DNA of 64,000 nucleotides from an uncultured Myxococcales bacterium (GTDB lineage Bacteria > Myxococcota_A > UBA9042 > DTJE01), in assembly GCA_903847405.1 (NCBI GenBank), contig CAINDP010000075.1, forward strand, positions 1 to 64,000, read 5' to 3'. The notes under the pieces were generated by a model. The model did no database searches and was not told where the DNA came from. It saw nothing but the letters and a program-made list of their open reading frames with translations. Position 1 is the first letter of the stretch. Each line of letters begins with the position of its first letter. Shown in pieces: positions 1 through 64,000 of the stretch. Position numbers and translations under genes: made by a program.

Positions 1-1807
<1,807 letters not shown>

Positions 1808-1872
1808 TCCTTGCGCTTCATTGCAATATCCGGTAAATAGCCGACCGGCTCGAACTCCGGCAGGGAGAACTC

Positions 1873-2436
1873 ATGTACGAAACATCCGACATCCGCAAGG
1901 GACTCAAGGTCAAGGTGGACGGGTACCCCTGGATCGTCGTGGACTTCCAGTTCGTGAAGCCCGGCAAGGGCTCGGCCTTCACGCGCGTCCGGCTGAAGAA
2001 CCTCAAGACCGGCTCGGTCCTGGAGCGGACCTTCAAGACCGGCGAGAAACTGGACGAAGCCAACATCGAGGAACACACCGCGCAGTACCTGTACACGGAC
2101 GGCGAGGCCTACCACTTCATGGACCAGGAGTCCTTCGAGCAGATCTCCATCCAGAAGAACGCGATGGGCGGCTCGGAAGCCTTCCTGATGGAAAACATGA
2201 TTGTCGCCATCCTGTTCTACGAGAACGCGCCGATGAACGTGGAACTGCCGACCTTCATCGAGGCGGAAATCGTGTACAGCGAGCCCGGGAAGAAGGGCGA
2301 CACGGCGACCGGCGCCACGAAGCAGGCGACCCTGAACACCGGCGCCATCGTGCTGGTCCCGCTGTTCATCAACCAGGGCGACTTCATCAAGGTCGACACC
2401 CGCGACGGGCAGTACGTGGAACGCGTGAAGAAGTAG
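1873..2436 (+). CDS. efp: Translation elongation factor P
   Basis: This 187-residue protein has normal EF-P length and all three beta-barrel domains. EF-P binds between the P and E sites and rescues ribosomes stalled at polyproline stretches. The tip loop reads VKPGKGSAF, so the residue to be modified is Lys32, as in beta-lysylated EF-P (E. coli K34). The beta-lysine ligase gene epmA lies 2.3 kb away in this window, which fits that chemistry. A GGGAG ribosome-binding site precedes the ATG. The TAG stop abuts the stop of the convergent flippase gene with no base between them. Polyproline-rich proteins are frequent nearby, for example in the TopB-RecQ linker. Confidence 0.97.
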   Translation: MYETSDIRKGLKVKVDGYPWIVVDFQFVKPGKGSAFTRVRLKNLKTGSVLERTFKTGEKLDEANIEEHTAQYLYTDGEAYHFMDQESFEQISIQKNAMGGSEAFLMENMIVAILFYENAPMNVELPTFIEAEIVYSEPGKKGDTATGATKQATLNTGAIVLVPLFINQGDFIKVDTRDGQYVERVKK

Positions 2437-3390
2437 TTAGCGCGATTCCCGCCGCGCGGATCGCCGCCCCGCCACCAGGCTCCGGATCGTCCACGACAGC
2501 CCACCGACCAGCACCGTCGGCCCCATGTGCAGCCCGTGGTACAGCAGCGCGAAGGACAGCGCCATGTCCTGGCCTACGCCGGACTCGGCCAGGGCGAACA
2601 CGACCCCCGCCTCGAACGTGCCCAGGTTGGCCGGCACGCCCGGCATCGCGGTCGCCACGTTGATCCCGATGACGATCAGGGCCGCCACGCCCTCGCTGGC
2701 GGGCAGGCCCACCGCGCCCAGGACCAGGTGCAGCATCAGCATCTCGGCGGTCCACCCGGCGAAGGCCAGGGCGGCCATCGCGGCCACGCGCCGCAGGGTC
2801 AGGGCGGTGGCCATCCCGGACACTCCGGCCTGGATCCGGGGCCAGCGCGCCAGCAGGGGCGTGAGGGTGGAATGCCAGCGGGAAACGGCGAACAGGGCTG
2901 CGGCATACACCAGCGGCGCCGCGATCCAGGGAAGGGGAATCACCCCGAAGACCGCCGTCGCCCCAAGCAAGGTCGTCAGCGCCAGGTACTCGCAGGCGCG
3001 GTCGGCCACCGACGAGCCCAGGTCGACGGCAAAGGACAGGGGGCGCCCCAGCCGGGCCGACCGGACCACGTCCCCCACGGCGGTCCCCAGGACCGAGCCG
3101 GCCGCGGACCCTTCGACCGCTGCCGCGAGGATCGTCGGGAAGGACGGCGGATCGTGCATGGCGACCCGCCACCGCAGGGCGCGGATCGGCTGGAACACCA
3201 GGAAGTTCACGGCAATCGCCAACGCGAACGGCAGCCAGTCCGCAGTCGCCAGGCGGGGGGCCATCTGCTCCCAGGGCCCGGTCGTGGCGACCCAGGCGAC
3301 CAGGGCGATGGGCGGCAGGGTGCGCAGGAGGACCTTGGCCACGCGCCACAGGCGGGACTGCCACGTGGGATGGGGGGCTTCGGGGCTCAA
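2437..3390 (-). CDS. Lysylphosphatidylglycerol synthase TM-domain / UPF0104 (YbhN-like) membrane protein
   Basis: A 317-residue integral membrane protein with about eight hydrophobic segments. The family shows a DVVRSARL segment in the first half and a late P-x-x-L-G-x-x-E motif, seen here as VPANLGTFEAG. It belongs to the flippase-like domain family (COG0392), often found next to glycosyltransferases and proposed to move lipids or lipid-linked sugars across the inner membrane; the substrate here is unknown. I place the start at TTG (3390-3388), which overlaps the TGA stop of the upstream glycosyltransferase as TTGA. No ATG exists until well inside the first membrane region. The overlap implies translational coupling. 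The exact start is less certain than the gene. Confidence 0.85.
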   Translation of the reverse strand: MSPEAPHPTWQSRLWRVAKVLLRTLPPIALVAWVATTGPWEQMAPRLATADWLPFALAIAVNFLVFQPIRALRWRVAMHDPPSFPTILAAAVEGSAAGSVLGTAVGDVVRSARLGRPLSFAVDLGSSVADRACEYLALTTLLGATAVFGVIPLPWIAAPLVYAAALFAVSRWHSTLTPLLARWPRIQAGVSGMATALTLRRVAAMAALAFAGWTAEMLMLHLVLGAVGLPASEGVAALIVIGINVATAMPGVPANLGTFEAGVVFALAESGVGQDMALSFALLYHGLHMGPTVLVGGLSWTIRSLVAGRRSARRESR

Positions 3391-4544
3391 CGCGGCCTCG
3401 CGGAGTGACCCGGCCGGCCGTGGTGGACATGGCCGGTCGCGAGGACCTTTTCGTACACACCAAGGATGCGCTGGCCGACACGGTTCCAGTCGTATTCCCC
3501 GACGACGCGGCGCCCCAGGGCGACCCGTTCCGCCGGATCCTGGCCGAGGACCTCGACCAACCCCTCCGCAATCGCCTCGGGCGTGTAGTCGCGGGTCAGG
3601 CGGACCGGGGTCCAGTGCTCGTCGCGGTGCTCCGGATCGACGAAGGGGGTCGCGACGATGGGAACGCCGGCGGCCAGGGCCTCCAGCACCATGATCGAAA
3701 ATGTCCCGCCGAACCGGGCGGGGATCACGAAGGCATCGGCGGACGCGTACAGGTCCGGACGCGCCTCGTTGTCCACCAGGCCCAGGAAATGGACCCGATC
3801 CCGCAGCGCCTCGGGCAGTTGCGCCCGCAGTTCCGCATCCATCGGGCCCGCGCCGGCCAGCAGCAGGCGGACGTCCGGGTGCGCGGCGACCACCGCGGGC
3901 AGGGCCGCCAGCAGCAGGTCCGGGCCGTTCCGGGGCTCCAGGCGTCCCAGGTACACGATGTTCTTCCGGCCGTCGTCGAAGGCCTTCATCCGGCGGCCCG
4001 CGGCGAAATCGGCCACCTGGACCCCGTTCGGGATGACGGTGGCGTCGAAGTCCGCGTACCGGCCCATCGTGGCCGCGGCCAGGGGTGACACCGCGATGAC
4101 CGCGTCCGTGTGGCGCATCACCCAGCGGTACCAGGGCGCGGCGATCGTCCGGCCCGGGCTGTGGTGGAACGCCGAGTGCAGCGTGGCGACGATCGGGCCC
4201 TTGTAGAACAGGTACGTCAGCAGCGGCAGGCCGAAGTCGTTCGGCCCGTGCACGTGGACCAGGTCGAACTTTTCGGTTTCGAACAGCCGCCGCATGCGCG
4301 CCGCGACGCGGGGTCCGATGGTCAGGTCCGTGAACGTCCCCATCGTGCCGAACCGCACCGAATCGCCGACCCGGATGACCCAGTCCTCGTCCCGGGGACC
4401 GATCCAGCGCGGCACCTTCTTCAGTCCCGTCACGACCCGGGCATCGTGGCCCGCGGCGCGCAGGAACCGGGCCTGGTGGTAGATGTGTTCCTGGATGCCC
4501 CCGACCGTGGGGTAGTAGTTCTCGCCGACGATCGCGATCTTCAT
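3387..4544 (-). CDS. GT4-family glycosyltransferase (GT-B fold)
   Basis: A 385-residue retaining glycosyltransferase of the GT4 type. The N-terminus MKIAIVGENYYPTVGGIQEH is the usual glycine-rich acceptor-side loop. VIPNGV and the C-terminal donor-side segment with EAL (IMVLEALAAGVPIVAT) match the family. The expected E-x7-E pair is partly altered: the region reads PARFGGTFSIMVLEALA, so the first Glu is not obvious. Donor and acceptor cannot be told from sequence. The start ATG at 4544 is preceded by AAAGGAG about ten bases upstream. It forms an operon with the flippase-like gene, suggesting synthesis and movement of a glycolipid or cell-surface sugar. Confidence 0.92.
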   Translation of the reverse strand: MKIAIVGENYYPTVGGIQEHIYHQARFLRAAGHDARVVTGLKKVPRWIGPRDEDWVIRVGDSVRFGTMGTFTDLTIGPRVAARMRRLFETEKFDLVHVHGPNDFGLPLLTYLFYKGPIVATLHSAFHHSPGRTIAAPWYRWVMRHTDAVIAVSPLAAATMGRYADFDATVIPNGVQVADFAAGRRMKAFDDGRKNIVYLGRLEPRNGPDLLLAALPAVVAAHPDVRLLLAGAGPMDAELRAQLPEALRDRVHFLGLVDNEARPDLYASADAFVIPARFGGTFSIMVLEALAAGVPIVATPFVDPEHRDEHWTPVRLTRDYTPEAIAEGLVEVLGQDPAERVALGRRVVGEYDWNRVGQRILGVYEKVLATGHVHHGRPGHSARPR

Positions 4545-4588
4545 CGGGTCGTTTCTCCTTTCCAGGCCTGCCGGCCCGACGGGGCGGT

Positions 4589-4617
4589 AGTCTAGCAAAC
4601 ACGGTCCCCAGCGTCGA
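4589..4617 (-). promoter_or_regulatory. Candidate sigma-70 promoter for the glycosyltransferase operon
   Basis: On the minus strand a TCGACG (-35) and TAGACT (-10) pair is separated by 17 bp, about 45 bp upstream of the glycosyltransferase ATG. It lies in the 148-bp divergent region shared with epmA. On the plus strand a TACAAT at 4656-4661 could be the epmA -10, though no good -35 is seen. Confidence 0.4.
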
Positions 4618-4692
4618 TTGCCTCGCGCAGGCTCCCCCTTTCCTGCGGCAGCCCCTACAATCCCCGGCGTCACTGCAGACGGAGGCCCTCCC

Positions 4693-5652
4693 ATGAGCGA
4701 CATCGTCCGCCTGGCCGCACGCGACGGCGCCCTGCGCCGGAACCTGCCCCTGCGGGCCCGCCTGCTGGACGGCCTGCGCGCGTTCTTCCGGGACAAGGGA
4801 TTCCTGGAGGTCGAAACGCCGATCGCGTGCGCATCGCCCGGCGTCGAAACCCACCTGGCGGCCTTCGAACTGCGGGGCGCCGGCCTCCACGAACCGCGCT
4901 ACCTGACGACCAGCCCCGAGTTCCACATGAAGCGCCTGATCGCCGCGGGGTTCGATCGCGTGTTCCAGGTGACCCGGGCCTTCCGTGCCGCGGAATTCGG
5001 CGATCGCCACAACCCCGAGTTCACGATGGTCGAGTGGTACCGCGTCGGCGAGACCTACGAGGCGATCATGGACGACGCCGAGGAACTGCTGTGGGCACTG
5101 GGCGACGCGGTCGGGATCGAGGACGCGCCTGCCGTCGCGGGCATGCGGGGCCCGTCGCTGCTGGTGCCGCCCTACCCTCGCATCCCGTTCGCCACGGCGT
5201 TCGCCCGCGCCGGCGCCGGCGACCCGTTCCCGCTGTCGCCGGAGGAACGCGACCAGGTGCTGGTCGAAACCGTCGAACCGACCCTGGGCAGGGACACGCC
5301 GGAATTCCTGATCGAGTACCCGGTCGACCAGGCGTCGCTGGCCCGGGTCAAGCCCGGCGACCCCCGCGTGGCCGAGCGGTTCGAGCTGTATTCGGGCGGC
5401 CTGGAACTGGCGAACGGGTTCACCGAACTGCCCGACGCCGACGAGTACGTGGCGCGCTGCGAAACGGATCTGCGCGAGCGGGAGCGGCTGGGCCTCCCGG
5501 CCTACCCGATCGATCGCCGCTACGTGTCGATGCTGCGCGACGGCCTGCCGCCCTGCGCCGGCGTCGCCCTGGGCTTCGATCGCGTGGCGATGCTGCTGCT
5601 GGGGGCCTCCACCATCCGCGACGTGATCGCCTTCCCGTTCGACGTCGCGTGA
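4693..5652 (+). CDS. epmA: EF-P--(R)-beta-lysine ligase EpmA (PoxA/GenX/YjeA)
   Basis: A 319-residue class II aminoacyl-tRNA-synthetase paralogue. It has the LysRS catalytic core (motif 2 near residues 109-117, EFTMVEWYR; motif 3 near 290-299, GVALGFDRV) but lacks the N-terminal OB-fold tRNA-binding domain, so it is the stand-alone ligase, not LysS. Known EpmA enzymes attach (R)-beta-lysine to the conserved lysine of EF-P, making EF-P active on polyproline stalls. efp is in the same window and carries the matching Lys32. The partner aminomutase EpmB is not in this window. The start ATG has GGAGG seven bases upstream; a longer upstream extension of the frame has no such signal. Confidence 0.95.
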   Translation: MSDIVRLAARDGALRRNLPLRARLLDGLRAFFRDKGFLEVETPIACASPGVETHLAAFELRGAGLHEPRYLTTSPEFHMKRLIAAGFDRVFQVTRAFRAAEFGDRHNPEFTMVEWYRVGETYEAIMDDAEELLWALGDAVGIEDAPAVAGMRGPSLLVPPYPRIPFATAFARAGAGDPFPLSPEERDQVLVETVEPTLGRDTPEFLIEYPVDQASLARVKPGDPRVAERFELYSGGLELANGFTELPDADEYVARCETDLRERERLGLPAYPIDRRYVSMLRDGLPPCAGVALGFDRVAMLLLGASTIRDVIAFPFDVA

Positions 5653-5697
5653 TTCCTTTCCCTCCGGCCCCCGGATCGCTAGAATCCATTGTTCTTC

Positions 5698-5783
5698 CCG
5701 AGCGCGCAGGCGCAGGCGACGGGTTTGTGCAGGAAACTCTCGCCGGAGCCGGAGCCGGAGCCGGAGCCGACTCGGGATGATCC
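5698..5783 (+). repeat. Dispersed hairpin repeat, copy 1 (family A)
   Basis: Between epmA and the next gene lies a GC-rich element starting GAGCGCGCAGGCG, with a GGGTTT/CAGGAAACTCTCGCC core, four tandem GGAGCC units and an ACTCGGGATGATCC tail. Related copies lie at 20192-20260 and, reversed, at 33865-33940. In those the core is a perfect inverted repeat GTTTCC-N3-GGAAAC; here the left arm is degraded to GTTTGT. It looks like a REP-type extragenic element. Confidence 0.7.
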
Positions 5784-5806
5784 AAAGGTCGAACTGCGGG
5801 GCCTGG

Positions 5807-6376
5807 ATGCGCCGGAACCGGTTCCTGGGACGCCAGTTTGCGTTGGTGCTGACGGCCGCTGGCGTGCTGCTGGCGCCGGCGTCGGGGCAGTGCGCCACCG
5901 CCCTGCGCCTGGACCTGCCGGCCCTGATGGACGCCGCGAACCTCGTGGTACGGGGCACCGTGGACCACGCCTCGTGCCGGTTGACCGACACCGGCCGCAT
6001 CGTCACGGATACCGTCGTGCGCGTCGATGAGGCCCTGGCCGGGGATGCTGGCGGCGACACCGTCGTCGTGACGACCCTGGGCGGCGTGATCGGCGACCGG
6101 GGCCAGCGTGTTTCGGGCAGCCCGATGCTGCAGGCCGGTGACGAGGTGGTCCTGTTCCTGCGACGGCCGGGGCCCGTGTCGTCGGTGTCCCGCACGTCGG
6201 TCGTGGGCCTGGCCCAGGGCGCCTTCCACGTCCAGCGCTGGTCGGGCCGTCCGCTGCTGGTGCGCCACCTGGACGGCATGGTCCTGCAGGGGATCGACGC
6301 CGTGCCGGTTCCGGAAGACCTGGACGTCCTGCGCGAATCGATCCGCGCCCTGCTTCCGGCAGGGGGGGTGCGATGA
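5807..6376 (+). CDS. Predicted secreted protein of unknown function
   Basis: About 189 residues beginning MRRNRFLGRQFALVL, a Sec-type signal peptide probably cut after ASGQCA. The mature part looks beta-rich and opens with a segment seen in myxobacterial secreted proteins (LPALMDAANLVVRGTV), but I recognise no named family. An in-frame ATG at 5777 would add ten residues, but it sits in the tail of the dispersed repeat, so I prefer 5807. The stop overlaps the ATG of the following metalloprotease gene (ATGA), so the two are almost certainly co-translated. A role as chaperone, inhibitor or companion of that protease is an inference from coupling only. Confidence 0.7.
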   Translation: MRRNRFLGRQFALVLTAAGVLLAPASGQCATALRLDLPALMDAANLVVRGTVDHASCRLTDTGRIVTDTVVRVDEALAGDAGGDTVVVTTLGGVIGDRGQRVSGSPMLQAGDEVVLFLRRPGPVSSVSRTSVVGLAQGAFHVQRWSGRPLLVRHLDGMVLQGIDAVPVPEDLDVLRESIRALLPAGGVR

Positions 6377-7236
6377 ACGGGATGACGCGGGCTGTGCTGG
6401 TCCTGACGGCCGTGCTGGCATGGACGCAGACCGGGTACCAGTACTACTGCACGCCGTCCACGGACAATGACCCGTCCACCTGCACTCCCGTCAAGCAGAT
6501 TCCGCTGCGGTGGTACCGGACCGAGGTGCCGGTCCAACTGGACCAGGCCCTGTGCGCGGACATGACTGCCCAGGACGCGCAGGTCGCGATCCGGCAGTCC
6601 CTGCAGACCTGGAACGCCGAGGCATGCACCCACCCGAGACTGGTCGACCTGGGACTGGTGTCGGGCAAGGCCCCCATCGTCCGGGTGAAGGGCGGCGAGG
6701 TGGGCAACGACCTGATCATCTTCCAGAACACCCAGGCCGAATGGCTGGCCGACAAGGCCGGCGTGAACGTCAACAACGTCATCGCCCTGACGACGCTGTT
6801 CTTCGATCCCTCCACGGGCGAGGCCCGGTCGTACGCGCTGGAAATGAACGATTGGCAATACGATTTCGCCCTCCTGGAGAAGCAGGGAGTGCCCGGGGGC
6901 GCCGTCGATCTGGAAAATACCCTGACCCACGAACTGGGCCACGTTCTGGCGCTGGATCACAGCGAGAACTGGGAGTCCACGATGTTTCTTTCGGCCCCCC
7001 AGGGCGAAATCGCGAAGCGCAGCCTGGAAGAAGACGACCGGACCGGCCTGTGCTCGCTGTACAGCGAGGCCTACGCCGAGGTGAACCCGGACGCCGAGAT
7101 CGGAGGCGGCGGCGACGGTTGTTCGTCCCACCCGGCGGGTGCGCCGTCCGTCCCGCTCCCCCTGGCGCCCCTGCTGCTGGCCCTGGCGGCCCTGGCGACC
7201 GGTCGGCTGCGAGGACACCGCCCCGGCAACCCGTGA
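6373..7236 (+). CDS. Secreted matrixin-like zinc metalloprotease with MYXO-CTERM-like tail
   Basis: A 287-residue protein with an N-terminal signal segment, a zinc-binding motif HELGHVLALDH (His186, Glu187, His190, His196; HExxHxxxxxH of metzincins) and a downstream Met in STMFL. The C-terminus has a Gly-rich linker with a Cys (GGGGDGCSSHPAG), a hydrophobic helix and basic residues. This is the layout of MYXO-CTERM sorting tails, which are processed by myxosortase and give surface-anchored or released proteins in Myxococcota. It overlaps the preceding gene by 4 nt. The cleavage specificity and substrate cannot be predicted. The tail is a strong clue to lineage. Confidence 0.88.
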   Translation: MNGMTRAVLVLTAVLAWTQTGYQYYCTPSTDNDPSTCTPVKQIPLRWYRTEVPVQLDQALCADMTAQDAQVAIRQSLQTWNAEACTHPRLVDLGLVSGKAPIVRVKGGEVGNDLIIFQNTQAEWLADKAGVNVNNVIALTTLFFDPSTGEARSYALEMNDWQYDFALLEKQGVPGGAVDLENTLTHELGHVLALDHSENWESTMFLSAPQGEIAKRSLEEDDRTGLCSLYSEAYAEVNPDAEIGGGGDGCSSHPAGAPSVPLPLAPLLLALAALATGRLRGHRPGNP

Positions 7237-7259
7237 CCGCGACCCCACGGAGGAAGCCC

Positions 7260-8330
7260 ATGACCCGCGACGCAATGCCCCTCGCAACCCGGCCCGCGGC
7301 CAACCGCACCGCCATCCTGCTGGCGCCCGTGCTGGCGATCCTGCTGTTCGTGACGCACCCCGCCGCGGCCCAGGAGGCCGCCGTGGACCTGGAAGCGAAC
7401 AGCCGCGTCCTGCTGGGCCAGGGGAAGCCGACGGTCACGATCCGCGCCACCCGCCCACTGCAGGGCGTCACGGTCACGGTGCGCCTGCCCGACGGCCGCG
7501 CCAAGGCGTACCCGGTGGGCGCCCTGAAGATGGGCCAGTCGAAAACGATCCCATTGCCCGAGGAGCCCGGCCGGACGACGGTCGCGGTGGAAATCACTTC
7601 CAAGGCGATGAAGGAGCCCGAGCGCTACGAAATCCCGCTGGTCGTGGCCCGGCCGATGAAACTGGACGTCACGAAGGACACCGTGGACCTGGCGGACGGC
7701 CGGATCAGTTTCACGGCATCGGAAACGGTGGCCAAGGTGGGATTGACGGTCCTGGGCGAGGGCGGCCGGACGCTCGTCGAGTTCGACGAGGTCAAGAACG
7801 CGGCGCCCGGGACGGCGATCACGGTGCGCTTCCCGACGGACCGGGGCGCCATCAGCCTGATCCGCCTGACCGCGACCGATCCCGACGGCTTCTTCAACGG
7901 CGTGGAAATGTCGCCGTTCTTCATCGAGGTGCCCCACGAGGAAGTGTCGTTCGACTTCGGCAAGGCCGACATCCTGGCGGCCGAGGTGCCCAAACTGGCC
8001 CGCACCCTGGAAGGCGTCCACGCCGCGCTGGTGAAGTTCGGCAACGAATTCAAGGCGAAGCTGTACGTCGCCGGCTACACGGACACCGTGGGCGGCCGCG
8101 AGTACAACCAGGACCTGTCCGGGAAGCGCGCCCAGGCCATCGCGTCGTGGTTCCAGTCGAACGGCCTGAAGGTGCGCGCGTGCTGGCAGGGCTTCGGTGA
8201 GGAGGCGCCCGCGGTCGCGACCCCCGACGAGACCCCCGAGGCGCGAAACCGGCGCACGATCCACGTCCTGGCGAACCAGCCCCCGCCCGTCTCCCGGACC
8301 TTCCCCCGGGCGACCTGGCATTGCCTGTGA
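7260..8330 (+). CDS. OmpA/MotB-domain outer-membrane or periplasmic protein
   Basis: A 356-residue protein with a signal peptide ending near AAA-Q (residue 38), two beta-sandwich-like regions, and a C-terminal OmpA-like peptidoglycan-binding domain from about residue 225. The domain shows the characteristic YVAGYTDTVGG...YNQDLSGKRAQAIASWF pattern, including the conserved Asp and Arg positions that contact diaminopimelate in this family. It likely sits in the periplasm or outer membrane, tethered to peptidoglycan. GGAGG precedes the ATG at 7260. It follows the metalloprotease by 23 bp on the same strand, so it may be in the same transcript. No specific partner is evident. Confidence 0.88.
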   Translation: MTRDAMPLATRPAANRTAILLAPVLAILLFVTHPAAAQEAAVDLEANSRVLLGQGKPTVTIRATRPLQGVTVTVRLPDGRAKAYPVGALKMGQSKTIPLPEEPGRTTVAVEITSKAMKEPERYEIPLVVARPMKLDVTKDTVDLADGRISFTASETVAKVGLTVLGEGGRTLVEFDEVKNAAPGTAITVRFPTDRGAISLIRLTATDPDGFFNGVEMSPFFIEVPHEEVSFDFGKADILAAEVPKLARTLEGVHAALVKFGNEFKAKLYVAGYTDTVGGREYNQDLSGKRAQAIASWFQSNGLKVRACWQGFGEEAPAVATPDETPEARNRRTIHVLANQPPPVSRTFPRATWHCL

Positions 8331-8343
8331 CGGTTCCGCCGAT

Positions 8344-8373
8344 TTGACCGCGGGACCCGCGCACCGCTATCCT
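8344..8373 (+). promoter_or_regulatory. Candidate sigma-70 promoter for the pilin-like gene
   Basis: TTGACC and TATCCT separated by 18 bp, ending about 27 bp before the ATG of the prepilin gene. Prediction by consensus only. Confidence 0.45.
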
Positions 8374-8400
8374 ACTTCCCGGCTTCCACGGGGCGGGCAC

Positions 8401-8970
8401 ATGCGTTCGAACGCAAGGTCACGGGGCTTCAGCCTTCTGGAACTGATGGCGGTCATGGCCATCCTGTCCGTCCTGTCGATGGTCGCGATCTTCTCCTACA
8501 AGGTCTACATCCGGAAGGCGCGCAACGGCGAGGCCGTCGCGTTCCTGATGGACATCAAGATGAAGCAGGAAACCTACTTCATGGCCTACTCCCGGTACGT
8601 CAGCACCACCGCCACGGGGCCGGACGGCTGGTTCCCTTCCACGGCGAACTTCACCTACACCCCGTCACCCTGGGTGGCCGGCGGTACCCTGAGCTGCGAC
8701 CCGACGCCCACGGATGCCGCCATCATCGGGTTCTGTGCCCTCGGCCTTGCGCCCACGTCCCCCGAAACGTTCTTCCAGTACGTGACGATGGGTTGGTCAC
8801 CGGGCGTGGACGCCAGTACCATTACGCCCACATTCATCCGCGATACGGCGCGACGGTGGTGGTTCGCCCGGTCCCGCGGGTATGCCGGCACCGGGTCGAC
8901 GATGCCCTTCGAATTCCGCATTTCCAGTGAACTGAACGAAATCATCGAGATTCCACCGACCACCCCGTGA
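8401..8970 (+). CDS. Type IV pilin-like prepilin (N-methylation motif protein)
   Basis: A 189-residue protein with a short basic leader and the prepilin site RG|FSLLELMAVMAIL. It has Glu at +5 followed by a hydrophobic helix, so it should be cleaved and N-methylated by PilD. The C-terminal region (GTLSCDP ... GFCALG) holds a Cys pair that could form the pilin D-loop disulfide. It is longer and less canonical than a major PilA and stands alone, 38 kb from the minor-pilin operon in this window. It could be a pseudopilin, a minor pilin or a lineage-specific PilA; the sequence does not decide. Confidence 0.85.
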   Translation: MRSNARSRGFSLLELMAVMAILSVLSMVAIFSYKVYIRKARNGEAVAFLMDIKMKQETYFMAYSRYVSTTATGPDGWFPSTANFTYTPSPWVAGGTLSCDPTPTDAAIIGFCALGLAPTSPETFFQYVTMGWSPGVDASTITPTFIRDTARRWWFARSRGYAGTGSTMPFEFRISSELNEIIEIPPTTP

Positions 8971-9044
8971 CATCGCGCCCCTCCGTGCCCATTGTGGTTG
9001 CATCCGCGCAACAGATGCGCTGAACAACACCAAGGAGGGATCCC

Positions 9045-9530
9045 ATGGACGCCAAGCTTTTCGCTGCCTTGAACGATCAGGTGAACGAGGAGGCCTACTC
9101 CGCCTATCTGTACCTGTCGATGTCGACCTGGTTCGAAGCCAACCACATGGGCGGTTTCGCCAAGTGGATGACGAACCAGGCCGGTGAGGAAACCAAGCAC
9201 GCCTTCAAGGTGCTGGAGTACCTGCAGACCCGCGGGCACCAGCCCACGCTGAAGGCCATCGCCGCGCCGGGGAACCGCTGGAACACCGCCCTCGAGGCGT
9301 TCGAGGCGGCCCTGGCCCACGAGAAGCACATCACGGGCTGCTACCAGAAACTGATGGAGCAGGCGCACGAACTGCGCGACCACGCGACCATCGCCTTCCT
9401 GAACTGGTTCGTCACGGAGCAGGTCGAGGAAGAAAAGACCGCGGACGACATGGTCCAGAAGCTGCGCCTGGCCGGGGACAGCATCGGCGCGCTGATGTAC
9501 CTGGACGGCCACGCGAACAAGCGCGGCTGA
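9045..9530 (+). CDS. Non-haem bacterial ferritin (FtnA-like)
   Basis: A 161-residue four-helix ferritin. Ferroxidase ligands are visible at Glu16, Glu49, His52 (EETKHA), Glu93 and in the WFVTEQVEEE segment, as in E. coli FtnA. It should assemble as a 24-mer that oxidises Fe(II) and stores iron in the cytoplasm. No haem-binding Met typical of bacterioferritin is apparent at the expected place. A strong AAGGAGG site precedes the ATG. It is followed by a long inverted repeat that probably ends transcription from both sides. Confidence 0.95.
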   Translation: MDAKLFAALNDQVNEEAYSAYLYLSMSTWFEANHMGGFAKWMTNQAGEETKHAFKVLEYLQTRGHQPTLKAIAAPGNRWNTALEAFEAALAHEKHITGCYQKLMEQAHELRDHATIAFLNWFVTEQVEEEKTADDMVQKLRLAGDSIGALMYLDGHANKRG

Positions 9531-9571
9531 CCCGCCATCGCAGGCATCCCGCTCGAGCGCGAATGAAACAC

Positions 9572-9606
9572 GACCCGGGGCGCGTGTGGCCACCGCGCCC
9601 CGGGTC
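9572..9606. terminator. Bidirectional hairpin terminator between ferritin and permease genes
   Basis: A perfect 13-bp inverted repeat (GACCCGGGGCGCG / CGCGCCCCGGGTC) with a 9-nt loop lies between two convergent genes, 41 bp after the ferritin stop and 4 bp before the permease stop. There is no U-tract, but the stem is very stable. Confidence 0.75.
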
Positions 9607-9610
9607 CGTG

Positions 9611-11629
9611 TCAGCCCGCGGGTCGGTGGGACGTCCACCGGACCAGTCGGGGGAGGATGACGAGGGTCTGCCCGGCCAACTGCAGGCGCTTCTGCAGTTC
9701 GAACGCCGTGTCGTTGTGCAGCCAGTGGTGGTACCAGCGCTCGCGCTCGAACACCAACTGCCCCGCGAAGAAGGTGATGTCCGGATAGGTGCGGGATAGG
9801 GTCTTGCACTGATCTTCCAGGGCCTCCACGGCATCCGTGGCGACCGAGGCGCTGTGCGTGGCCGCCAGCCCAAAACGGTGCGCCAGCTCGACGTACTTGC
9901 CGCAGGTTTCGTGGGTACGTTCGCGGACCTGCTCGATGTCACCCTCGCCGCGCATGGCGGCCGAATCGACCACGCCCACCGACACGAACACGAGGTTCCT
10001 GTACAGGCCTTTGAACTCGCGCAGCACGTCGCGGGTCGTTGTGATCCCCAGGCCACCGTACGAACCCACCAGGATGGCGGCGGTGCGCTGGTGGGGGTCG
10101 GGCTTGCCGGGAAGGTGGGCCGGCAGGGGCGGCAGGGACGGAATCTTCTGGTTCAACGTGACGATCAAGCGTCCGACCGACCGGTAGTGCGCACGCACGA
10201 CGAAGCACAGGCCCGTCACAGCCCCGGTCACCACGACGGTCATCCAGCCGCCTTCCGCGAACTTCTCGTAGGTCGTGACGCCCAGGATTGACGCGCACAG
10301 CAGCAGGCCGAAGGCGAACAGGCCGATGCGCCCGGGGTGCCGCCGCTCGCCGGCCGGCGGCAGGGACTCGGCCTTCAGCATGCCCGCCATCGACAGCGAG
10401 AAGGTCAGGAACACGTTGATCGAGTACATGACGACGAGGTGGCTGACCCGGCCGCCGGTATACAGCAGCGCCAACAACGACGCGGCGCCCATCAGCACGA
10501 TGCCGTGGCCCGAGGTCAGCCGGTGCGACAGCGAACCGAATCGCCGGGGCATCCACCCGTCCAGCGCCATGTTGGCCAGCACGCGGGGACCGTCGATGAA
10601 GCCCGCCTGGGCGCCCACCATCAGCAGCAGTCCCTCGGACAGCAGGGTCAGGACGATGATCGCGGGCCCCCCCGGGAAATCGGCGAAAACCGCTTCGGAC
10701 AGGACCGCGTTCAAGGTCTTGCCGTCCTGGAAGCGCACGTCGACCAGGAGGTAGGCGACCAGGAGCCCGCCGGCGGTGAACGCCAGTGAAATCGCCATGT
10801 ACAGCATGGTCTTGTGGGCGGTCTTGACCCGCGGTTCCTTCAGGATCGGCAGGCCGTTGGAAACGGCTTCCAGTCCGGTGTACGTGCCGCCGCCCAGGGA
10901 CCAGGCCCGGGCCGACAGCGCCAGCAGACCCACCAGGCCCAGCACGGAGGTCCCCTCGTGAAAACCGGTGGCCACTTCGGCCAGGGCCCGGGGCGCGTCG
11001 AACGCGTGTTCCAGCAGGGCGCCCCCGATCAGGGCCACGTGCGTCACCAGGAAGATCAGGAAGACCGGGACCAGCGGGACCACGCTCTCGCGGACGCCCC
11101 GCAGGTTCAGGGCCGTCAAGCCCACGATCACGGCGACTTCGAAGGGCAGTTTCGCGACCGCCCACTCCGGGGGCAGGAACGAAAACAGCGCGTCGCCGGA
11201 AGCGGCGATCGACACGGTGATCGTCAGCATGTAGTCGACCAGCAGGGCGGTGCCCGACAGCACGCCGGCGCGCTTGCCCAGGAGGTGGGTCGCCACGACG
11301 TAGCCGCCGCCGCCGTGGGGGAAGCGTTCGATGATGCGGCTGTATGCGGCGGCGATGACGGCGATCGTGACGGTCGTCGCCAGGGCCAGGACCACAGCCA
11401 GGTACCGGTGCTCGCCCAGGGCCAGGAAGGCTTCCTGGGGACCGTACGACGAGGACGACAGGCCGTCGGCGCCCAGGCCGACCCACGCCAGGAAGGGGAT
11501 CAGCGCCAGTTTTTCGAAGATGCCCTTGTCGGCCAGGTCGCGCGGCTTGCCCATGAAGCGGCGCCGCAAACGATGCCAGGCGGACGGTGCGAATGGATCG
11601 GGGACGTGGCTGGAGCGGTTGCCGCCCAT
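9611..11629 (-). CDS. APC-superfamily permease, KimA/YdaO-like (predicted K+ or amino-acid transporter)
   Basis: A 672-residue protein with about 12 membrane helices and a cytosolic C-terminal domain of about 170 residues (from roughly residue 500). The N-terminal WVGLGADGLSSSSYGPQEA segment resembles the substrate-binding unwound helix 1 of KimA (YdaO), the potassium importer of Bacillus. An alternative is an amino-acid permease of the same superfamily. A ydaO-class c-di-AMP riboswitch sits in the 5' leader, which matches KimA-type genes and argues for K+ or osmolyte transport. The ATG at 11629 has GGGAGG upstream. The C-terminal domain may sense a ligand, as in KimA, but no motif proves it. 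Confidence 0.85.
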   Translation of the reverse strand: MGGNRSSHVPDPFAPSAWHRLRRRFMGKPRDLADKGIFEKLALIPFLAWVGLGADGLSSSSYGPQEAFLALGEHRYLAVVLALATTVTIAVIAAAYSRIIERFPHGGGGYVVATHLLGKRAGVLSGTALLVDYMLTITVSIAASGDALFSFLPPEWAVAKLPFEVAVIVGLTALNLRGVRESVVPLVPVFLIFLVTHVALIGGALLEHAFDAPRALAEVATGFHEGTSVLGLVGLLALSARAWSLGGGTYTGLEAVSNGLPILKEPRVKTAHKTMLYMAISLAFTAGGLLVAYLLVDVRFQDGKTLNAVLSEAVFADFPGGPAIIVLTLLSEGLLLMVGAQAGFIDGPRVLANMALDGWMPRRFGSLSHRLTSGHGIVLMGAASLLALLYTGGRVSHLVVMYSINVFLTFSLSMAGMLKAESLPPAGERRHPGRIGLFAFGLLLCASILGVTTYEKFAEGGWMTVVVTGAVTGLCFVVRAHYRSVGRLIVTLNQKIPSLPPLPAHLPGKPDPHQRTAAILVGSYGGLGITTTRDVLREFKGLYRNLVFVSVGVVDSAAMRGEGDIEQVRERTHETCGKYVELAHRFGLAATHSASVATDAVEALEDQCKTLSRTYPDITFFAGQLVFERERWYHHWLHNDTAFELQKRLQLAGQTLVILPRLVRWTSHRPAG

Positions 11630-11689
11630 GGGGACCTCCCGGGTTCGCCTCCTGGGGAGGACGAACTCCCGGAAAGGGAGATCCGCCTC

Positions 11690-11815
11690 CTCTCGATGCC
11701 TGCGGGGTTAGCTGACGGGCTCGGGCCGAGAAGTGCCCTACGCCATTACCGGCGATGCGCCCCTGGACCCGCCCCGAAGGACGGGTCCCGATTGGGTCCC
11801 CCGCTTCCGGTTTCC
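11690..11815 (-). ncRNA. ydaO-yuaA class c-di-AMP riboswitch in the permease leader
   Basis: Reading the minus strand, the leader has GGGGGACCCAA (11802-11792) and, about 75 nt later, TAGGG followed by CCCGTCAGCTAACCCCGC (11719-11702) and AGGC. These are the signature blocks of the ydaO-yuaA riboswitch, and GCGGGG / CCCCGC can pair as the closing stem. In studied bacteria this RNA binds c-di-AMP and turns off K+ transporters and cell-wall hydrolases. Further hairpins (CTCCC/GGGAG near 11665-11677) and the GGAGG sites before the ATG could form the expression platform. The exact ends are approximate. Confidence 0.88.
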
Positions 11816-11909
11816 CGGAATTCGGCAGGGCGGAGTATGCGCCTGCTGTTTCGCGGAATGCAAGAGTCGCGGGAGGGAGTCCTTGATGGGCGGGGACAAA
11901 CCCGGGAAC

Positions 11910-13166
11910 CTAGCGCTGGGGAGCCCGCCCGGTCCCGGCCACGCCGGACGCGACCTGGGTCCCGGCGGCATACCCGGTGCTCCAGGCAATCTGCAGGTTG
12001 TAGCCGCCCCGGGGGCCGTCGACGTCCAGGACTTCCCCCGCGAACAGGAGCCCCGGCACCAGGCGCGATTCCATCGTGCCCGGGTGGACCTGCGACGTGT
12101 CGACGCCGCCCAGGGTCACCACGGCTTCGTCGTATCCGCGGGTTCCGGTGACCTTCAGCGGCAGCCCCTTCAGCAGCGCCGCTGCCGCCTTGCGACGGGC
12201 CGCGGGCAGGCGGGCCACGGGACCGTCCCCGTCGGGCAGCGCCAGGATCGCCAGGCGCTGGGCCAGGCGCTCCGGAACGAAGGCCCGCAGCAGGGACTTG
12301 AGGTGGCGCGTGCCTTCCCGGGATGCGGCGGCGGCCAGATCCCCGTCCACGTCCGCCAGCGAGCGCCCCGGAACCAGATCCACGGCCAGGTCCACGGGCC
12401 CGTCGTCCAGCCAGCGGACGATGCCCCGGCTGCCTTCCAGCGCCACGGGCCCCGACAGGCCGAAGTGGGTGAACAGCAGGGAGCCGCGGACCTCGACGGC
12501 CCGTTTCCCCTGGCGGAACCGCCCCACCACGTCCTCGATGCCGACGCCCGACAACTCGCGCAGCCACGCCGGATGCGCCACCAGGGGCACCTCGCCGGGC
12601 CGCGGCGGCACGATCCGGTGCCCCAGGGCCGCCGCAAGGTCATAGCCGTCGCCCGAGGAGCCCGTGGCCGGGACCGAACGCCCTCCCGTCGCCAGGACCA
12701 CCCGGCCGGCCTCCAGGACCGCGTTCCCCGCCACGACCTGCAGGCCGCCGCGCACCGGCCGGATCGTCGTCACCCGGGACTCGTACCGCACCTCGACGTG
12801 CCACCGCTGGACCGCCGCCTCCAGGGCCCGCAGGACGTCCAGCGCCCGGCCCGAAGCGGGGAAGCACCGTCCGTCGGCCTCCCGCAGCGTCGGCACGCCC
12901 AGTTCCCGGAACCACGCCCGGGTCGCGACCGGGTCGAACCGGCCCAGGGCGTTGTGCAGGAAGCGCGCCGACGGTCCGCAGTCCGCGACGAACGACGTCG
13001 CGTCCCGATCGACGGTGATGTTGCAACGCCCTCCGCCGGTCAGCAGCAGCTTGCGTCCGGCCCGGGGGCCCCGTTCCAGCAGCAGCACCTTGGCGCCCAG
13101 CGACGCCGCACGGATCGCCGCCGTCATTCCCGCCGCACCGCCGCCGATGATGATCCCGTCGAACAT
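11910..13166 (-). CDS. HI0933-family NAD(P)/FAD-dependent oxidoreductase
   Basis: A 418-residue flavoprotein. The N-terminal Rossmann motif GGGAAG (residues 8-13) is followed by GRKLLLTGGGRCNIT, a hallmark of the HI0933/BaiN-like family. The C-terminal GRGGYN-like segment appears as PRGGYNLQIAWSTGYAAG. Members bind FAD tightly. Their physiological substrate is mostly unknown, though one relative reduces bile-acid double bonds. The gene ends about 95 bp before the riboswitch on the same strand, so read-through into the permease leader is possible. The start ATG at 13166 is well placed for the Rossmann fold. Confidence 0.93.
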   Translation of the reverse strand: MFDGIIIGGGAAGMTAAIRAASLGAKVLLLERGPRAGRKLLLTGGGRCNITVDRDATSFVADCGPSARFLHNALGRFDPVATRAWFRELGVPTLREADGRCFPASGRALDVLRALEAAVQRWHVEVRYESRVTTIRPVRGGLQVVAGNAVLEAGRVVLATGGRSVPATGSSGDGYDLAAALGHRIVPPRPGEVPLVAHPAWLRELSGVGIEDVVGRFRQGKRAVEVRGSLLFTHFGLSGPVALEGSRGIVRWLDDGPVDLAVDLVPGRSLADVDGDLAAAASREGTRHLKSLLRAFVPERLAQRLAILALPDGDGPVARLPAARRKAAAALLKGLPLKVTGTRGYDEAVVTLGGVDTSQVHPGTMESRLVPGLLFAGEVLDVDGPRGGYNLQIAWSTGYAAGTQVASGVAGTGRAPQR

Positions 13167-13233
13167 GGTTGCTGGACTACCAGAACCGGCGCCTCCCGGC
13201 AAGGGCACGACCCGCGCGCCCCATCGACCTGCC

Positions 13234-13410
13234 GAAAATGGGGACAGACACCGATTTCCCCAGGCGCCAGACGCGGCCTGTTGGGATGCGGACTTACCAG
13301 TGTAATGGTGCCGACCACCGTTTCCATCCTCCTGATTTCCAAAGTGCCGGTTGTCGTCCGTTGGCTGTGGGAACGCCGACATACGAATATCGGCGGCGGT
13401 CCCAATTTTC
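13234..13410. repeat. REPIN/MITE-like element, copy 1 (family B, degenerate right arm)
   Basis: The left arm carries GGGGACAGACACCGATTT (13240-13257). A degenerate inverted copy lies at 13386-13410 (19 of 25 positions match). The span is 177 bp, nearly equal to the second copy at 21427-21600 (174 bp). The interior is less GC-rich than its surroundings and contains ACCAGTGTAATGG. It occupies most of the 333-bp gap between the flavoprotein gene and the topoisomerase-helicase gene; the rest holds only the promoter listed next. Confidence 0.65.
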
Positions 13411-13452
13411 GGCGCTGCGCCCTTGCCGCCGGGCCCGTGAAACACCCGCGCG

Positions 13453-13481
13453 TTGCGGTCGATTGTCCCTCCGACTACACT
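13453..13481 (+). promoter_or_regulatory. Candidate sigma-70 promoter for the TopB-RecQ gene
   Basis: TTGCGG and TACACT with a 17-bp spacer, 18 bp before the GTG start. Consensus-based. Confidence 0.4.
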
Positions 13482-13499
13482 CCGCCGCGGGAGGCCGTC

Positions 13500-16400
13500 G
13501 TGTCCGTCGTCGTCATCGCTGAAAAGCCCTCGGTCGCACGGGATCTGGCCAATGTGCTGGGCGCGTCGAAACGCGTCAACGCGGCCCTCGTGGGCAACGG
13601 CTACGTCGTCACCTGGGCCATCGGGCACCTGGTCGGCATCGCCGAGCCCGGCGCCATGAATCCCGACTGGAAGCCCTGGCGCTTCGATCGCCTGCCCATG
13701 CTGCCGAAAGACTTCCTGCTGAAGGCCATCGAGCGGACGAAGTCCCACTTCGACGACGTGGCCGCCCTGCTGACCGCCCCGGACGTCGAAAGCATCGTCT
13801 GCGCGACCGATGCCGGGCGCGAAGGCGAGTTGATCTTCCGGTACATCGTCAAGGTGGCCGGCTGCGACCGCCCCGTGCAGCGCCTGTGGATCAGTTCGCT
13901 GACGCCCGAGGCCATCAAGGAAGGCTTCGCCAGCCTCCGCCCGGGCGGCGACTACGACAACCTGGGACGGGCCGCCGAGGCCCGGGGCCGGGCGGACTGG
14001 CTGGTCGGCATGAACCTCAGCCGCGCCTACAGCCTGCGGTTCGGCGGCCAGGGCGAAACGCGCAAACTGCTGTCGGTCGGGCGGGTCCAGACCCCGACGC
14101 TGGCCATGATCGTCGAACGGGAAACCACGATCCGCGACTTCGTGCCCGAGGTGTACCACGAGGTGGTCGCGACCTTCGGCGAGGCCGCCGATTCCTACCG
14201 GTCCACGTGGTTCGATCCTACCCGGGCGGCGACCGAGGGCGAGGCCCGGAACGCCCAACGCCTGCCCGCCGAGCCGGCCGAGGCCGAGGCCATCCGCGCC
14301 CGCGTCCTGCAGCAGAACGGCGAGGTGGTGTCGCTGTCCGGCGCCGACCGCAACCAGGCCCCTCCCCTGCTGTACGACCTGACCGAACTGCAGCGCCACG
14401 CGAACCGCCTGTATGGCCTGACCGCGAACAACACCCTGGCCGCGGCCCAGGCCCTGTACGAAAAGCACAAACTGCTGACCTACCCCCGTACCGATTCCCG
14501 ACACCTGACGAAGGACGTGGCCGCGCGCATCAAGGAAGTCACCGACGTCATCCGGAAGTACTACGGCGACGCGGTGGCGGCGGGAACCGGGACGCGCCCC
14601 CTGTCGCCGCGCTTCGTGGACGACGCCAAGGTCACCGACCACCACGCCATCCTGCCGACCTCCGTGGACCCCCACGGCAAGGCGATGTCGGTGGACGAGG
14701 AGCGGGTGTACGACCTGGTGTGCCGGCGCCTGCTGATGTGCTGGCACGGCGACCACAAGACGCGCGTGACCACGGTGGTGACCCGGGTGACGACCCCGGA
14801 CGCCACGGACCACTTCCGGGCCTCGGGAACGGTCGTGACGCAGGTCGGGTGGAAGGTCCTGGACGTCGGCGGCGGGCGGGCGGACAAGGCCGATGCCAAG
14901 GCCAAGGGGAAGAAGAAGGCGGCGAAGGCGGCGGTCCCCGAGGGGGAGGCCCCGGCCGAGGCTGAGGAGAAGCCCGACGATGCCGCGGAAGGTCGCCTGC
15001 CCGACGGGCTGTGCGAAGGACAGGTGCGGGTCGTCACGGCCTGCGAGGCCCAGCGCAAGGAAACCACGCCGCCCAAGCGCCTGACGGACGCCAGCCTCCT
15101 GACCGCCATGGAAACCGCGGGCAAGACGCTGGACGACCGGGAACTGGAAGAGGCCATGAGCGAGCGGGGCCTGGGCACGCCCGCCACGCGCGCCGCGACA
15201 CTGGAGACGCTGATTTCCCGGGGCTACGTCGAGCGGAAGGGGAAGTCCCTGCGGGCCACCGACGACGGGATCGCGCTGATCGACGTGGTACACGAAAAGG
15301 TCAAGAGCCCCGCCATGACCGGCGAGTGGGAACTGCTGCTGAAGCGCATGGAACAGGGCCAGGGCAGTTTCGAAACGTTCATGGACGGCATCGAGCGTTA
15401 CGTGATCGAGGTCGTCGGCGCGATCAAGGGCATGCGGCGGATGGGCAGCGGCCCCGCCGAACCGGCCACGACGACCGGGGTCCGCGCGCCGACGGCACCG
15501 ACCGGCGTGCGCACCACCGCGGCGGCGCCACAGCCAACGTCGCAGCAGCAAACGCCGCAGCAGCCATCGCAGCCCCAGCGCGCGCCGCAGGAACCGTCGC
15601 CGCAGCCACCGCCGTCGCAGACACCCCCGCCGCCGGCACCCCCGCCCGACCTGGCCACGCTGCTGCGCGAGCAGTTCGGATTCGCCGCCTTCCGCGAGGG
15701 CCAGGAGGAGGTCTGCTGCGCGGTGACCGCCGGCCGGGACGCCCTGGTCGTCATGCCCACGGGCCGCGGCAAGTCCTTGTGCTACCAGTTGCCCGGCATC
15801 GCCCGGGGCGGCACGACCCTCGTCGTCAGCCCCCTGATCGCGCTGATGGAGGACCAGGTCTCCAAGCTGAAGGCCCGGGGCCTGCGCGCCGAGCGGATCC
15901 ACTCGGGACGGACGCGCGAGGACAGCCGAGCCGCCTGCTTCGACTACCTGAACGGCCGCCTGGACTTCCTGTTCATCGCGCCCGAGCGCCTGTCCGTGCC
16001 GGGCTTCCCCGAGATGCTGGCCAAGCGGCGCCCGACCCTGGTGGCCGTGGACGAGGCCCACTGCATCAGCCACTGGGGCCACGACTTCCGGCCGGACTAC
16101 CGGTTGCTGAAGGATCGCCTGCCCCTGCTGATGCCCACGCCGGTGATCGCCCTGACCGCGACCGCCACGACGCGCGTGCAGGACGACATCTGCGAGCAGT
16201 TGAACGTCCCGAAGGCCGGGCGCTATGCCCACGGCTTCCGGCGGGACGATCTGGCCCTGGAAATGGCCGAGCGCCCCATGGCGCGCCGGATGGACGAGGT
16301 CGAAACGGTCCTGGCCGACCCGCGACGTCGTCCGGCCATCGTGTACGCCCCGACGCGCAAGTCCGCCGAGGAGGCCGCGACGCGCCTGGCCGGCAAGTAC

Positions 16401-17684
16401 CGTGCGGCCGCCTACCACGCCGGCCTGGATCCGGCGACCCGGGCCCGCGTCCAGGAAGGGTTCCTGGGCGGCGACCTGGAGGTCATCGTCGCCACCATCG
16501 CCTTCGGCATGGGCGTGGACAAGCCGGACATCCGGACCGTGTTCCACCTGGCCCTGCCGGGCTCCATGGAGGCGTACTACCAGGAAATCGGCCGCGCCGG
16601 ACGGGACGGGAAGGGGGCGCGGGCCATCCTGCTGTACGGCTGGGGCGACCGGAAGGTCCACGAGGGCTTCTTCGAGCGCGACTATCCCCCGGCGACCACC
16701 CTGAAGTCGATCCGCGCCATGGTCCCCAACGACGGCCTGTCCCGCGATCTGCTGGTCCGAACCTGCGGCCTGGAACCGGAGGTCGCGGAAAACGCCATCG
16801 CCAAGTTGTGGATCCACGGGGGCCTGATCGTGGACGGCGACGACGTCGTGAAGCGCGGCGCCACGGGCTGGGAAGCCAGTTACGAATCGATCCGCAGCCA
16901 CCGGGAAGCCCAGATCGACCAGGTGCTGGACCTGGCCCGTTCGGGCGCCTGCCGGATGGCCCAATTGGTGCGCCACTTCGGGGACAAGGCCGGGGGCGCC
17001 TGCGGCAAGTGCGACACCTGCGCGCCACAGGACTGTTCGGTCCGGCACTTCCGGGCGCCCACCGACGCCGAACGGACGGCCATGAACGGCATCCTGAACG
17101 AACTGCAGCACCGCGACGGGCTGGCGACGGGGACCCTGCACCGCAACCTGTTCCCCGACGGACGCATGGAACGCTCGCAGTTCGAGCACCTGATCAGCGC
17201 CATGCAGTTGGCGCGGATCCTGTCGATTTCCGAGGATTCCATGGAGCGCGAGGGCAAGGTGGTCGCGTTCCGGCGGGCCCATCTGGCCCCCGCGTCCCGG
17301 CGACTGGACAGCCTGGAGGACGCCAGCATCCCCATCGAGGAGCGGCCCGAGGGACCGGCCGCCGGCGCGAAGGGCACGCGAAAAGCCAAGGCCGCCACGC
17401 CGCGCCAGAAGGCCGAGTCCGCGACCGCGGGCACCGCCGCACCGATAATCGACGCGGGCGACAAGGGGCTGTTCGAAACGCTGAAGGCCTGGCGCCTGGC
17501 CGCGGCGCGGGACGAGGGCGTCCCGGCGTTCCGGATCCTGACCGACAAGGCGTTGCGGGCGATCGTGGCGGCGCGCCCCCGGACGCTGATGGAGTTGTAC
17601 GGTCTGCCGGGCGTGGGCGGGCGGTTCGTGGAGCGCCGCGGGAAGGAACTGCTGGCCGCGATGGAGCGGGACGAGGCGGGCTGA
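13500..17684 (+). CDS. Topoisomerase III - RecQ helicase fusion protein with HRDC domain
   Basis: One 1394-residue frame without a break. Residues 1-150 are the Toprim domain (AEKPSVARDLA, DAGREGELIFR). Residues 150-670 are the type IA topoisomerase core with catalytic Tyr328 in TYPRTDSR. Residues 680-725 form a Pro/Gln-rich linker. From about 725 comes a RecQ helicase with Walker A TGRGKS near 754-759, DEAH at 851-854 and GRAGRDGK. A zinc-binding CGKCDTC follows near 1170, and an HRDC domain covers the last 80 residues. RecQ and Topo III partner in trans in bacteria and eukaryotes (Sgs1-Top3, BLM-TOP3A) to decatenate DNA and dissolve recombination intermediates; here both activities are covalently joined. 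The start is GTG with GGGAGG six bases upstream. No ATG fits. Confidence 0.95.
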   Translation: MSVVVIAEKPSVARDLANVLGASKRVNAALVGNGYVVTWAIGHLVGIAEPGAMNPDWKPWRFDRLPMLPKDFLLKAIERTKSHFDDVAALLTAPDVESIVCATDAGREGELIFRYIVKVAGCDRPVQRLWISSLTPEAIKEGFASLRPGGDYDNLGRAAEARGRADWLVGMNLSRAYSLRFGGQGETRKLLSVGRVQTPTLAMIVERETTIRDFVPEVYHEVVATFGEAADSYRSTWFDPTRAATEGEARNAQRLPAEPAEAEAIRARVLQQNGEVVSLSGADRNQAPPLLYDLTELQRHANRLYGLTANNTLAAAQALYEKHKLLTYPRTDSRHLTKDVAARIKEVTDVIRKYYGDAVAAGTGTRPLSPRFVDDAKVTDHHAILPTSVDPHGKAMSVDEERVYDLVCRRLLMCWHGDHKTRVTTVVTRVTTPDATDHFRASGTVVTQVGWKVLDVGGGRADKADAKAKGKKKAAKAAVPEGEAPAEAEEKPDDAAEGRLPDGLCEGQVRVVTACEAQRKETTPPKRLTDASLLTAMETAGKTLDDRELEEAMSERGLGTPATRAATLETLISRGYVERKGKSLRATDDGIALIDVVHEKVKSPAMTGEWELLLKRMEQGQGSFETFMDGIERYVIEVVGAIKGMRRMGSGPAEPATTTGVRAPTAPTGVRTTAAAPQPTSQQQTPQQPSQPQRAPQEPSPQPPPSQTPPPPAPPPDLATLLREQFGFAAFREGQEEVCCAVTAGRDALVVMPTGRGKSLCYQLPGIARGGTTLVVSPLIALMEDQVSKLKARGLRAERIHSGRTREDSRAACFDYLNGRLDFLFIAPERLSVPGFPEMLAKRRPTLVAVDEAHCISHWGHDFRPDYRLLKDRLPLLMPTPVIALTATATTRVQDDICEQLNVPKAGRYAHGFRRDDLALEMAERPMARRMDEVETVLADPRRRPAIVYAPTRKSAEEAATRLAGKYRAAAYHAGLDPATRARVQEGFLGGDLEVIVATIAFGMGVDKPDIRTVFHLALPGSMEAYYQEIGRAGRDGKGARAILLYGWGDRKVHEGFFERDYPPATTLKSIRAMVPNDGLSRDLLVRTCGLEPEVAENAIAKLWIHGGLIVDGDDVVKRGATGWEASYESIRSHREAQIDQVLDLARSGACRMAQLVRHFGDKAGGACGKCDTCAPQDCSVRHFRAPTDAERTAMNGILNELQHRDGLATGTLHRNLFPDGRMERSQFEHLISAMQLARILSISEDSMEREGKVVAFRRAHLAPASRRLDSLEDASIPIEERPEGPAAGAKGTRKAKAATPRQKAESATAGTAAPIIDAGDKGLFETLKAWRLAAARDEGVPAFRILTDKALRAIVAARPRTLMELYGLPGVGGRFVERRGKELLAAMERDEAG

Positions 17685-17701
17685 CCGGGGCCCGGGCGGC
17701 G

Positions 17702-20158
17702 CTACTTGCAGCCCTGCGTGCGGGTGTCCCCGCCGGAACCGGCGCAACCGATCCCGATGAATCCCGAGCAATCCGTGGACCAGTCACCGCTGCCGCCGCA
17801 CCCGGGGACGGTCGTGGTCCACCCCTCGCGCGCGATGCCGCAACTGAGGAATTCGCCCTTGCACCCGACCAGGCTGCGGTACTGGAAGTCCTCGTACGTG
17901 TTGCAGTCGTAGTCCCAGGTTCCGCAGGCGTTCTTGGACGGGAAGTAGGCCGACTGGTTCGGGAAGACGTTCGGGTCCCGGTCGCAGCAGTCCCCCGTGG
18001 CATCCGTCGCGGTATACGGCGAGGCGGGAGTGCACAGGCACTTGTAGTTGTTCGGATCGGGCGAGAATCCGTCGGCGTCCACGTCGATGTAGTACTGGGT
18101 GCACCCGTAACCGCCCTCCTCGTTGACCTGCCCGTCGCAGTCCTCGTCGACGAAGGCCTCGTCGCAAATTTCGGCGGCGCCCGGGCGGATCAGGATGTTG
18201 TTGTCGTTGCAGTCCCCGTCCTTCGCGGCCCGGTAGAACCCGCTGGCCGTCCCGCCGCACCGGCACTGCACCAGCCCGGTCAGGCCGTAGCTGTCGCCGT
18301 CCTTGTCGTAGTAGAACCGGTTGCAGCCGACCGCGCCGTCCTCGTCGATGGAGCCGTTGCAGTTGTCGTCCTTGCCGTTGCACTCCTCGGTGGCGCCCGG
18401 ATACACGTTCGGGTCGCTGTCGTTGCAGTCGTCGTTCCGCAGCGACGTGTACTGGTTGCCCGACTCGCACCGCACCTGGTAATCGGTGCCGCTGCCGAAG
18501 CCGTCGCCGTCGAGGTCCTTGTAGTAGGGCTTTCCTCCGACGGCGATCCCCGGATCGTCGGTCACGCCGTTGCAGTCGTCGTCCTTGCCGTTGCAGATTT
18601 CCACGGCCGAGGGACGGACCAGTTTGTCGTCGTCGTTGCAGTCGCCGCCCACGGTCCCGTCATAGGGCGGCTGGGGCGTGCACAGGCACTTGTAGGTGTC
18701 CGTCTTGCCGAACTTGTCGCGATCGGAATCGAGGTAGTAGATGGTGCAGTTCTGGGCGCCGGGGTTGTCCGTGACGCCATCGCACTCGTCGTCCTTGCCG
18801 TTGCACACTTCGGTGGCGGCGGGGTTGATGCCCGTATTCAGGTCGTTGCAGTCCCCGGGCAGGCGGGCCGTGTACAGGCCCTGGGCCTTGCACAGGCACT
18901 TCACGTCGATGGTCACGCCGTAGGTGTCGCCGTCCTGGTCCGAGTAGTAGGGGATGCAGCCCTGGGCGCCTTCCTCGTCGGTGGCGCCGTTGCAGTTGTC
19001 GTCCTTGTCGTTGCAGACCTCGGTGGCCCCCGTGAAGACCTGCACGTCCGCGTCGTTGCAATCGCCGTCGACGGTGGCCCGGTAGGGCGGGGTCGGGCCG
19101 CACTGGCACTTCGAATCGCCGTCGACGCCGTGGGCGTCCTTGTCCTCGTCCCGGAAATAGGCCAGGCAGTTCAGGGCGTTTTCCTCGTCGGTCGTCCCGT
19201 CGCAGTTGTCGTCCACGCCGTTGCAGGCTTCCTGGGCCGGCGTGCGGCCGGTGCAGGCGATCGCGCCGTCCACGCAATTGTTCTTGGCGGGGCAGGTGCC
19301 CCATTCGGATTCCAGCGTGCAGTCGGTCGCGACGAGGCCCTCGTCGGTCTGGCCGTTGCAGTCGTCGTCGACGGCGTTGCACGTTTCGGCGGCGGGCGTC
19401 GCGGCGGGACAGGCCTCGCTGCAACTGCGGTCGGCGCGGCAGGTGCCGAACGTGTTCTCGACGCGGCATTCCGTGAGGTTGTGCTGCTGCTCGAACTTGG
19501 CGGTGCAGGGGCACTCGGCGCCGGCGGCGGGGCGGCACTGCTTCACGGTGCCCGCATCCCGGACGACGTCGGTGCATTCGAACGCCACCGGGCAGTCGAG
19601 GTCCTCCTCGCAGGACACGCCGCAGAAGGAACCGGTCACGCCGTACGCGACGCACAGGTAGCGGAACCCGGTGGACGCCAGGGTCGGAACGCACTCCTGG
19701 TCCTGCTTGCAGGGCTGGCACAGGCGCGCGAAGGGATCGATGCAGCCGTAGGTCACGTCCGAGCCGGAACCCGCGACCACGCCGCAGTACCAACCCTGGG
19801 GGCAGGGATCGATGCTGCCGCACCCGATGGTGCAGCGCTGGCCCTCCATGGTGTCGATGCACAGGCCGGACACGCAGTCGTTGGGCGACATGCAGGGGCA
19901 ACCCTCGGCGCCCGCCCCGGCGATGCAGGGCGCCTCGATTTCCTCCTGGACCATCCCGTCGGAGGCCAGTTCACCGAACGTGTCCAGGCGTCCGTCGTCC
20001 AGGGGACCCGGATCCGGCTGCCCCTTGTCGGGCGTGATCACGACGTCGATCCCCGGCACCTCGGTTCCCGCGTCCACCGGGTCGGATCCGCCGCCGCCGC
20101 AGGCCGCCAGCGCGGTCACAAGGGCCGCCGCCCACCAGGTCCTGCGCAAGGTCGTCAT
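17702..20158 (-). CDS. MopE-like lipoprotein with repeated calcium/metal-binding motifs
   Basis: An 818-residue lipoprotein: signal peptide with lipobox LAAC, then a Cys-rich region (about residues 70-260) of EGF-like spacing. After that come about seven to eight repeats built on CNGKDDDCNG-type and DGDCND motifs, alternating with FxDxDxDxxG loops. This is the putative metal-binding repeat of MopE/Myxococcota proteins; the acidic DxDxDG loops suggest Ca2+ binding at the cell surface. DNA-level repeats (GTTGCAGTTGTCGTCCTTGC-type units) mirror the protein repeats. A GGAGG site supports the ATG at 20158. An upstream in-frame extension reads through the dispersed repeat and is rejected as a start. 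Confidence 0.9.
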   Translation of the reverse strand: MTTLRRTWWAAALVTALAACGGGGSDPVDAGTEVPGIDVVITPDKGQPDPGPLDDGRLDTFGELASDGMVQEEIEAPCIAGAGAEGCPCMSPNDCVSGLCIDTMEGQRCTIGCGSIDPCPQGWYCGVVAGSGSDVTYGCIDPFARLCQPCKQDQECVPTLASTGFRYLCVAYGVTGSFCGVSCEEDLDCPVAFECTDVVRDAGTVKQCRPAAGAECPCTAKFEQQHNLTECRVENTFGTCRADRSCSEACPAATPAAETCNAVDDDCNGQTDEGLVATDCTLESEWGTCPAKNNCVDGAIACTGRTPAQEACNGVDDNCDGTTDEENALNCLAYFRDEDKDAHGVDGDSKCQCGPTPPYRATVDGDCNDADVQVFTGATEVCNDKDDNCNGATDEEGAQGCIPYYSDQDGDTYGVTIDVKCLCKAQGLYTARLPGDCNDLNTGINPAATEVCNGKDDECDGVTDNPGAQNCTIYYLDSDRDKFGKTDTYKCLCTPQPPYDGTVGGDCNDDDKLVRPSAVEICNGKDDDCNGVTDDPGIAVGGKPYYKDLDGDGFGSGTDYQVRCESGNQYTSLRNDDCNDSDPNVYPGATEECNGKDDNCNGSIDEDGAVGCNRFYYDKDGDSYGLTGLVQCRCGGTASGFYRAAKDGDCNDNNILIRPGAAEICDEAFVDEDCDGQVNEEGGYGCTQYYIDVDADGFSPDPNNYKCLCTPASPYTATDATGDCCDRDPNVFPNQSAYFPSKNACGTWDYDCNTYEDFQYRSLVGCKGEFLSCGIAREGWTTTVPGCGGSGDWSTDCSGFIGIGCAGSGGDTRTQGCK

Positions 20159-20191
20159 GCCGTCCTCCGGGAAAACCAGGGAGTGACCTGC

Positions 20192-20260
20192 CCGAGCACG
20201 CAGGCGGAGGCGACGGGTTTCCACAGGAAACTCTCGCCGCAGCCGTAGTCGCCTCGGGCG
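20192..20260 (+). repeat. Dispersed hairpin repeat, copy 2 (family A)
   Basis: Same layout as copy 1: GAGCACGCAGGCGGAGGCGA, then GTTTCC-ACA-GGAAAC as a perfect inverted repeat, then CTCTCGCCGCAGCCG and GCCTCGGG. It lies in the 148-bp gap upstream of the MopE-like gene, in the 5' leader of that gene. Confidence 0.7.
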
Positions 20261-20306
20261 CGTCTAATGCCCAGAAGTGTGCCGTTTGTCCAGCAACGCC
20301 GTCAAG

Positions 20307-21392
20307 TCATTCGGTTCCGTGGCGATAGCGCGCCACCAGCCTGGACGACACCCTCTCGACGGGACGCCCGTCGTCGCCCCGCACCACGAACAGGGCGCCG
20401 GCACCGGGGATGGACTCCACCAGCGCCATTCCCCGCTCGGGCCCCAGGACTGTCAGCCCGGTCGCCAGGGCATCGGCCGTCGCATTCGGCCACTCGCCCT
20501 GTTCCAGCACCACCGTCACGCTCAGCAGGTGCGTATCCACGGGGTCGCCCGTGCGCGGATCGAAGATGTGATGGTAGTCCACGCCCCCGACACGCACCGG
20601 TTGCTCGTAGTTGCCCGAGGTCGAAATCGCCAGGTCGCCCGCGGCCGTCACCACGCCCTCGACGCCGCCCTCGGCCAGGGGATCGCGCACGCCGACCCGC
20701 CAGGGACGCCCGTCCGGCGATTCGCCGAACGCCCGGATTTCCCCGCCCACCTGCACCAGGCCCGAAAGGGCGCCCCGGGACTTCAGCAGCGCCACGGCCC
20801 GGTCCACGGAGTACCCCTTCACGATCCCGCCGAAGTCCAGGGAGGCGGGCGGAACCAGGGGCAGGATCGCCCCCTCGGGCGACCAGGCCAGGCGCTGCAA
20901 CCCGACGCGGGCGCGGGCGGCGTTCAGATCGTCGGGGGCCGGAGGCACCCCTTCCTTCACCGCGCGCTTCCACAGGGTCTTCAAGGGCCACACGGTGACG
21001 TCGAAGGCGCCGTCGGTCTGGCTCCACACGTTCCGGGACAGGCGCAGCAGATCGTTCAACTCGGCCGAGGGAACGAAGGGATTCAAGCCGCCTTCCCGGT
21101 TGAAGCGCCCCACCTCGGACGACGGGTCGAAGGCGTTGACGGTCGCGCCGGTCAGCAGCACCTCGTCGAAGGCCGCCTTCACCAGGCCGGGCCCATCGGC
21201 CGCCCGCCCTGCCGGCAAGGCGAACCGGATCCGCGCGGGAATGCCGACCCACAGCGCTTCCGATCGATCGGACCACGCCAGGCCCGGGGGGGTGGGCGCC
21301 AGAAGGTGGAAGGCCACCGCAATGGCCGACGCCACCGCCAGGATCACGACGATCCCGACAACGGCCACCCGTCTGCGACGCCTCAACGACAT
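20307..21392 (-). CDS. apbE: ApbE-family FAD:protein FMN transferase
   Basis: A 361-residue protein with one N-terminal membrane segment (residues about 10-30) and an ApbE domain. Signature segments are LDFGGIVKGYSVDRA, TSGNYE and HHIFDPRTG, which in this family bind FAD and Mg2+. ApbE transfers FMN to a Thr in periplasmic flavoproteins such as RnfG/NqrC subunits. No such target gene is in the window. The anchor suggests the active domain faces the periplasm. ATG at 21392 has CAGGAG nine bases upstream. The gene sits alone between a family-A repeat and a family-B element. Confidence 0.92.
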   Translation of the reverse strand: MSLRRRRRVAVVGIVVILAVASAIAVAFHLLAPTPPGLAWSDRSEALWVGIPARIRFALPAGRAADGPGLVKAAFDEVLLTGATVNAFDPSSEVGRFNREGGLNPFVPSAELNDLLRLSRNVWSQTDGAFDVTVWPLKTLWKRAVKEGVPPAPDDLNAARARVGLQRLAWSPEGAILPLVPPASLDFGGIVKGYSVDRAVALLKSRGALSGLVQVGGEIRAFGESPDGRPWRVGVRDPLAEGGVEGVVTAAGDLAISTSGNYEQPVRVGGVDYHHIFDPRTGDPVDTHLLSVTVVLEQGEWPNATADALATGLTVLGPERGMALVESIPGAGALFVVRGDDGRPVERVSSRLVARYRHGTE

Positions 21393-21426
21393 GCCGAAAA
21401 CTCCTGCGTCCAGCAAAGGGGGACCG

Positions 21427-21598
21427 GAAAATGGGGACAGACACCGATTTCCGCGCAAAACGTTGACAGCCTTGGATATCACGACGCTTTCAGCCAAACA
21501 AGGCACATGGAGCCCGTCCCAGGGACTCCATCCTCATCTCACGCGAAAAAATACCGGTGTAAATTCCAGAACAAAGAAATCGGTGTCTGTCCCCATTT

Positions 21599-21600
<2 letters not shown>
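21427..21600. repeat. REPIN/MITE-like element, copy 2 (family B, intact arms)
   Basis: Perfect 25-bp terminal inverted repeats (21427-21451 and 21576-21600) carry the GGGGACAGACACCGATTT motif and enclose 124 bp of lower-GC DNA. The last bases form part of the tgt stop codon. The motif resembles short palindromic repeats mobilised by REP-associated tyrosine (Y1) transposases; no transposase gene is in the window. Confidence 0.75.
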
Positions 21601-23822
<2,222 letters not shown>

Positions 23823-23832
23823 GTCCCTCCGG

Positions 23833-24459
23833 TCAGGTTCCGGCCGGGAGGCCGGAGCGGTCGATTTCCTGGAGGCGCCGGCGCAACGCGTCGCGGTCGG
23901 ACTCGAACTCCAGTTCCTTCAGCACCTTGTAGAACTCGGCGTGGTCCAGCGTCCGCGGGTACAGGGTGACCGCCGCATCGACCTTGTCCTTCCCGAAGCT
24001 GAACACCGCGACGGCCTGGCGCACCTGGTCCGTCAGGAAGTAGTGGTGACGCGACGCATCCCGAAGGAACGCCAACTGGTCCTTGCTGAAGGGCAGTTCC
24101 TTCAGGTCGTTGACCAGGTCCCGGAACGCGCCGGCCTCCATCGGCAGGGGGCCGGCGGGCAGCGGCCGCATCGGCGGAGGCGGCGGCGGCGGCCGGTCGT
24201 CCAGCAGCGACGGCGTCCCGGGAACGCCTCCCAGCAGGGTCAGCGCCTCCACCAGGCGCAGCCGGGCGACGGCCATCTGCCGCAGCGCCACGTCACGCGA
24301 CCGGGAGGGCTTGGACCGTTCCAGTGTCGAAATCGCCCCGTCCAGATTCCGCAGCGCGTCGTCCAGCCCGACGGTCACGGAAGGCCCGTGCGCCCCCAGG
24401 ACGGGCGACACGCCAGCCAGCACCAGGCACGCGACCACGATCTGCAGCATCCGGCGCAT
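23833..24459 (-). CDS. DUF4476-like secreted protein
   Basis: A 208-residue protein with a signal peptide (MRRMLQIVVACLVLAG... ending near LGA), a helical segment, a run of seven prolines, and a C-terminal module of about 100 residues. That module has the spacing of DUF4476: LKELPFSKDQLAFLRDA, then VAVFSFGKDKVDAAVTLYP, then YKVLKELEFESDRD. This domain is common in secreted proteins of Myxococcota and Bacteroidota; its function is unknown. GGAGGG precedes the ATG, and a TAGAAT (-10-like) lies 70 bp upstream. It ends 10 bp before the queA start, so it may be the first gene of a queA-tgt transcript. Confidence 0.75.
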   Translation of the reverse strand: MRRMLQIVVACLVLAGVSPVLGAHGPSVTVGLDDALRNLDGAISTLERSKPSRSRDVALRQMAVARLRLVEALTLLGGVPGTPSLLDDRPPPPPPPMRPLPAGPLPMEAGAFRDLVNDLKELPFSKDQLAFLRDASRHHYFLTDQVRQAVAVFSFGKDKVDAAVTLYPRTLDHAEFYKVLKELEFESDRDALRRRLQEIDRSGLPAGT

Positions 24460-24543
24460 TTGGACCCTCCTCGCTCGACAGGGCCCTCGATGGACGGGCC
24501 GCGGTCTTCGACGACCGTGTCGGGCGCGTATTCTAGCCCGGAA

Positions 24544-25539
24544 TCACGCGGCCGGCTTGCCCGCCTCGCCGCCCGCCGCGGGCCGGGACGACAACCGCAG
24601 GATGGCCAGCGACGACACGACCACCAGCGCACCGCCGCCCAGGGCCGTCGCCGTCAGCGGATCCTGGAACAGGGCCAGGCCAAGGCCATAGGATATCAAC
24701 GGGTTCAGGTACGATATGGGCGCGATGACGGAGGCCTGGGCCCGGGCGTACGCCGCCGTCATCGCCAGTTGCGCCAGCGTCCCGAACAGGCCGACGCAAC
24801 ACAGCAGTGCCAGTTCCAGCGGGTCCGACAACTTGGCCGCGATGCAGTCCCACGGCACGTTCCCCATGTCCAGCAGCCACGCCACGACCAGCGCCAGGCT
24901 GGAAAGCACCACGCCCCAGACCGTGAAATACCAGACGATCGTCACGGAGGACTCGGTGGCGGACAGTTCCCGGACGGTCATGTAGGCCAGTGCGGCGAAG
25001 ACCGCCGACAGCAGGCCGATCGTGGCCGACACCCACGACACCGACATGTCGAAACGCACCATCAGGGCCACCCCGAGGAACGCGATCGCGACCAGCGGCA
25101 GCAGGCGCAGGGTCCGGCGGTCCCGGAAGGCCAGCGCCGACAGCAGGACCACGAACACCGGCGACGAGTAGTTCAGCACCGTCGCGGTGGACAGCGGCAT
25201 CGCGCCGATGGAAAAGAAGAACAGGAACATCGCCGTGAAGCCCAGCAGCGCCCGCAGGAACAGCAACCGCGGACGCACCGCGCCGGGACGACGGCCCGTC
25301 GCCAGGTACCAGATCCCCAGCGGGATCAGGCCCATGAAGTTGCGGAACAGCAGCGCGAACAGGAAGGGCAGCCGCGCGGTGGAGGCCTTCACGAACGCGC
25401 CCATCACCGCGAACGACAGGGCCGCCAGGGCCATGTACGCAACAGCGACGCGCAGATCCTGGTGCCGTGGCCCGACGGGACCGGCACCGGGCTGGTTCGT
25501 GGAATTCCGCATGGCTTCCTGGCGCCGCGATGGCGTCAT
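24544..25539 (-). CDS. EamA/DMT-family transporter
   Basis: A 331-residue membrane protein with ten predicted helices arranged as two EamA repeats of five. Drug/metabolite transporters of this type export amino acids, nucleosides or other small molecules; substrate cannot be inferred. The start ATG at 25539 overlaps the cutA stop as ATGA, giving translational coupling; a longer frame into cutA is not favoured. A polar N-terminal extension of about 35 residues precedes the first helix. Confidence 0.9.
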   Translation of the reverse strand: MTPSRRQEAMRNSTNQPGAGPVGPRHQDLRVAVAYMALAALSFAVMGAFVKASTARLPFLFALLFRNFMGLIPLGIWYLATGRRPGAVRPRLLFLRALLGFTAMFLFFFSIGAMPLSTATVLNYSSPVFVVLLSALAFRDRRTLRLLPLVAIAFLGVALMVRFDMSVSWVSATIGLLSAVFAALAYMTVRELSATESSVTIVWYFTVWGVVLSSLALVVAWLLDMGNVPWDCIAAKLSDPLELALLCCVGLFGTLAQLAMTAAYARAQASVIAPISYLNPLISYGLGLALFQDPLTATALGGGALVVVSSLAILRLSSRPAAGGEAGKPAA

Positions 25540-25859
25540 CCGGGCCGGGTTTCCGCCAGGACCCACTCCAGGTACCTGGTTGATCCGGCATCCACCGCAA
25601 GGGCCAGCACCTCGGGCACCGCGTAGGGGTGGACCTCCCGGAGCCGGGCCACCAGGGCCTCCATCCGGTCGGAGGCCGTCTTGATCACCAGGAGGTCCTC
25701 GCGGTCGTCACAGACCTGGCCTTCCCACCGGTAGATCGAACGCACGCCCGGGACCAGGTTCACGCAGGCGGCCAGACGTTCATCGACGAGCAGGCGGGCC
25801 AGGGCCGCAGCCGGATCGCCCGTCGGAGCGGTGACCAGCACGACGCGGACGTCGGTCAT
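25536..25859 (-). CDS. cutA: Divalent-cation tolerance protein CutA
   Basis: A 107-residue protein of typical CutA1 length. It has the family pattern: VTAPTGDPAAALARLLVDE, AACVNLVPGVRSIYRWEG, and the C-terminal YLEWV. CutA forms a highly stable trimer and was linked to Cu2+ tolerance in E. coli, though its real role is debated. It overlaps the EamA gene by 4 nt. GGAGG precedes its ATG at 25859. Confidence 0.96.
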   Translation of the reverse strand: MTDVRVVLVTAPTGDPAAALARLLVDERLAACVNLVPGVRSIYRWEGQVCDDREDLLVIKTASDRMEALVARLREVHPYAVPEVLALAVDAGSTRYLEWVLAETRPG

Positions 25860-25913
25860 CCGGGGCCTCCGTTGTGCGAGCCCGAGGCGGCTTCGGCTGC
25901 GGCGGGAGGAGGT

Positions 25914-26627
25914 CTACTTGACGACCTTCTTGCCGCCGAGGATGCCGCTGGTCAGGTTGAGCAGGGGCTTGGGCTTCGCGGCGACGCCGTTGCCCTTGCG
26001 GACGACGACCGGCGCCGGCGCCTTGTAGGGCGAGGGCTGCATCACGGCCACGACCTTTTCGGGGTTGGGCGCCGTCGAAACCTGTTCCAGGGACTTCGCG
26101 CCGAAGGGAACGGGCGTCGTGACGACCAGGCCGGGACGGGCCGTTTCCAGCGGCTTGTCCAGGGCCATCACGGCGGGCGTCCCCCGGGGGACCAGGAAGA
26201 AGACCAGGGCGCCGATCGCGACCAGGGCAATCGCCGCACCGACAAAGGCCGGGGCCTTCGACTTCGGCGGCGGCGCCTTCGCGGCCTCGACGGCTTCCTG
26301 CTGGACAGCCACCTTGACCTCGGCGTCGGCGACCTTGCGGCGCTTGCGTTCCTCGTAGTCCCGCAGGGCGTCCTCGCGCTTCCGGCGCTCTTCCTCGACA
26401 CGGACGCGGGCCTCGGCGGCCTTGCGCTGCTCGTCCTCCTCGACCCGGTGCTTGTCGGCGTCTTCCTTGGCCCGCATGGACTGCATCAGGCGGTTGGTTT
26501 CCGTCTCCGTTTCGTCGCGGGTGCGATCCAGGATGTCCATCAGGACGGATCGCGCCTTCGGCGGCGGCGGCGGCGGCATGTCATCGCCGGACCCAGGGGG
26601 CGGGGGAACATCGTGCTGATCGGCCAT
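25914..26627 (-). CDS. Coiled-coil single-pass membrane protein of unknown function
   Basis: A 237-residue protein. The N-terminus is Pro-rich (two short proline runs in the first 25 residues), followed by a strongly charged coiled-coil from about 35 to 115 with EERRKRE-type heptads. One membrane helix covers about 125-147 (AAIALVAIGALVFFLV). An Ala/Pro/Lys-rich C-terminal tail follows. No enzymatic motif is visible. By topology the coiled-coil should be cytoplasmic and the tail periplasmic. GAGGAG precedes ATG 26627. It ends 55 bp before cutA on the same strand; shared transcription is possible. I do not recognise a family. Confidence 0.7.
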   Translation of the reverse strand: MADQHDVPPPPGSGDDMPPPPPPKARSVLMDILDRTRDETETETNRLMQSMRAKEDADKHRVEEDEQRKAAEARVRVEEERRKREDALRDYEERKRRKVADAEVKVAVQQEAVEAAKAPPPKSKAPAFVGAAIALVAIGALVFFLVPRGTPAVMALDKPLETARPGLVVTTPVPFGAKSLEQVSTAPNPEKVVAVMQPSPYKAPAPVVVRKGNGVAAKPKPLLNLTSGILGGKKVVK

Positions 26628-26745
26628 GGTCGCTCCTCGCGTCACGGGACCTCGCCCGTACAGGCGCACGGAAGGATAGATTCCTGCAAGCGCCGCGTCA
26701 ACCGATGGAGCCGGCGAAAGGGTGGATTGCGCAGGAACAGCGGCG

Positions 26746-27444
26746 TCACCGGGCCGTTCGTGCGTCCCAGGCGACGCAGCCGCGGCGCAGGAACCGGGCG
26801 CGATTCCGGAGGACATCCTCGACATACTGGAAATTCTTGGGAACCCGGTGCTCCTGGCGAGCGCGGGTCGGCATGCCGTGGCCCGCGTTGTACCCGGACA
26901 GCGCCGACACGAGGTTGCCGTCGAAGCGGTCCAGCCAGCGCGCCAGGACCTTCGCGCCGCACAGGGCATTCGACCGGGGGTCGAACAGGTCGCCGCACTC
27001 CAGTTTTTCGCCGATCCAGGGCAGCACCTGGGTCAGGCCCACGGCGGTGGCGCCCGAAATGGCGTTCGCGGCGAAGGCGCTTTCGACGCGCATCACCCCG
27101 ATCAGCAGGCCCGCCTCGACGCCGGCGGCCTCGGCCGCGTCCCGGGCGATGCTCGCCACATCCTGGCAGGAAACGCGCCGGGGAACATAGGGGAAGGTGG
27201 CGAGCGCCCGACGCTCGGTCGGGATCGAGATTTCCTCGGACCGGCGTTGGTCCCGAGGGATCGGACGCTGGGGGACCACGACGGCCGCCACCGGCTGATA
27301 GGCCCGCGGCGAGTCCGGGGGTGCGGCATCCTCCAGCGGCAACGGCGGCGTCGCCCGGATCGAGGTCGTCGCCACCGGACCGCACGCCAGGACACCCAGC
27401 AGCAGCGACAGCAGGGCGGCCCGGACCGGCACACGCCCGGCCAT
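26746..27444 (-). CDS. Lytic murein transglycosylase lipoprotein (SLT domain)
   Basis: A 232-residue lipoprotein. The signal peptide ends in lipobox VLAC (Cys21). The SLT goose-lysozyme-like domain covers about 100-225, with catalytic Glu121 in RVESAF, then GLTQVLP in place of GLMQLMP, and the ALSGYNAG motif. It should cleave peptidoglycan glycan strands to anhydro-muropeptides from the outer membrane. I chose the ATG at 27444 because it begins the lipoprotein signal. An upstream start at 27501 would add 19 residues. Confidence 0.88.
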   Translation of the reverse strand: MAGRVPVRAALLSLLLGVLACGPVATTSIRATPPLPLEDAAPPDSPRAYQPVAAVVVPQRPIPRDQRRSEEISIPTERRALATFPYVPRRVSCQDVASIARDAAEAAGVEAGLLIGVMRVESAFAANAISGATAVGLTQVLPWIGEKLECGDLFDPRSNALCGAKVLARWLDRFDGNLVSALSGYNAGHGMPTRARQEHRVPKNFQYVEDVLRNRARFLRRGCVAWDARTAR

Positions 27445-27520
27445 CGCCCGCCCTTCGCCTGGATCCCTCGGCTCCGTCACGGACTGGGCCTCCCCGTGCA
27501 ACGTCCGCTATCATCGCCCC

Positions 27521-28279
27521 GTGAAGCGAACGAGGCCAAGCCCGCGTCCAACCGCATTCCTGGTGGCGCTCGCCGTCGTGTCCCTGGCCCTCCAGCCCTG
27601 CGCCCTCGCCCGGAAGGCGCGCGTCCCGGCGAAAGCCCCGCAGCCCGTCGAAGCCCCACCCCCGGACCCGCTGGCCGGCGCCTGGCCGTCCCGGCAGGCT
27701 CCCCAACTGGGCGACGGCACGTTCCGTTCCGAACTGCTGGTGGCCGCCCGGCGCCTGGTGGGACTGTCGAACTCGTTCGACGAGGACGGCTTCCTGCGCC
27801 ACCTGGCCTACGTGCTGGACCTGGCCTACAAGCGTGACCTGCCCGACGACGCCTGGGTGCGGACGGCCGTCCGCCGTGCCGCGGGCCGCGGCGTCCTGAA
27901 AAAGGATGCGAAGGCGCGGCCCGGAGACCTCGCCGTCTTTTCCATGGACCGGGCACGCCCCGGTTCCCCGAAGGCGGCCCGCCTGTTGATCGGCGTGGTC
28001 GAGTCGTCCTCGAAGGGGGTCGTGCGGTTCATCGCGCCCCTGGGCGACACCGTGTCCCGTGCCGTTGCCCGCCCCGGCAAGAAGGCGAACCCCGACGACA
28101 CCGCGATCATCGAGTGCCGCACCGCCGAGCCCCCCCGCGCGCCGCCCCCGTCCCGGAAGGGCAAGGCGAAGGGAAAGGGGAAGGCCAAGGCCCCCAAGCC
28201 CCCGCGCGCCCTGCCCTGCCGAGCGGGCGAGATGTGGATCGGCCGGATCCCGGCCGACTCCCTGGCCCCGCTGTTCTGA
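27521..28279 (+). CDS. Secreted protein resembling a catalytically degenerate NlpC/P60 domain
   Basis: A 252-residue protein with a basic N-terminus and signal peptide (to about residue 30). From about 68 to 170 the order of elements recalls an NlpC/P60 or CHAP peptidase: a helix ARRLVGLSNS, FDEDGFLRHLAYV where active enzymes have DCSGF, then KARPGDLAVF (residues 131-140), then a GVVESSSKGVVRFI strand pair. The catalytic Cys position is Glu88. The C-terminus has a Lys/Gly-rich low-complexity stretch and a Cys. If the family link is right, it is a non-catalytic peptidoglycan binder. The start is GTG. It is divergent from the transglycosylase gene (76 bp apart). Confidence 0.7.
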   Translation: MKRTRPSPRPTAFLVALAVVSLALQPCALARKARVPAKAPQPVEAPPPDPLAGAWPSRQAPQLGDGTFRSELLVAARRLVGLSNSFDEDGFLRHLAYVLDLAYKRDLPDDAWVRTAVRRAAGRGVLKKDAKARPGDLAVFSMDRARPGSPKAARLLIGVVESSSKGVVRFIAPLGDTVSRAVARPGKKANPDDTAIIECRTAEPPRAPPPSRKGKAKGKGKAKAPKPPRALPCRAGEMWIGRIPADSLAPLF

Positions 28280-28318
28280 CGTGATCCCCTGCGAAATCGT
28301 GGCGTTCAACAGGGCCCG

Positions 28319-29263
28319 TCAGGACACTTCGACGATCTCGACGCGGTTCCGGCCCGTTTCCTTCGCCCGATAGAGCGCCTGGTCCGCCAGGGCCAGCAGG
28401 TGGGTCGGCGTCCGGTCGGCGCCGCAGGATGCCAGGGACGCCACGCCGATGCTGACGGTCATCCGCAGGATCTTCCCTTCGTAGGGAACCTCCATCCGCT
28501 CCACCGCGGCGCGGATGCGCTCGGCCAGCAGCCCGGCGGATGCCAGCGGAACCTCCCGGATCACCAGGACGAATTCCTCGCCGCCGTACCGTGCCAGCAG
28601 ATCCTCGCGGCGGATCTGCTCGCCGACCAGGCCCGCCAGTCGCCGCAGCACCTCGTCGCCCGCCAGGTGGCCGTGGGTGTCGTTCACCTTCTTGAAGAAA
28701 TCGATGTCCAGCAACAGGACGCACACGCCGGTGTCGTGGCGCACGGCATACGCGACTTCCTGGGCGAGGCGGTCCGACAGGTGCCGCCGGTTGAACATCC
28801 CGGTCAGCCCGTCCCGGACGCTGGCTTCGTACAACTGCACCAGGACGTCCTCCTCCTCGGAGGTGACCCGCTGGAACAGCATGCGGACGCCCGCCCCCAG
28901 CCGGAGCCGGTCGCCGTGCGCCAGCACGTGGCGCTGGATCTTCGCGTTGTTCACGTAGGTGCCGTTCAGCGAACCGCAATCCGCCACCACCCAGTCGTCG
29001 CCCTCGAAGGTGATTCGCGCATGGACCCGCGACAGCGTGGTGTCGGCGAACGCAATCACGCAGTCGTCGCCCCGGCCGATCGTCACCACGTCGTCGCGCA
29101 GCATGTGCACGTGCCCGGCATCCGCCCCGCTCATTTCCATCAGCAGGCCCCGATCCTTGCCCCCCGACGACAGGGAGGCCAGGTCGATGGGGCGCGTGAG
29201 GTTCGTCAGGGTGGGTTGCCGTGTGGGGACGGGCTCGGGGGGGAGGTCGCGCGGGTCGTCCAT
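28319..29263 (-). CDS. FHA-domain diguanylate cyclase
   Basis: A 314-residue cytosolic protein. The FHA domain (about 45-130) has all phosphothreonine-binding residues: GRG (63-65), S78-R79-x-H81 and N100-G101. The GGDEF domain (about 145-314) has intact active site GGEEF (227-231) and an inhibitory I-site RRED (218-221) five residues before it, so it should make c-di-GMP with product inhibition. The FHA part predicts control by a Thr-phosphorylated partner. A Ser/Thr kinase is encoded 1.2 kb upstream on the same strand. It follows the ADYC lipoprotein gene by 25 bp with a GGAGG site, so both probably come from the sigma-54 promoter at 30372-30387. Confidence 0.94.
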   Translation of the reverse strand: MDDPRDLPPEPVPTRQPTLTNLTRPIDLASLSSGGKDRGLLMEMSGADAGHVHMLRDDVVTIGRGDDCVIAFADTTLSRVHARITFEGDDWVVADCGSLNGTYVNNAKIQRHVLAHGDRLRLGAGVRMLFQRVTSEEEDVLVQLYEASVRDGLTGMFNRRHLSDRLAQEVAYAVRHDTGVCVLLLDIDFFKKVNDTHGHLAGDEVLRRLAGLVGEQIRREDLLARYGGEEFVLVIREVPLASAGLLAERIRAAVERMEVPYEGKILRMTVSIGVASLASCGADRTPTHLLALADQALYRAKETGRNRVEIVEVS

Positions 29264-29288
29264 CGAGGTCCTCCTGGTTGCCTCGATT

Positions 29289-30323
29289 CTACGGCACTCC
29301 GACCGTGTCCGACTCGGACATGATCAGGGTTCCGCGTTCGAAGTTTCCCGGGGCGCCACAATCGCCGGTGACCAGGGCCGCCATGCACGGCGGTTCGACC
29401 CCGGCGGCCCGCAGGCGTTCATGCACCGCGCACCGCGCGCCGGCCGCGTCCCACTCCGCCTCCAGCGGCCAGGCCTCGCTGTCGATGCGGATCCCGATCC
29501 CGTCGTACGCGTTCACCCAGGTTCCGTCGGACGTGAACGGGGTGCCGTCCCCGCAGAAGTCCGCACGCAGCATCCTGGCGCACGCATGGTGATGCGGCGC
29601 CAGGGAGGTCATCACGCAACTCTTCTTCTTCTTCGCGACCGCGTCGTCGCACATGCGGCCCTCGACCCAGGGGGCGTAGCCCATGCCGACGCACTTGGCC
29701 AGCACGAAACCCTCGCAGGCGAAGGTGAACGCGTGCGGACTGGCCGCCCAGGAACCGCCTCCGGGGATGCCCTGGTGGTAGTTCCAGAGGCCCGCCAGCG
29801 GGATGGCCAGCACCGGGGCTCCGGTCTCGTCCACGCCGCACAGCGATTCCCACCGTCCGTCCGACGGGTAGGACACGGCATAGCGCAGGTACGGGGAGGC
29901 CGGGTCCGTGCTGGGCACGACGGCGGCGATCCGCAGCGGCACGGGGTCCCCGTCGTCCAGCGTGCCGTCGAAGGTCATGCCGACCACTTCGCGCTGGTTC
30001 TTCTTGAGGTCCAGGCTGCCGCCCAGGAAGGAGGTCGCGGTCAGTTTCAGATCCTTGCGGTTCCCCTTGGGCTGCCGGACGTCCTCCAGCGACACCGCGA
30101 CGACGAACCGGTCGTCCAGGACCTTGCCGTTCAGCGACATCCCGTTCAGCCCTCGCCCGATGAGGTCCACCGCCATCAGGAACCTGGGGAGGGGTTCGAA
30201 GTGCAGCAGGGCCGAGGAGGCCCGCTCGACCGGCTGTCCTGGTTCCAGACCGGTCCCCTTGTCGCAGCCCGCGGTCGCCATCGCCACCACCAGTGCTGCC
30301 AATGCCATTCGCTTGCGGTTCAT
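29289..30323 (-). CDS. ADYC-domain lipoprotein
   Basis: A 344-residue lipoprotein with lipobox TAGC. It carries features of the ADYC domain of Myxococcota: AGLWNYHQG, the CEGFVLAKCVGMGYAPW region, HHHACARMLRADFCGDG and a following G-x-Y-D-G segment. The naming motif appears as ADFC. Conserved Cys pairs suggest disulfides; function is unknown. The only good start has GGGAGG upstream. A near-consensus sigma-54 promoter lies 49-64 bp upstream, just behind the operon encoding a sigma-54 activator and a kinase. It is probably the first gene of an operon with the FHA-diguanylate cyclase. Confidence 0.85.
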   Translation of the reverse strand: MNRKRMALAALVVAMATAGCDKGTGLEPGQPVERASSALLHFEPLPRFLMAVDLIGRGLNGMSLNGKVLDDRFVVAVSLEDVRQPKGNRKDLKLTATSFLGGSLDLKKNQREVVGMTFDGTLDDGDPVPLRIAAVVPSTDPASPYLRYAVSYPSDGRWESLCGVDETGAPVLAIPLAGLWNYHQGIPGGGSWAASPHAFTFACEGFVLAKCVGMGYAPWVEGRMCDDAVAKKKKSCVMTSLAPHHHACARMLRADFCGDGTPFTSDGTWVNAYDGIGIRIDSEAWPLEAEWDAAGARCAVHERLRAAGVEPPCMAALVTGDCGAPGNFERGTLIMSESDTVGVP

Positions 30324-30371
30324 GATCGCCTCCCGCCGCTTCCGGCCTGGCTTGGACCCAACAGGAGGTAC

Positions 30372-30387
30372 TGCAAGGCAGGTGCCA
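30372..30387 (-). promoter_or_regulatory. Sigma-54 (-24/-12) promoter for the ADYC lipoprotein - FHA/GGDEF operon
   Basis: On the minus strand the sequence TGGCACCTGCCTTGCA matches the RpoN consensus TGGCACG-N4-TTGCW at all strongly conserved positions with exact spacing. The expected transcript start is about 12 bases downstream, leaving a short leader with the GGGAGG site. No enhancer site for the activator could be assigned by eye. Confidence 0.8.
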
Positions 30388-30458
30388 CGCACTGTTCTGT
30401 TGAATTTCGGTGGCTTGTGCAGACGGCAGGCGGGAACGGAGTACCTCCGCGCCGATCC

Positions 30459-30479
30459 GGCACGCTGGTCCGGCGTGCC
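30459..30479 (-). terminator. Putative hairpin terminator after the kinase gene
   Basis: A perfect 7-bp stem (GGCACGC / GCGTGCC, loop 7 nt) starts 8 bp after the stop of the giant kinase gene and before the sigma-54 promoter. It lacks a U-tract, but its position would separate the two transcripts. Confidence 0.5.
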
Positions 30480-30487
30480 ACGCAGAT

Positions 30488-33400
30488 TCAGCGCGCCGGA
30501 AGGTCCGCGCACAGCCGGAAGCCGACGCTGACGTCCCGGAACGCCGGCTCGGGCGTTTCGCGATCCTCGGTGCGCGCGGAATTCCGATCGAAGTAGAACG
30601 AGCCCCCGCGGGCCGCATGGCCCTCGGGATCCACCGACGACACCGTCCACTCCCAGACGTTCCCCGCCATGTCGTCCAGGCCGAAGGGACTGCGGGAGGC
30701 GGGGTGCGACCCGACCTCGTCCGGCCCCATGGAATCCGGGCGCTTCCCGTAGGTTTCGTCGAAGTTGGCGTCGTCGGGCGCCAGGGCGTTCCCGTGGGGC
30801 CACAGGCGTCCGTCCGCGCCCCGGGCCGCCCGCTCCCATTCGAGGTCGGTGCACAGGCGCGCGCCCCGGACGCGGCCGGTGGACGCCAGCCAGACGGCGT
30901 AGGCCGTCGCGTCTTCGACGGAAACGCCCACCACCGGGAACCGTTCCCAGTCCTGTTCGGCCCCGCGCTCCCGGCCCGGGTAGACCAGGGGTTCGCCCGT
31001 CCTCACGCGCCAGGTGCGCACCGAGGGCTTGAACTCCAGTTGCCAGGCCCCGTCCTTCAACGCGCCGAACACCAGCGCCCCCTCGAACCCGCCGGCGTGG
31101 ACCGCCGGCAACCGGCGTCCGCGTTCGGCCGGGGGGAGCGCCTCCAGGAATGCTATCCAGTCGGCGAAGGTGGTTTCGTGCCGGGCGATCAGGAAGGGGC
31201 CGGTCGAAACCTCGTGCAGCGGCACCGCGTGCAGGAAGCCCCGGCGCTGGGCATCGTCCGCCGCGCTCCCGAACAGGAAGCGGCCGGCGGGAACCGCCAC
31301 GAACCCGGGCGGGACGTCGCCCTCCGCAGGCAGCGTCACGTCCAGTTGCAGCGCCCCGCCGCGCTTCACCAGGAAGGGCAGGACCACCGGGGCGCGACCG
31401 GGCGCCCGGACGGTGACGCGGTAGGACCCCGGGGCCAGGGACAGGCGCTCCCAGGGAGCCTCGCGCGGGGCCGGAACCGGTTCCAGGGACATGCGGCCGA
31501 TCCCGTCCTGCAGGGTGCGTTCGAGGGTCGTTTCGGCCTCGGGAGGAACGGTCGCGAGGTCCACGCTGCCGGACGCGGCCCAGCCGGCCATCCGCTCCCC
31601 TCCGGCGTCGTACAGCGCCAGGCGGGACAGCAGTTCCTCCAGCGCCGAATCCTGGTGGCGGGCCTCGGCCAGCAGCGCCCGCTCGTACAGGACGTCGGCG
31701 AACCGTGCCCGGACCAGCTCCCGGGAAGGGTCCAGCGCCACCGCCGGTTCCAGTTCGCGATCCGCCCGGACCAGGGCCTCGGCGACCCGGCCCCGCAGTT
31801 CCTGGACCTGGTCCCAGTCGGCCTCCGCGGCCACGCGTTCCCGCCGATCGAACCGGGCAAACGCCTGCTGTTCCTGCCGCTCCAGGATGCCCGACAGGGA
31901 TCGGGACTCGTCCATCGCCACGGCTGCTGCGGCGATGCGCCTGTTCACCTGGGCGGCGACGTCCATTGCCGCCTTCACGCGCACGACGCCCCAGGTGGCC
32001 GCGAGGGCCAGGACCACCGCAAGGGCCACGCCGGACAACACCCATCGGACACGCACCTGCGCCCGTCGGGACGCCTGCAGGAATTCCACCTCGGCGGGAG
32101 CCAGGCCAGACGGGTTCACCGCGGCGGCCTCGTCCAGCAGGCGCCCGCTCCACAGGGCTTCCCGCGCCCGGCCCAGGCGTTCCCACTCGGCCCGCGCCGC
32201 GACGATCCGCTCCCGGACGATCCGCGTGCCCGCATCGACTGTCAGCCATTGCGACAGGGTTCCCCACCCCTGGAGGAGCGCCTCGTGGGCCAGTTCGCAC
32301 GAGGGGCCCTCGGGGGTCTCCCGGGCAACCACCAGGCGTCCCTGGACCAGGGCGTCCAGCGTCGCCGCGGCCTCGGGGTCCCCGCCGGCCAGGTCGTCGG
32401 GGGAACTCCGGGACCGGGTACCGCCGGCCGTCACCAGGCGCAGCAGCATCCGCCGGGCGCACTCGCGCTGCCGCGGGCGCAGGCGGGCCAGGATGTCGTC
32501 GGCGTGCATCCCCAGGGCGCCTCCGACGCCTCCCAGGGCCTCCAGCGACGCCTGGGTGACGATGCGCCGATCGACGTCCCGGGCATCCCACAGCCGTTCC
32601 AGGGCGAACTGCAGCAACGGAAGTCCGCCCTCTGCCTGGACCGTGGACCGCACCAGGGTCGCGACCAGTTCCTCGGATTCGAACGTCACGCCCAGGGCCA
32701 GGGCAGGACCGGTCACCGCGTCCCGGACCCGCTCGGCCGACAGGGGCCTCAGGAAGAAGAGGGAACGGGCGATCGCATCGCCGATGGACGGAAGAGCCGC
32801 GACACGCCCCAGGAAATCCCCTCGCACCGTGGCCAGCGTCCGGACCCCGGGGGTCGGCTGGGTGATCCACCCCAGCACCTCGGAAAAGGCGGCAGCCTCG
32901 GCCGGTTCGGCCAGCGTCACCAGTTCCTCCAACTGGTCCACGAACACGATCAGCCCACGGTCCGACCCCAGGGTGCGACGCAGCAGGCGCCCGAAGGAAT
33001 GGGCGCCGTCCGCCTGGGCGGCCCCCCATTCCTCGTCCGGCACGCCCAGGCAGCCAGCCATCCCGGCCGCCAGCGCAGCCATCGGGCGCCTTCCCGGGAC
33101 CATCGTGATCACGGACCAGGAACGCCCGCCGGCCAGCCATTCCCCGGCACGCGGCAGCACGCCCGCCCGGCACAGCGAGGACTTGCCCAGCCCCGAGTCG
33201 CCGGCGACCAGCACCAGCGGATCGGTCGACAGACCTTCCAGCAGGGACCGGATCTCGGAGTCGCGGCCGAAGTAGAACGCGCGGTGCTCGGCTTCGAAGG
33301 GCCGCAACCCCCGGTAGGGATTCCCTTCCGGCAGGCCGACGGCCGGCTGCGGCGCCGTCAGCCGGACCAGCGCCCCGCGGACCTCCACCGCCGACGGATA

Positions 33401-34429
33401 GCGGTCCGCCGGATCGCGCCGAAGACAGTGGTCCACGATGGCGGCGAAGGCCGGGTCCACCCCGGGCGCGACGCGGGCCAGGGGTTCGGCGTCCCGGCCG
33501 ATCGCGAGGTCCCGCAACTCGGCCAGCGTACCGGCTTCGTGGGGAGGACGGCCGACGCACAGGACATACAGCAGGACGCCCAGCGAATACACGTCCGACG
33601 CGAAGTCCGCGGTGAAGCCCATCCAGGCCTCGGGCGCCATGAAGGCCGGCGTGCCCAGCGCCTTTCCCGGCGCCGTCTGGAGGGCGGGATCCATCCCGGC
33701 GACGGAGGACAGGCCCGGCCCCTCGTCCAGGAGGTCCGGCAGGGTGACCTGCACGGTCGCGCCGGCGACGGGAGGTGCGGTACGGACCGCAGCGGTCGCC
33801 GGCACCGGCCGGGGTGTCCCTGGATCGTCCCGAGGCGGCTCCAGGCCCTCGACCGCGCCCGCCGTGGATCGTCCCGAGGCGGCTCCGGCTCCAGCGAGAG
33901 TTTCCTGCGGAAACCCATCGCTTACGCCTGCGCGCTCGGGAGGCTCAACGGAGTGATCCAGCAACCGGGCGACCCCGAAGTCCAGGATCTTGACCGTCCC
34001 GTCCGCCGCCTCGATGGCGTTGGCGGGCTTGATGTCCCGGTGGACGACGCCGGCCCGATGGGCCGCGGCCAGCCCCCGGGCGATGTCGACCCCGATTCGC
34101 AGGGCCCGCTGCCAGGGCACGGGGGTTTCCAGGCGATCCAGCGGGACGCCCTCGACGAATTCCGACACCAGGTACGGAAGGCCGTCGATCTCGCCGACGC
34201 GGTAGACCGCAACGATGCAGGGATGCTGCAGGCGGGCGATCGCCCGCGCCTCGACCAGGAACCGGCGCCGCGACTCCTGGTCCGGGTCGGCCACGGACAG
34301 GAACTTCACGGCGACGGGCCGCTCCAGCAGGGTGTCCACGCCCAGGTACACGCGCCCCATGCCGCCTTCGCCGATCAGGCGGGTCAGCCGGTACCCGTCG
34401 AATTCCTGCGGGAACGCATCCGTGCTCAT
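30488..34429 (-). CDS. Ser/Thr kinase - nSTAND NTPase - SUMF1/FGE-like giant membrane protein
   Basis: A 1313-residue protein. Kinase domain (about 10-350): glycine loop GEGGMGRVYLG, Lys42 in VAVKFL, HRDIKPAN (Asp132), DFG (150-152), APE (265-267). An nSTAND1-type NTPase follows from about 375 (GLRPFEAEHRAFYFGRD, Walker A AGDSGLGKSS near 408). There is one membrane helix at about 797-820, a helical region, a beta-rich PEGA-like part near 990-1030, and a C-terminal SUMF1/formylglycine-enzyme fold from about 1041 (ERAARGADGRLWPHGN, GNVWEW, GFRLC). By topology the kinase/NTPase are cytosolic and SUMF1 is periplasmic. The DFG-APE activation segment is about 115 residues, against 20-35 normally, because it contains a dispersed DNA repeat in frame. 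The ATG overlaps the stop of the sigma-54 activator gene (ATGA). Confidence 0.93.
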   Translation of the reverse strand: MSTDAFPQEFDGYRLTRLIGEGGMGRVYLGVDTLLERPVAVKFLSVADPDQESRRRFLVEARAIARLQHPCIVAVYRVGEIDGLPYLVSEFVEGVPLDRLETPVPWQRALRIGVDIARGLAAAHRAGVVHRDIKPANAIEAADGTVKILDFGVARLLDHSVEPPERAGVSDGFPQETLAGAGAASGRSTAGAVEGLEPPRDDPGTPRPVPATAAVRTAPPVAGATVQVTLPDLLDEGPGLSSVAGMDPALQTAPGKALGTPAFMAPEAWMGFTADFASDVYSLGVLLYVLCVGRPPHEAGTLAELRDLAIGRDAEPLARVAPGVDPAFAAIVDHCLRRDPADRYPSAVEVRGALVRLTAPQPAVGLPEGNPYRGLRPFEAEHRAFYFGRDSEIRSLLEGLSTDPLVLVAGDSGLGKSSLCRAGVLPRAGEWLAGGRSWSVITMVPGRRPMAALAAGMAGCLGVPDEEWGAAQADGAHSFGRLLRRTLGSDRGLIVFVDQLEELVTLAEPAEAAAFSEVLGWITQPTPGVRTLATVRGDFLGRVAALPSIGDAIARSLFFLRPLSAERVRDAVTGPALALGVTFESEELVATLVRSTVQAEGGLPLLQFALERLWDARDVDRRIVTQASLEALGGVGGALGMHADDILARLRPRQRECARRMLLRLVTAGGTRSRSSPDDLAGGDPEAAATLDALVQGRLVVARETPEGPSCELAHEALLQGWGTLSQWLTVDAGTRIVRERIVAARAEWERLGRAREALWSGRLLDEAAAVNPSGLAPAEVEFLQASRRAQVRVRWVLSGVALAVVLALAATWGVVRVKAAMDVAAQVNRRIAAAAVAMDESRSLSGILERQEQQAFARFDRRERVAAEADWDQVQELRGRVAEALVRADRELEPAVALDPSRELVRARFADVLYERALLAEARHQDSALEELLSRLALYDAGGERMAGWAASGSVDLATVPPEAETTLERTLQDGIGRMSLEPVPAPREAPWERLSLAPGSYRVTVRAPGRAPVVLPFLVKRGGALQLDVTLPAEGDVPPGFVAVPAGRFLFGSAADDAQRRGFLHAVPLHEVSTGPFLIARHETTFADWIAFLEALPPAERGRRLPAVHAGGFEGALVFGALKDGAWQLEFKPSVRTWRVRTGEPLVYPGRERGAEQDWERFPVVGVSVEDATAYAVWLASTGRVRGARLCTDLEWERAARGADGRLWPHGNALAPDDANFDETYGKRPDSMGPDEVGSHPASRSPFGLDDMAGNVWEWTVSSVDPEGHAARGGSFYFDRNSARTEDRETPEPAFRDVSVGFRLCADLPAR
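33865..33940 (-). repeat. Dispersed hairpin repeat, copy 3 (family A), inside the kinase coding sequence
   Basis: On the minus strand this reads GAGCGCGCAGGCG-type start, GTTTCC-GCA-GGAAAC perfect inverted repeat, CTCTCGCTGGAGCCGGAGCC and CCTCGGGACGATCCA, as in copies 1 and 2. It codes in frame for about residues 163-188 of the kinase, between DFG and APE. Its last 22 bp (TGGATCGTCCCGAGGCGGCT plus CC, plus strand) are duplicated 44 bp away at 33821-33842, also in frame. Confidence 0.75.
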
Positions 34430-36261
34430 GGATCGAGGTCCTTCCCGGGCCCGGACCCGCGGCCGGGGGGATTGATCCCGAACTCCGACAGGCGGGTCAC
34501 GAGGGTCCGCAACGGCATGGACAGCAGCCGCGCCGCCTCGACACGCACGCCGTCCGTCGCGGTCAGCGCCTGCAGGATGCGCGTGCGCTGCAGTTCCCGC
34601 ACCTCGTCGGCAAGCCGCATGTGACGGCGACGCTCGAACGGTTCGAAGCCCCCGCCAGGCAATGCCGCACCCAGCGCCCCCTGCGGATCGCCGGCCAGCC
34701 AGGGCGCCGCATTCCGGGCCACCTCGACGGGGATGTGCTGGGGAAGAAGGATGTCGCCGTCCATGGTCGCGGCACAGAAATCCATCAGGTTCTTCACTTC
34801 GCGGACGTTCCCGGGCCAGTCGTGCAGGACCAGGCGACGCATCGCGTCGGTCGAGATGGAGGGGGTGTTGCGGCCCTTCGCGGCGAACGCGGCCTCCAGG
34901 AAGTCGCGCGCCAGCACCGGCACGTCCAGCGGTCGGTCCCGCAGCGGCGGAACGGTCAGTCGCGCGGAGGCCAGGCGGTAGTACAGGTCCCGCCGGAACC
35001 GCCCTGACAGCACGTCGCCCTCGAGGTCCCGGTTCGTGGCCGCGACGATGCGCACGTCGACGGGCCGCTCGACGACGGCCCCGACACGCGCTACCCGCCG
35101 GGTTTCCAGCACGCGGAGCAGCTTGGGCTGGACGTGGGGCGGGCACTCGCCGATCTCGTCCAGGAGGACGGTCCCGCCCTGGGCCGCTTCCAGGAGCCCT
35201 TTCTTCGTCGTCGCGGCCCCGGTGAAGGCGCCCCGCTCGTGTCCGAACAGCTCGCTTTCGAACAGGGTTTCCGCCACGGCGGCGCAGTTGATGGCCAGGA
35301 ACGGGCGCCCCTGCCGCGCGGACCATTCGTGCAGCGCCAGGGCCACCATTTCCTTGCCGACGCCCGTTTCCCCCTCGACCAGGACCGGGAGATCGCTGGC
35401 GGCCAGGCGCTCCACCAGTTCCAGCAGCCGACGCATCGCGGGATCGGCGGCCAGCAGGGGCCGTTCGCCCACCGCGTATCGGACGATGACCGAGGACACC
35501 GCCGCCACGTCCCCCGTGACCGCCGTGGAGGCCGCGTTCCTGGCGCCCGTCAGCAGGCCGTCCACGTCGTGGGCGTCGGTCGGGCACAGCGAGTAGCCCG
35601 CGCGGACGCCGGGCACATGCGGCAACGCCGCCTCCAGGGCCCGGCGGGTCGGCAGCACGGCGGCTTCCGCGGTCTCGGGCAGGATCACCGCGATTTCGGC
35701 GGCCCCGTCCCAACTGATCACGTCCACCTGGCGCAGGCTGGCGCCGACGGCCTCCACGGCGGCAACCAGGTCCCCGGGCGCCGCACGCCCCAGGCGGACG
35801 ACGATCACGGCCAGCGAACCGCGGGACCGGAGGCACCGTTCGACCTCCTGGCGCAGGCGCGTCCGGAAGGGGCCGGGATCCAGCAGCGCGCGCCGCGTGC
35901 CTCGGCCGGGCCGATCGTGGAAGACCAGCGAGATGGAGCCCAGGGTGATGGAATCCCCCGACGCCAACGCCCGGGGCTCCGCGAGGGGTTCGTCGTTCAG
36001 CAGCACGGGGGCGTCGGCGGCCGGCAGCAGGACGACATCGGCGGCGCCCAACCGCAGCGTCGCGTGGACGGGAAGCAGGCCCGGGTCCTGCAGCAGAACG
36101 GTCGCGAGGGGCCCTGCCCCCAGGATCGCCTCCCCCTCGTCGGGCAGGGGGAGCAGTTCGGACGAGCCCGCCCGGAACACCATCAGCCAGGGTCGATCCG
36201 CCGGAAGCGCGCCGGTCGCCGGAGGAACCGGTCCCACGCGTCGCCTGTCCCGCCAGCCCAT
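34426..36261 (-). CDS. FHA-domain sigma-54-dependent transcriptional activator
   Basis: A 611-residue enhancer-binding protein. An N-terminal FHA-like domain (about 25-115) looks degenerate in the usual Gly-Arg/Ser-x-x-His residues (VHATLRLG). A segment of about 130 residues recalls a GGDEF fold without its catalytic motif (RQEVERCL ... VISWDGAAEIAVIL). The AAA+ domain has Walker A GETGVGKE near 299 and an intact GAFTGA loop near 344 that contacts sigma-54. A C-terminal Fis-type helix-turn-helix (residues about 560-600) binds DNA. GGAG eight bases before the ATG at 36261 sets the start. It is coupled to the kinase gene and lies next to a sigma-54 promoter, its likely target. Confidence 0.92.
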   Translation of the reverse strand: MGWRDRRRVGPVPPATGALPADRPWLMVFRAGSSELLPLPDEGEAILGAGPLATVLLQDPGLLPVHATLRLGAADVVLLPAADAPVLLNDEPLAEPRALASGDSITLGSISLVFHDRPGRGTRRALLDPGPFRTRLRQEVERCLRSRGSLAVIVVRLGRAAPGDLVAAVEAVGASLRQVDVISWDGAAEIAVILPETAEAAVLPTRRALEAALPHVPGVRAGYSLCPTDAHDVDGLLTGARNAASTAVTGDVAAVSSVIVRYAVGERPLLAADPAMRRLLELVERLAASDLPVLVEGETGVGKEMVALALHEWSARQGRPFLAINCAAVAETLFESELFGHERGAFTGAATTKKGLLEAAQGGTVLLDEIGECPPHVQPKLLRVLETRRVARVGAVVERPVDVRIVAATNRDLEGDVLSGRFRRDLYYRLASARLTVPPLRDRPLDVPVLARDFLEAAFAAKGRNTPSISTDAMRRLVLHDWPGNVREVKNLMDFCAATMDGDILLPQHIPVEVARNAAPWLAGDPQGALGAALPGGGFEPFERRRHMRLADEVRELQRTRILQALTATDGVRVEAARLLSMPLRTLVTRLSEFGINPPGRGSGPGKDLDP

Positions 36262-36343
36262 GCTGCACACTCCGCCTGCAGGTTCCCCCGGAAGGTCCAA
36301 TCGACGACCGCAGGGAATTCGAAGCGACAGCATACCATGAAGG

Positions 36344-38287
36344 TCACACGACCTTGACGTCGCCGCCGGGCAGTTCGGAAAGGAAGATCGAAGGCCGGCC
36401 GGCCTCCAGTTGACCGTAGCGGACCCGGGTCGAGGCGTAGGTCAGGTACAGCCCGTCGCGGGCCCGGGTCATGGCCACGTACATCAGGCGGCGCTCCTCC
36501 TCCATCGCGGCGCGATCCAGGCCCGCGTCGAACCCCCGGCCCTTGGCCTGCCGGTTCGTCAGGGGGAACAGGCCGTCCTCCAGGCCGCACACGCACACGT
36601 AGTCGAATTCGAGGCCCTTGGCCGCGTGGACCGTCATCAGGCTGATGGCGTCGCCACTGCCGTCGTCGTCCAGCGGCTGCACCAGCGACACCCGGTCCAG
36701 CCACGTGCGCAGGTCCGGCTGGCCGCTCTGCTGCTCGAACTCCCGGACCGACGACAGCAGTTCCATCACGTTCTCGACGCGGCTCTGTCCCTCGGCCGAT
36801 TCGTCGGCGGCCAGGTGCTGCAGGTACCCCGTCCGGTCCAGGACCGCCTGCACGACATCCCCGGCCCGGGCGTCGCGAGCGAACATCGCCAGGTCCGTGA
36901 TCAACTCGATCAGCGTCCGCACCTTCCGCTGCAGCGCCGGCCCCCCCTGATCACCGATCGTGGCCAGGGCGTGCAGCAGTTCCACCTGGTCCTGGTCCGC
37001 CCGCGCACGGGCCTTGTCCAGCGTGGTCGCGCCGATGCCGCGCGGGGGCGAGTTCAGCGCCCGTTCCAGGCCCAGGCGGTCCAGGGGGTTCACCAGCAGG
37101 CGCAGCCAGGAGATGACGTCCTTGACCTCCTTGCGCTGGTAGAACTTCATGCCGCCGACGACCTTGTAGGCGATCCGGCGGGACCGCAGGGCGTCTTCGA
37201 ACACGCGCGACTGCGCGTTCGTGCGGTAGAAGATGGCCATCCGGGACAGCGGCGTCCCCTCGGCGGTGCGCCGGGCCATCTCGCGCACGACGTACTGGGC
37301 TTCGAGGACCTCGTTCAGCGCCCCGTGGACGCGCACCGGCTCGCCGTCCCCGCGCATCGCGGCCAGATCCTTGGCGTGGCGCTTGCGGTTGAACCCGATG
37401 ACCCGCGCCGCGGCGGACAGGATGGGCGTGCGGCTGCGGTAGTTGCGCCCCAGCGTGACCACCACCGCCTCCGGGTACTCCTTCGGGAAGTCCAGGATGT
37501 TGTCCACCCGCGCACCGCGCCACGAGTAGATGGACTGGTCGTCGTCGCCCACCACGCACAGGTTCCGGTGGGTGCCCGCCAGGATCTTCAGAAACTCGTA
37601 CTGCGCGACGTTCGTGTCCTGGAACTCGTCCACCAGCAGGTATTCGTACTGCGACTGCAGCTTTTCGCGGATGTCGGCGTGCTGCTGCAGCATCCGCAGC
37701 GAGCGGGCCAGGAGGTCCCCGAAATCCATCGCCCCGGCGGCCTTCAGCTCGGCCTGGTAGGCGGTGAACACGTCGGCCAGTTGCCGTTCCCGGGGCGTCC
37801 GCGGTTCGGGCGCCTCCAGCAGGCCGTCGTTCTTGCAGGCATCGATGTAGTGCGAGTAGGCGCGCAACCCATCCCGGGGGAGTTCCATGTTCTTCAGGAC
37901 CCGCCGCAGGGCGCTTTCCGTGTCGTCGTCATCGTAGATCACGAAGCTGTTCGGGTACCCGATCCGTTCGGCGTTCATGCGCAGCAGGCGCAGCCCGATG
38001 GAATGGAACGTGCCCATCCACTTGGGGGCGTCCGCGCCGCCCAGCAGGACCTCGACGCGCTCGCGCATCTCGGCCGCGGCCTTGTTCGTGAAGGTCACGG
38101 CCAGGATCCGCGACGGCCACACCGCCCGGGCCCGGACCAGCCAGGCAATCCGCCGCGTGATGACCCGCGTCTTGCCGCTGCCCGCGCCTGCCAGGATCAG
38201 CAGGGGGCCCCGCTCGTGCGTCACTGCGCGGCGCTGGTCCTCGTTCAGGCCTTCCAGGATGTCTTCGCAATCGGGGGGGATCTGCAT
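36344..38287 (-). CDS. pcrA: UvrD/PcrA-type superfamily 1A DNA helicase
   Basis: A 647-residue 3'-5' helicase. All SF1A motifs are present: Walker A GAGSGKT (34-40), VTFTNKAAAEM, GTFHSIGLRLLR, LVDEFQDTN, GDDDQSIYSWRGA, LGRNYRS, VHAAKGLEFD and MYVAMTRARD. It acts in nucleotide-excision and mismatch repair and removes RecA or stalled polymerases. The length is slightly short of typical PcrA (about 700), with a reduced C-terminal tail. It starts 61 bp after the glmS stop on the same strand. UvrD versus PcrA is a naming choice; Rep is less likely. Confidence 0.95.
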   Translation of the reverse strand: MQIPPDCEDILEGLNEDQRRAVTHERGPLLILAGAGSGKTRVITRRIAWLVRARAVWPSRILAVTFTNKAAAEMRERVEVLLGGADAPKWMGTFHSIGLRLLRMNAERIGYPNSFVIYDDDDTESALRRVLKNMELPRDGLRAYSHYIDACKNDGLLEAPEPRTPRERQLADVFTAYQAELKAAGAMDFGDLLARSLRMLQQHADIREKLQSQYEYLLVDEFQDTNVAQYEFLKILAGTHRNLCVVGDDDQSIYSWRGARVDNILDFPKEYPEAVVVTLGRNYRSRTPILSAAARVIGFNRKRHAKDLAAMRGDGEPVRVHGALNEVLEAQYVVREMARRTAEGTPLSRMAIFYRTNAQSRVFEDALRSRRIAYKVVGGMKFYQRKEVKDVISWLRLLVNPLDRLGLERALNSPPRGIGATTLDKARARADQDQVELLHALATIGDQGGPALQRKVRTLIELITDLAMFARDARAGDVVQAVLDRTGYLQHLAADESAEGQSRVENVMELLSSVREFEQQSGQPDLRTWLDRVSLVQPLDDDGSGDAISLMTVHAAKGLEFDYVCVCGLEDGLFPLTNRQAKGRGFDAGLDRAAMEEERRLMYVAMTRARDGLYLTYASTRVRYGQLEAGRPSIFLSELPGGDVKVV

Positions 38288-38348
38288 CGCGGCTCGCTTC
38301 CTCGTGGGGGATGGGGATGGCGGGCCCGAAGGCCCCGCCCAGGTGGGT

Positions 38349-40181
38349 CTACTCGACGGTCACGGATTTGGCAAGGTTCCGGGGCTGGTCCACGTCCGTC
38401 CCCTTCAGGTCCGCCACGTGATACGCGAACAACTGCAGCGGGATGGTGGCGACCAGGGGCGTCAGCAGCGGCGGGCAGGCCGGGACGCGCATGATGTCGT
38501 CCACCCGCTCGGCCACGTCCACGTCGTTCGTGCTGATCATGGCCAGCAGCCTGCCGTTGCGGGCGCGGACCTCCTCGAGATTGCTGACCGTCCGGGCGTA
38601 CCAGGGCCCCTGGGGGACCAGCACCACGGTCGGGAACGTTTCGTCGATCAGGGCGATGGGGCCGTGCTTCATTTCCCCGGCGGAGTAGCCCTCGGCGTGG
38701 ATGTACGAGATTTCCTTCAATTTCAGCGCGCCTTCCAGAGCCACCGGGTGCAGCAGGCCGCGCCCCAGGAACAGGACATGGGCGAAGTGCATGTAGCGCT
38801 TGGCCAGCATCCGGATTTCCACGTTTTCGCGCAGGGCCTCTTCCATCAGGCCCGGGACGGTCAGCAGATCGCCGATGTGCCGCTGGACGTCGGCCGCCGA
38901 CAGCACACCCCGGGCGCGTCCGATCGCCAGCGCCAGCAGGTACAGCGTCACGATCTGGGTCGTGAACGCCTTGGTGGACGCCACGCTGATTTCGGGACCC
39001 GCGTGGGTATGGATGACGTGGTCGGCATCCCGGGCCAGCGACGACGCCACGACATTGCAGATGGCCAGCGTCCGGGCGCCCGCGGCCCTGGCATCCCGTT
39101 GCGTCCGCAGGGTGTCCAGCGTTTCGCCGGACTGGCTGACCGACACGAACAGTTCCCCGGGGCGCAGCAGGGCCACCGCCGGATCGTACTCGCTGGCCAG
39201 GTGGACCTCGACCGGCACGCCCGCGAGGGTGCTGATCAGGTGCCGCCCCACCAGCGCCGCGTGGTGCGACGTCCCGCACGCCGCCAGGTGGACGCGGTCC
39301 ACCGACGCCAGGTCGTCCCGGGTCGGGCCCTCGGCGTCGAAAACGATTTCGCCGCTTTCCACCGAAACCCGGCCGCGCATGGTGTCGATCAGCGCCCGGG
39401 GCTGCTCGTGGATTTCCTTCAGCATGAAGTGCTTGAAGCCGCCCTTTTCCGCCATGGCCGGCGTCAGGTCCACGTGGATGCGCCGGGCCTCGACCATCGC
39501 CCCCGAGGCGGCGTCGAACGCCTGGTACCCGCCGGCGGTGACGACGCCCAGTTGGCCGTCCTCGACGATCACGACGTCCTGCGTGAAGCCCAGCAGCGCG
39601 GGGATGTCCGACGCCACCAGCATTTCGCCGTCACCCACGCCCACGACCAGGGGCGACTGGTTCCGGGCCACGATGATGCGGTCCGGTTCGCGCACGCTGA
39701 GGACCGCGATGGCCCAGGAACCATGGACGCGCAGCAGGGCATGCCGCACCGCTTCGGCCAGCGGAAGGCCCCCCTGCAGTTCCCGATCCACCAGGTGGGA
39801 CAGCACCTCGGTATCCGTTTCGGACGTGAAGATCCGACCGGCCGCCCGGAGGTCCGCCCGCAGGGCCAGGTAGTTTTCGATGATGCCGTTGTGGACCAGG
39901 ACGACGTCGCCGGCACGGTGGGGGTGTGCGTTTTCCTCGCTGGGACGCCCGTGGGTGGCCCACCGGGTGTGGCCGATGCCCAGTTTCCCGTGGAGGGGAC
40001 TGGCCTCCAGACTGGCCTGGAGCCGTCCCAGTTTGCCCGTGGCGCGCCGGACGACGATGTCGTCACCCTGCAGCACGGCCAGCCCGGACGAGTCGTAGCC
40101 CCGGTATTCCAGGCGGCGCAACCCGTCCATCAGGAGGGGCGCGCATTCGCGCGGGCCGACGTAGCCCACGATTCCGCACAT
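38349..40181 (-). CDS. glmS: Glutamine--fructose-6-phosphate aminotransferase (isomerizing)
   Basis: A 610-residue enzyme of exact family length. Cys2 (MCGIVGYVG) is the N-terminal nucleophile of the glutaminase half. The two SIS domains carry the sugar-phosphate site (CGTSHHAA, SQSGETLDTL) and the protein ends in AKSVTVE. It makes glucosamine-6-phosphate, the first step to UDP-GlcNAc for peptidoglycan and LPS. The ATG is one base after the stop of the upstream gene, so they are co-transcribed. No glmS ribozyme is seen in the tight intergenic space. Confidence 0.98.
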   Translation of the reverse strand: MCGIVGYVGPRECAPLLMDGLRRLEYRGYDSSGLAVLQGDDIVVRRATGKLGRLQASLEASPLHGKLGIGHTRWATHGRPSEENAHPHRAGDVVLVHNGIIENYLALRADLRAAGRIFTSETDTEVLSHLVDRELQGGLPLAEAVRHALLRVHGSWAIAVLSVREPDRIIVARNQSPLVVGVGDGEMLVASDIPALLGFTQDVVIVEDGQLGVVTAGGYQAFDAASGAMVEARRIHVDLTPAMAEKGGFKHFMLKEIHEQPRALIDTMRGRVSVESGEIVFDAEGPTRDDLASVDRVHLAACGTSHHAALVGRHLISTLAGVPVEVHLASEYDPAVALLRPGELFVSVSQSGETLDTLRTQRDARAAGARTLAICNVVASSLARDADHVIHTHAGPEISVASTKAFTTQIVTLYLLALAIGRARGVLSAADVQRHIGDLLTVPGLMEEALRENVEIRMLAKRYMHFAHVLFLGRGLLHPVALEGALKLKEISYIHAEGYSAGEMKHGPIALIDETFPTVVLVPQGPWYARTVSNLEEVRARNGRLLAMISTNDVDVAERVDDIMRVPACPPLLTPLVATIPLQLFAYHVADLKGTDVDQPRNLAKSVTVE

Positions 40182-40182
40182 G

Positions 40183-40707
40183 TCACAACCTCAAGAACCA
40201 GATGTCATCGACCTTGGTCAGGTGGATGCGCATGGTGAAATGGCGCTTCCCTTCGGGGACGTCAAGGGCGAACGAGGCCGTGAGGTCCGCTTCGTCCCCG
40301 GTGCGGTGCAGACCCGTGCCCACCACCTTGCCTTCGGACAGCACGTCCTTCACCCGGGGATGAAGGTCCAGGGTCCGTGCCAGCAGGAACTCGAAGAAGC
40401 GTTCCTTGGGGACCGCGATCAGCAGCGCGGCGTCCCGGACCTCCAGGAAATCCATCGCCTGCTGGCGGAAGACCGGCTCGCCGCCCGCGCGGTCCAGGGC
40501 GCCCGTCTTCAGCCCGGCGAGGTCGTCCGGGAAGATCCGCTTGGACGCGGAGGCGTTCTGCCCCTGGCGCAGGTCCCCCAGGTAGCCGAAGAACGCCCCG
40601 CGGATGTCCTCGCGCGCCGGGTCGCGGATGGCCCACGACAACAGCACGGACACCACCGCAAGGACCGCGACCAGGGCCATCAGCACTCGTTTCGGAATCG
40701 ACAGCAT
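40183..40707 (-). CDS. Small membrane-anchored protein of unknown function
   Basis: A 174-residue protein with one N-terminal membrane segment (about 8-26) and a soluble periplasmic domain. The mature part has a short helical region near residues 30-50 and a C-terminal beta-rich part ending WFLRL. It looks like a small nuclear-transport-factor-2 or DUF4878-like domain, but I cannot prove that. It sits between the pentapeptide-repeat gene (22 bp) and glmS (1 bp) in one operon. Confidence 0.75.
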   Translation of the reverse strand: MLSIPKRVLMALVAVLAVVSVLLSWAIRDPAREDIRGAFFGYLGDLRQGQNASASKRIFPDDLAGLKTGALDRAGGEPVFRQQAMDFLEVRDAALLIAVPKERFFEFLLARTLDLHPRVKDVLSEGKVVGTGLHRTGDEADLTASFALDVPEGKRHFTMRIHLTKVDDIWFLRL

Positions 40708-40729
40708 CGACGCCTCCGGGAACCCAGGG

Positions 40730-41683
40730 TCAATCCAGTTCGATCTTCTTGATCCGTTCGTACGGCTCGTGGGACTCGACGGGCGGGACCGCCGCGGGCG
40801 GTTTCCCTTCGTCCGCCACGGCCCGGCTTGTCGCCGGTTCCGGAACCGGCTCCGCGACGGGAATCGCCGGGTCCGGGGACGGCTCGCGCCCCAGGACGTA
40901 CGCCAGCATCAGGCCGTGGACCAGCGGCACCAGCCGGTCGCCGCCGCCGGCCAGGAAGGCCAGGATTTCGAATTCGCGATCCTCGCGGGACACGACGGCC
41001 GCACGCAGCCCCTCCCGCGCCCCGTCGTCCAGCGACGCCCGGGCCGCGGTCCCGTCCACCATCCGGGCGCCGGTGAAGTCCGCCCCCGACAGGTTCGCGT
41101 CGTCCAATTGCGTGCGGACCAGCAGGGCATCCCGGAACCGCGCGCCGCCCAGGTCCGCACCGCGCAGATCGGCGTCCACCAGGACGGCGCCGGTGAAGTC
41201 CGCCCGGGACAGCACGGCGTTGCCCAGGCGCCGGTTTTCGAACCGGGGCCGCACCAGCACCGCGCGAACGAACCGTGCGTTGTAGAGGCTGGAGCCGAGG
41301 AAGGCCGGGGCCACCAGGGTGGCGCCCTCGAAGTCCGCGTTGTCCAGGGGGCATTCCTCGAACCGGACGCCCAGCAGATCCGCGCCGCGGAAGGAGGCTT
41401 CCACCGCCTGGCACCCCCGGAAGACCACGTCGTCCAGGCGGGCCTGCGACCACCGGGACCCGCGCATCGCCGCGCCCGACCACTGGCTGTTCCGGGCCCG
41501 GAGGCCCATCAGCGACGCGCCGGCCAGGCCCACCTCGACGAACTCGACGTCCTGGACCATCACGCCGTCCATCGACAGGGCGCAGAGGTCCACGCGGCGC
41601 ACGACGCACCCGGTGAGGGCGCGGTCGGCCAGCGCCCGCTCGATTTCGCCTGCTGTTTCGACCCTGCGCCCGCCCGCAGCCAT
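40730..41683 (-). CDS. Pentapeptide-repeat protein
   Basis: A 317-residue protein. Residues about 30-215 are pentapeptide repeats of the A(D/N)LxG/F type (for example ADLRGADLGGARF and NLSGADFTGARM) that fold as a right-handed quadrilateral beta-helix. The C-terminal 100 residues are helical, then Pro/Glu-rich. Some pentapeptide proteins mimic DNA and protect gyrase; others are structural. Nothing here decides. I chose ATG 41683 because GGGGAG is seven bases upstream; a GTG six bases earlier (41689) is possible. Confidence 0.88.
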   Translation of the reverse strand: MAAGGRRVETAGEIERALADRALTGCVVRRVDLCALSMDGVMVQDVEFVEVGLAGASLMGLRARNSQWSGAAMRGSRWSQARLDDVVFRGCQAVEASFRGADLLGVRFEECPLDNADFEGATLVAPAFLGSSLYNARFVRAVLVRPRFENRRLGNAVLSRADFTGAVLVDADLRGADLGGARFRDALLVRTQLDDANLSGADFTGARMVDGTAARASLDDGAREGLRAAVVSREDREFEILAFLAGGGDRLVPLVHGLMLAYVLGREPSPDPAIPVAEPVPEPATSRAVADEGKPPAAVPPVESHEPYERIKKIELD

Positions 41684-41748
41684 CGACACTCCCCGGGGTC
41701 CGCGACCTTCACTGCCTGCGATTCACCGGCCCGAGCACGCCCGAACGT

Positions 41749-42318
41749 TCACTTCTGCAGCGGCACGCGGACGTCGGTCGGCCCGACGATGGCCGCCTTC
41801 GAACTGGTCACGTCGGCAACCGCCTCGAACCCGCCGTCGGGGCTCCACCCCAGGACCAGCGTGCGCTGGGCCGTCTTGACCTTTTCCCCGGGGTTCTGCT
41901 GCGGGGTGACGCCCGTCAGGACCAGCATCGCGGGCTTGCTCTTCGTCACGGACCACTTCAGGTTGAAGAACGTCGGCGTGTTGACGCTGGGCTCGATCGC
42001 GTCCTCGATGCCGTCCTCGACGAAGGAGTCCAGTTCGACCCGCTCGCCGTCCAGGACGAACAGCCGCTGCACGATGCCCAGTTCCTTGCACTGGCACTCG
42101 GCCTCGGGCAGCGTCAGGGACAGCACCAGGACCTGCAGGCCCTTGCCGATGCCCTTCAGTTCGTCCCGGGACTCGATCTTGTATCCGCGGATCGTGTAGT
42201 TCTTCAGGATGAACATCGGGCGATCGTCATCCGAGGCCGCGGCCGACGCCTGGGCCCGGGCCGCGCCCGCCGTCGATGCCACGATCACCGCCAGGATCAG
42301 CCCCAGTGTGCGCCTCAT
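41749..42318 (-). CDS. Predicted secreted protein of unknown function
   Basis: A 189-residue protein with a clear signal peptide (MRRTLGLILAVIVASTAG, cut near ARA-QA). The mature domain has an alternating beta pattern and one Cys-x-Cys (ECQCKE, about residue 80). A segment VLVLTGVTPQQNPGEKV suggests a beta-sandwich. No family is recognised. GAGGAGGGGG precedes the ATG. It lies 65 bp before the pentapeptide-repeat gene on the same strand. Confidence 0.75.
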   Translation of the reverse strand: MRRTLGLILAVIVASTAGAARAQASAAASDDDRPMFILKNYTIRGYKIESRDELKGIGKGLQVLVLSLTLPEAECQCKELGIVQRLFVLDGERVELDSFVEDGIEDAIEPSVNTPTFFNLKWSVTKSKPAMLVLTGVTPQQNPGEKVKTAQRTLVLGWSPDGGFEAVADVTSSKAAIVGPTDVRVPLQK

Positions 42319-42433
42319 TGCCCCCCTCCTCGCGGACCCGAAGGCCCTTCCTGTTCGATCTGGAAACCGTGGGATCAAAGCACACGGGCGCGGGTGCGTC
42401 AAACGGCGGGCGGGGGCGGGGTTCTGACAGGAC

Positions 42434-42530
42434 GGGGGCGTGGGGCAGGGGGCAGGGGGCGGGGGGGCGTCCACGTCGACGTCCACGTCTACGACCACGT
42501 CCACGTGCACGTCCACGAGAACGTCGACGA
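42434..42530 (+). repeat. G-run cluster followed by tandem GTCCAC/GTCGAC hexamers
   Basis: Within the 274-bp gap 42319-42592 (which also forms the leaders of both flanking genes) five runs of 4-7 G lie at 42434-42467, enough for a G-quadruplex on the plus strand. They are followed by about ten imperfect hexamers of GTCCAC/GTCGAC/GTGCAC type to 42530. The hexamers are open in all frames but show no start or ribosome-binding site, so I do not call a gene. Position suggests a leader or regulatory element for the WYL pair. Confidence 0.6.
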
Positions 42531-42592
42531 GGAGTTGCGGTGGAGGCGGCAGTGCGTTTGCCGTACGCGGCGGAGCCGACTACCATGTCGCC

Positions 42593-43663
42593 ATGACCGA
42601 CGACGGCCCCGGAATCCGGATCCTTTCGCTGGTGGCGCTGCTGCTGGATCGGCGCCAGCCCGTCACGCTGACCTGGATCCAGGAGCACATGGAAGGGGCG
42701 TACGGCCCGTCCGAGCTGGACGCCCGCGATGACGCGACGCGAAAAGCCTTCGAGGCGGGACGACGCAAGTTCCTCCGGGACCAGGAACTGCTGGCCCGCC
42801 TGGGCCTGCGCATCGTCTTCCTGAGGGCCGGCGACGACGACGAGGAGGCGGGGTACCTGTTGAACGCGGACGCGTTCCGGACCCCCGAACTGCGCCTGGA
42901 CGCATCCGAGGCCGAAGTGGTGCGCCTGGCCGCGTCCCTGGCGGGCGGCGTCGAGGGATTCCCCCTGGGTTCCGACTTGGCGCTGGCCCTGGCCAAGCTG
43001 TCGGCCCTGGCGGCCGGCCTGGACCTGTTGCCGGGTGACGGCCACGTCGCCGCCGCCTGGTCCTACCGGCACAGCCTGGCGGTGCGTGCGCCCCACCTGG
43101 ACGCGATCCTGCCGATGGTGGCCGAGGCCGTCGTCGAGCGCCGGCGCGTCCGCCTGTGGTACCGGGCCCTCCGGGCCGAGGGGGAAACCGAGCGCCTGCT
43201 GGACCCCTGGGGCCTGTTCCTGCGCCGGGGCGTCTGGCACCTGGTGGGCTGGTGCCACCTGCGCCAGGAGGTCCGGCTGTTCGACGCCCACCGGATCCGC
43301 CAGGCCCGCCCCGAGGGCTCCGAGGACGCCTTCCAGCCCGCCCCGGGCTTCGACCTGTCGGCCTGGGCCCGCCGGGAACCCTGGGAACTGGCGATGCACG
43401 CACCGATGACCGTGACCCTGCGCCTGGAACGGACCGTGGCCGGCCTGTTCCACCCGGGCCAGGGGGGCGCCCGGACCACGGCATCCACGCCGGACGGAGG
43501 ACGCACCGTCGAGGTGACGGCCACCAACCTGGACTCGCTGCTGGGCCTGGTCCTGTCGCTCTGGGGCCGGGCGGTCGTCCTGGGTCCCCCGGAAGCGGTT
43601 TCGGCCTTCGACGCGCTGGTGGACCGGGTGCTGGCGGCCCACGCCGGGGAGGCCGTGCCATGA
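42593..43663 (+). CDS. WYL-domain transcriptional regulator, first of pair
   Basis: A 356-residue protein of PafB/PafC layout: an N-terminal winged-helix-like part (about 1-75), a middle segment, a WYL domain from about 180 (VRLWYRAL, LDPWGLFLRRGVWHLVGWC), and a WCX C-terminal extension. WYL domains bind ligands or nucleic acid; PafBC pairs activate DNA-damage genes in mycobacteria. Its stop overlaps the start of a second WYL gene (ATGA). The N-terminal region is acidic and weakly conserved, so DNA binding by this partner is uncertain. The ATG at 42593 is preferred over the upstream frame through low-complexity repeats. Confidence 0.85.
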   Translation: MTDDGPGIRILSLVALLLDRRQPVTLTWIQEHMEGAYGPSELDARDDATRKAFEAGRRKFLRDQELLARLGLRIVFLRAGDDDEEAGYLLNADAFRTPELRLDASEAEVVRLAASLAGGVEGFPLGSDLALALAKLSALAAGLDLLPGDGHVAAAWSYRHSLAVRAPHLDAILPMVAEAVVERRRVRLWYRALRAEGETERLLDPWGLFLRRGVWHLVGWCHLRQEVRLFDAHRIRQARPEGSEDAFQPAPGFDLSAWARREPWELAMHAPMTVTLRLERTVAGLFHPGQGGARTTASTPDGGRTVEVTATNLDSLLGLVLSLWGRAVVLGPPEAVSAFDALVDRVLAAHAGEAVP

Positions 43664-44637
43664 ACCCGACCGCACGGGACATCGAGCGTCTGCAATTGAT
43701 CCTGGCGACCCTGCGCCGGGCCGGGGGCCGGATGAAGGTGGGCGACCTCGCGGCGCGGGTCGGCCTGTCCCGCACGGACCTGGCGGACGCCGTCGCCCGC
43801 CTGCAGATGGTCCACGGCGACGACCAGCGCGGGTACGAGTTCGTGGACATCGACATCGACGGCGACACCGTGGATCTCAGCCCGAACCTGGACCAGGGCC
43901 TGGGGCGCCGGCCGCTGCCCCTGACGCCGTCGGAGTTCGCGGCGCTGGCCGTGGCGGTCCGCGCCGCCTGCGCGGGCCCGGCCGCACTGCTGGGGCGCGA
44001 GGCGTCCGACATCCTCGCCAAGGTCCTGCCGCACGTGGCGCATGCCGGCAGCGGCGCGCCTTCCCCCGAGGCCGTCGCGCTGGAGGCGCCCACCGCGGAA
44101 GACGGGCGCCGGGGCGACGTCGCCGCCGCCGTCAAGGCCGGCGAGGAACTGGAAATCGAGTACTGGTCCGCGTCCCGGGACGAGGTCACCCGGCGGCCGG
44201 TGGCGCCCCTGGGCCTGGTCCACCGCGACGGCAACTGGTACCTGGACGCGATCTGCCTGCTGCGGGGCGACGAGCGGCGCTTCCGGATGGACCGGATCGT
44301 CGCGTGCCGCCGGACGGGACGGAAGGCCGCGCCTCCTCCTGCGCTCCCGGGTCAAACAGCCCGACGCCCCGATCCGCGCCCCCGGGCAGAGCCCCCGGTC
44401 GCAGTCGTGCGGTTCGCGCCCCGGGTCGCACCCTGGGTTCGCGAGCGGTACGAACCGGCCGCAATGACGACGCTTCCGGACGGGGGTGTCGACGTGCGCA
44501 TTCCGTACGATTCCCAGGTGTTCCTGGCCGGGTGGGTCCTGTCCTTCGCCGGGGCCGCCACGGTGGTCGAGCCCCCCTCCCTGCGGGACGAAATCCGGCG
44601 CCGCCTTTCACGTTCCTTCGGTCGTCCCGTCAATTGA
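43660..44637 (+). CDS. WYL-domain transcriptional regulator, second of pair
   Basis: A 325-residue protein with an N-terminal helix-turn-helix (about 10-50: ATLRRAGGRMKVGDLAARVG), a linker, a WYL domain from about 160 (LEIEYWSASRDEVTRRPV, LGLVHRDGNWYLDAICL) and a C-terminal WCX-like domain. It is the PafC-like companion of the preceding gene, joined by a 4-nt overlap, so a heterodimeric regulator is likely. Targets are unknown. The stop codon lies inside the -35 box of the promoter for the next gene. Confidence 0.87.
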   Translation: MNPTARDIERLQLILATLRRAGGRMKVGDLAARVGLSRTDLADAVARLQMVHGDDQRGYEFVDIDIDGDTVDLSPNLDQGLGRRPLPLTPSEFAALAVAVRAACAGPAALLGREASDILAKVLPHVAHAGSGAPSPEAVALEAPTAEDGRRGDVAAAVKAGEELEIEYWSASRDEVTRRPVAPLGLVHRDGNWYLDAICLLRGDERRFRMDRIVACRRTGRKAAPPPALPGQTARRPDPRPRAEPPVAVVRFAPRVAPWVRERYEPAAMTTLPDGGVDVRIPYDSQVFLAGWVLSFAGAATVVEPPSLRDEIRRRLSRSFGRPVN

Positions 44638-44662
44638 CACTCCCCGGCCGTGCGGCTAGAGT
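44634..44662 (+). promoter_or_regulatory. Sigma-70 promoter for the TIGR04551-like gene
   Basis: A consensus TTGACA (44634-44639) and TAGAGT (44657-44662) are separated by the optimal 17 bp, 32 bp before the ATG. The -35 overlaps the stop codon of the second WYL gene. Confidence 0.7.
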
Positions 44663-44694
44663 AGGCCGCCCGCCAAAGGGAGCGAGGTGTACCC

Positions 44695-46590
44695 ATGAGA
44701 ATCACGTGGTTGGCCGGTACGCTGGCCCTGTCCCTTTGGGTCGTTCCGGCGATGGCCGGCACCTCCGGAGGGACCGAGGCACCGGCGACGCCTGCCGTCC
44801 AGGCCGCACCTGCCCCGGCCGCACCCGCGGCCCAGGCGGTCCCCGCGCAGAACGGCGACGCGCTGCCCGGCATCGATGATCTGCTGGCCCGCAAGGCCGA
44901 CGACGTCGCGCAGGACTGGGCCCCGGCGCCCCCCCCGGCCGCCCGGCAGGTCTACCCCTGGTTCGAGCACCACGGCTACTTCCGCCTGCGGGTCGACGGC
45001 TTCTGGCGCGCCCACCTGGGCACCGATGCCCAGGCCGACGGCGTGACCGTGAACACCTCGGCGTTCCGCCCGCCCCTTTCGGCCAACGCCAAGAACGACC
45101 GCCGTGGCGAGGACTGGATCGCCGGCGCCAACATGCGCCTGCGCTGGGCGCCCATCCTCCACGTGGCCAAGGGCCTGTCCATCCACACGGAAGTGGACGT
45201 CCTGGACAACCTCATGCTGGGCAGCACCCCGGACTCCAACCCGAACAGCGCCGGCACGCCGCTGTCGATCTTCAGCCGCAGCCAGGCCGCGGCCAGCGCC
45301 AGCAATTCCGGCAAGGACCCGGTCACGGTCAAGCAGGCCTACGTGGTCTGGACCCCGGTCGAGCCGAAGGACGAAAAAGGCTTCCTGCTGCAGTTCTCGG
45401 GCGGCCGCATGGCGCGCAACTGGGGCTTGGGCATGGTGGAAAACGCCGGCCAGGACCTGGACGCCGACTTCGGAACCTACCAGGATCGCGTGAACGTCCT
45501 GACCCGCATCGGGGGCATGTACGCCGAACTGGGCTACACCTGGGCGGCCACCGGCCCCACGACCGCCGACCCGTCCCAGCCCTACGGCGAGCCCCACGAC
45601 CTGTCCTCCAGCGACAACGTGTTCGACATCTCCCTGGCCCTGTTCAAGCGCGCGGACAGCGAGGCCGAGCGCCAGGCCCGGTTCCGCCGGCTGGTCGTGC
45701 AGAACAAGCCCGTCGTGGACGGCGGCCTGTACCTGACCTTCCGGAAGCAGGACCTGGACGTCCAGACCCAGTCGTACTCCACGGCGACCACGTCTGCCGC
45801 GACGACGGCCTACGACGCCGTGACGCTGGAAAAGCGCGACGCCTGGATGCTGACCCCGGACCTCTGGCTGAAGCTGGAGTGGAAGCCCTCCCTGAAGGAA
45901 AACGTCCGCATCGAACTGGAAGCCGCCGGCGTCTTCGGCAAGATCGCCAGCGTACCGCGGTTCAAGTACGACAAGGCCCAGAGCCTCTGGGTGCGCGACG
46001 GCCAGGCGAAACTGGACATCATGTCCTTCGGCGGCGCCATCGAGGGCGAGTACGTCCGCGGCGCGATCTCGACCGGCATGAACGCCGGCTTCGCCACGGG
46101 CACCGACGCCCCGTGGTGGGGCTACGCCGATCGCAGCAACGTCACGACCAACAAGAACCTGACCAGCCTGAGGTCCTTCTATTTCCATCCCGACTACCGG
46201 GTGGACCAGATGCTGTTCCGGCGCTGTGTCGGCACCGTCACGAATGCGTGGTACGTCAAGCCCTTCATCCAGTACGACCTGTTCGAGGGCGAGCAGGATG
46301 CCCTGGCCGGGCGCCTGGAAGTCCTGTACGCACGGGCCTTCGAAAAGAACGCGACCCCCGGCAAGGACCCGAACCTGGGCGTCGAGATCGACCTCAAGTT
46401 GTTCTACGAAGAAAAGGGCTCGTTCTTCGCCGGGATCGACTGGGGCGTCCTGTTCCCGCTGAAGGGCTTCGACATGCCGGCCGAATACGGCTGCGCCCCC
46501 GACGCCGCCGGCAACCCGGTGGCCTGCCACGCCGCCCGCAGCGCCCGCTGGTCGATGTCCATCCGCGGCCGGTTTGGAGTCATGTTCTGA
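44695..46590 (+). CDS. TIGR04551-like outer-membrane/surface protein of Myxococcota
   Basis: A 631-residue protein with a signal peptide, an Ala/Pro-rich segment (to about residue 80) and a long domain opening with YPWFEHHGYFRLRVDGFWR. Alternating amphipathic strands, aromatic girdle residues and a terminal Phe (RGRFGVMF) suggest an outer-membrane beta-barrel. The opening motif and length match the TIGR04551 family as I recall it, restricted to Myxococcales; its function is unknown. It has its own strong promoter and GGGAGCGAGG leader, so it may be abundant. A porin for sugars or oligopeptides is one possibility, not shown. Confidence 0.75.
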   Translation: MRITWLAGTLALSLWVVPAMAGTSGGTEAPATPAVQAAPAPAAPAAQAVPAQNGDALPGIDDLLARKADDVAQDWAPAPPPAARQVYPWFEHHGYFRLRVDGFWRAHLGTDAQADGVTVNTSAFRPPLSANAKNDRRGEDWIAGANMRLRWAPILHVAKGLSIHTEVDVLDNLMLGSTPDSNPNSAGTPLSIFSRSQAAASASNSGKDPVTVKQAYVVWTPVEPKDEKGFLLQFSGGRMARNWGLGMVENAGQDLDADFGTYQDRVNVLTRIGGMYAELGYTWAATGPTTADPSQPYGEPHDLSSSDNVFDISLALFKRADSEAERQARFRRLVVQNKPVVDGGLYLTFRKQDLDVQTQSYSTATTSAATTAYDAVTLEKRDAWMLTPDLWLKLEWKPSLKENVRIELEAAGVFGKIASVPRFKYDKAQSLWVRDGQAKLDIMSFGGAIEGEYVRGAISTGMNAGFATGTDAPWWGYADRSNVTTNKNLTSLRSFYFHPDYRVDQMLFRRCVGTVTNAWYVKPFIQYDLFEGEQDALAGRLEVLYARAFEKNATPGKDPNLGVEIDLKLFYEEKGSFFAGIDWGVLFPLKGFDMPAEYGCAPDAAGNPVACHAARSARWSMSIRGRFGVMF

Positions 46591-46741
46591 TCCCCCCGCA
46601 CCCCCGGAATACCCCTCGGAATTTGGAAAAGAGTTTCGCAGTGTGTAAGGATTGCGCACCCAAGGGTTTGTCCAAAACGGAGGCAAACCGGATTCCAGTG
46701 CCTTTTCCGGGTCCTACCCATCGCACCTGCGATCCGGAGAA

Positions 46742-46757
46742 TGGCATGGAGTTTGCT
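46742..46757 (+). promoter_or_regulatory. Sigma-54 (-24/-12) promoter for the minor-pilin operon
   Basis: TGGCATGGAGTTTGCT matches the RpoN consensus at TGGCA and TTGCT with correct spacing. It ends 33 bp before the fimT-like ATG, so transcription should begin near 46769. It lies in the 200-bp gap after the TIGR04551-like gene. Pilin genes are sigma-54 dependent in Myxococcus and Pseudomonas. Confidence 0.7.
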
Positions 46758-46790
46758 CTGATCCGGGGTGCCGTTGGAGGGTCTTCATCG

Positions 46791-47369
46791 ATGCGTTCAA
46801 CGTCCAACAACCGGGGCTTCAGCCTGGTCGAGTTGATGGTCACCATCGCGATGATGGGCATCCTGGCCGTGATCGCCCTACCGTCGGTCATGGAAGCGTT
46901 GCAGCGACGCGAAGTGGTGGACGCGCGCCAGGCCGTTCTGGACCTGGTGGAATTCTCGCGGGTCCAGGCCGCTTCCCGCAACCTCGCCTACGAGATCCGG
47001 GTGACGGCCGGCTCCGATGACCAGCCCGGCAGTTTCCAGGTGCTGGAGAACCGCAGCCCGGCCTGCATCGGGTTCGAAACCGCGGGATCCCCGGCTCTGC
47101 TGGTGCGGACGCTGGACCTGGCCAAGGACTTCCCGACCGTCCGGGTGATTTCCGCGGATCCGACCGTCCCGCTGTGCTTCAAGCCCGACGGGCGCGTGTT
47201 CCAGGTCGACAACGACAACACGCCCAGCATCATCACGTCCACCAACGACTACGCCGGCGGGAACGCGCAGATCAAGATGCAGCGGATGAACCGGTTGCAC
47301 CGCCCGGAAGGACCGACCCACGCCGTCGTCATTCCGTTCAGCGGGCTGGCGCGGGTGGTGGTGGAATGA
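46791..47369 (+). CDS. fimT: Minor pseudopilin FimT/GspH-like
   Basis: A 192-residue prepilin: leader MRSTSNNRG, cleavage G|FSLVELMVTIAMMGIL with Glu+5, then a GspH/FimT-type C-terminal domain with one Cys pair (PACIG ... PLCFKPDGRV). It should join the priming complex at the pilus tip. GGAGG lies ten bases upstream of the ATG. It is the first gene of a five-gene chain coupled by overlaps up to pilY1. Confidence 0.87.
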   Translation: MRSTSNNRGFSLVELMVTIAMMGILAVIALPSVMEALQRREVVDARQAVLDLVEFSRVQAASRNLAYEIRVTAGSDDQPGSFQVLENRSPACIGFETAGSPALLVRTLDLAKDFPTVRVISADPTVPLCFKPDGRVFQVDNDNTPSIITSTNDYAGGNAQIKMQRMNRLHRPEGPTHAVVIPFSGLARVVVE

Positions 47370-48028
47370 CATCCCGACCCGACGACACGCTCCCGGATCG
47401 CAGCCAGGCCGCCCACGACCGCGGGTACACGCTGGTCGAGGTCATGGTGGTCCTGGTCATCACGATCGTCGGGTTCCTGGCGATGACCCACCTGCAGGCC
47501 TCCGTCCTCCGGGCGAACGAGAATTCGTGGAACGCCGCCGGCGCCGTCGAGCTGGCGCGCCACCTCCAGGAAACCATCCGCATGGAGGGCCTGGAGTGGA
47601 CGAACGACACCCAGAACCTGGTGGGTGGCGTGAACCAGGCGAAATTCGTGTACCTCAAGAACGTGGGCGGCCCCGTCGCGGGACAGGGCTCGGGGTGGCT
47701 GGACGCGGGCTACTACCCGGCCAACACCTCGTTCGCGCTGGTGAACCAACTGGGCTACCAGACGGCCTACGATTCCGGCGCCCACCAGGCGTTTCCTCCC
47801 GACCGGAACCGGCGCTATTGCGTGCGGTATCGCCTGACCTGGGTGGTGCCGAACTTCCTGATCCGGTCGGACGTCCGTGTCCTGTGGGTCCGCCACGAGG
47901 GCAAGGCGGGCGACTACGATACGTGCCCGGGTCCCGAGGGTGACGACAGCATGGAACGGCACCCCCAGGACGTGTTCACGGTTTCCTTCCCGGCAACGGT
48001 GATGAAGAATGTATTCGTCGCTCCATGA
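47366..48028 (+). CDS. pilV: Minor pilin PilV-like
   Basis: A 220-residue prepilin with leader to RG|YTLVEVMVVLVIT and PilV-like helix. The start ATG overlaps the fimT stop (ATGA). Cys residues (RYCVRYRL, YDTCPGP) may form a disulfide. It is expected in the minor-pilin/PilY1 tip complex. The gene order fimT-pilV-pilW-pilX-pilY1 is the standard one in proteobacteria. Confidence 0.87.
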   Translation: MTSRPDDTLPDRSQAAHDRGYTLVEVMVVLVITIVGFLAMTHLQASVLRANENSWNAAGAVELARHLQETIRMEGLEWTNDTQNLVGGVNQAKFVYLKNVGGPVAGQGSGWLDAGYYPANTSFALVNQLGYQTAYDSGAHQAFPPDRNRRYCVRYRLTWVVPNFLIRSDVRVLWVRHEGKAGDYDTCPGPEGDDSMERHPQDVFTVSFPATVMKNVFVAP

Positions 48029-49187
48029 CCGGCCCCGCGCCCCGCGGGACCGAGGCTTCACCATGGTCGAGCTGCTGGTGGCTTCGACCATCGCCATGAT
48101 CCTGATGGTGTCGGTGTACTCCGTCTACACCATCAGCACCCGCGGATACCGCGTGCAGCAGCAGTTCATGGGGGCCATGCAGCAGGCCCGGTTCGGGATG
48201 GGACAGTTGCAGCGCGACATTTCCGCGGCGGGCTTCCTGGCGACGCCCATGTCCACCGCCGACAGCAGCGTCTGTCCGAAGCCCACGACGAACCTGCCCG
48301 GGCTGGCGATCGTGAAGGGTGGCGCCGTGGGGGAACCCACGTTGAACCTGAAGGTCGAGCCCCAGCAGATCACCCTGTTCGGCGCCTTCTGGAGCCCGCG
48401 GATCTACTTCACCCAGAGCGTCGCGGGCAACGTCGTCACCTTCCAGGGCGGGAACCTCGCGTCGGGCTGGCCCCAGACCGACGACGAGTTCCGGCGCATC
48501 TTCCTGCCGGGACGCTTCCTGCGGCTGGTCAACGCCGACCAGTTCGAGATGTACATCGCCATCAGTTCCAGGACCTTCATCCCGGCGGCGGGCGCGAATC
48601 CGCCCGGCGGCACGGTCACCCTGGTGTCCCCCGTGCCGGTGGCGTCGCCGCCGGACTTCTGCGGCGTCCAGGGGTTCGGGGTGGGCCTGGAGGCGAACGT
48701 CGCCGGGTACGTCCGGTACCTTCTGGTGGCGGACCCCAGCGAGCCGGCCAAGGTGGACCTGATCCGCCAGGAACTGGACGGCAGCGACGGAACCCTGGCG
48801 ACGGTCATGGCGCAATCGACCATCCGCGTGGCCGAGTACGTGGCCGACCTGCAGTTCTACGACTTCGCGCTGGACGTGGACCGCACCGGCCGCCAGCCCA
48901 CGATCGGGGTGTACCCCACCCTGGAGGGCGCGACGCCGGCCGGGCTGCAGCCCCTGGTGCTGAACGTTTCCGCCGGGTCGCGTCCGCAGGACCTTCGCTT
49001 TGTCACCGTGAAGCTGACGACGCGGACCCGGGACGAGGACGAATCGTTCCGCTTCGTTCAGCGGACCGCCCTGGACAAGCCCCTGGATACCTACGAGGTC
49101 GATCCGGCCATGGCCGGCGCGGCGCACACGGTGTCCCTGGCCGCCCGCATCGGGTTCCCGTCCTTCCAGGTGAGGAACGTGAAGTGA
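48009..49187 (+). CDS. pilW: Minor pilin PilW-like
   Basis: A 392-residue prepilin: RG|FTMVELLVASTIAMIL, then a long C-terminal PilW domain (QRDISAAGFLA). The start ATG lies 20 bases inside the 3' end of pilV; a second ATG at 48025 is out of frame. The large C-terminal domain is typical of PilW, which contacts PilY1. Confidence 0.88.
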   Translation: MYSSLHDRPRAPRDRGFTMVELLVASTIAMILMVSVYSVYTISTRGYRVQQQFMGAMQQARFGMGQLQRDISAAGFLATPMSTADSSVCPKPTTNLPGLAIVKGGAVGEPTLNLKVEPQQITLFGAFWSPRIYFTQSVAGNVVTFQGGNLASGWPQTDDEFRRIFLPGRFLRLVNADQFEMYIAISSRTFIPAAGANPPGGTVTLVSPVPVASPPDFCGVQGFGVGLEANVAGYVRYLLVADPSEPAKVDLIRQELDGSDGTLATVMAQSTIRVAEYVADLQFYDFALDVDRTGRQPTIGVYPTLEGATPAGLQPLVLNVSAGSRPQDLRFVTVKLTTRTRDEDESFRFVQRTALDKPLDTYEVDPAMAGAAHTVSLAARIGFPSFQVRNVK

Positions 49188-49744
49188 GACGCCGCGACAC
49201 GACAGGCCGGAACGATCGGGGCGCGATCCTGATCATCGCCCTGCTGCTGCTGCTGGCCCTGACCAGCATCGGGCTGGTGGCCATGCAGGCGGCCTCCAAC
49301 GACCTGAACCTGACCGGAAACGCCCGCGTGGCCCAGGTGGCCCGGAACATCGCCATGTCCGGCGCCGAGGGGACCATGGCGTTCGCCGGGATGAACCCGT
49401 CGGGCTTCAACCAGTTCGTCGCCACGAACGCGAGCATCCTGATGACCAGCCTCAGCGACGCGTTCTTCGACACGACCGCGACCGACGGCACCGGGTCCTT
49501 CGGACGCGAAGGCGCCGCCATGAGCACGGCCCTGTGGCAGAGCCGGATGCTGGCGGCGCTGACCACCCACCGGGCCCCGGGGTTCCAGATGGGCGAATTC
49601 TGCTTCCGCCGGTACATCACCCAGACGGATGGCCTCTACTCGAGCGACCCCCTGGGCGCGGCCGCGACGGCCCTGACCGTCGAGCGGAACGCCCAGGCCC
49701 GGGCGATGACGGCGATGTTCGTGGGCCCGGTGGCGTGCCCATGA
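49184..49744 (+). CDS. pilX: Minor pilin PilX-like
   Basis: A 186-residue protein with PilX N-terminal pattern DRGAILIIALLLLLALTSIG, which lacks the usual Glu+5, as in PilX. The start is GTG overlapping the pilW stop (GTGA) with GGTGAGG upstream. The central part has ARVAQVARNIAMSGAEG helix. It completes the minor-pilin set. Confidence 0.82.
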   Translation: MRRRDTTGRNDRGAILIIALLLLLALTSIGLVAMQAASNDLNLTGNARVAQVARNIAMSGAEGTMAFAGMNPSGFNQFVATNASILMTSLSDAFFDTTATDGTGSFGREGAAMSTALWQSRMLAALTTHRAPGFQMGEFCFRRYITQTDGLYSSDPLGAAATALTVERNAQARAMTAMFVGPVACP

Positions 49745-52700
49745 GGTGTGCGATGCGACGACTCCTCCCCGTCCTCTTCGCGGCCGCGGTCCTGGGAATG
49801 GCCTTCCGTCCGGCGACAGGCCTCGCCGTGCCGGCCCACGAGGTCAAGCCCCTGGTCCTGCTGCTGCTGGACACGTCGGGTTCGATGGAATACGACGCGG
49901 TCAGCCCGGGCGTGGAAACCGGCGACGAGGACAACCTGGCGCCCCCGGTGTGCAACGGGGTCGGCGACTCCGGCAAGAGCCGCTACATCGTCGCCCTGGA
50001 AGTGCTGACCGGCACGTATGATGGCTACAGTTGCGCCGTCCAGGACCGCTCGAACCCCCTCGTGGCGCCCTGCCCCCGCGAGGATTGTCCCTACATCGTC
50101 CCGCACATCGTGCCCCAGGGGACGCAGGCGGCCGACGGCCTGATCGATCGCAGCATCGAGTCCTTCAAGTTCGGCGTGATGACCTTCGACACCCGGGCCA
50201 ACCCCAGCCCCACAGAGCCCGGCGGCTACTCCTACGGCGGCGAAACGGGCACGCCGAACTACGGCGCCCGGAACGAAAACGCCCCGACGGGCGGATTCGT
50301 GCACCCGACGACCTCCGACGATCCCGACGACATCCGGCTGAGGAACCTGGAAGTGCAGCAGTCCATCCTGTCGGCGATCCCGTTCGGGGGCACGCCGATT
50401 TCGCCGCTGCTGTACGACGCGTTGCACTATTTCGAATCGGACGAGGTCCTGCTGGACCCGTACACCGCGTGCCGGCCGAAGAGCGTGGTCCTGATCACCG
50501 ACGGCCGCGCCAACCTGGGCGAAAACGAAACGCCCTACAAGGATTCGGTTGCCCAGGCCCAGGCCCTGCGCGACGCGGGCATCAACGTCTACGTGATCGG
50601 CTTCAAGCTGGCGCCGAACGTGGCCAGCATCGCCGAGAACATCGCCACCAACAACCACACACTGGACGCGCCGTTCTTCCGCGCCGACAACAGCGTGGAC
50701 CTGGTGCGGGCGTTCACGGAAATCCTGGGGAACCTGTCCGTGCAGACCCAGAGCCGCACCCGGACGGTCGTGACGAACGAGACCGGCAACACCGTGGACG
50801 TGCAGTACCAGTTCAACGCGGCGCACGCCAAGGTCCCGAACGGCAACGGCGTCGGGGACGTCCCGGGCCTGCGCCAGGGCCTGCTGGAGCGCTCCGTCTA
50901 CCAGTGCGGACTGGACGAGGACAACCCGGGCCAGGCGACCCTGGCCAGCATCCAGCGCCTGTCGGACCTCCTGAACGCGCGGACCGACGAACGCGGCATC
51001 TTCACGGCCCTCGCCGGCGCCCTGGTGCCCTTCAAGACCGATTCCGCCGACCTCACGGCGCAGATCCTGGGGGTCCCGACGGGCGGCGCCTCGATCCCGG
51101 ACTTCTCGCGGGATCCGTCCACGGGCCTGTGCAGGACAGGCTTCCTGACCGGGGACACCAAGGTGGAGGACTTCCGGACGAACCTGATCGAGTACGTCCG
51201 GGCCGAGGACACGTCCTGCAGGCACGTGGAAGGAAGTTCCGGGAATCCGACGGTCACGTACCGGACGGGCGCCTTCGACCACGGGACGCCGGTGATCCAG
51301 GGCCGGTTGACCGACGTGGACCTGTCGATCCCGTCGTTCAACCTGTACAAGCAATCGATCGCGAACCGGCCCGTGATGCTGTACATCCCCAGCCACGACG
51401 CCCTGCTGCACGCGTTCCGGGTCGATCGGACGAACGGCACGGTCGAGGATCCCTCGTGGGGCCGGGAGGAATGGGCCTTCATTCCGCCGCACACCCTGTC
51501 GCGCCTGCCCCTGCTGCCCCAGGGCCAGCGCACCCTGCTGGACGGGTCCCCGGTCGTCAAGGACGTGCTGTTCAGCCGCATGTACGGTGGCGTCACCGGC
51601 GAAACGGCGTCGGCCTGGCATTCGGTCCTGGTGGTCGGGGACCGCGACGGCGGCCGGGGCCTGACGGCGCTGGACGTGACGGACCCGACGCCGTCCAACT
51701 GGAAGTTCCTGTGGGACATTTCGGCCGAGGGTGGCCGGTGCCTGCACGACTCCGCGGACTGCAACCCCGGGGGGGCCGCCCTGTACGCGAACGACTATAC
51801 GGCCCTGGGCAAGACGTGGGGCAAGCCCGAGATCGGAACCGTCCAGGTCTGCCCCGACAACGCCGCCACGTGCACGACCGACCAGATCGAGGAGGTCGCG
51901 GTGGCCGTCCTGCCGGGCGGCAGCGGGAAGGACCTTCCCGCCGGGGCCGGACGGACCGTCGTGGTGATCCGCCTGGACACCGGGGAGAAGCTGGCCGAGT
52001 TCAAATCGGGCAACAGCAACGTGGACAACAGTTGCACGGGAGCCGGGAACCTCATCGACGCCGACATGGTCGGGAACGTCGCATGCTATTCGACCTTCCA
52101 GGGCACGTTCATGTCGCGCTGCTTCATGGGCGATGCCGCGGGACGCCTGTGGCGCCTGGAGATCGGGTCGATCGGGGTGCCCGACTGGAACCTCACGCTG
52201 TTCTACGATCCCTACGCGTCGATCACGCCCGTTCCCGACCTGGATTCGCCCGTCCGGTCGCCGGTGTACGAAGCGCCTTCCCTCGCGGTCGCAGGCGGCA
52301 AGAACCAACTGGTGGTCCTGTACGGCAGCGGCGAGATGGATTCGCTGGACTGCACGACGGAGCAGGCCCTGCGCCGGGATTTCGTGGTTTCGCTGCTGGA
52401 AAGCGTCGAGGACTACCCCCTGGCGATCGAACCCCTCCGGACCTGCACGCCCTGGAACGACAGCGCCTGCCGCAAGATCTTCGCCGCGAAGGCCCGCCAG
52501 ATCGGGCCGTCGGTGATCTGGAAGAAGTTCCTGGGCTATACCTCGAGCCTGATCCTCGAGACCGGCGCCAAGCCCTGCGAACGCATGATGGGTCCGCCGG
52601 TGATCTTCAGCAGCGTCGCGTACTTCACGACGTTCACGCCCGACCTCGACGTGCCGTGCAGCCCGGGCATCGGGAAACTGTACGGCACGGCCTTCGATCG

Positions 52701-53082
52701 CCACGACGATGCCGGGAACTGTTCGACCCTCCTGCCGCGCCTTCCGGACCCGAACGATCCGACGGGCTACGTCCTGTCGGAGCGGATCGGCGACGGGACC
52801 ACCGGGGCGATCCCCTACGGCCTGACCATCGTGACGCGGCCCGCGTGCAGCGCCGGCAGCAGCATTTCCGGGTCGTCCTCGGGGGCCGACGGCTTCACGC
52901 CATTCGGCGCCTCCGGGGCCCCGTCGCCGCAGATCGTCGTGCAGACCGGCGTATTTTCCGAGGCGGCGAAGGAGGCCCCCGCGACGGGCAGCACGCAGCG
53001 GAAGATCAACGAGACATCGCGAACCATCCGGCGTGCGGTGGAATCCATCTTCGTTTCCGCCTGGGGCAACCTGCTGGACTGA
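49741..53082 (+). CDS. pilY1: PilY1-like type IV pilus tip adhesin/regulator with VWA domain
   Basis: A 1113-residue protein with a signal peptide, an N-terminal VWA domain with MIDAS DTSGS (residues 44-48), and a C-terminal beta-propeller region typical of PilY1 (AFIPPHTLSRLP, VLVVGDRDGGRGLTALDV). PilY1 sits at the pilus tip, promotes extension and adhesion, and senses surfaces or Ca2+ in Pseudomonas. The start ATG overlaps the pilX stop. A second ATG is at 49753. The C-terminus ends in helix VESIFVSAWGNLLD. It is the last gene before the tRNA. Confidence 0.93.
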   Translation: MRCAMRRLLPVLFAAAVLGMAFRPATGLAVPAHEVKPLVLLLLDTSGSMEYDAVSPGVETGDEDNLAPPVCNGVGDSGKSRYIVALEVLTGTYDGYSCAVQDRSNPLVAPCPREDCPYIVPHIVPQGTQAADGLIDRSIESFKFGVMTFDTRANPSPTEPGGYSYGGETGTPNYGARNENAPTGGFVHPTTSDDPDDIRLRNLEVQQSILSAIPFGGTPISPLLYDALHYFESDEVLLDPYTACRPKSVVLITDGRANLGENETPYKDSVAQAQALRDAGINVYVIGFKLAPNVASIAENIATNNHTLDAPFFRADNSVDLVRAFTEILGNLSVQTQSRTRTVVTNETGNTVDVQYQFNAAHAKVPNGNGVGDVPGLRQGLLERSVYQCGLDEDNPGQATLASIQRLSDLLNARTDERGIFTALAGALVPFKTDSADLTAQILGVPTGGASIPDFSRDPSTGLCRTGFLTGDTKVEDFRTNLIEYVRAEDTSCRHVEGSSGNPTVTYRTGAFDHGTPVIQGRLTDVDLSIPSFNLYKQSIANRPVMLYIPSHDALLHAFRVDRTNGTVEDPSWGREEWAFIPPHTLSRLPLLPQGQRTLLDGSPVVKDVLFSRMYGGVTGETASAWHSVLVVGDRDGGRGLTALDVTDPTPSNWKFLWDISAEGGRCLHDSADCNPGGAALYANDYTALGKTWGKPEIGTVQVCPDNAATCTTDQIEEVAVAVLPGGSGKDLPAGAGRTVVVIRLDTGEKLAEFKSGNSNVDNSCTGAGNLIDADMVGNVACYSTFQGTFMSRCFMGDAAGRLWRLEIGSIGVPDWNLTLFYDPYASITPVPDLDSPVRSPVYEAPSLAVAGGKNQLVVLYGSGEMDSLDCTTEQALRRDFVVSLLESVEDYPLAIEPLRTCTPWNDSACRKIFAAKARQIGPSVIWKKFLGYTSSLILETGAKPCERMMGPPVIFSSVAYFTTFTPDLDVPCSPGIGKLYGTAFDRHDDAGNCSTLLPRLPDPNDPTGYVLSERIGDGTTGAIPYGLTIVTRPACSAGSSISGSSSGADGFTPFGASGAPSPQIVVQTGVFSEAAKEAPATGSTQRKINETSRTIRRAVESIFVSAWGNLLD

Positions 53083-53093
53083 CCTCGCAATGC

Positions 53094-53122
53094 TTGCCGA
53101 ACCGTGCCGTTGATGGTAGAAA
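53094..53122 (+). promoter_or_regulatory. Candidate promoter of tRNA-Gln
   Basis: TTGCCG and TAGAAA with a 17-bp spacer, 21 bp before the tRNA. Confidence 0.45.
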
Positions 53123-53143
53123 GCCTCCGCCTGAGGGGCGTGC

Positions 53144-53214
53144 TCTCCGGTCGTCCAATGGCAGGACACAGGACTTTGGCTCCTGGTATCGGGGTTCGAA
53201 TCCCTGCCGGAGAA
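53144..53214 (+). tRNA. tRNA-Gln (anticodon TTG)
   Basis: A full cloverleaf: 7-bp acceptor TCTCCGG/CCGGAGA, D-arm GTCC/GGAC, anticodon stem CAGGA/TCCTG with loop CTTTGGC (anticodon TTG, decodes CAA), and T-arm CGGGG/CCCTG (one G-U pair) with TTCGAAT loop. A CCA end is not encoded. Confidence 0.95.
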
Positions 53215-53228
53215 CTGGTTTTCACGGT

Positions 53229-53247
53229 GTCCGGCGCTGGGCCGGAC
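53229..53247 (+). terminator. Short hairpin after tRNA-Gln
   Basis: A 7-bp perfect stem GTCCGGC/GCCGGAC with a 5-nt loop lies 15 bp after the tRNA. No U-tract follows; it could end the tRNA transcript or act in the leader of the next gene. Confidence 0.35.
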
Positions 53248-53273
53248 GCCGACCTTGAACAGGACAGGCACCG

Positions 53274-54059
53274 ATGGCGGCACAGAAGGTCACCAAGGTC
53301 ACCAAGAAGGAACTGGCAGCCCCGGACGAATTCCAGGAGTCCATGGGCAAGCTGGTCGAATTCTTCCGTCTGTACGGCGCCTGGGTCGGCGCCGGCGCGG
53401 CGCTGATCGTCATCGGCATCGTGGGCGGCGTGCTGCTGTCGCGGATGAACACCGGCAAGTCCCTGGACCGCTCCAATGCGTTCCTGAAGGCGGCCGCACC
53501 CCTGGCTGCGCAGCCCGCACCGAAGGAAGCGCAGGACGCCGAAGCCCTGAAGAAGGCGGCGGACGCGGAAAAGACGCGCGCGGCGCAGGCCCTGGCCGAA
53601 CTGGACAAGTTCCTGGCCGCCAACCCGAAGTCCGACCTGGCCGGCGCGGCGCAGATGACGAAGGGCGCCGCGGCCATGACGGCCGGCGATGCCGCCGCCG
53701 CGGCGACCGCGTGGAAGACCTACCTGGACGCGAACGCGACGTCCCCCTACGCCTGGCTGGCGTGGGAGTCCTACGGAATCGCGTCCGACCAGGCCGGCAA
53801 TCGCGCGGAAGCCGAAAAGGCGTTCGGCGAACTGGCGAAGTCCGAGTCCGGGCTGGCCCGCGCGTATGCGTTCCTGCACCTGGGCGACCTGTACAACCCG
53901 AACGCGAAGGCCCGCCCGAACGACCCGTCGGATCCGGCCAAGGCCAAGGAATTCTACCAGAAGGGCGTGGACGCGCTGAACGGGCCCCTCGATCGCATGC
54001 CCGGTCCGCAGCTGGTTGCGCGCAAGACCCTCGATGAACGTCTGCAGACGGTGCGCTGA
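53274..54059 (+). CDS. YfgM-like membrane-anchored TPR protein
   Basis: A 261-residue protein: N-terminal cytosolic part, one membrane helix (about 35-58), then TPR-like helices (LAELDKFLAANPKSDLAGAA, YAWLAWESYGIASDQAGNRA). E. coli YfgM is an ancillary SecYEG subunit of the same length and topology, encoded directly before bamB. Here too the next gene is a BamB-like propeller, which supports the call. The start ATG is the second base group after a GGACAGG. Whether it binds SecYEG is untested. Confidence 0.75.
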   Translation: MAAQKVTKVTKKELAAPDEFQESMGKLVEFFRLYGAWVGAGAALIVIGIVGGVLLSRMNTGKSLDRSNAFLKAAAPLAAQPAPKEAQDAEALKKAADAEKTRAAQALAELDKFLAANPKSDLAGAAQMTKGAAAMTAGDAAAAATAWKTYLDANATSPYAWLAWESYGIASDQAGNRAEAEKAFGELAKSESGLARAYAFLHLGDLYNPNAKARPNDPSDPAKAKEFYQKGVDALNGPLDRMPGPQLVARKTLDERLQTVR

Positions 54060-54079
54060 AGGGCTGTTGTGGGGGCCTG

Positions 54080-55228
54080 ATGATGCGCACGTCCGCCGCG
54101 ACGCTCCTGCTTGCACTGCTGGTTCCCGCCTCGCTGCTGGCCCAGGTCCCGCCCGCACCCCCGGCGATGCCTGCCGGCTCCCAGGGCGTCGACACCTCCT
54201 TCGCCCCGGCCTGGGGATTCCTGGCCTACGACAATGATTCCTTCGCGTTGACGCCCAGCGATTTCGGCCAGTGCCTGGCGCCTGCAGGGGGCGCGCTGGT
54301 GTACTGCGGCGTCAAGAGCGGCCACCTGATCGCCTTCCAGGCCGCGGACGGCCGCGTCGCGTGGGAGTTCAAGACCCGCGGCGCCGTCCGCAGCAAGCCG
54401 GCGATGGTCGGCCCCAACCTGTTCGTCGCCTCGTCCGACGGCTGCATGTACCGGCTGGACGCCACGACGGGCAAGGCCACCTGGGACAAGCCGTTCTGCG
54501 CCGACGCCGCCTTCTACGGCGACCTGGCCACCTGGCAGGGGCTGGTCTTCGCGGCCAACACGATCGACAAGGTCTATGCCATCGACTCAACCACCGGCAC
54601 CTTCAAGTGGGAAGCGCATCGGGAACGCCCCCGGCTGATGAGCGCCGAAGGCGTGGCCTCCCCGACCGTCGTGGGGGACCGGGTGCTGGCCGGCTTTTCC
54701 GACGGCGCGCTGATGGCGCTGGATGCCGCAACGGGCAAGGTCCTGTGGGAGTCGGACCTTTCGGCCGACGTCCGCGGCGCGACCGACGTCGACACGACCG
54801 CGGTGGTCGCCGACGGCGTGGTCTACTCCTCGGCCTTCGGCGAGGGGCCGGCCGCGCTGCGCCTGTCCGACGGCGAGCGCCTCTGGCGGGCCCGCGAGTT
54901 CGGACCCAGCCGTCCCCTCGTGATGGGCGACCTGCTGATCACCGGCACGGCGGACGGGACCGTGGTGGCCCTGCGACGGGCCGACGGAACGATGAAGTGG
55001 CGCACGCGCCTGGCCACGACGGCCGCCTGGTCGCCGGTGGCGGTGGCCGACGCGATCGTGGTCGGCGGCGACCGCGGCCTGTGGCTGCTGCGCACGTCAG
55101 ACGGCGCCCCCATGGTCCGCCTGTCCATGATCCATGGCGCCCGGGGCACCCCCGAGGTCGCGGGTCGACGCATTTTCTTCGTGGGTGGCGGCGGCACCGT
55201 GAACGCGGTGGACGTCCTGGCTCCCTGA
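54080..55228 (+). CDS. BamB-like PQQ-type beta-propeller protein
   Basis: A 382-residue secreted protein with a signal peptide (cut near SLLA-QV) and six to seven PQQ-like propeller blades, each with a variant of DAATGKVLWE. BamB supports outer-membrane protein assembly. The signal peptide lacks the lipobox Cys of E. coli BamB, so it may be a soluble periplasmic protein. It follows the YfgM-like gene by 20 bp, as in enterobacteria. A different PQQ-propeller function is possible. Confidence 0.75.
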   Translation: MMRTSAATLLLALLVPASLLAQVPPAPPAMPAGSQGVDTSFAPAWGFLAYDNDSFALTPSDFGQCLAPAGGALVYCGVKSGHLIAFQAADGRVAWEFKTRGAVRSKPAMVGPNLFVASSDGCMYRLDATTGKATWDKPFCADAAFYGDLATWQGLVFAANTIDKVYAIDSTTGTFKWEAHRERPRLMSAEGVASPTVVGDRVLAGFSDGALMALDAATGKVLWESDLSADVRGATDVDTTAVVADGVVYSSAFGEGPAALRLSDGERLWRAREFGPSRPLVMGDLLITGTADGTVVALRRADGTMKWRTRLATTAAWSPVAVADAIVVGGDRGLWLLRTSDGAPMVRLSMIHGARGTPEVAGRRIFFVGGGGTVNAVDVLAP

Positions 55229-55255
55229 CAGTTCCCTCGACTACGGAGGACGCGA

Positions 55256-56725
55256 ATGAATCGCTGGGTTGGCAGGCTGGTGGCCCTGGTCGCGTTCGCG
55301 ACGATCTTCGGCGTGGCCGCGTGCGGCGGATCCAAGGGCAAGACCGACACGGGCGACCCGGCGGACGTGACCGTGCTGGTGGACGGCGTCGATCCCAGCG
55401 ACCTGGCCGACGGGGCCACGACCCGGGACCCGGGGACGCCCCACGAGTGCGAAACCGACCAGAACTGCATCGACACGAAGGGCGCCACCTTCGCCTGCAA
55501 CTGCGAGTTCAAGTGCATCGAGGTGCCCGACGCCAAGACCGCCAACGGCTGCCGCGAGGACAAGAACTGCGGCTCCGAAGCCTATTGCGAGGAGTGCACC
55601 AAGACCTGCAGCCCGCTGCTGCCCGCCTGTGCGTCCTGCGTTTCGGACCGGCAGTGCACGGGCCAGATGTCCCACTGCGTGGACACGATCACGGTCGCCG
55701 GCCTGACGACGACGCTGCCCGGCAAGGTCTGCGCCCCGTGGTGCCCCCTGAGCACCGGCGCCTGCGCGGTCCAGGGTTCGATTCCCGGTTCCTACATGTG
55801 CGCCCAGTTGGGGGACGACACCAAGAACGGCGTCTGCATCCCCGGGAACATGAACTGCGGCGGGCTGCAGGTGCGCTGCGAGTCGGACGCCGACTGCGGC
55901 CAGGAAGAAAAGTGCTGGCTGGACCTGCACAAGTGCGGCTGCCGCGACGCCCTGTCCTGCGGCTTCGGCGAAGCCTGCCTGCCCACCACGCACAACTGCG
56001 TGGACGGCTGCACCGCCGACACCGAGTGCGGGTCGCAGAAGGTCTGCAACGCCGGACTGTGCCAGGACGCCTGCACGGGCACCCTGGCCGACAAGAACGT
56101 CGTGGGTTGCGACGACCCGGTGCCCATGGAAGACAAGGAGTGGGACTGCGTCAAGGGCCACTGCTCCGTGCCGGGCATGTGCTTTTCGGCCATCGACTGC
56201 CGCGATCCGGAAACCTATTGCGACGCCACGACGCGGACCTGCATCGCGGGCTGCCTGATCGACTACGACTGCAAGCAGGCCGCGAAGCTGTGCGACACGA
56301 CCGCCAACGTGTGCATCGACCGCGGTTGCGACGCGAACTACTGGTGCAGTTGCGGCCAGGTCTGCAACCTCGGCGAATCGAAGTGCGAAACGGCCGTGGG
56401 CAAGTACTGCGACGTGTGCGACCAGCAGGCCGACGACCCCTGCGGCGACAAGAACACGCTGTGCATCGGGTTCAAGGATCCGAAGACCGACGAGGACAAG
56501 GGTTCCTACTGCATGCCGCCGTGCAGCACGGACACCAAGAACCCCTGCCCCCAGGGCTGGCAGTGCCAGGACGTCCAGGACCAGAACGGCGCGTCCCAGG
56601 GCAAGAAGTGCATCCGGTTCTGCTACCAGAAGGTCGCGGGCGGCTGCGCGATGGGCGACGCTCCGGACCCGGTGGTCGGCGACGCGACACCCGGCGAGGA
56701 CACGGCGTCGGTCGGCGATCCGTGA
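55256..56725 (+). CDS. Cys-rich surface lipoprotein
   Basis: A 489-residue lipoprotein with lipobox VAAC, a short Asp/Thr-rich spacer and then dozens of Cys in EGF-like modules (such as CESDADCGQEEKC and CTADTECGSQKVC). The spacing DxDCxxxxxC recurs about ten times, as in Myxococcota lipoproteins. Function is unknown; binding or adhesion is plausible. It is separated from the BamB-like gene by 27 bp with a GGAGG. Similar Cys modules are in the MopE-like protein of this window. Confidence 0.82.
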   Translation: MNRWVGRLVALVAFATIFGVAACGGSKGKTDTGDPADVTVLVDGVDPSDLADGATTRDPGTPHECETDQNCIDTKGATFACNCEFKCIEVPDAKTANGCREDKNCGSEAYCEECTKTCSPLLPACASCVSDRQCTGQMSHCVDTITVAGLTTTLPGKVCAPWCPLSTGACAVQGSIPGSYMCAQLGDDTKNGVCIPGNMNCGGLQVRCESDADCGQEEKCWLDLHKCGCRDALSCGFGEACLPTTHNCVDGCTADTECGSQKVCNAGLCQDACTGTLADKNVVGCDDPVPMEDKEWDCVKGHCSVPGMCFSAIDCRDPETYCDATTRTCIAGCLIDYDCKQAAKLCDTTANVCIDRGCDANYWCSCGQVCNLGESKCETAVGKYCDVCDQQADDPCGDKNTLCIGFKDPKTDEDKGSYCMPPCSTDTKNPCPQGWQCQDVQDQNGASQGKKCIRFCYQKVAGGCAMGDAPDPVVGDATPGEDTASVGDP

Positions 56726-56770
56726 CCGGGGATCGGGAACCCTGACGCACGTCTTCCAGCGCCCCGCCTT

Positions 56771-57412
56771 CTAGCGACCGCCCTTCTTCCCTTCCCCCAC
56801 CCACGTCGTTTCGACCACCACGGTGTACGGGCCGCACTGCAACCGGTGCGGGCCGTCGGCCGGGGGCCAGGCCAGGCGGATCCGGCAATGGACCCGGCGG
56901 GCGCCGGACGGGAACGGGGACGGGCCGGTCAGCCCGGCGTCGATCGCGCGCCCCGGCGATTCCCCGGGGTCGGTGAGGGTCCCGGTGCCATAGTCCGACA
57001 CCAGGTCGGGCATCGCGGAAGCGAGGGCCGCGTCCTGCTCGCGAAGGCTGCGCGAACGGCGGGCCGGACGGGGGGACGAACGGTCGTGCCGGCTGGAGAC
57101 GACCGAATCGACGGACACGACGTCGAACACCAGGGGGTGGTCCTTCGCGGTGTAGGCCCGCAGGCGGACCGGCCAGGACGCCGGCGCGACGGCCGTTGCA
57201 GGCGAGTGCCACAGGGCGCGCTGGCCGATGGACACGGTCACCGAAAGACGGCGGTCCAGGGGGGTTCCGGGCGCTTCCAGGCGCACCGGGCCGACCCGCA
57301 CCGACCCGGCGGTTTCCCCGGCCCGGGCGGGCGAGGCCAGGACGGCCAGGACCAGGGCCAGGATCAGGACCCGTGGCGCCGGGCCGAGGATCGGGGGATT
57401 GGCGATCCGCAA
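56771..57412 (-). CDS. Predicted secreted protein of unknown function, TTG start
   Basis: About 213 residues with an N-terminal signal peptide (APRVLILALVLAVLAS, cut after ARA-GE). The mature part is beta-rich and ends with a Cys (LQCGPYTVVVETTWVGEG). No family recognised. The start is TTG at 57412, with AAGGAG seven bases upstream; no ATG is available. The downstream gene on the plus strand starts 108 bp away, divergently. Confidence 0.6.
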   Translation of the reverse strand: MRIANPPILGPAPRVLILALVLAVLASPARAGETAGSVRVGPVRLEAPGTPLDRRLSVTVSIGQRALWHSPATAVAPASWPVRLRAYTAKDHPLVFDVVSVDSVVSSRHDRSSPRPARRSRSLREQDAALASAMPDLVSDYGTGTLTDPGESPGRAIDAGLTGPSPFPSGARRVHCRIRLAWPPADGPHRLQCGPYTVVVETTWVGEGKKGGR

Positions 57413-57520
57413 GGGCGGGCTCCTTCCGTTCGCGGGGATCCTACTGCCGGCGCCCGTCAACCCGCAATCCATCCGGCAGCGACCGTGGTAGGATCCCGCG
57501 CCCCCGAACGGAGCCGCTCC

Positions 57521-58087
57521 ATGACGCGAACCTGCTTCCTGCGAACGATCCTTGTGGTACTGGCGGCGCTGTCGTTCGGGGCCTGCGCGGGCGCCGACTG
57601 CTCGAAGGGGAAGGACTACTGCGAGGGCAACGTCGCCTGGGCATGCGTCGGTGGCGGCGACCAGGGTGCCTTGAAATGGCAGACCAGCACATGCGGGGAG
57701 GACGCGGAGTGCAAGAACGGCGTCTGCTTTTCGAAACCCGTGCTCGCCTGCCCGCCCGAGCGGATCGGAACGTGGGGATGCCACTTGCAGAGCACCTACC
57801 CGGGACTGTGTACCGAGGCCGGCTACTGGGCCTGGGATCTCGATCGCAACTGCGATCTGCCGGACTTCCAGTGCAATGCGCACGTGGTCAAACAGGACGG
57901 CGTCGATGCGTGGATGGCGGACTGCGTGATGATGTCCATCTGCTCCCTGGGCGCCTCGGCCCCGGCCCCGTCCTGCCACAACGACGTCCTGACCGTCTGC
58001 ACGGCCCTGAACTACCAGACCCTGGTGAAGGACTGCGCCGCCGAGGGGAAGGTCTGCCTCCAGGGCGAGTGCTCGGCCGTCCAGTGA
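57521..58087 (+). CDS. Small Cys-rich lipoprotein
   Basis: A 188-residue lipoprotein with lipobox FGAC (Cys near residue 22) and 16 or so Cys in pairs (CSKGKDYCEGNVAWACVG; CKNGVC; CLQGEC). The style matches the 489-residue lipoprotein 1 kb to the left. GGAG precedes the ATG. Function unknown. Confidence 0.75.
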   Translation: MTRTCFLRTILVVLAALSFGACAGADCSKGKDYCEGNVAWACVGGGDQGALKWQTSTCGEDAECKNGVCFSKPVLACPPERIGTWGCHLQSTYPGLCTEAGYWAWDLDRNCDLPDFQCNAHVVKQDGVDAWMADCVMMSICSLGASAPAPSCHNDVLTVCTALNYQTLVKDCAAEGKVCLQGECSAVQ

Positions 58088-58134
58088 CGGGGACGCGAAG
58101 CGCGTGTCGGGAGCCGCCCGGGCGGGTGCGATCG

Positions 58135-58164
58135 TTGCGCCGGGGGGGGCTGGGCCGCTAGACT
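58135..58164 (+). promoter_or_regulatory. Candidate sigma-70 promoter for the AsmA-like operon
   Basis: TTGCGC and TAGACT with an 18-bp spacer, about 53 bp before the AsmA-like ATG. Confidence 0.45.
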
Positions 58165-58217
58165 AGCGCTGGCGGCCTTGCGGTCGGCACCCGGATGTTT
58201 CCCTTTCGGACGGATGG

Positions 58218-61200
58218 ATGGCGAACGATTCTGCCAGCGCAGGGACACCCGTCAGGCGCCGATCCCACCGGCTCGCAGGCGGTCTGGTCATCGCGGCCGC
58301 AGCCCTTCTGCTGGCGGTGCTGGTCACGGTCGGCGCCGCCGCATGGGTCCTGGCGCACCTGGATCATCCGGACGTGAAGGCCCGATGGGTCGCGGCCGTG
58401 CACGATGCCACGGGCCTGGACGTCGACGTCGACTCCCTGTCCGTCACGCTGGCCGGGCGGGTGGCGCTGACCGGCCTCCGCATCGCCCAACCGCCTCCCC
58501 AACGCCCCTTCGCCCCGACCCTGGCGGTCGTCGAGGCCTTCGAGGCGGGTGTGGACGTGCCCGAATTGTTCGCAGGCCGCCTGCGCCTGGACCCGATCGC
58601 GATTCGTGGCGTGTCGGTGACGGTCGTGACGGACGCCTCCGGCCGGACGTCCTTCGACGACCTGGTGCCCGCCGCCGCACCGGCCCCGGCCCCCGCCGGT
58701 CCGCCCTCCGCACCTGTCCCCCGGTCCCGGCTCCTCGAGGTCGAAGGCCTGGACCTGGAGGTCACGTCGTTCGCGCTCCGGGAGGTCCACCTGGCGCAGG
58801 TCCTGACCCGCGACGGGACGCTGGTCGCGACCCGGACGGTCGAGGGCCTGTCCCTGGATGCCGCGGTCCGGATCGCCGGGGGGTGCCTGGACGCGACGGT
58901 GGACCTGTCCTCCCCCGACGACGGTACGCGCCTGACCCTCCGTCCCACGAATACCTCCGGCGCCGATGCGTCCCAGACCGGCGCCCGGGTCCGCCTTCGG
59001 ATGTCGGCATCCGTGCGCGAGTCCCGGGAAGCCCGCCTGACCGTGGAGGCCGACCTGCTGGAACAGTCCTTCGACACCCGGTTGCCTGCCGCATCCCCCG
59101 GCCTGCGGGCCGAGGCGACCGCCACCTTCGACCCGTCGGCCGGCGAGATCCGCGCGCACCTGGTCCGCCTGGACGCGGTCGGCGGCGCCGTGACGGCCTC
59201 GGGACGCGCGACCGTTCCCGACGCGAACCGGGATGGCGTGACGGCGGTCGTGGAGGAGGCGCGGGTCGAGGCCCGCACGGAAGGGATCGTGGAAATCCTC
59301 CGGGCGTTCGTCCCCGGGATGAACGCGGCCGACGGCACCCTGTCGGCGGACGTGTCGGGGATGGCCCTGCTGGATCGCGCCCCGGGCGTGGCGCTCCGGG
59401 GGCCGGCATCGGTCCGCGTGGCCCTGTCGCAGGGGTCCTTCGACCGGGAGGGCCTGCGCGCCGAGGGTTCCGGCATCGAGGGGCGACTGGATGCGAGCCT
59501 GGGACCGGACGGCGTCATGACGTCGGATCTGCGCCTGGCCGCGAAGGCCCTGGGGGCCCGGGTCGGAACGTCGCAGTTCGACGCGGGTGGACTGTCCGTC
59601 GAGGGGCACGTCGGCGACGTCCCCCTGTGGAATGCCCTGTCCGGCAGTCCCATCGGCCGGGTCCACCTGACGGTTTCGGCGACGTCCCTGGACGCCCGCA
59701 CGGCCGAGGCGGCGGTCGCGATGGTCCGGCCCTCGGCCGTCGTCGACGCCCGCCGCGGTGCGGACGGCCGTGTCGGGGCCCGCCTGGACCTGCCGCTGGA
59801 ACGACTGTCGGTACGCCTGGCGGACGGCCGCGGACTGGGCCCCGTGGGACCGACCCGCCTCACGGCCTCCACCGAGGACCTGTCCGTGATCGGCAATGAC
59901 CCGTGGGCCTGGACCGGCAGCGCGAACCTCCTGGCCGCCCTGCCCGGCGTGCGCGTGGACGCGTCGGCACGCAAGCCGTCCGATGTCGTGTCCTGGAACG
60001 TGGCCCTGGACGGCGTGCTGCCCGGTGCGTTCGCCGGCCTCCTGCCGTCGTCGGCGCACCGGATGCTGGAGGGGTCGGGCCCCGCGGTCGTTTTGAAGGC
60101 CTCGGGCAGCGCCTCCCGCGGCGACGGCAAGGGCCTGCCCACGGTGTCCGCCACGGCGTCGCTCGATGTCACGCGCCTGGGGCTCAGGCCCCCGGGACAC
60201 CGCCTGATCCTTCCGTCCACCCGGATCCGCCTGGACCTGTCCGGGACGCGCCCCGAACCGGAACTGAACGCCAGCCTGACGCTGGAACGGGCGCAACTGG
60301 ACGGCCGCGCGCTGCCCGACCGGGTGGTCGTGACGGCAACCTCCCGGGGAACCTCCGGAGGCCGTTCGGCACGGGTCACGCTGGTGGCCGACACGGGCTT
60401 GCGGCCGACGGCGTCCCCCGTCCTCGACGCCCGCCTGGACGCCGACTGGCGACGGGCCCCGCGGCGCCTGGAATGGACCCTCCACGGCGCCCTGCGCCGG
60501 GTCGCCAGCCTCCGGGACTCCCTCCCGGCCGACCTGGCGGCGCGCGTGGCCGGCATCGAGTGCGAGGAAGTTTCGCTGGACGGCAAGGGCCGGCTGGACG
60601 GCCTGCGGGTCGGGGTGGCGGGCCTGCCCGCGCTGCCGGCCGACCTGGTCCAATCCCTGAGGGGCGATGCGGCCCTGGCGTTCCTGCTGAAGGGCCTGAA
60701 GGTCACGTCCGGCGAGATCCGCGTGGACGTCCCGGAACTGGGCGTGACGTCCCGCATCGACGCCCGCGAGGCAGAGGTCGAGGCTTCCCTGGTCCTGGCC
60801 CAGCCCTCCCTGGCCGTGAAGTCCGGCACCCAGGCCTTCGCCGCCTCCACGATCGCCGCCGAGGCCCGGGTTCGCCTGCCCCGCGATCAGGGCTTCCGGC
60901 AGGCCACGGTGTCCCTGTCGGCCTCCGTCGCCGAGGCGTCCCAGGACCTCTGGGCGCCCTACCCCGTCAAGGGGCTGGCGCTGTCCGCCCGGGCCGACGT
61001 GTCCCCCGGTGTCCTGCGTCTGGACAAACTGGTCCTGGATCACCCGGGCGGCGGGACGCGCCTGGAACTGTCGGCCGATGCCGAGGCCGCCTCATCGGGC
61101 AACACCGGGGCCGGCGACGCGGGCGGAACCCTGCGCCCCCGCTCGCTGCGGATCGAAGGCTCCCTGGACCAGGATCTGGGGGCCATCAACGGCGCCCCCG

Positions 61201-62036
61201 ACACCTTCCACGGCAAGGGGCGAATCCGGGTGCCCTTCCGGATCGAATCGGGCAACGGCAACCGGCTGAACGTGCTGGCCTCCGTGGAATCCACGGACGT
61301 TTCCGTGGAGATCCCCGGCGCGGGATTCGCCCTGGTCGGCGCCCGCGGACGCATGCCCGTGTCCGAGGAAATCGAGTTCAGCCCCGAGGGCAGGCTGTCC
61401 ATCGTCCAGGGCCCCGGCGGGAGCCCCTGGTCCCGCGTGCGGTTCCACGACATGAACCCCTACCTGAAGGGCGGCTGGTTCGCGACGGACCGCGTGACGT
61501 GGGGACGCGTCGAGGCCGGCCCCCTGGCGGGCAACCTGCGGCTGGACCGGACCGTCCTGGCCCTGGACCAGATGCAGGCCACCTGGCGCGGCGGAACCGT
61601 GACCGGGCAGGTCGTCGTCGAACGCGGGTCCGACGACACGCGGGCCTGGTTCAAGGGCGACGTGACCGGCGTCGAGGCCGGGTCCGACGGGGAAAGCCTG
61701 GACGCCAATGCCGCGTTGCGGGTGTCGCTGCGCCACCTGGAGGTGGACGGGCGGGTGCAGTTGATCCGCCTGGGCCGCCGGCACCTTCGCAGCCTGCTGG
61801 ACCTGTGGGACCCGACCCTGGAAAACGTGTCGGCGAACCGCATCCGCAAGGTGCTGGTCGTCGGGTATCCCAGGTCGGCCCGCGTTCGCCTGGACGGAGG
61901 CTTCCTGTCGGCCCGCGTGGAACTGGGCGGCATCGCGTCCGTGATCCGCATCGACGAGATCCGGGGCATCCCGGTGGGGCCGCTGATCCGGCGGTTCGTG
62001 GGCGGGATGGTCCCGGTTGCTGGAGGGTTGCCGTGA
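58218..62036 (+). CDS. AsmA/TamB-like (DUF748-type) membrane-tethered protein
   Basis: A 1272-residue protein with a basic N-terminus, one membrane helix (about 24-46) and a very long periplasmic domain. The start of that domain, with VKARWVAAVHDATGLDVDVDSL, is the AsmA N-terminal pattern. It continues with repeated beta-strand segments (LDLSGTRPEPELNASLTLER and similar) typical of the AsmA-like superfamily of bridge-like lipid-transport proteins. Members carry phospholipids between inner and outer membranes. A lipoprotein gene overlaps its stop. The start could also be an upstream in-frame codon, but no better one is seen. Confidence 0.83.
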   Translation: MANDSASAGTPVRRRSHRLAGGLVIAAAALLLAVLVTVGAAAWVLAHLDHPDVKARWVAAVHDATGLDVDVDSLSVTLAGRVALTGLRIAQPPPQRPFAPTLAVVEAFEAGVDVPELFAGRLRLDPIAIRGVSVTVVTDASGRTSFDDLVPAAAPAPAPAGPPSAPVPRSRLLEVEGLDLEVTSFALREVHLAQVLTRDGTLVATRTVEGLSLDAAVRIAGGCLDATVDLSSPDDGTRLTLRPTNTSGADASQTGARVRLRMSASVRESREARLTVEADLLEQSFDTRLPAASPGLRAEATATFDPSAGEIRAHLVRLDAVGGAVTASGRATVPDANRDGVTAVVEEARVEARTEGIVEILRAFVPGMNAADGTLSADVSGMALLDRAPGVALRGPASVRVALSQGSFDREGLRAEGSGIEGRLDASLGPDGVMTSDLRLAAKALGARVGTSQFDAGGLSVEGHVGDVPLWNALSGSPIGRVHLTVSATSLDARTAEAAVAMVRPSAVVDARRGADGRVGARLDLPLERLSVRLADGRGLGPVGPTRLTASTEDLSVIGNDPWAWTGSANLLAALPGVRVDASARKPSDVVSWNVALDGVLPGAFAGLLPSSAHRMLEGSGPAVVLKASGSASRGDGKGLPTVSATASLDVTRLGLRPPGHRLILPSTRIRLDLSGTRPEPELNASLTLERAQLDGRALPDRVVVTATSRGTSGGRSARVTLVADTGLRPTASPVLDARLDADWRRAPRRLEWTLHGALRRVASLRDSLPADLAARVAGIECEEVSLDGKGRLDGLRVGVAGLPALPADLVQSLRGDAALAFLLKGLKVTSGEIRVDVPELGVTSRIDAREAEVEASLVLAQPSLAVKSGTQAFAASTIAAEARVRLPRDQGFRQATVSLSASVAEASQDLWAPYPVKGLALSARADVSPGVLRLDKLVLDHPGGGTRLELSADAEAASSGNTGAGDAGGTLRPRSLRIEGSLDQDLGAINGAPDTFHGKGRIRVPFRIESGNGNRLNVLASVESTDVSVEIPGAGFALVGARGRMPVSEEIEFSPEGRLSIVQGPGGSPWSRVRFHDMNPYLKGGWFATDRVTWGRVEAGPLAGNLRLDRTVLALDQMQATWRGGTVTGQVVVERGSDDTRAWFKGDVTGVEAGSDGESLDANAALRVSLRHLEVDGRVQLIRLGRRHLRSLLDLWDPTLENVSANRIRKVLVVGYPRSARVRLDGGFLSARVELGGIASVIRIDEIRGIPVGPLIRRFVGGMVPVAGGLP

Positions 62037-62587
62037 GAAGGATCGTGCTGGCACTGGCCCTGGCGGGCGCGGGATGCATTTCGGTCCCGTCGGTGGTCGT
62101 CGTTGACCGCAAGACCGCCCTGGAGATGCAGGCCGCCGGCGAATACGCGCCGTCCGCGGCCGCGTCCACGGGCAACGGCATGTCCCCGGGCGCCACGGCG
62201 CTGTCCCGGGCGACCCTCCTGGAGGCGGGCGCCGAATCGAGGGCCGGGTTCGACGGCCTGACCGAGCCGTGGACGGTGTTCCGCACCGACGCCGACGCCA
62301 CCGACGAACTGATGACGCGCAAGTGCCTGGGGGAATCCCGGGATGCAACGATCGTCGAGCGGCGCGAAACGTGCCTCGGCGAGGTGGACGCGGCCGTCGT
62401 CGCCGGGCTGGTCCAGCGGGCGAACCGGGCCCGCGAGCAGGTGTGGCGCTGGCTGGCCGCGAAGGCCCCGGGCAGGGACGAGACCGCGGTCCGCGCCGCA
62501 TGGCGGTCGATCCGCCTGGACGAGGTCCCCTGCGGCGCCCCGGTCCAGGCCGGCGACGGGCGCTGGGAGTCCAAGGCATGCCCATGA
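62033..62587 (+). CDS. Small lipoprotein coupled to the AsmA-like gene
   Basis: A 184-residue lipoprotein with lipobox AGC (MRRIVLALALAGAGC). The start is GTG overlapping the stop of the AsmA-like gene (GTGA), with GGAGGG upstream. Residue pattern VVVVDRKTALEMQAAGEY resembles DUF1318-like lipoproteins (as in YdbL/YnbE/YdbH operons), in which YdbH is also AsmA-like. That makes it a YnbE/YdbL-type partner by context. The match is suggestive, not proven. Confidence 0.75.
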   Translation: MRRIVLALALAGAGCISVPSVVVVDRKTALEMQAAGEYAPSAAASTGNGMSPGATALSRATLLEAGAESRAGFDGLTEPWTVFRTDADATDELMTRKCLGESRDATIVERRETCLGEVDAAVVAGLVQRANRAREQVWRWLAAKAPGRDETAVRAAWRSIRLDEVPCGAPVQAGDGRWESKACP

Positions 62588-64000
62588 ACGTCCGGATTGT
62601 CCTCGCGATGCTGCCGGTCCTGCTGGCCGCAGGGCCCGTGCGCGCCGCCACTGCCGGGCAGGACGTCCTGCCCGAGGCCGGGCTGCGGGTCCCGGTCCGC
62701 ATCACCGCCGGCGCCGCGAACCAGTTCCTGGGGATGCCCTTTCCCGACGGCTCCCGGATCGCCTTCGCCTCGGACGAGCGGGCAACCACGGAAATCTACC
62801 TGCAGGACCTGTCGGGCGGGGGCCCCCGCCTGCTGTTCGACCGCGAAGCCGACGCCACCTGGCCCCGTCCGTCGCCCGACGGCGGTCGCGTCCTGTACCT
62901 GTCCTTCCGCGAAGACGCCCGGGGCGACGCCTGCGTGTTCGACCTGCAGTCCGGCAGGCACACGTGCCTGACGGGTCCGTCCACGGCCGAGGTGCAGGCG
63001 CTGTGGTTCCCGGACGGCGACGTGGGCGTGGTCCAGCGGGACTCGCTGCACGCCGACTTCCGCCTGGTCCGCATGTCCGGGGACGGCCGGAACGCCCGGA
63101 CCCTGGTGGCCCACAGCCTGTCCAGCCCGGCCGTGTCGCCGGACGGAAGGATCCTGGTCTACGTGCCCATCGAACGCGTCCTGCCGGCCGTGGGGGTCAC
63201 GTTCGCGCCGCGGACGGGAACCGGCCTGGCATTCCAGCGCCTGGATCGCGACGAACCGGCCCACCCGTGGCGGCCCGACCTGCCGGGCGCCCTGGGGTTC
63301 CCCGGCTTTTCCGTGGACGGGCGGTGGCTGGTCTTCGCGCAGTACCGGAACGATACCAACGGCGACGGCTCCATCGACGGCTCGGACAACGGCGTGGTCT
63401 TCCGCGTCGCCTTCGACCCGGCCGGGGGCACGCCGGAGGCCGGAGCCCTGCCGGAACAGTTGACCTCGGCGGCGTGGAACTGCCAGTACCCGGTGGCCGG
63501 CCGCGACACGCTGTTCGTCACCTGCAGCCACGAAGGGTCCCTGGACGTGTACCGGTTGCCGCTGGACGGCGCGGTGCCGCCGGGCTGGGACCTGGCCCGA
63601 CTGGATGCCGAGGTCCGCGCCTCCCGGGACCCGTGGGAACGCCTGCTGATCATGACCCGGGCGATGCCTCTGGACGTCGATCCGACGGGCCGAAGGACGC
63701 GCCTGCGCTCGATCGCGTTCGCCGAGGCGGATGCCGGGGACCTGTCGTCCGCCGACCACCATGCCCGGGCCCTGCGCCGCGACGCGGGGGCCGGCGCACC
63801 GGCCGCCGAGGCCGACGCGCTGCTGGAACTGGTCGATCACCGCCGCGACGAGCAGCGCTTCCAGCGCGGCGCGATGCCCGAGGAGCGGTTCCAGGCTCTT
63901 GCCCGTGCTCGGGCCGCACGCGTGCGCGCCCTGGCCGGGCGGGACGGGGACGCCGTGCCCCTGGCCCGGCTGGCCCTGTCCGAGATCCTGGACGCCGCCG
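62584..64000 (+). CDS. TolB-like beta-propeller protein with C-terminal TPR-like part, truncated by window end
   Basis: The open frame starts at ATG 62584, overlapping the previous stop, and runs to the last base without a stop, at least 472 residues. It has a signal peptide (to GPVRAA) and PD40/TolB-like repeats (FPDGSRIAFASD, SPDGGRVLYLS, SPDGRILVYV, VDGRWLVFAQ). A DTNGDGSIDG loop looks like a Ca2+ site. From about residue 335 it turns helical. The coupling to the AsmA-like/lipoprotein pair suggests one envelope-related operon. The true end is outside the window. Confidence 0.82.
   Translation, partial: MNVRIVLAMLPVLLAAGPVRAATAGQDVLPEAGLRVPVRITAGAANQFLGMPFPDGSRIAFASDERATTEIYLQDLSGGGPRLLFDREADATWPRPSPDGGRVLYLSFREDARGDACVFDLQSGRHTCLTGPSTAEVQALWFPDGDVGVVQRDSLHADFRLVRMSGDGRNARTLVAHSLSSPAVSPDGRILVYVPIERVLPAVGVTFAPRTGTGLAFQRLDRDEPAHPWRPDLPGALGFPGFSVDGRWLVFAQYRNDTNGDGSIDGSDNGVVFRVAFDPAGGTPEAGALPEQLTSAAWNCQYPVAGRDTLFVTCSHEGSLDVYRLPLDGAVPPGWDLARLDAEVRASRDPWERLLIMTRAMPLDVDPTGRRTRLRSIAFAEADAGDLSSADHHARALRRDAGAGAPAAEADALLELVDHRRDEQRFQRGAMPEERFQALARARAARVRALAGRDGDAVPLARLALSEILDAA

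Follow-up and report, generated by a model that had tools for sequence, protein, structure and literature searches.

The window analysed here, a stretch of 64,000 nucleotides from an uncultured Myxococcales bacterium, encodes a genuine single-chain topoisomerase III-RecQ helicase. As the earlier note on this DNA had proposed, one unbroken frame joins a type IA topoisomerase core to a RecQ helicase: it runs from a GTG at 13500 to a stop at 17682-17684 through 1,394 uninterrupted codons, with Pfam domains on both sides of the junction in the order Toprim, Topoisom_bac, DEAD, Helicase_C, RecQ_Zn_bind and HRDC (Table 1). Across the linker between the two halves, G+C at third codon positions is 0.84-0.98 in the same frame, a coding-like pattern in the window sequence. 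The start first proposed, preceded by a Shine-Dalgarno-like motif, is the one we prefer, since the longer frame (11733-17684) is an upstream extension devoid of domain support. Both halves are under strong purifying selection (dN/dS of 0.12-0.17 for the topoisomerase and RecQ halves alike, measured against two congeners), and the linker is fast-evolving.

Table 1. Features of the fusion gene and its protein (positions in the window)
Feature	Position	Strand	Basis and remarks
Shine-Dalgarno-like GGAGG before the GTG start	13490..13494	+	Sequence reading
Topo III-RecQ fusion gene	13500..17684, stop included	+	1,394 aa, GTG start; translation, Pfam, NCBIfam, kept in 61 genomes
Toprim domain, aa 4-133	13509..13898	+	Pfam; invariant E8, D104, E108, E110
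Type IA topoisomerase core, aa 152-629	13953..15386	+	Pfam PF01131 (Topoisom_bac), E 1e-102
Catalytic Tyr328	14481..14483	+	Aligned with E. coli TopB Tyr328 (PDB TopB)
Low-complexity Lys/Ala/Glu insert in topoisomerase core, aa 459-497	14874..14990	+	Predicted disordered, pLDDT <50
Pro/Gln/Thr/Ala-rich linker, aa 646-716	15435..15647	+	Composition
RecQ helicase lobe 1 (DEAD), aa 733-894	15696..16181	+	Pfam; invariant columns
Walker A PTGRGKS	15756-15776	+	In lobe 1
DEAH	16050-16061	+	In lobe 1
RecQ helicase lobe 2 (Helicase_C), aa 938-1037	16311..16610	+	Pfam
Possible extra winged-helix-like module, about aa 1060-1119	16677..16856	+	AlphaFold secondary structure
Zinc site C1151, C1168, C1171, C1174	16950..17021	+	Pfam RecQ_Zn_bind PF16124 (aa 1129-1174)
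RQC-like winged helix, about aa 1189-1262	17064..17285	+	AlphaFold, RecQ catalytic-core matches
HRDC domain, aa 1322-1387	17463..17660	+	Pfam PF00570, E 2e-18

The N-terminal half is a complete type IA topoisomerase, as had been claimed, and it belongs with TopB by its Toprim domain, its core, its catalytic tyrosine and its scores to the NCBIfam models (523 bits to topB TIGR01056, with a cut-off of 516, and 641 bits to PRK07726, with a cut-off of 597). E8, D104, E108 and Tyr328 are invariant across 27 aligned topoisomerase halves of fusions, and a motif count finds the Toprim motif DAGREGE of the fusion in most of the stand-alone TopBs sampled. The AlphaFold model of this half (mean pLDDT 85.0) has its best PDB matches in E. 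coli Topo III, with an E value of 9e-52 and a TM score of 0.78-0.79 by query length, and the predicted fold is nearer to Topo III than to Topo I.

The C-terminal half has every part of the complete RecQ helicase that was initially described: Walker A, DEAH, a four-cysteine zinc site, and an HRDC domain. Its helicase core also contains an aromatic-rich loop. Walker A, DEAH and the four zinc cysteines are invariant in 36 aligned RecQ sequences. The half scores 366 bits to recQ_fam TIGR00614 (cut-off 220) and 466 bits to the recQ equivalog TIGR01389, below its cut-off of 640; by these scores it is a divergent RecQ subfamily. The Pfam RQC model gives no match in a region where the AlphaFold fold shows a winged helix, and the model of this half (mean pLDDT 88.5) has its nearest matches in bacterial RecQ cores and BLM. 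The additional winged-helix-like module that is predicted after lobe 2, ahead of the zinc site, is shared by stand-alone members of the same subfamily.

RecQ-type helicases turn junctions into hemicatenanes, which Topo III resolves by single-strand passage. With the domains and catalytic residues of both halves intact, and with the models of the two halves nearest to E. coli Topo III and to bacterial RecQ cores and BLM, we give a probability of about two in three to the reading that the fusion is a one-chain dissolvase, which would unwind and decatenate recombination or late replication intermediates. In this mechanism the RecQ half, via its zinc, winged-helix and HRDC tail, would bind and unwind junction DNA (double Holliday junctions, D-loops or converging forks) and expose single-stranded, hemicatenated DNA. 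The Topo III half, held close by the tether, would then cut one strand with Tyr328, pass the other strand and reseal the break. The disordered linker would hold the strand-passage gate beside the helicase, both on the same substrate, and the covalent tether would do the job of the protein contacts that Sgs1 or BLM makes with Top3-Rmi1. The expected products are the non-crossover dissolution of recombination intermediates and the decatenation of late replication intermediates. Alternatively, the protein could be a replication enzyme whose main work is clearing precatenanes and, at termination, resolving the converging forks. Such a role has been proposed for E. coli RecQ acting with Topo III in vitro and, at forks, for Topo III (the presence of bacterial Topo III at forks and, in vitro, RecQ-stimulated catenation and decatenation are described in papers cited in PMC7140829 and PMC13244152, as related there), and the decatenation-loop region of the fusion is kept at about its E. 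coli length in the alignment with E. coli TopB. We hold this to be the less likely alternative, with perhaps an outside chance of being right; the same chemistry serves a dissolvase, so that the dissolvase reading stands alongside it.

Part of the tail on which this mechanism would draw is not universal. HRDC is thought to be important for the dissolution of double Holliday junctions by BLM, and it is apparently missing in a subset of fusions such as L267, in which Pfam finds none, and about a dozen others that end early, which weighs against the dissolvase reading. In the family of very large-genome Myxococcota to which L267 belongs (f18, with L269, L270 and relatives), the fusions seem to have lost this domain; there the join of the two enzymes seems to outlive, as far as the sequences tell, a domain thought to guide junction recognition.

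Two details of the junction differ from what was first described. The linker had been put at about 45 residues and measures about 70, of which a stretch of about 55 is rich in proline and glutamine. Also, the RecQ half had been said to take the place of the zinc-finger tail of Topo III, an idea that we rejected because the nearest stand-alone TopBs (frames of 830-880 residues) carry no zinc finger by Pfam. The linker is predicted by AlphaFold to be disordered in its modelled portion, and its estimated length among relatives ranges from 13 to 288 residues. A long, disordered and unconserved linker is what one would expect if the fusion were one of convenience, a way of making equal amounts of two enzymes that act independently and are not mechanistically coupled; the existence of stand-alone RecQs in the subfamily fits that idea too. 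Against it, the fused state has been kept across two phyla from one origin, and both functions are present or absent together in the window's family (see below), and we consider it improbable.

The same linker bears on a comparison with reverse gyrase, a known covalent fusion of an SF2 helicase and a type IA topoisomerase (PMC8185306) in which, by analogy, ATP hydrolysis by the helicase would drive directional supercoiling by the topoisomerase half. In reverse gyrase, however, the helicase comes first, and the parts specific to that enzyme are missing from the fusion, which scores 97 bits to TIGR01054 against a cut-off of 472; domain order and score rule out an identity as reverse gyrase. A linker so long, so disordered and so variable in length is moreover unlike a rigid latch-coupled machine, and the lineages bearing the fusion are, to our knowledge, not known as hyperthermophiles. 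A machine that merely works in the manner of reverse gyrase is thus, in our estimation, very improbable.

Homologues with both domains were sought and their lineages mapped, as the earlier note had suggested. In all, 61 genomes were verified to carry the fusion in a single frame: 39 are Myxococcota (10 family codes) and 22 are Acidobacteriota, the latter assigned from record titles and from class sampling around one such record. This count comprises 60 that remain after near-identical copies were merged and shortened duplicates set aside, plus one verified merged copy (L221/G151). Nine genomes of the window's own family carry it, including the source genome, and in a tenth it is split at contig ends; it also occurs in two other families of the class, in 28 further Myxococcota genomes and in the 22 Acidobacteriota. 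Among the matches listed, and counting long frames, it is found in at least 39 of 379 sampled Myxococcota genomes and at least 21 of 250 in the Terriglobia sample. On plasmids, the 5,000 best-scoring records contained no match that spans 80% of the query. An assembly error or frameshift joining two genes was a concern given that the source genomes are mostly fragmented assemblies. It is refuted by the recurrence of the same single frame in 61 independent genomes, including well-assembled ones in which the fusion lies on contigs of 13.2 Mb (L267) and 6.2 Mb (L206); the lone case of an apparent split (L222) is due to N bases inside the linker. We regard the chance of an artefact as practically nil. 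By sequence comparison, the covalent fusion is conserved and ancient.

The source genome has two type IA topoisomerases, the fusion and a 779-residue TopA (763 bits to topA_bact), and its one RecQ-family match above cut-off is the fusion gene; profile searches with family models found no separate topB or recQ in it, a check that the earlier note had called for, and the fusion is the sole Topo III and sole RecQ found. In the fusion genomes of the window's family, some of them incomplete, there is likewise no topB and no RecQ other than the fusion. Three close relatives in that family (G005, G006 and G007) and one genome of a sister family (G013) have neither a Topo III nor a RecQ-family match at the thresholds used, which reflects either joint loss or incomplete assemblies; taken as joint loss, it speaks for the dissolvase reading, as does the union of the single topB and single recQ of the source genome in one gene. 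Elsewhere, exceptions occur: G019 carries further RecQs, and some genomes of family f39 have a second, stand-alone topB. Furthermore, the coupling of Topo III and RecQ is not indispensable, because a stand-alone RecQ of the subfamily persists in several lineages that have no fused topoisomerase half, and this counts against the dissolvase reading.

In a maximum-likelihood tree, all 33 fused topoisomerase halves group in a single clade, with support of 100/100 and in 100% of bootstrap trees. None of the 26 stand-alone TopBs sampled from the phylum falls inside it, and therefore the fusion had a single origin, from which it spread. The Acidobacteriota fusions sit in two places among those of Myxococcota, which suggests transfer of the fusion between phyla. 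A single origin and persistence in two phyla, together with purifying selection on both halves, favour the dissolvase reading. The RecQ halves share one deep RecQ subfamily (100/100) with stand-alone RecQs that have their C-terminal layout; stand-alone RecQs of Terriglobia are nested among the Acidobacteriota fusions with support values of 98/96 and 95/90, and the stand-alone RecQs of families f3 and f12 group with family f1 (95/96). This tree would be most simply accounted for by a single fusion, after which the topoisomerase half was lost several times. The free tree mixes stand-alone RecQs among the fused ones, but a single clade of fused RecQ halves is not rejected by the AU test (p 0.15), so that the direction of this history is tentative. 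Family f12 occupies a particular position: its stand-alone TopBs (L170, L165, L167, L163 and L171) are sister to all fused Topo IIIs (96/94) and its RecQs fall near the fusions of family f1, a placement that would represent either a pre-fusion state or an ancient split.

The neighbours of the fusion gene (ferritin, amino-acid permease, oxidoreductase, MopE-like, ApbE, Tgt and QueA) give no functional hint, so that we discarded the idea of a recombination operon; a role in replication finds no hint in the MopE-like, tgt, queA and ferritin genes either. The adjoining MopE-like protein (17702-20224, minus strand) has six Cu-binding_MopE motif stretches; most genomes examined from the window's family have a relative of it beside the fusion, though other neighbours change. 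The sequence TGGGGACAGACACCGATT occurs in three perfect intergenic copies (13239-13256 and 21432-21449 on the plus strand, 21578-21595 on the minus strand; chance expectation 0), one of them just upstream of the fusion gene, and is probably an interspersed REP-like element.

Whether RecQ and Topo III are partners in bacteria has been debated since 1999 on the basis of in vitro stimulation, lack of physical contact and contradictory genetics. E. coli TopB and RecQ are each homologous to one half of the fusion and share its catalytic residues, but they are encoded by separate genes and their functional pairing is disputed (PMC7140829, PMC4125114, PMC13244152). The statement of the earlier note that the two normally meet in E. 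coli is therefore contested: no physical interaction between them has been seen (PMC7140829, PMC13244152), and a 2026 genetic study of E. coli concludes that RecG, not RecQ, is the partner of Topo III (PMC13244152), which also weighs against the dissolvase reading. On the other side, the recQ and topB genes of Listeria monocytogenes (L307, NZ_LR134400.1, 2980-6929) are neighbours on a single strand with 23 bp between them, an independent sign of bacterial RecQ-Topo III pairing. The two functions adjoin there as the fusion pairs them, but in separate genes, in reverse order and from other RecQ and TopB lineages. The record in question is labelled a 594-kb plasmid, yet it carries guaB and other housekeeping genes.

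A close likeness is to the RTR complex or 'dissolvasome' (Sgs1-Top3-Rmi1 in yeast, BLM-TOP3A-RMI1 in human cells), in which a RecQ-family helicase with a zinc site, a winged helix and HRDC is coupled to a topoisomerase III; the fusion joins the same two kinds of enzyme, with a winged helix that is predicted. Unlike that complex, the fusion is a single polypeptide, is bacterial and has its topoisomerase half at the N-terminus; the physical linkage of RecQ helicase and Topo III that characterizes RTR is provided by one chain. An engineered yeast Top3-Sgs1 fusion was reportedly studied by Bennett and Wang in 2001 (as cited in PMC3905885). In the literature that we searched by full text we found no description of a natural Topo III-RecQ fusion; other papers could hold one, and the two-domain architecture must already be present in protein databases. 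The fuller proposal, that of an autonomous and putatively RMI1-free single-chain dissolvase present in two phyla after one ancient fusion that was then exchanged between them, is in our view evenly balanced.

The fusion is directly relevant to the debate over whether bacterial Topo III and RecQ form a pair like that of human and yeast cells. Its retention by dozens of species argues strongly, in the 'Rosetta stone' sense, for a functional pair in other bacteria, and a one-chain enzyme of fixed stoichiometry offers material for biochemistry and structure. If the protein is indeed a single-chain dissolvase, the Topo III-RecQ partnership of eukaryotes would exist in bacteria too, against the view based on E. 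coli.
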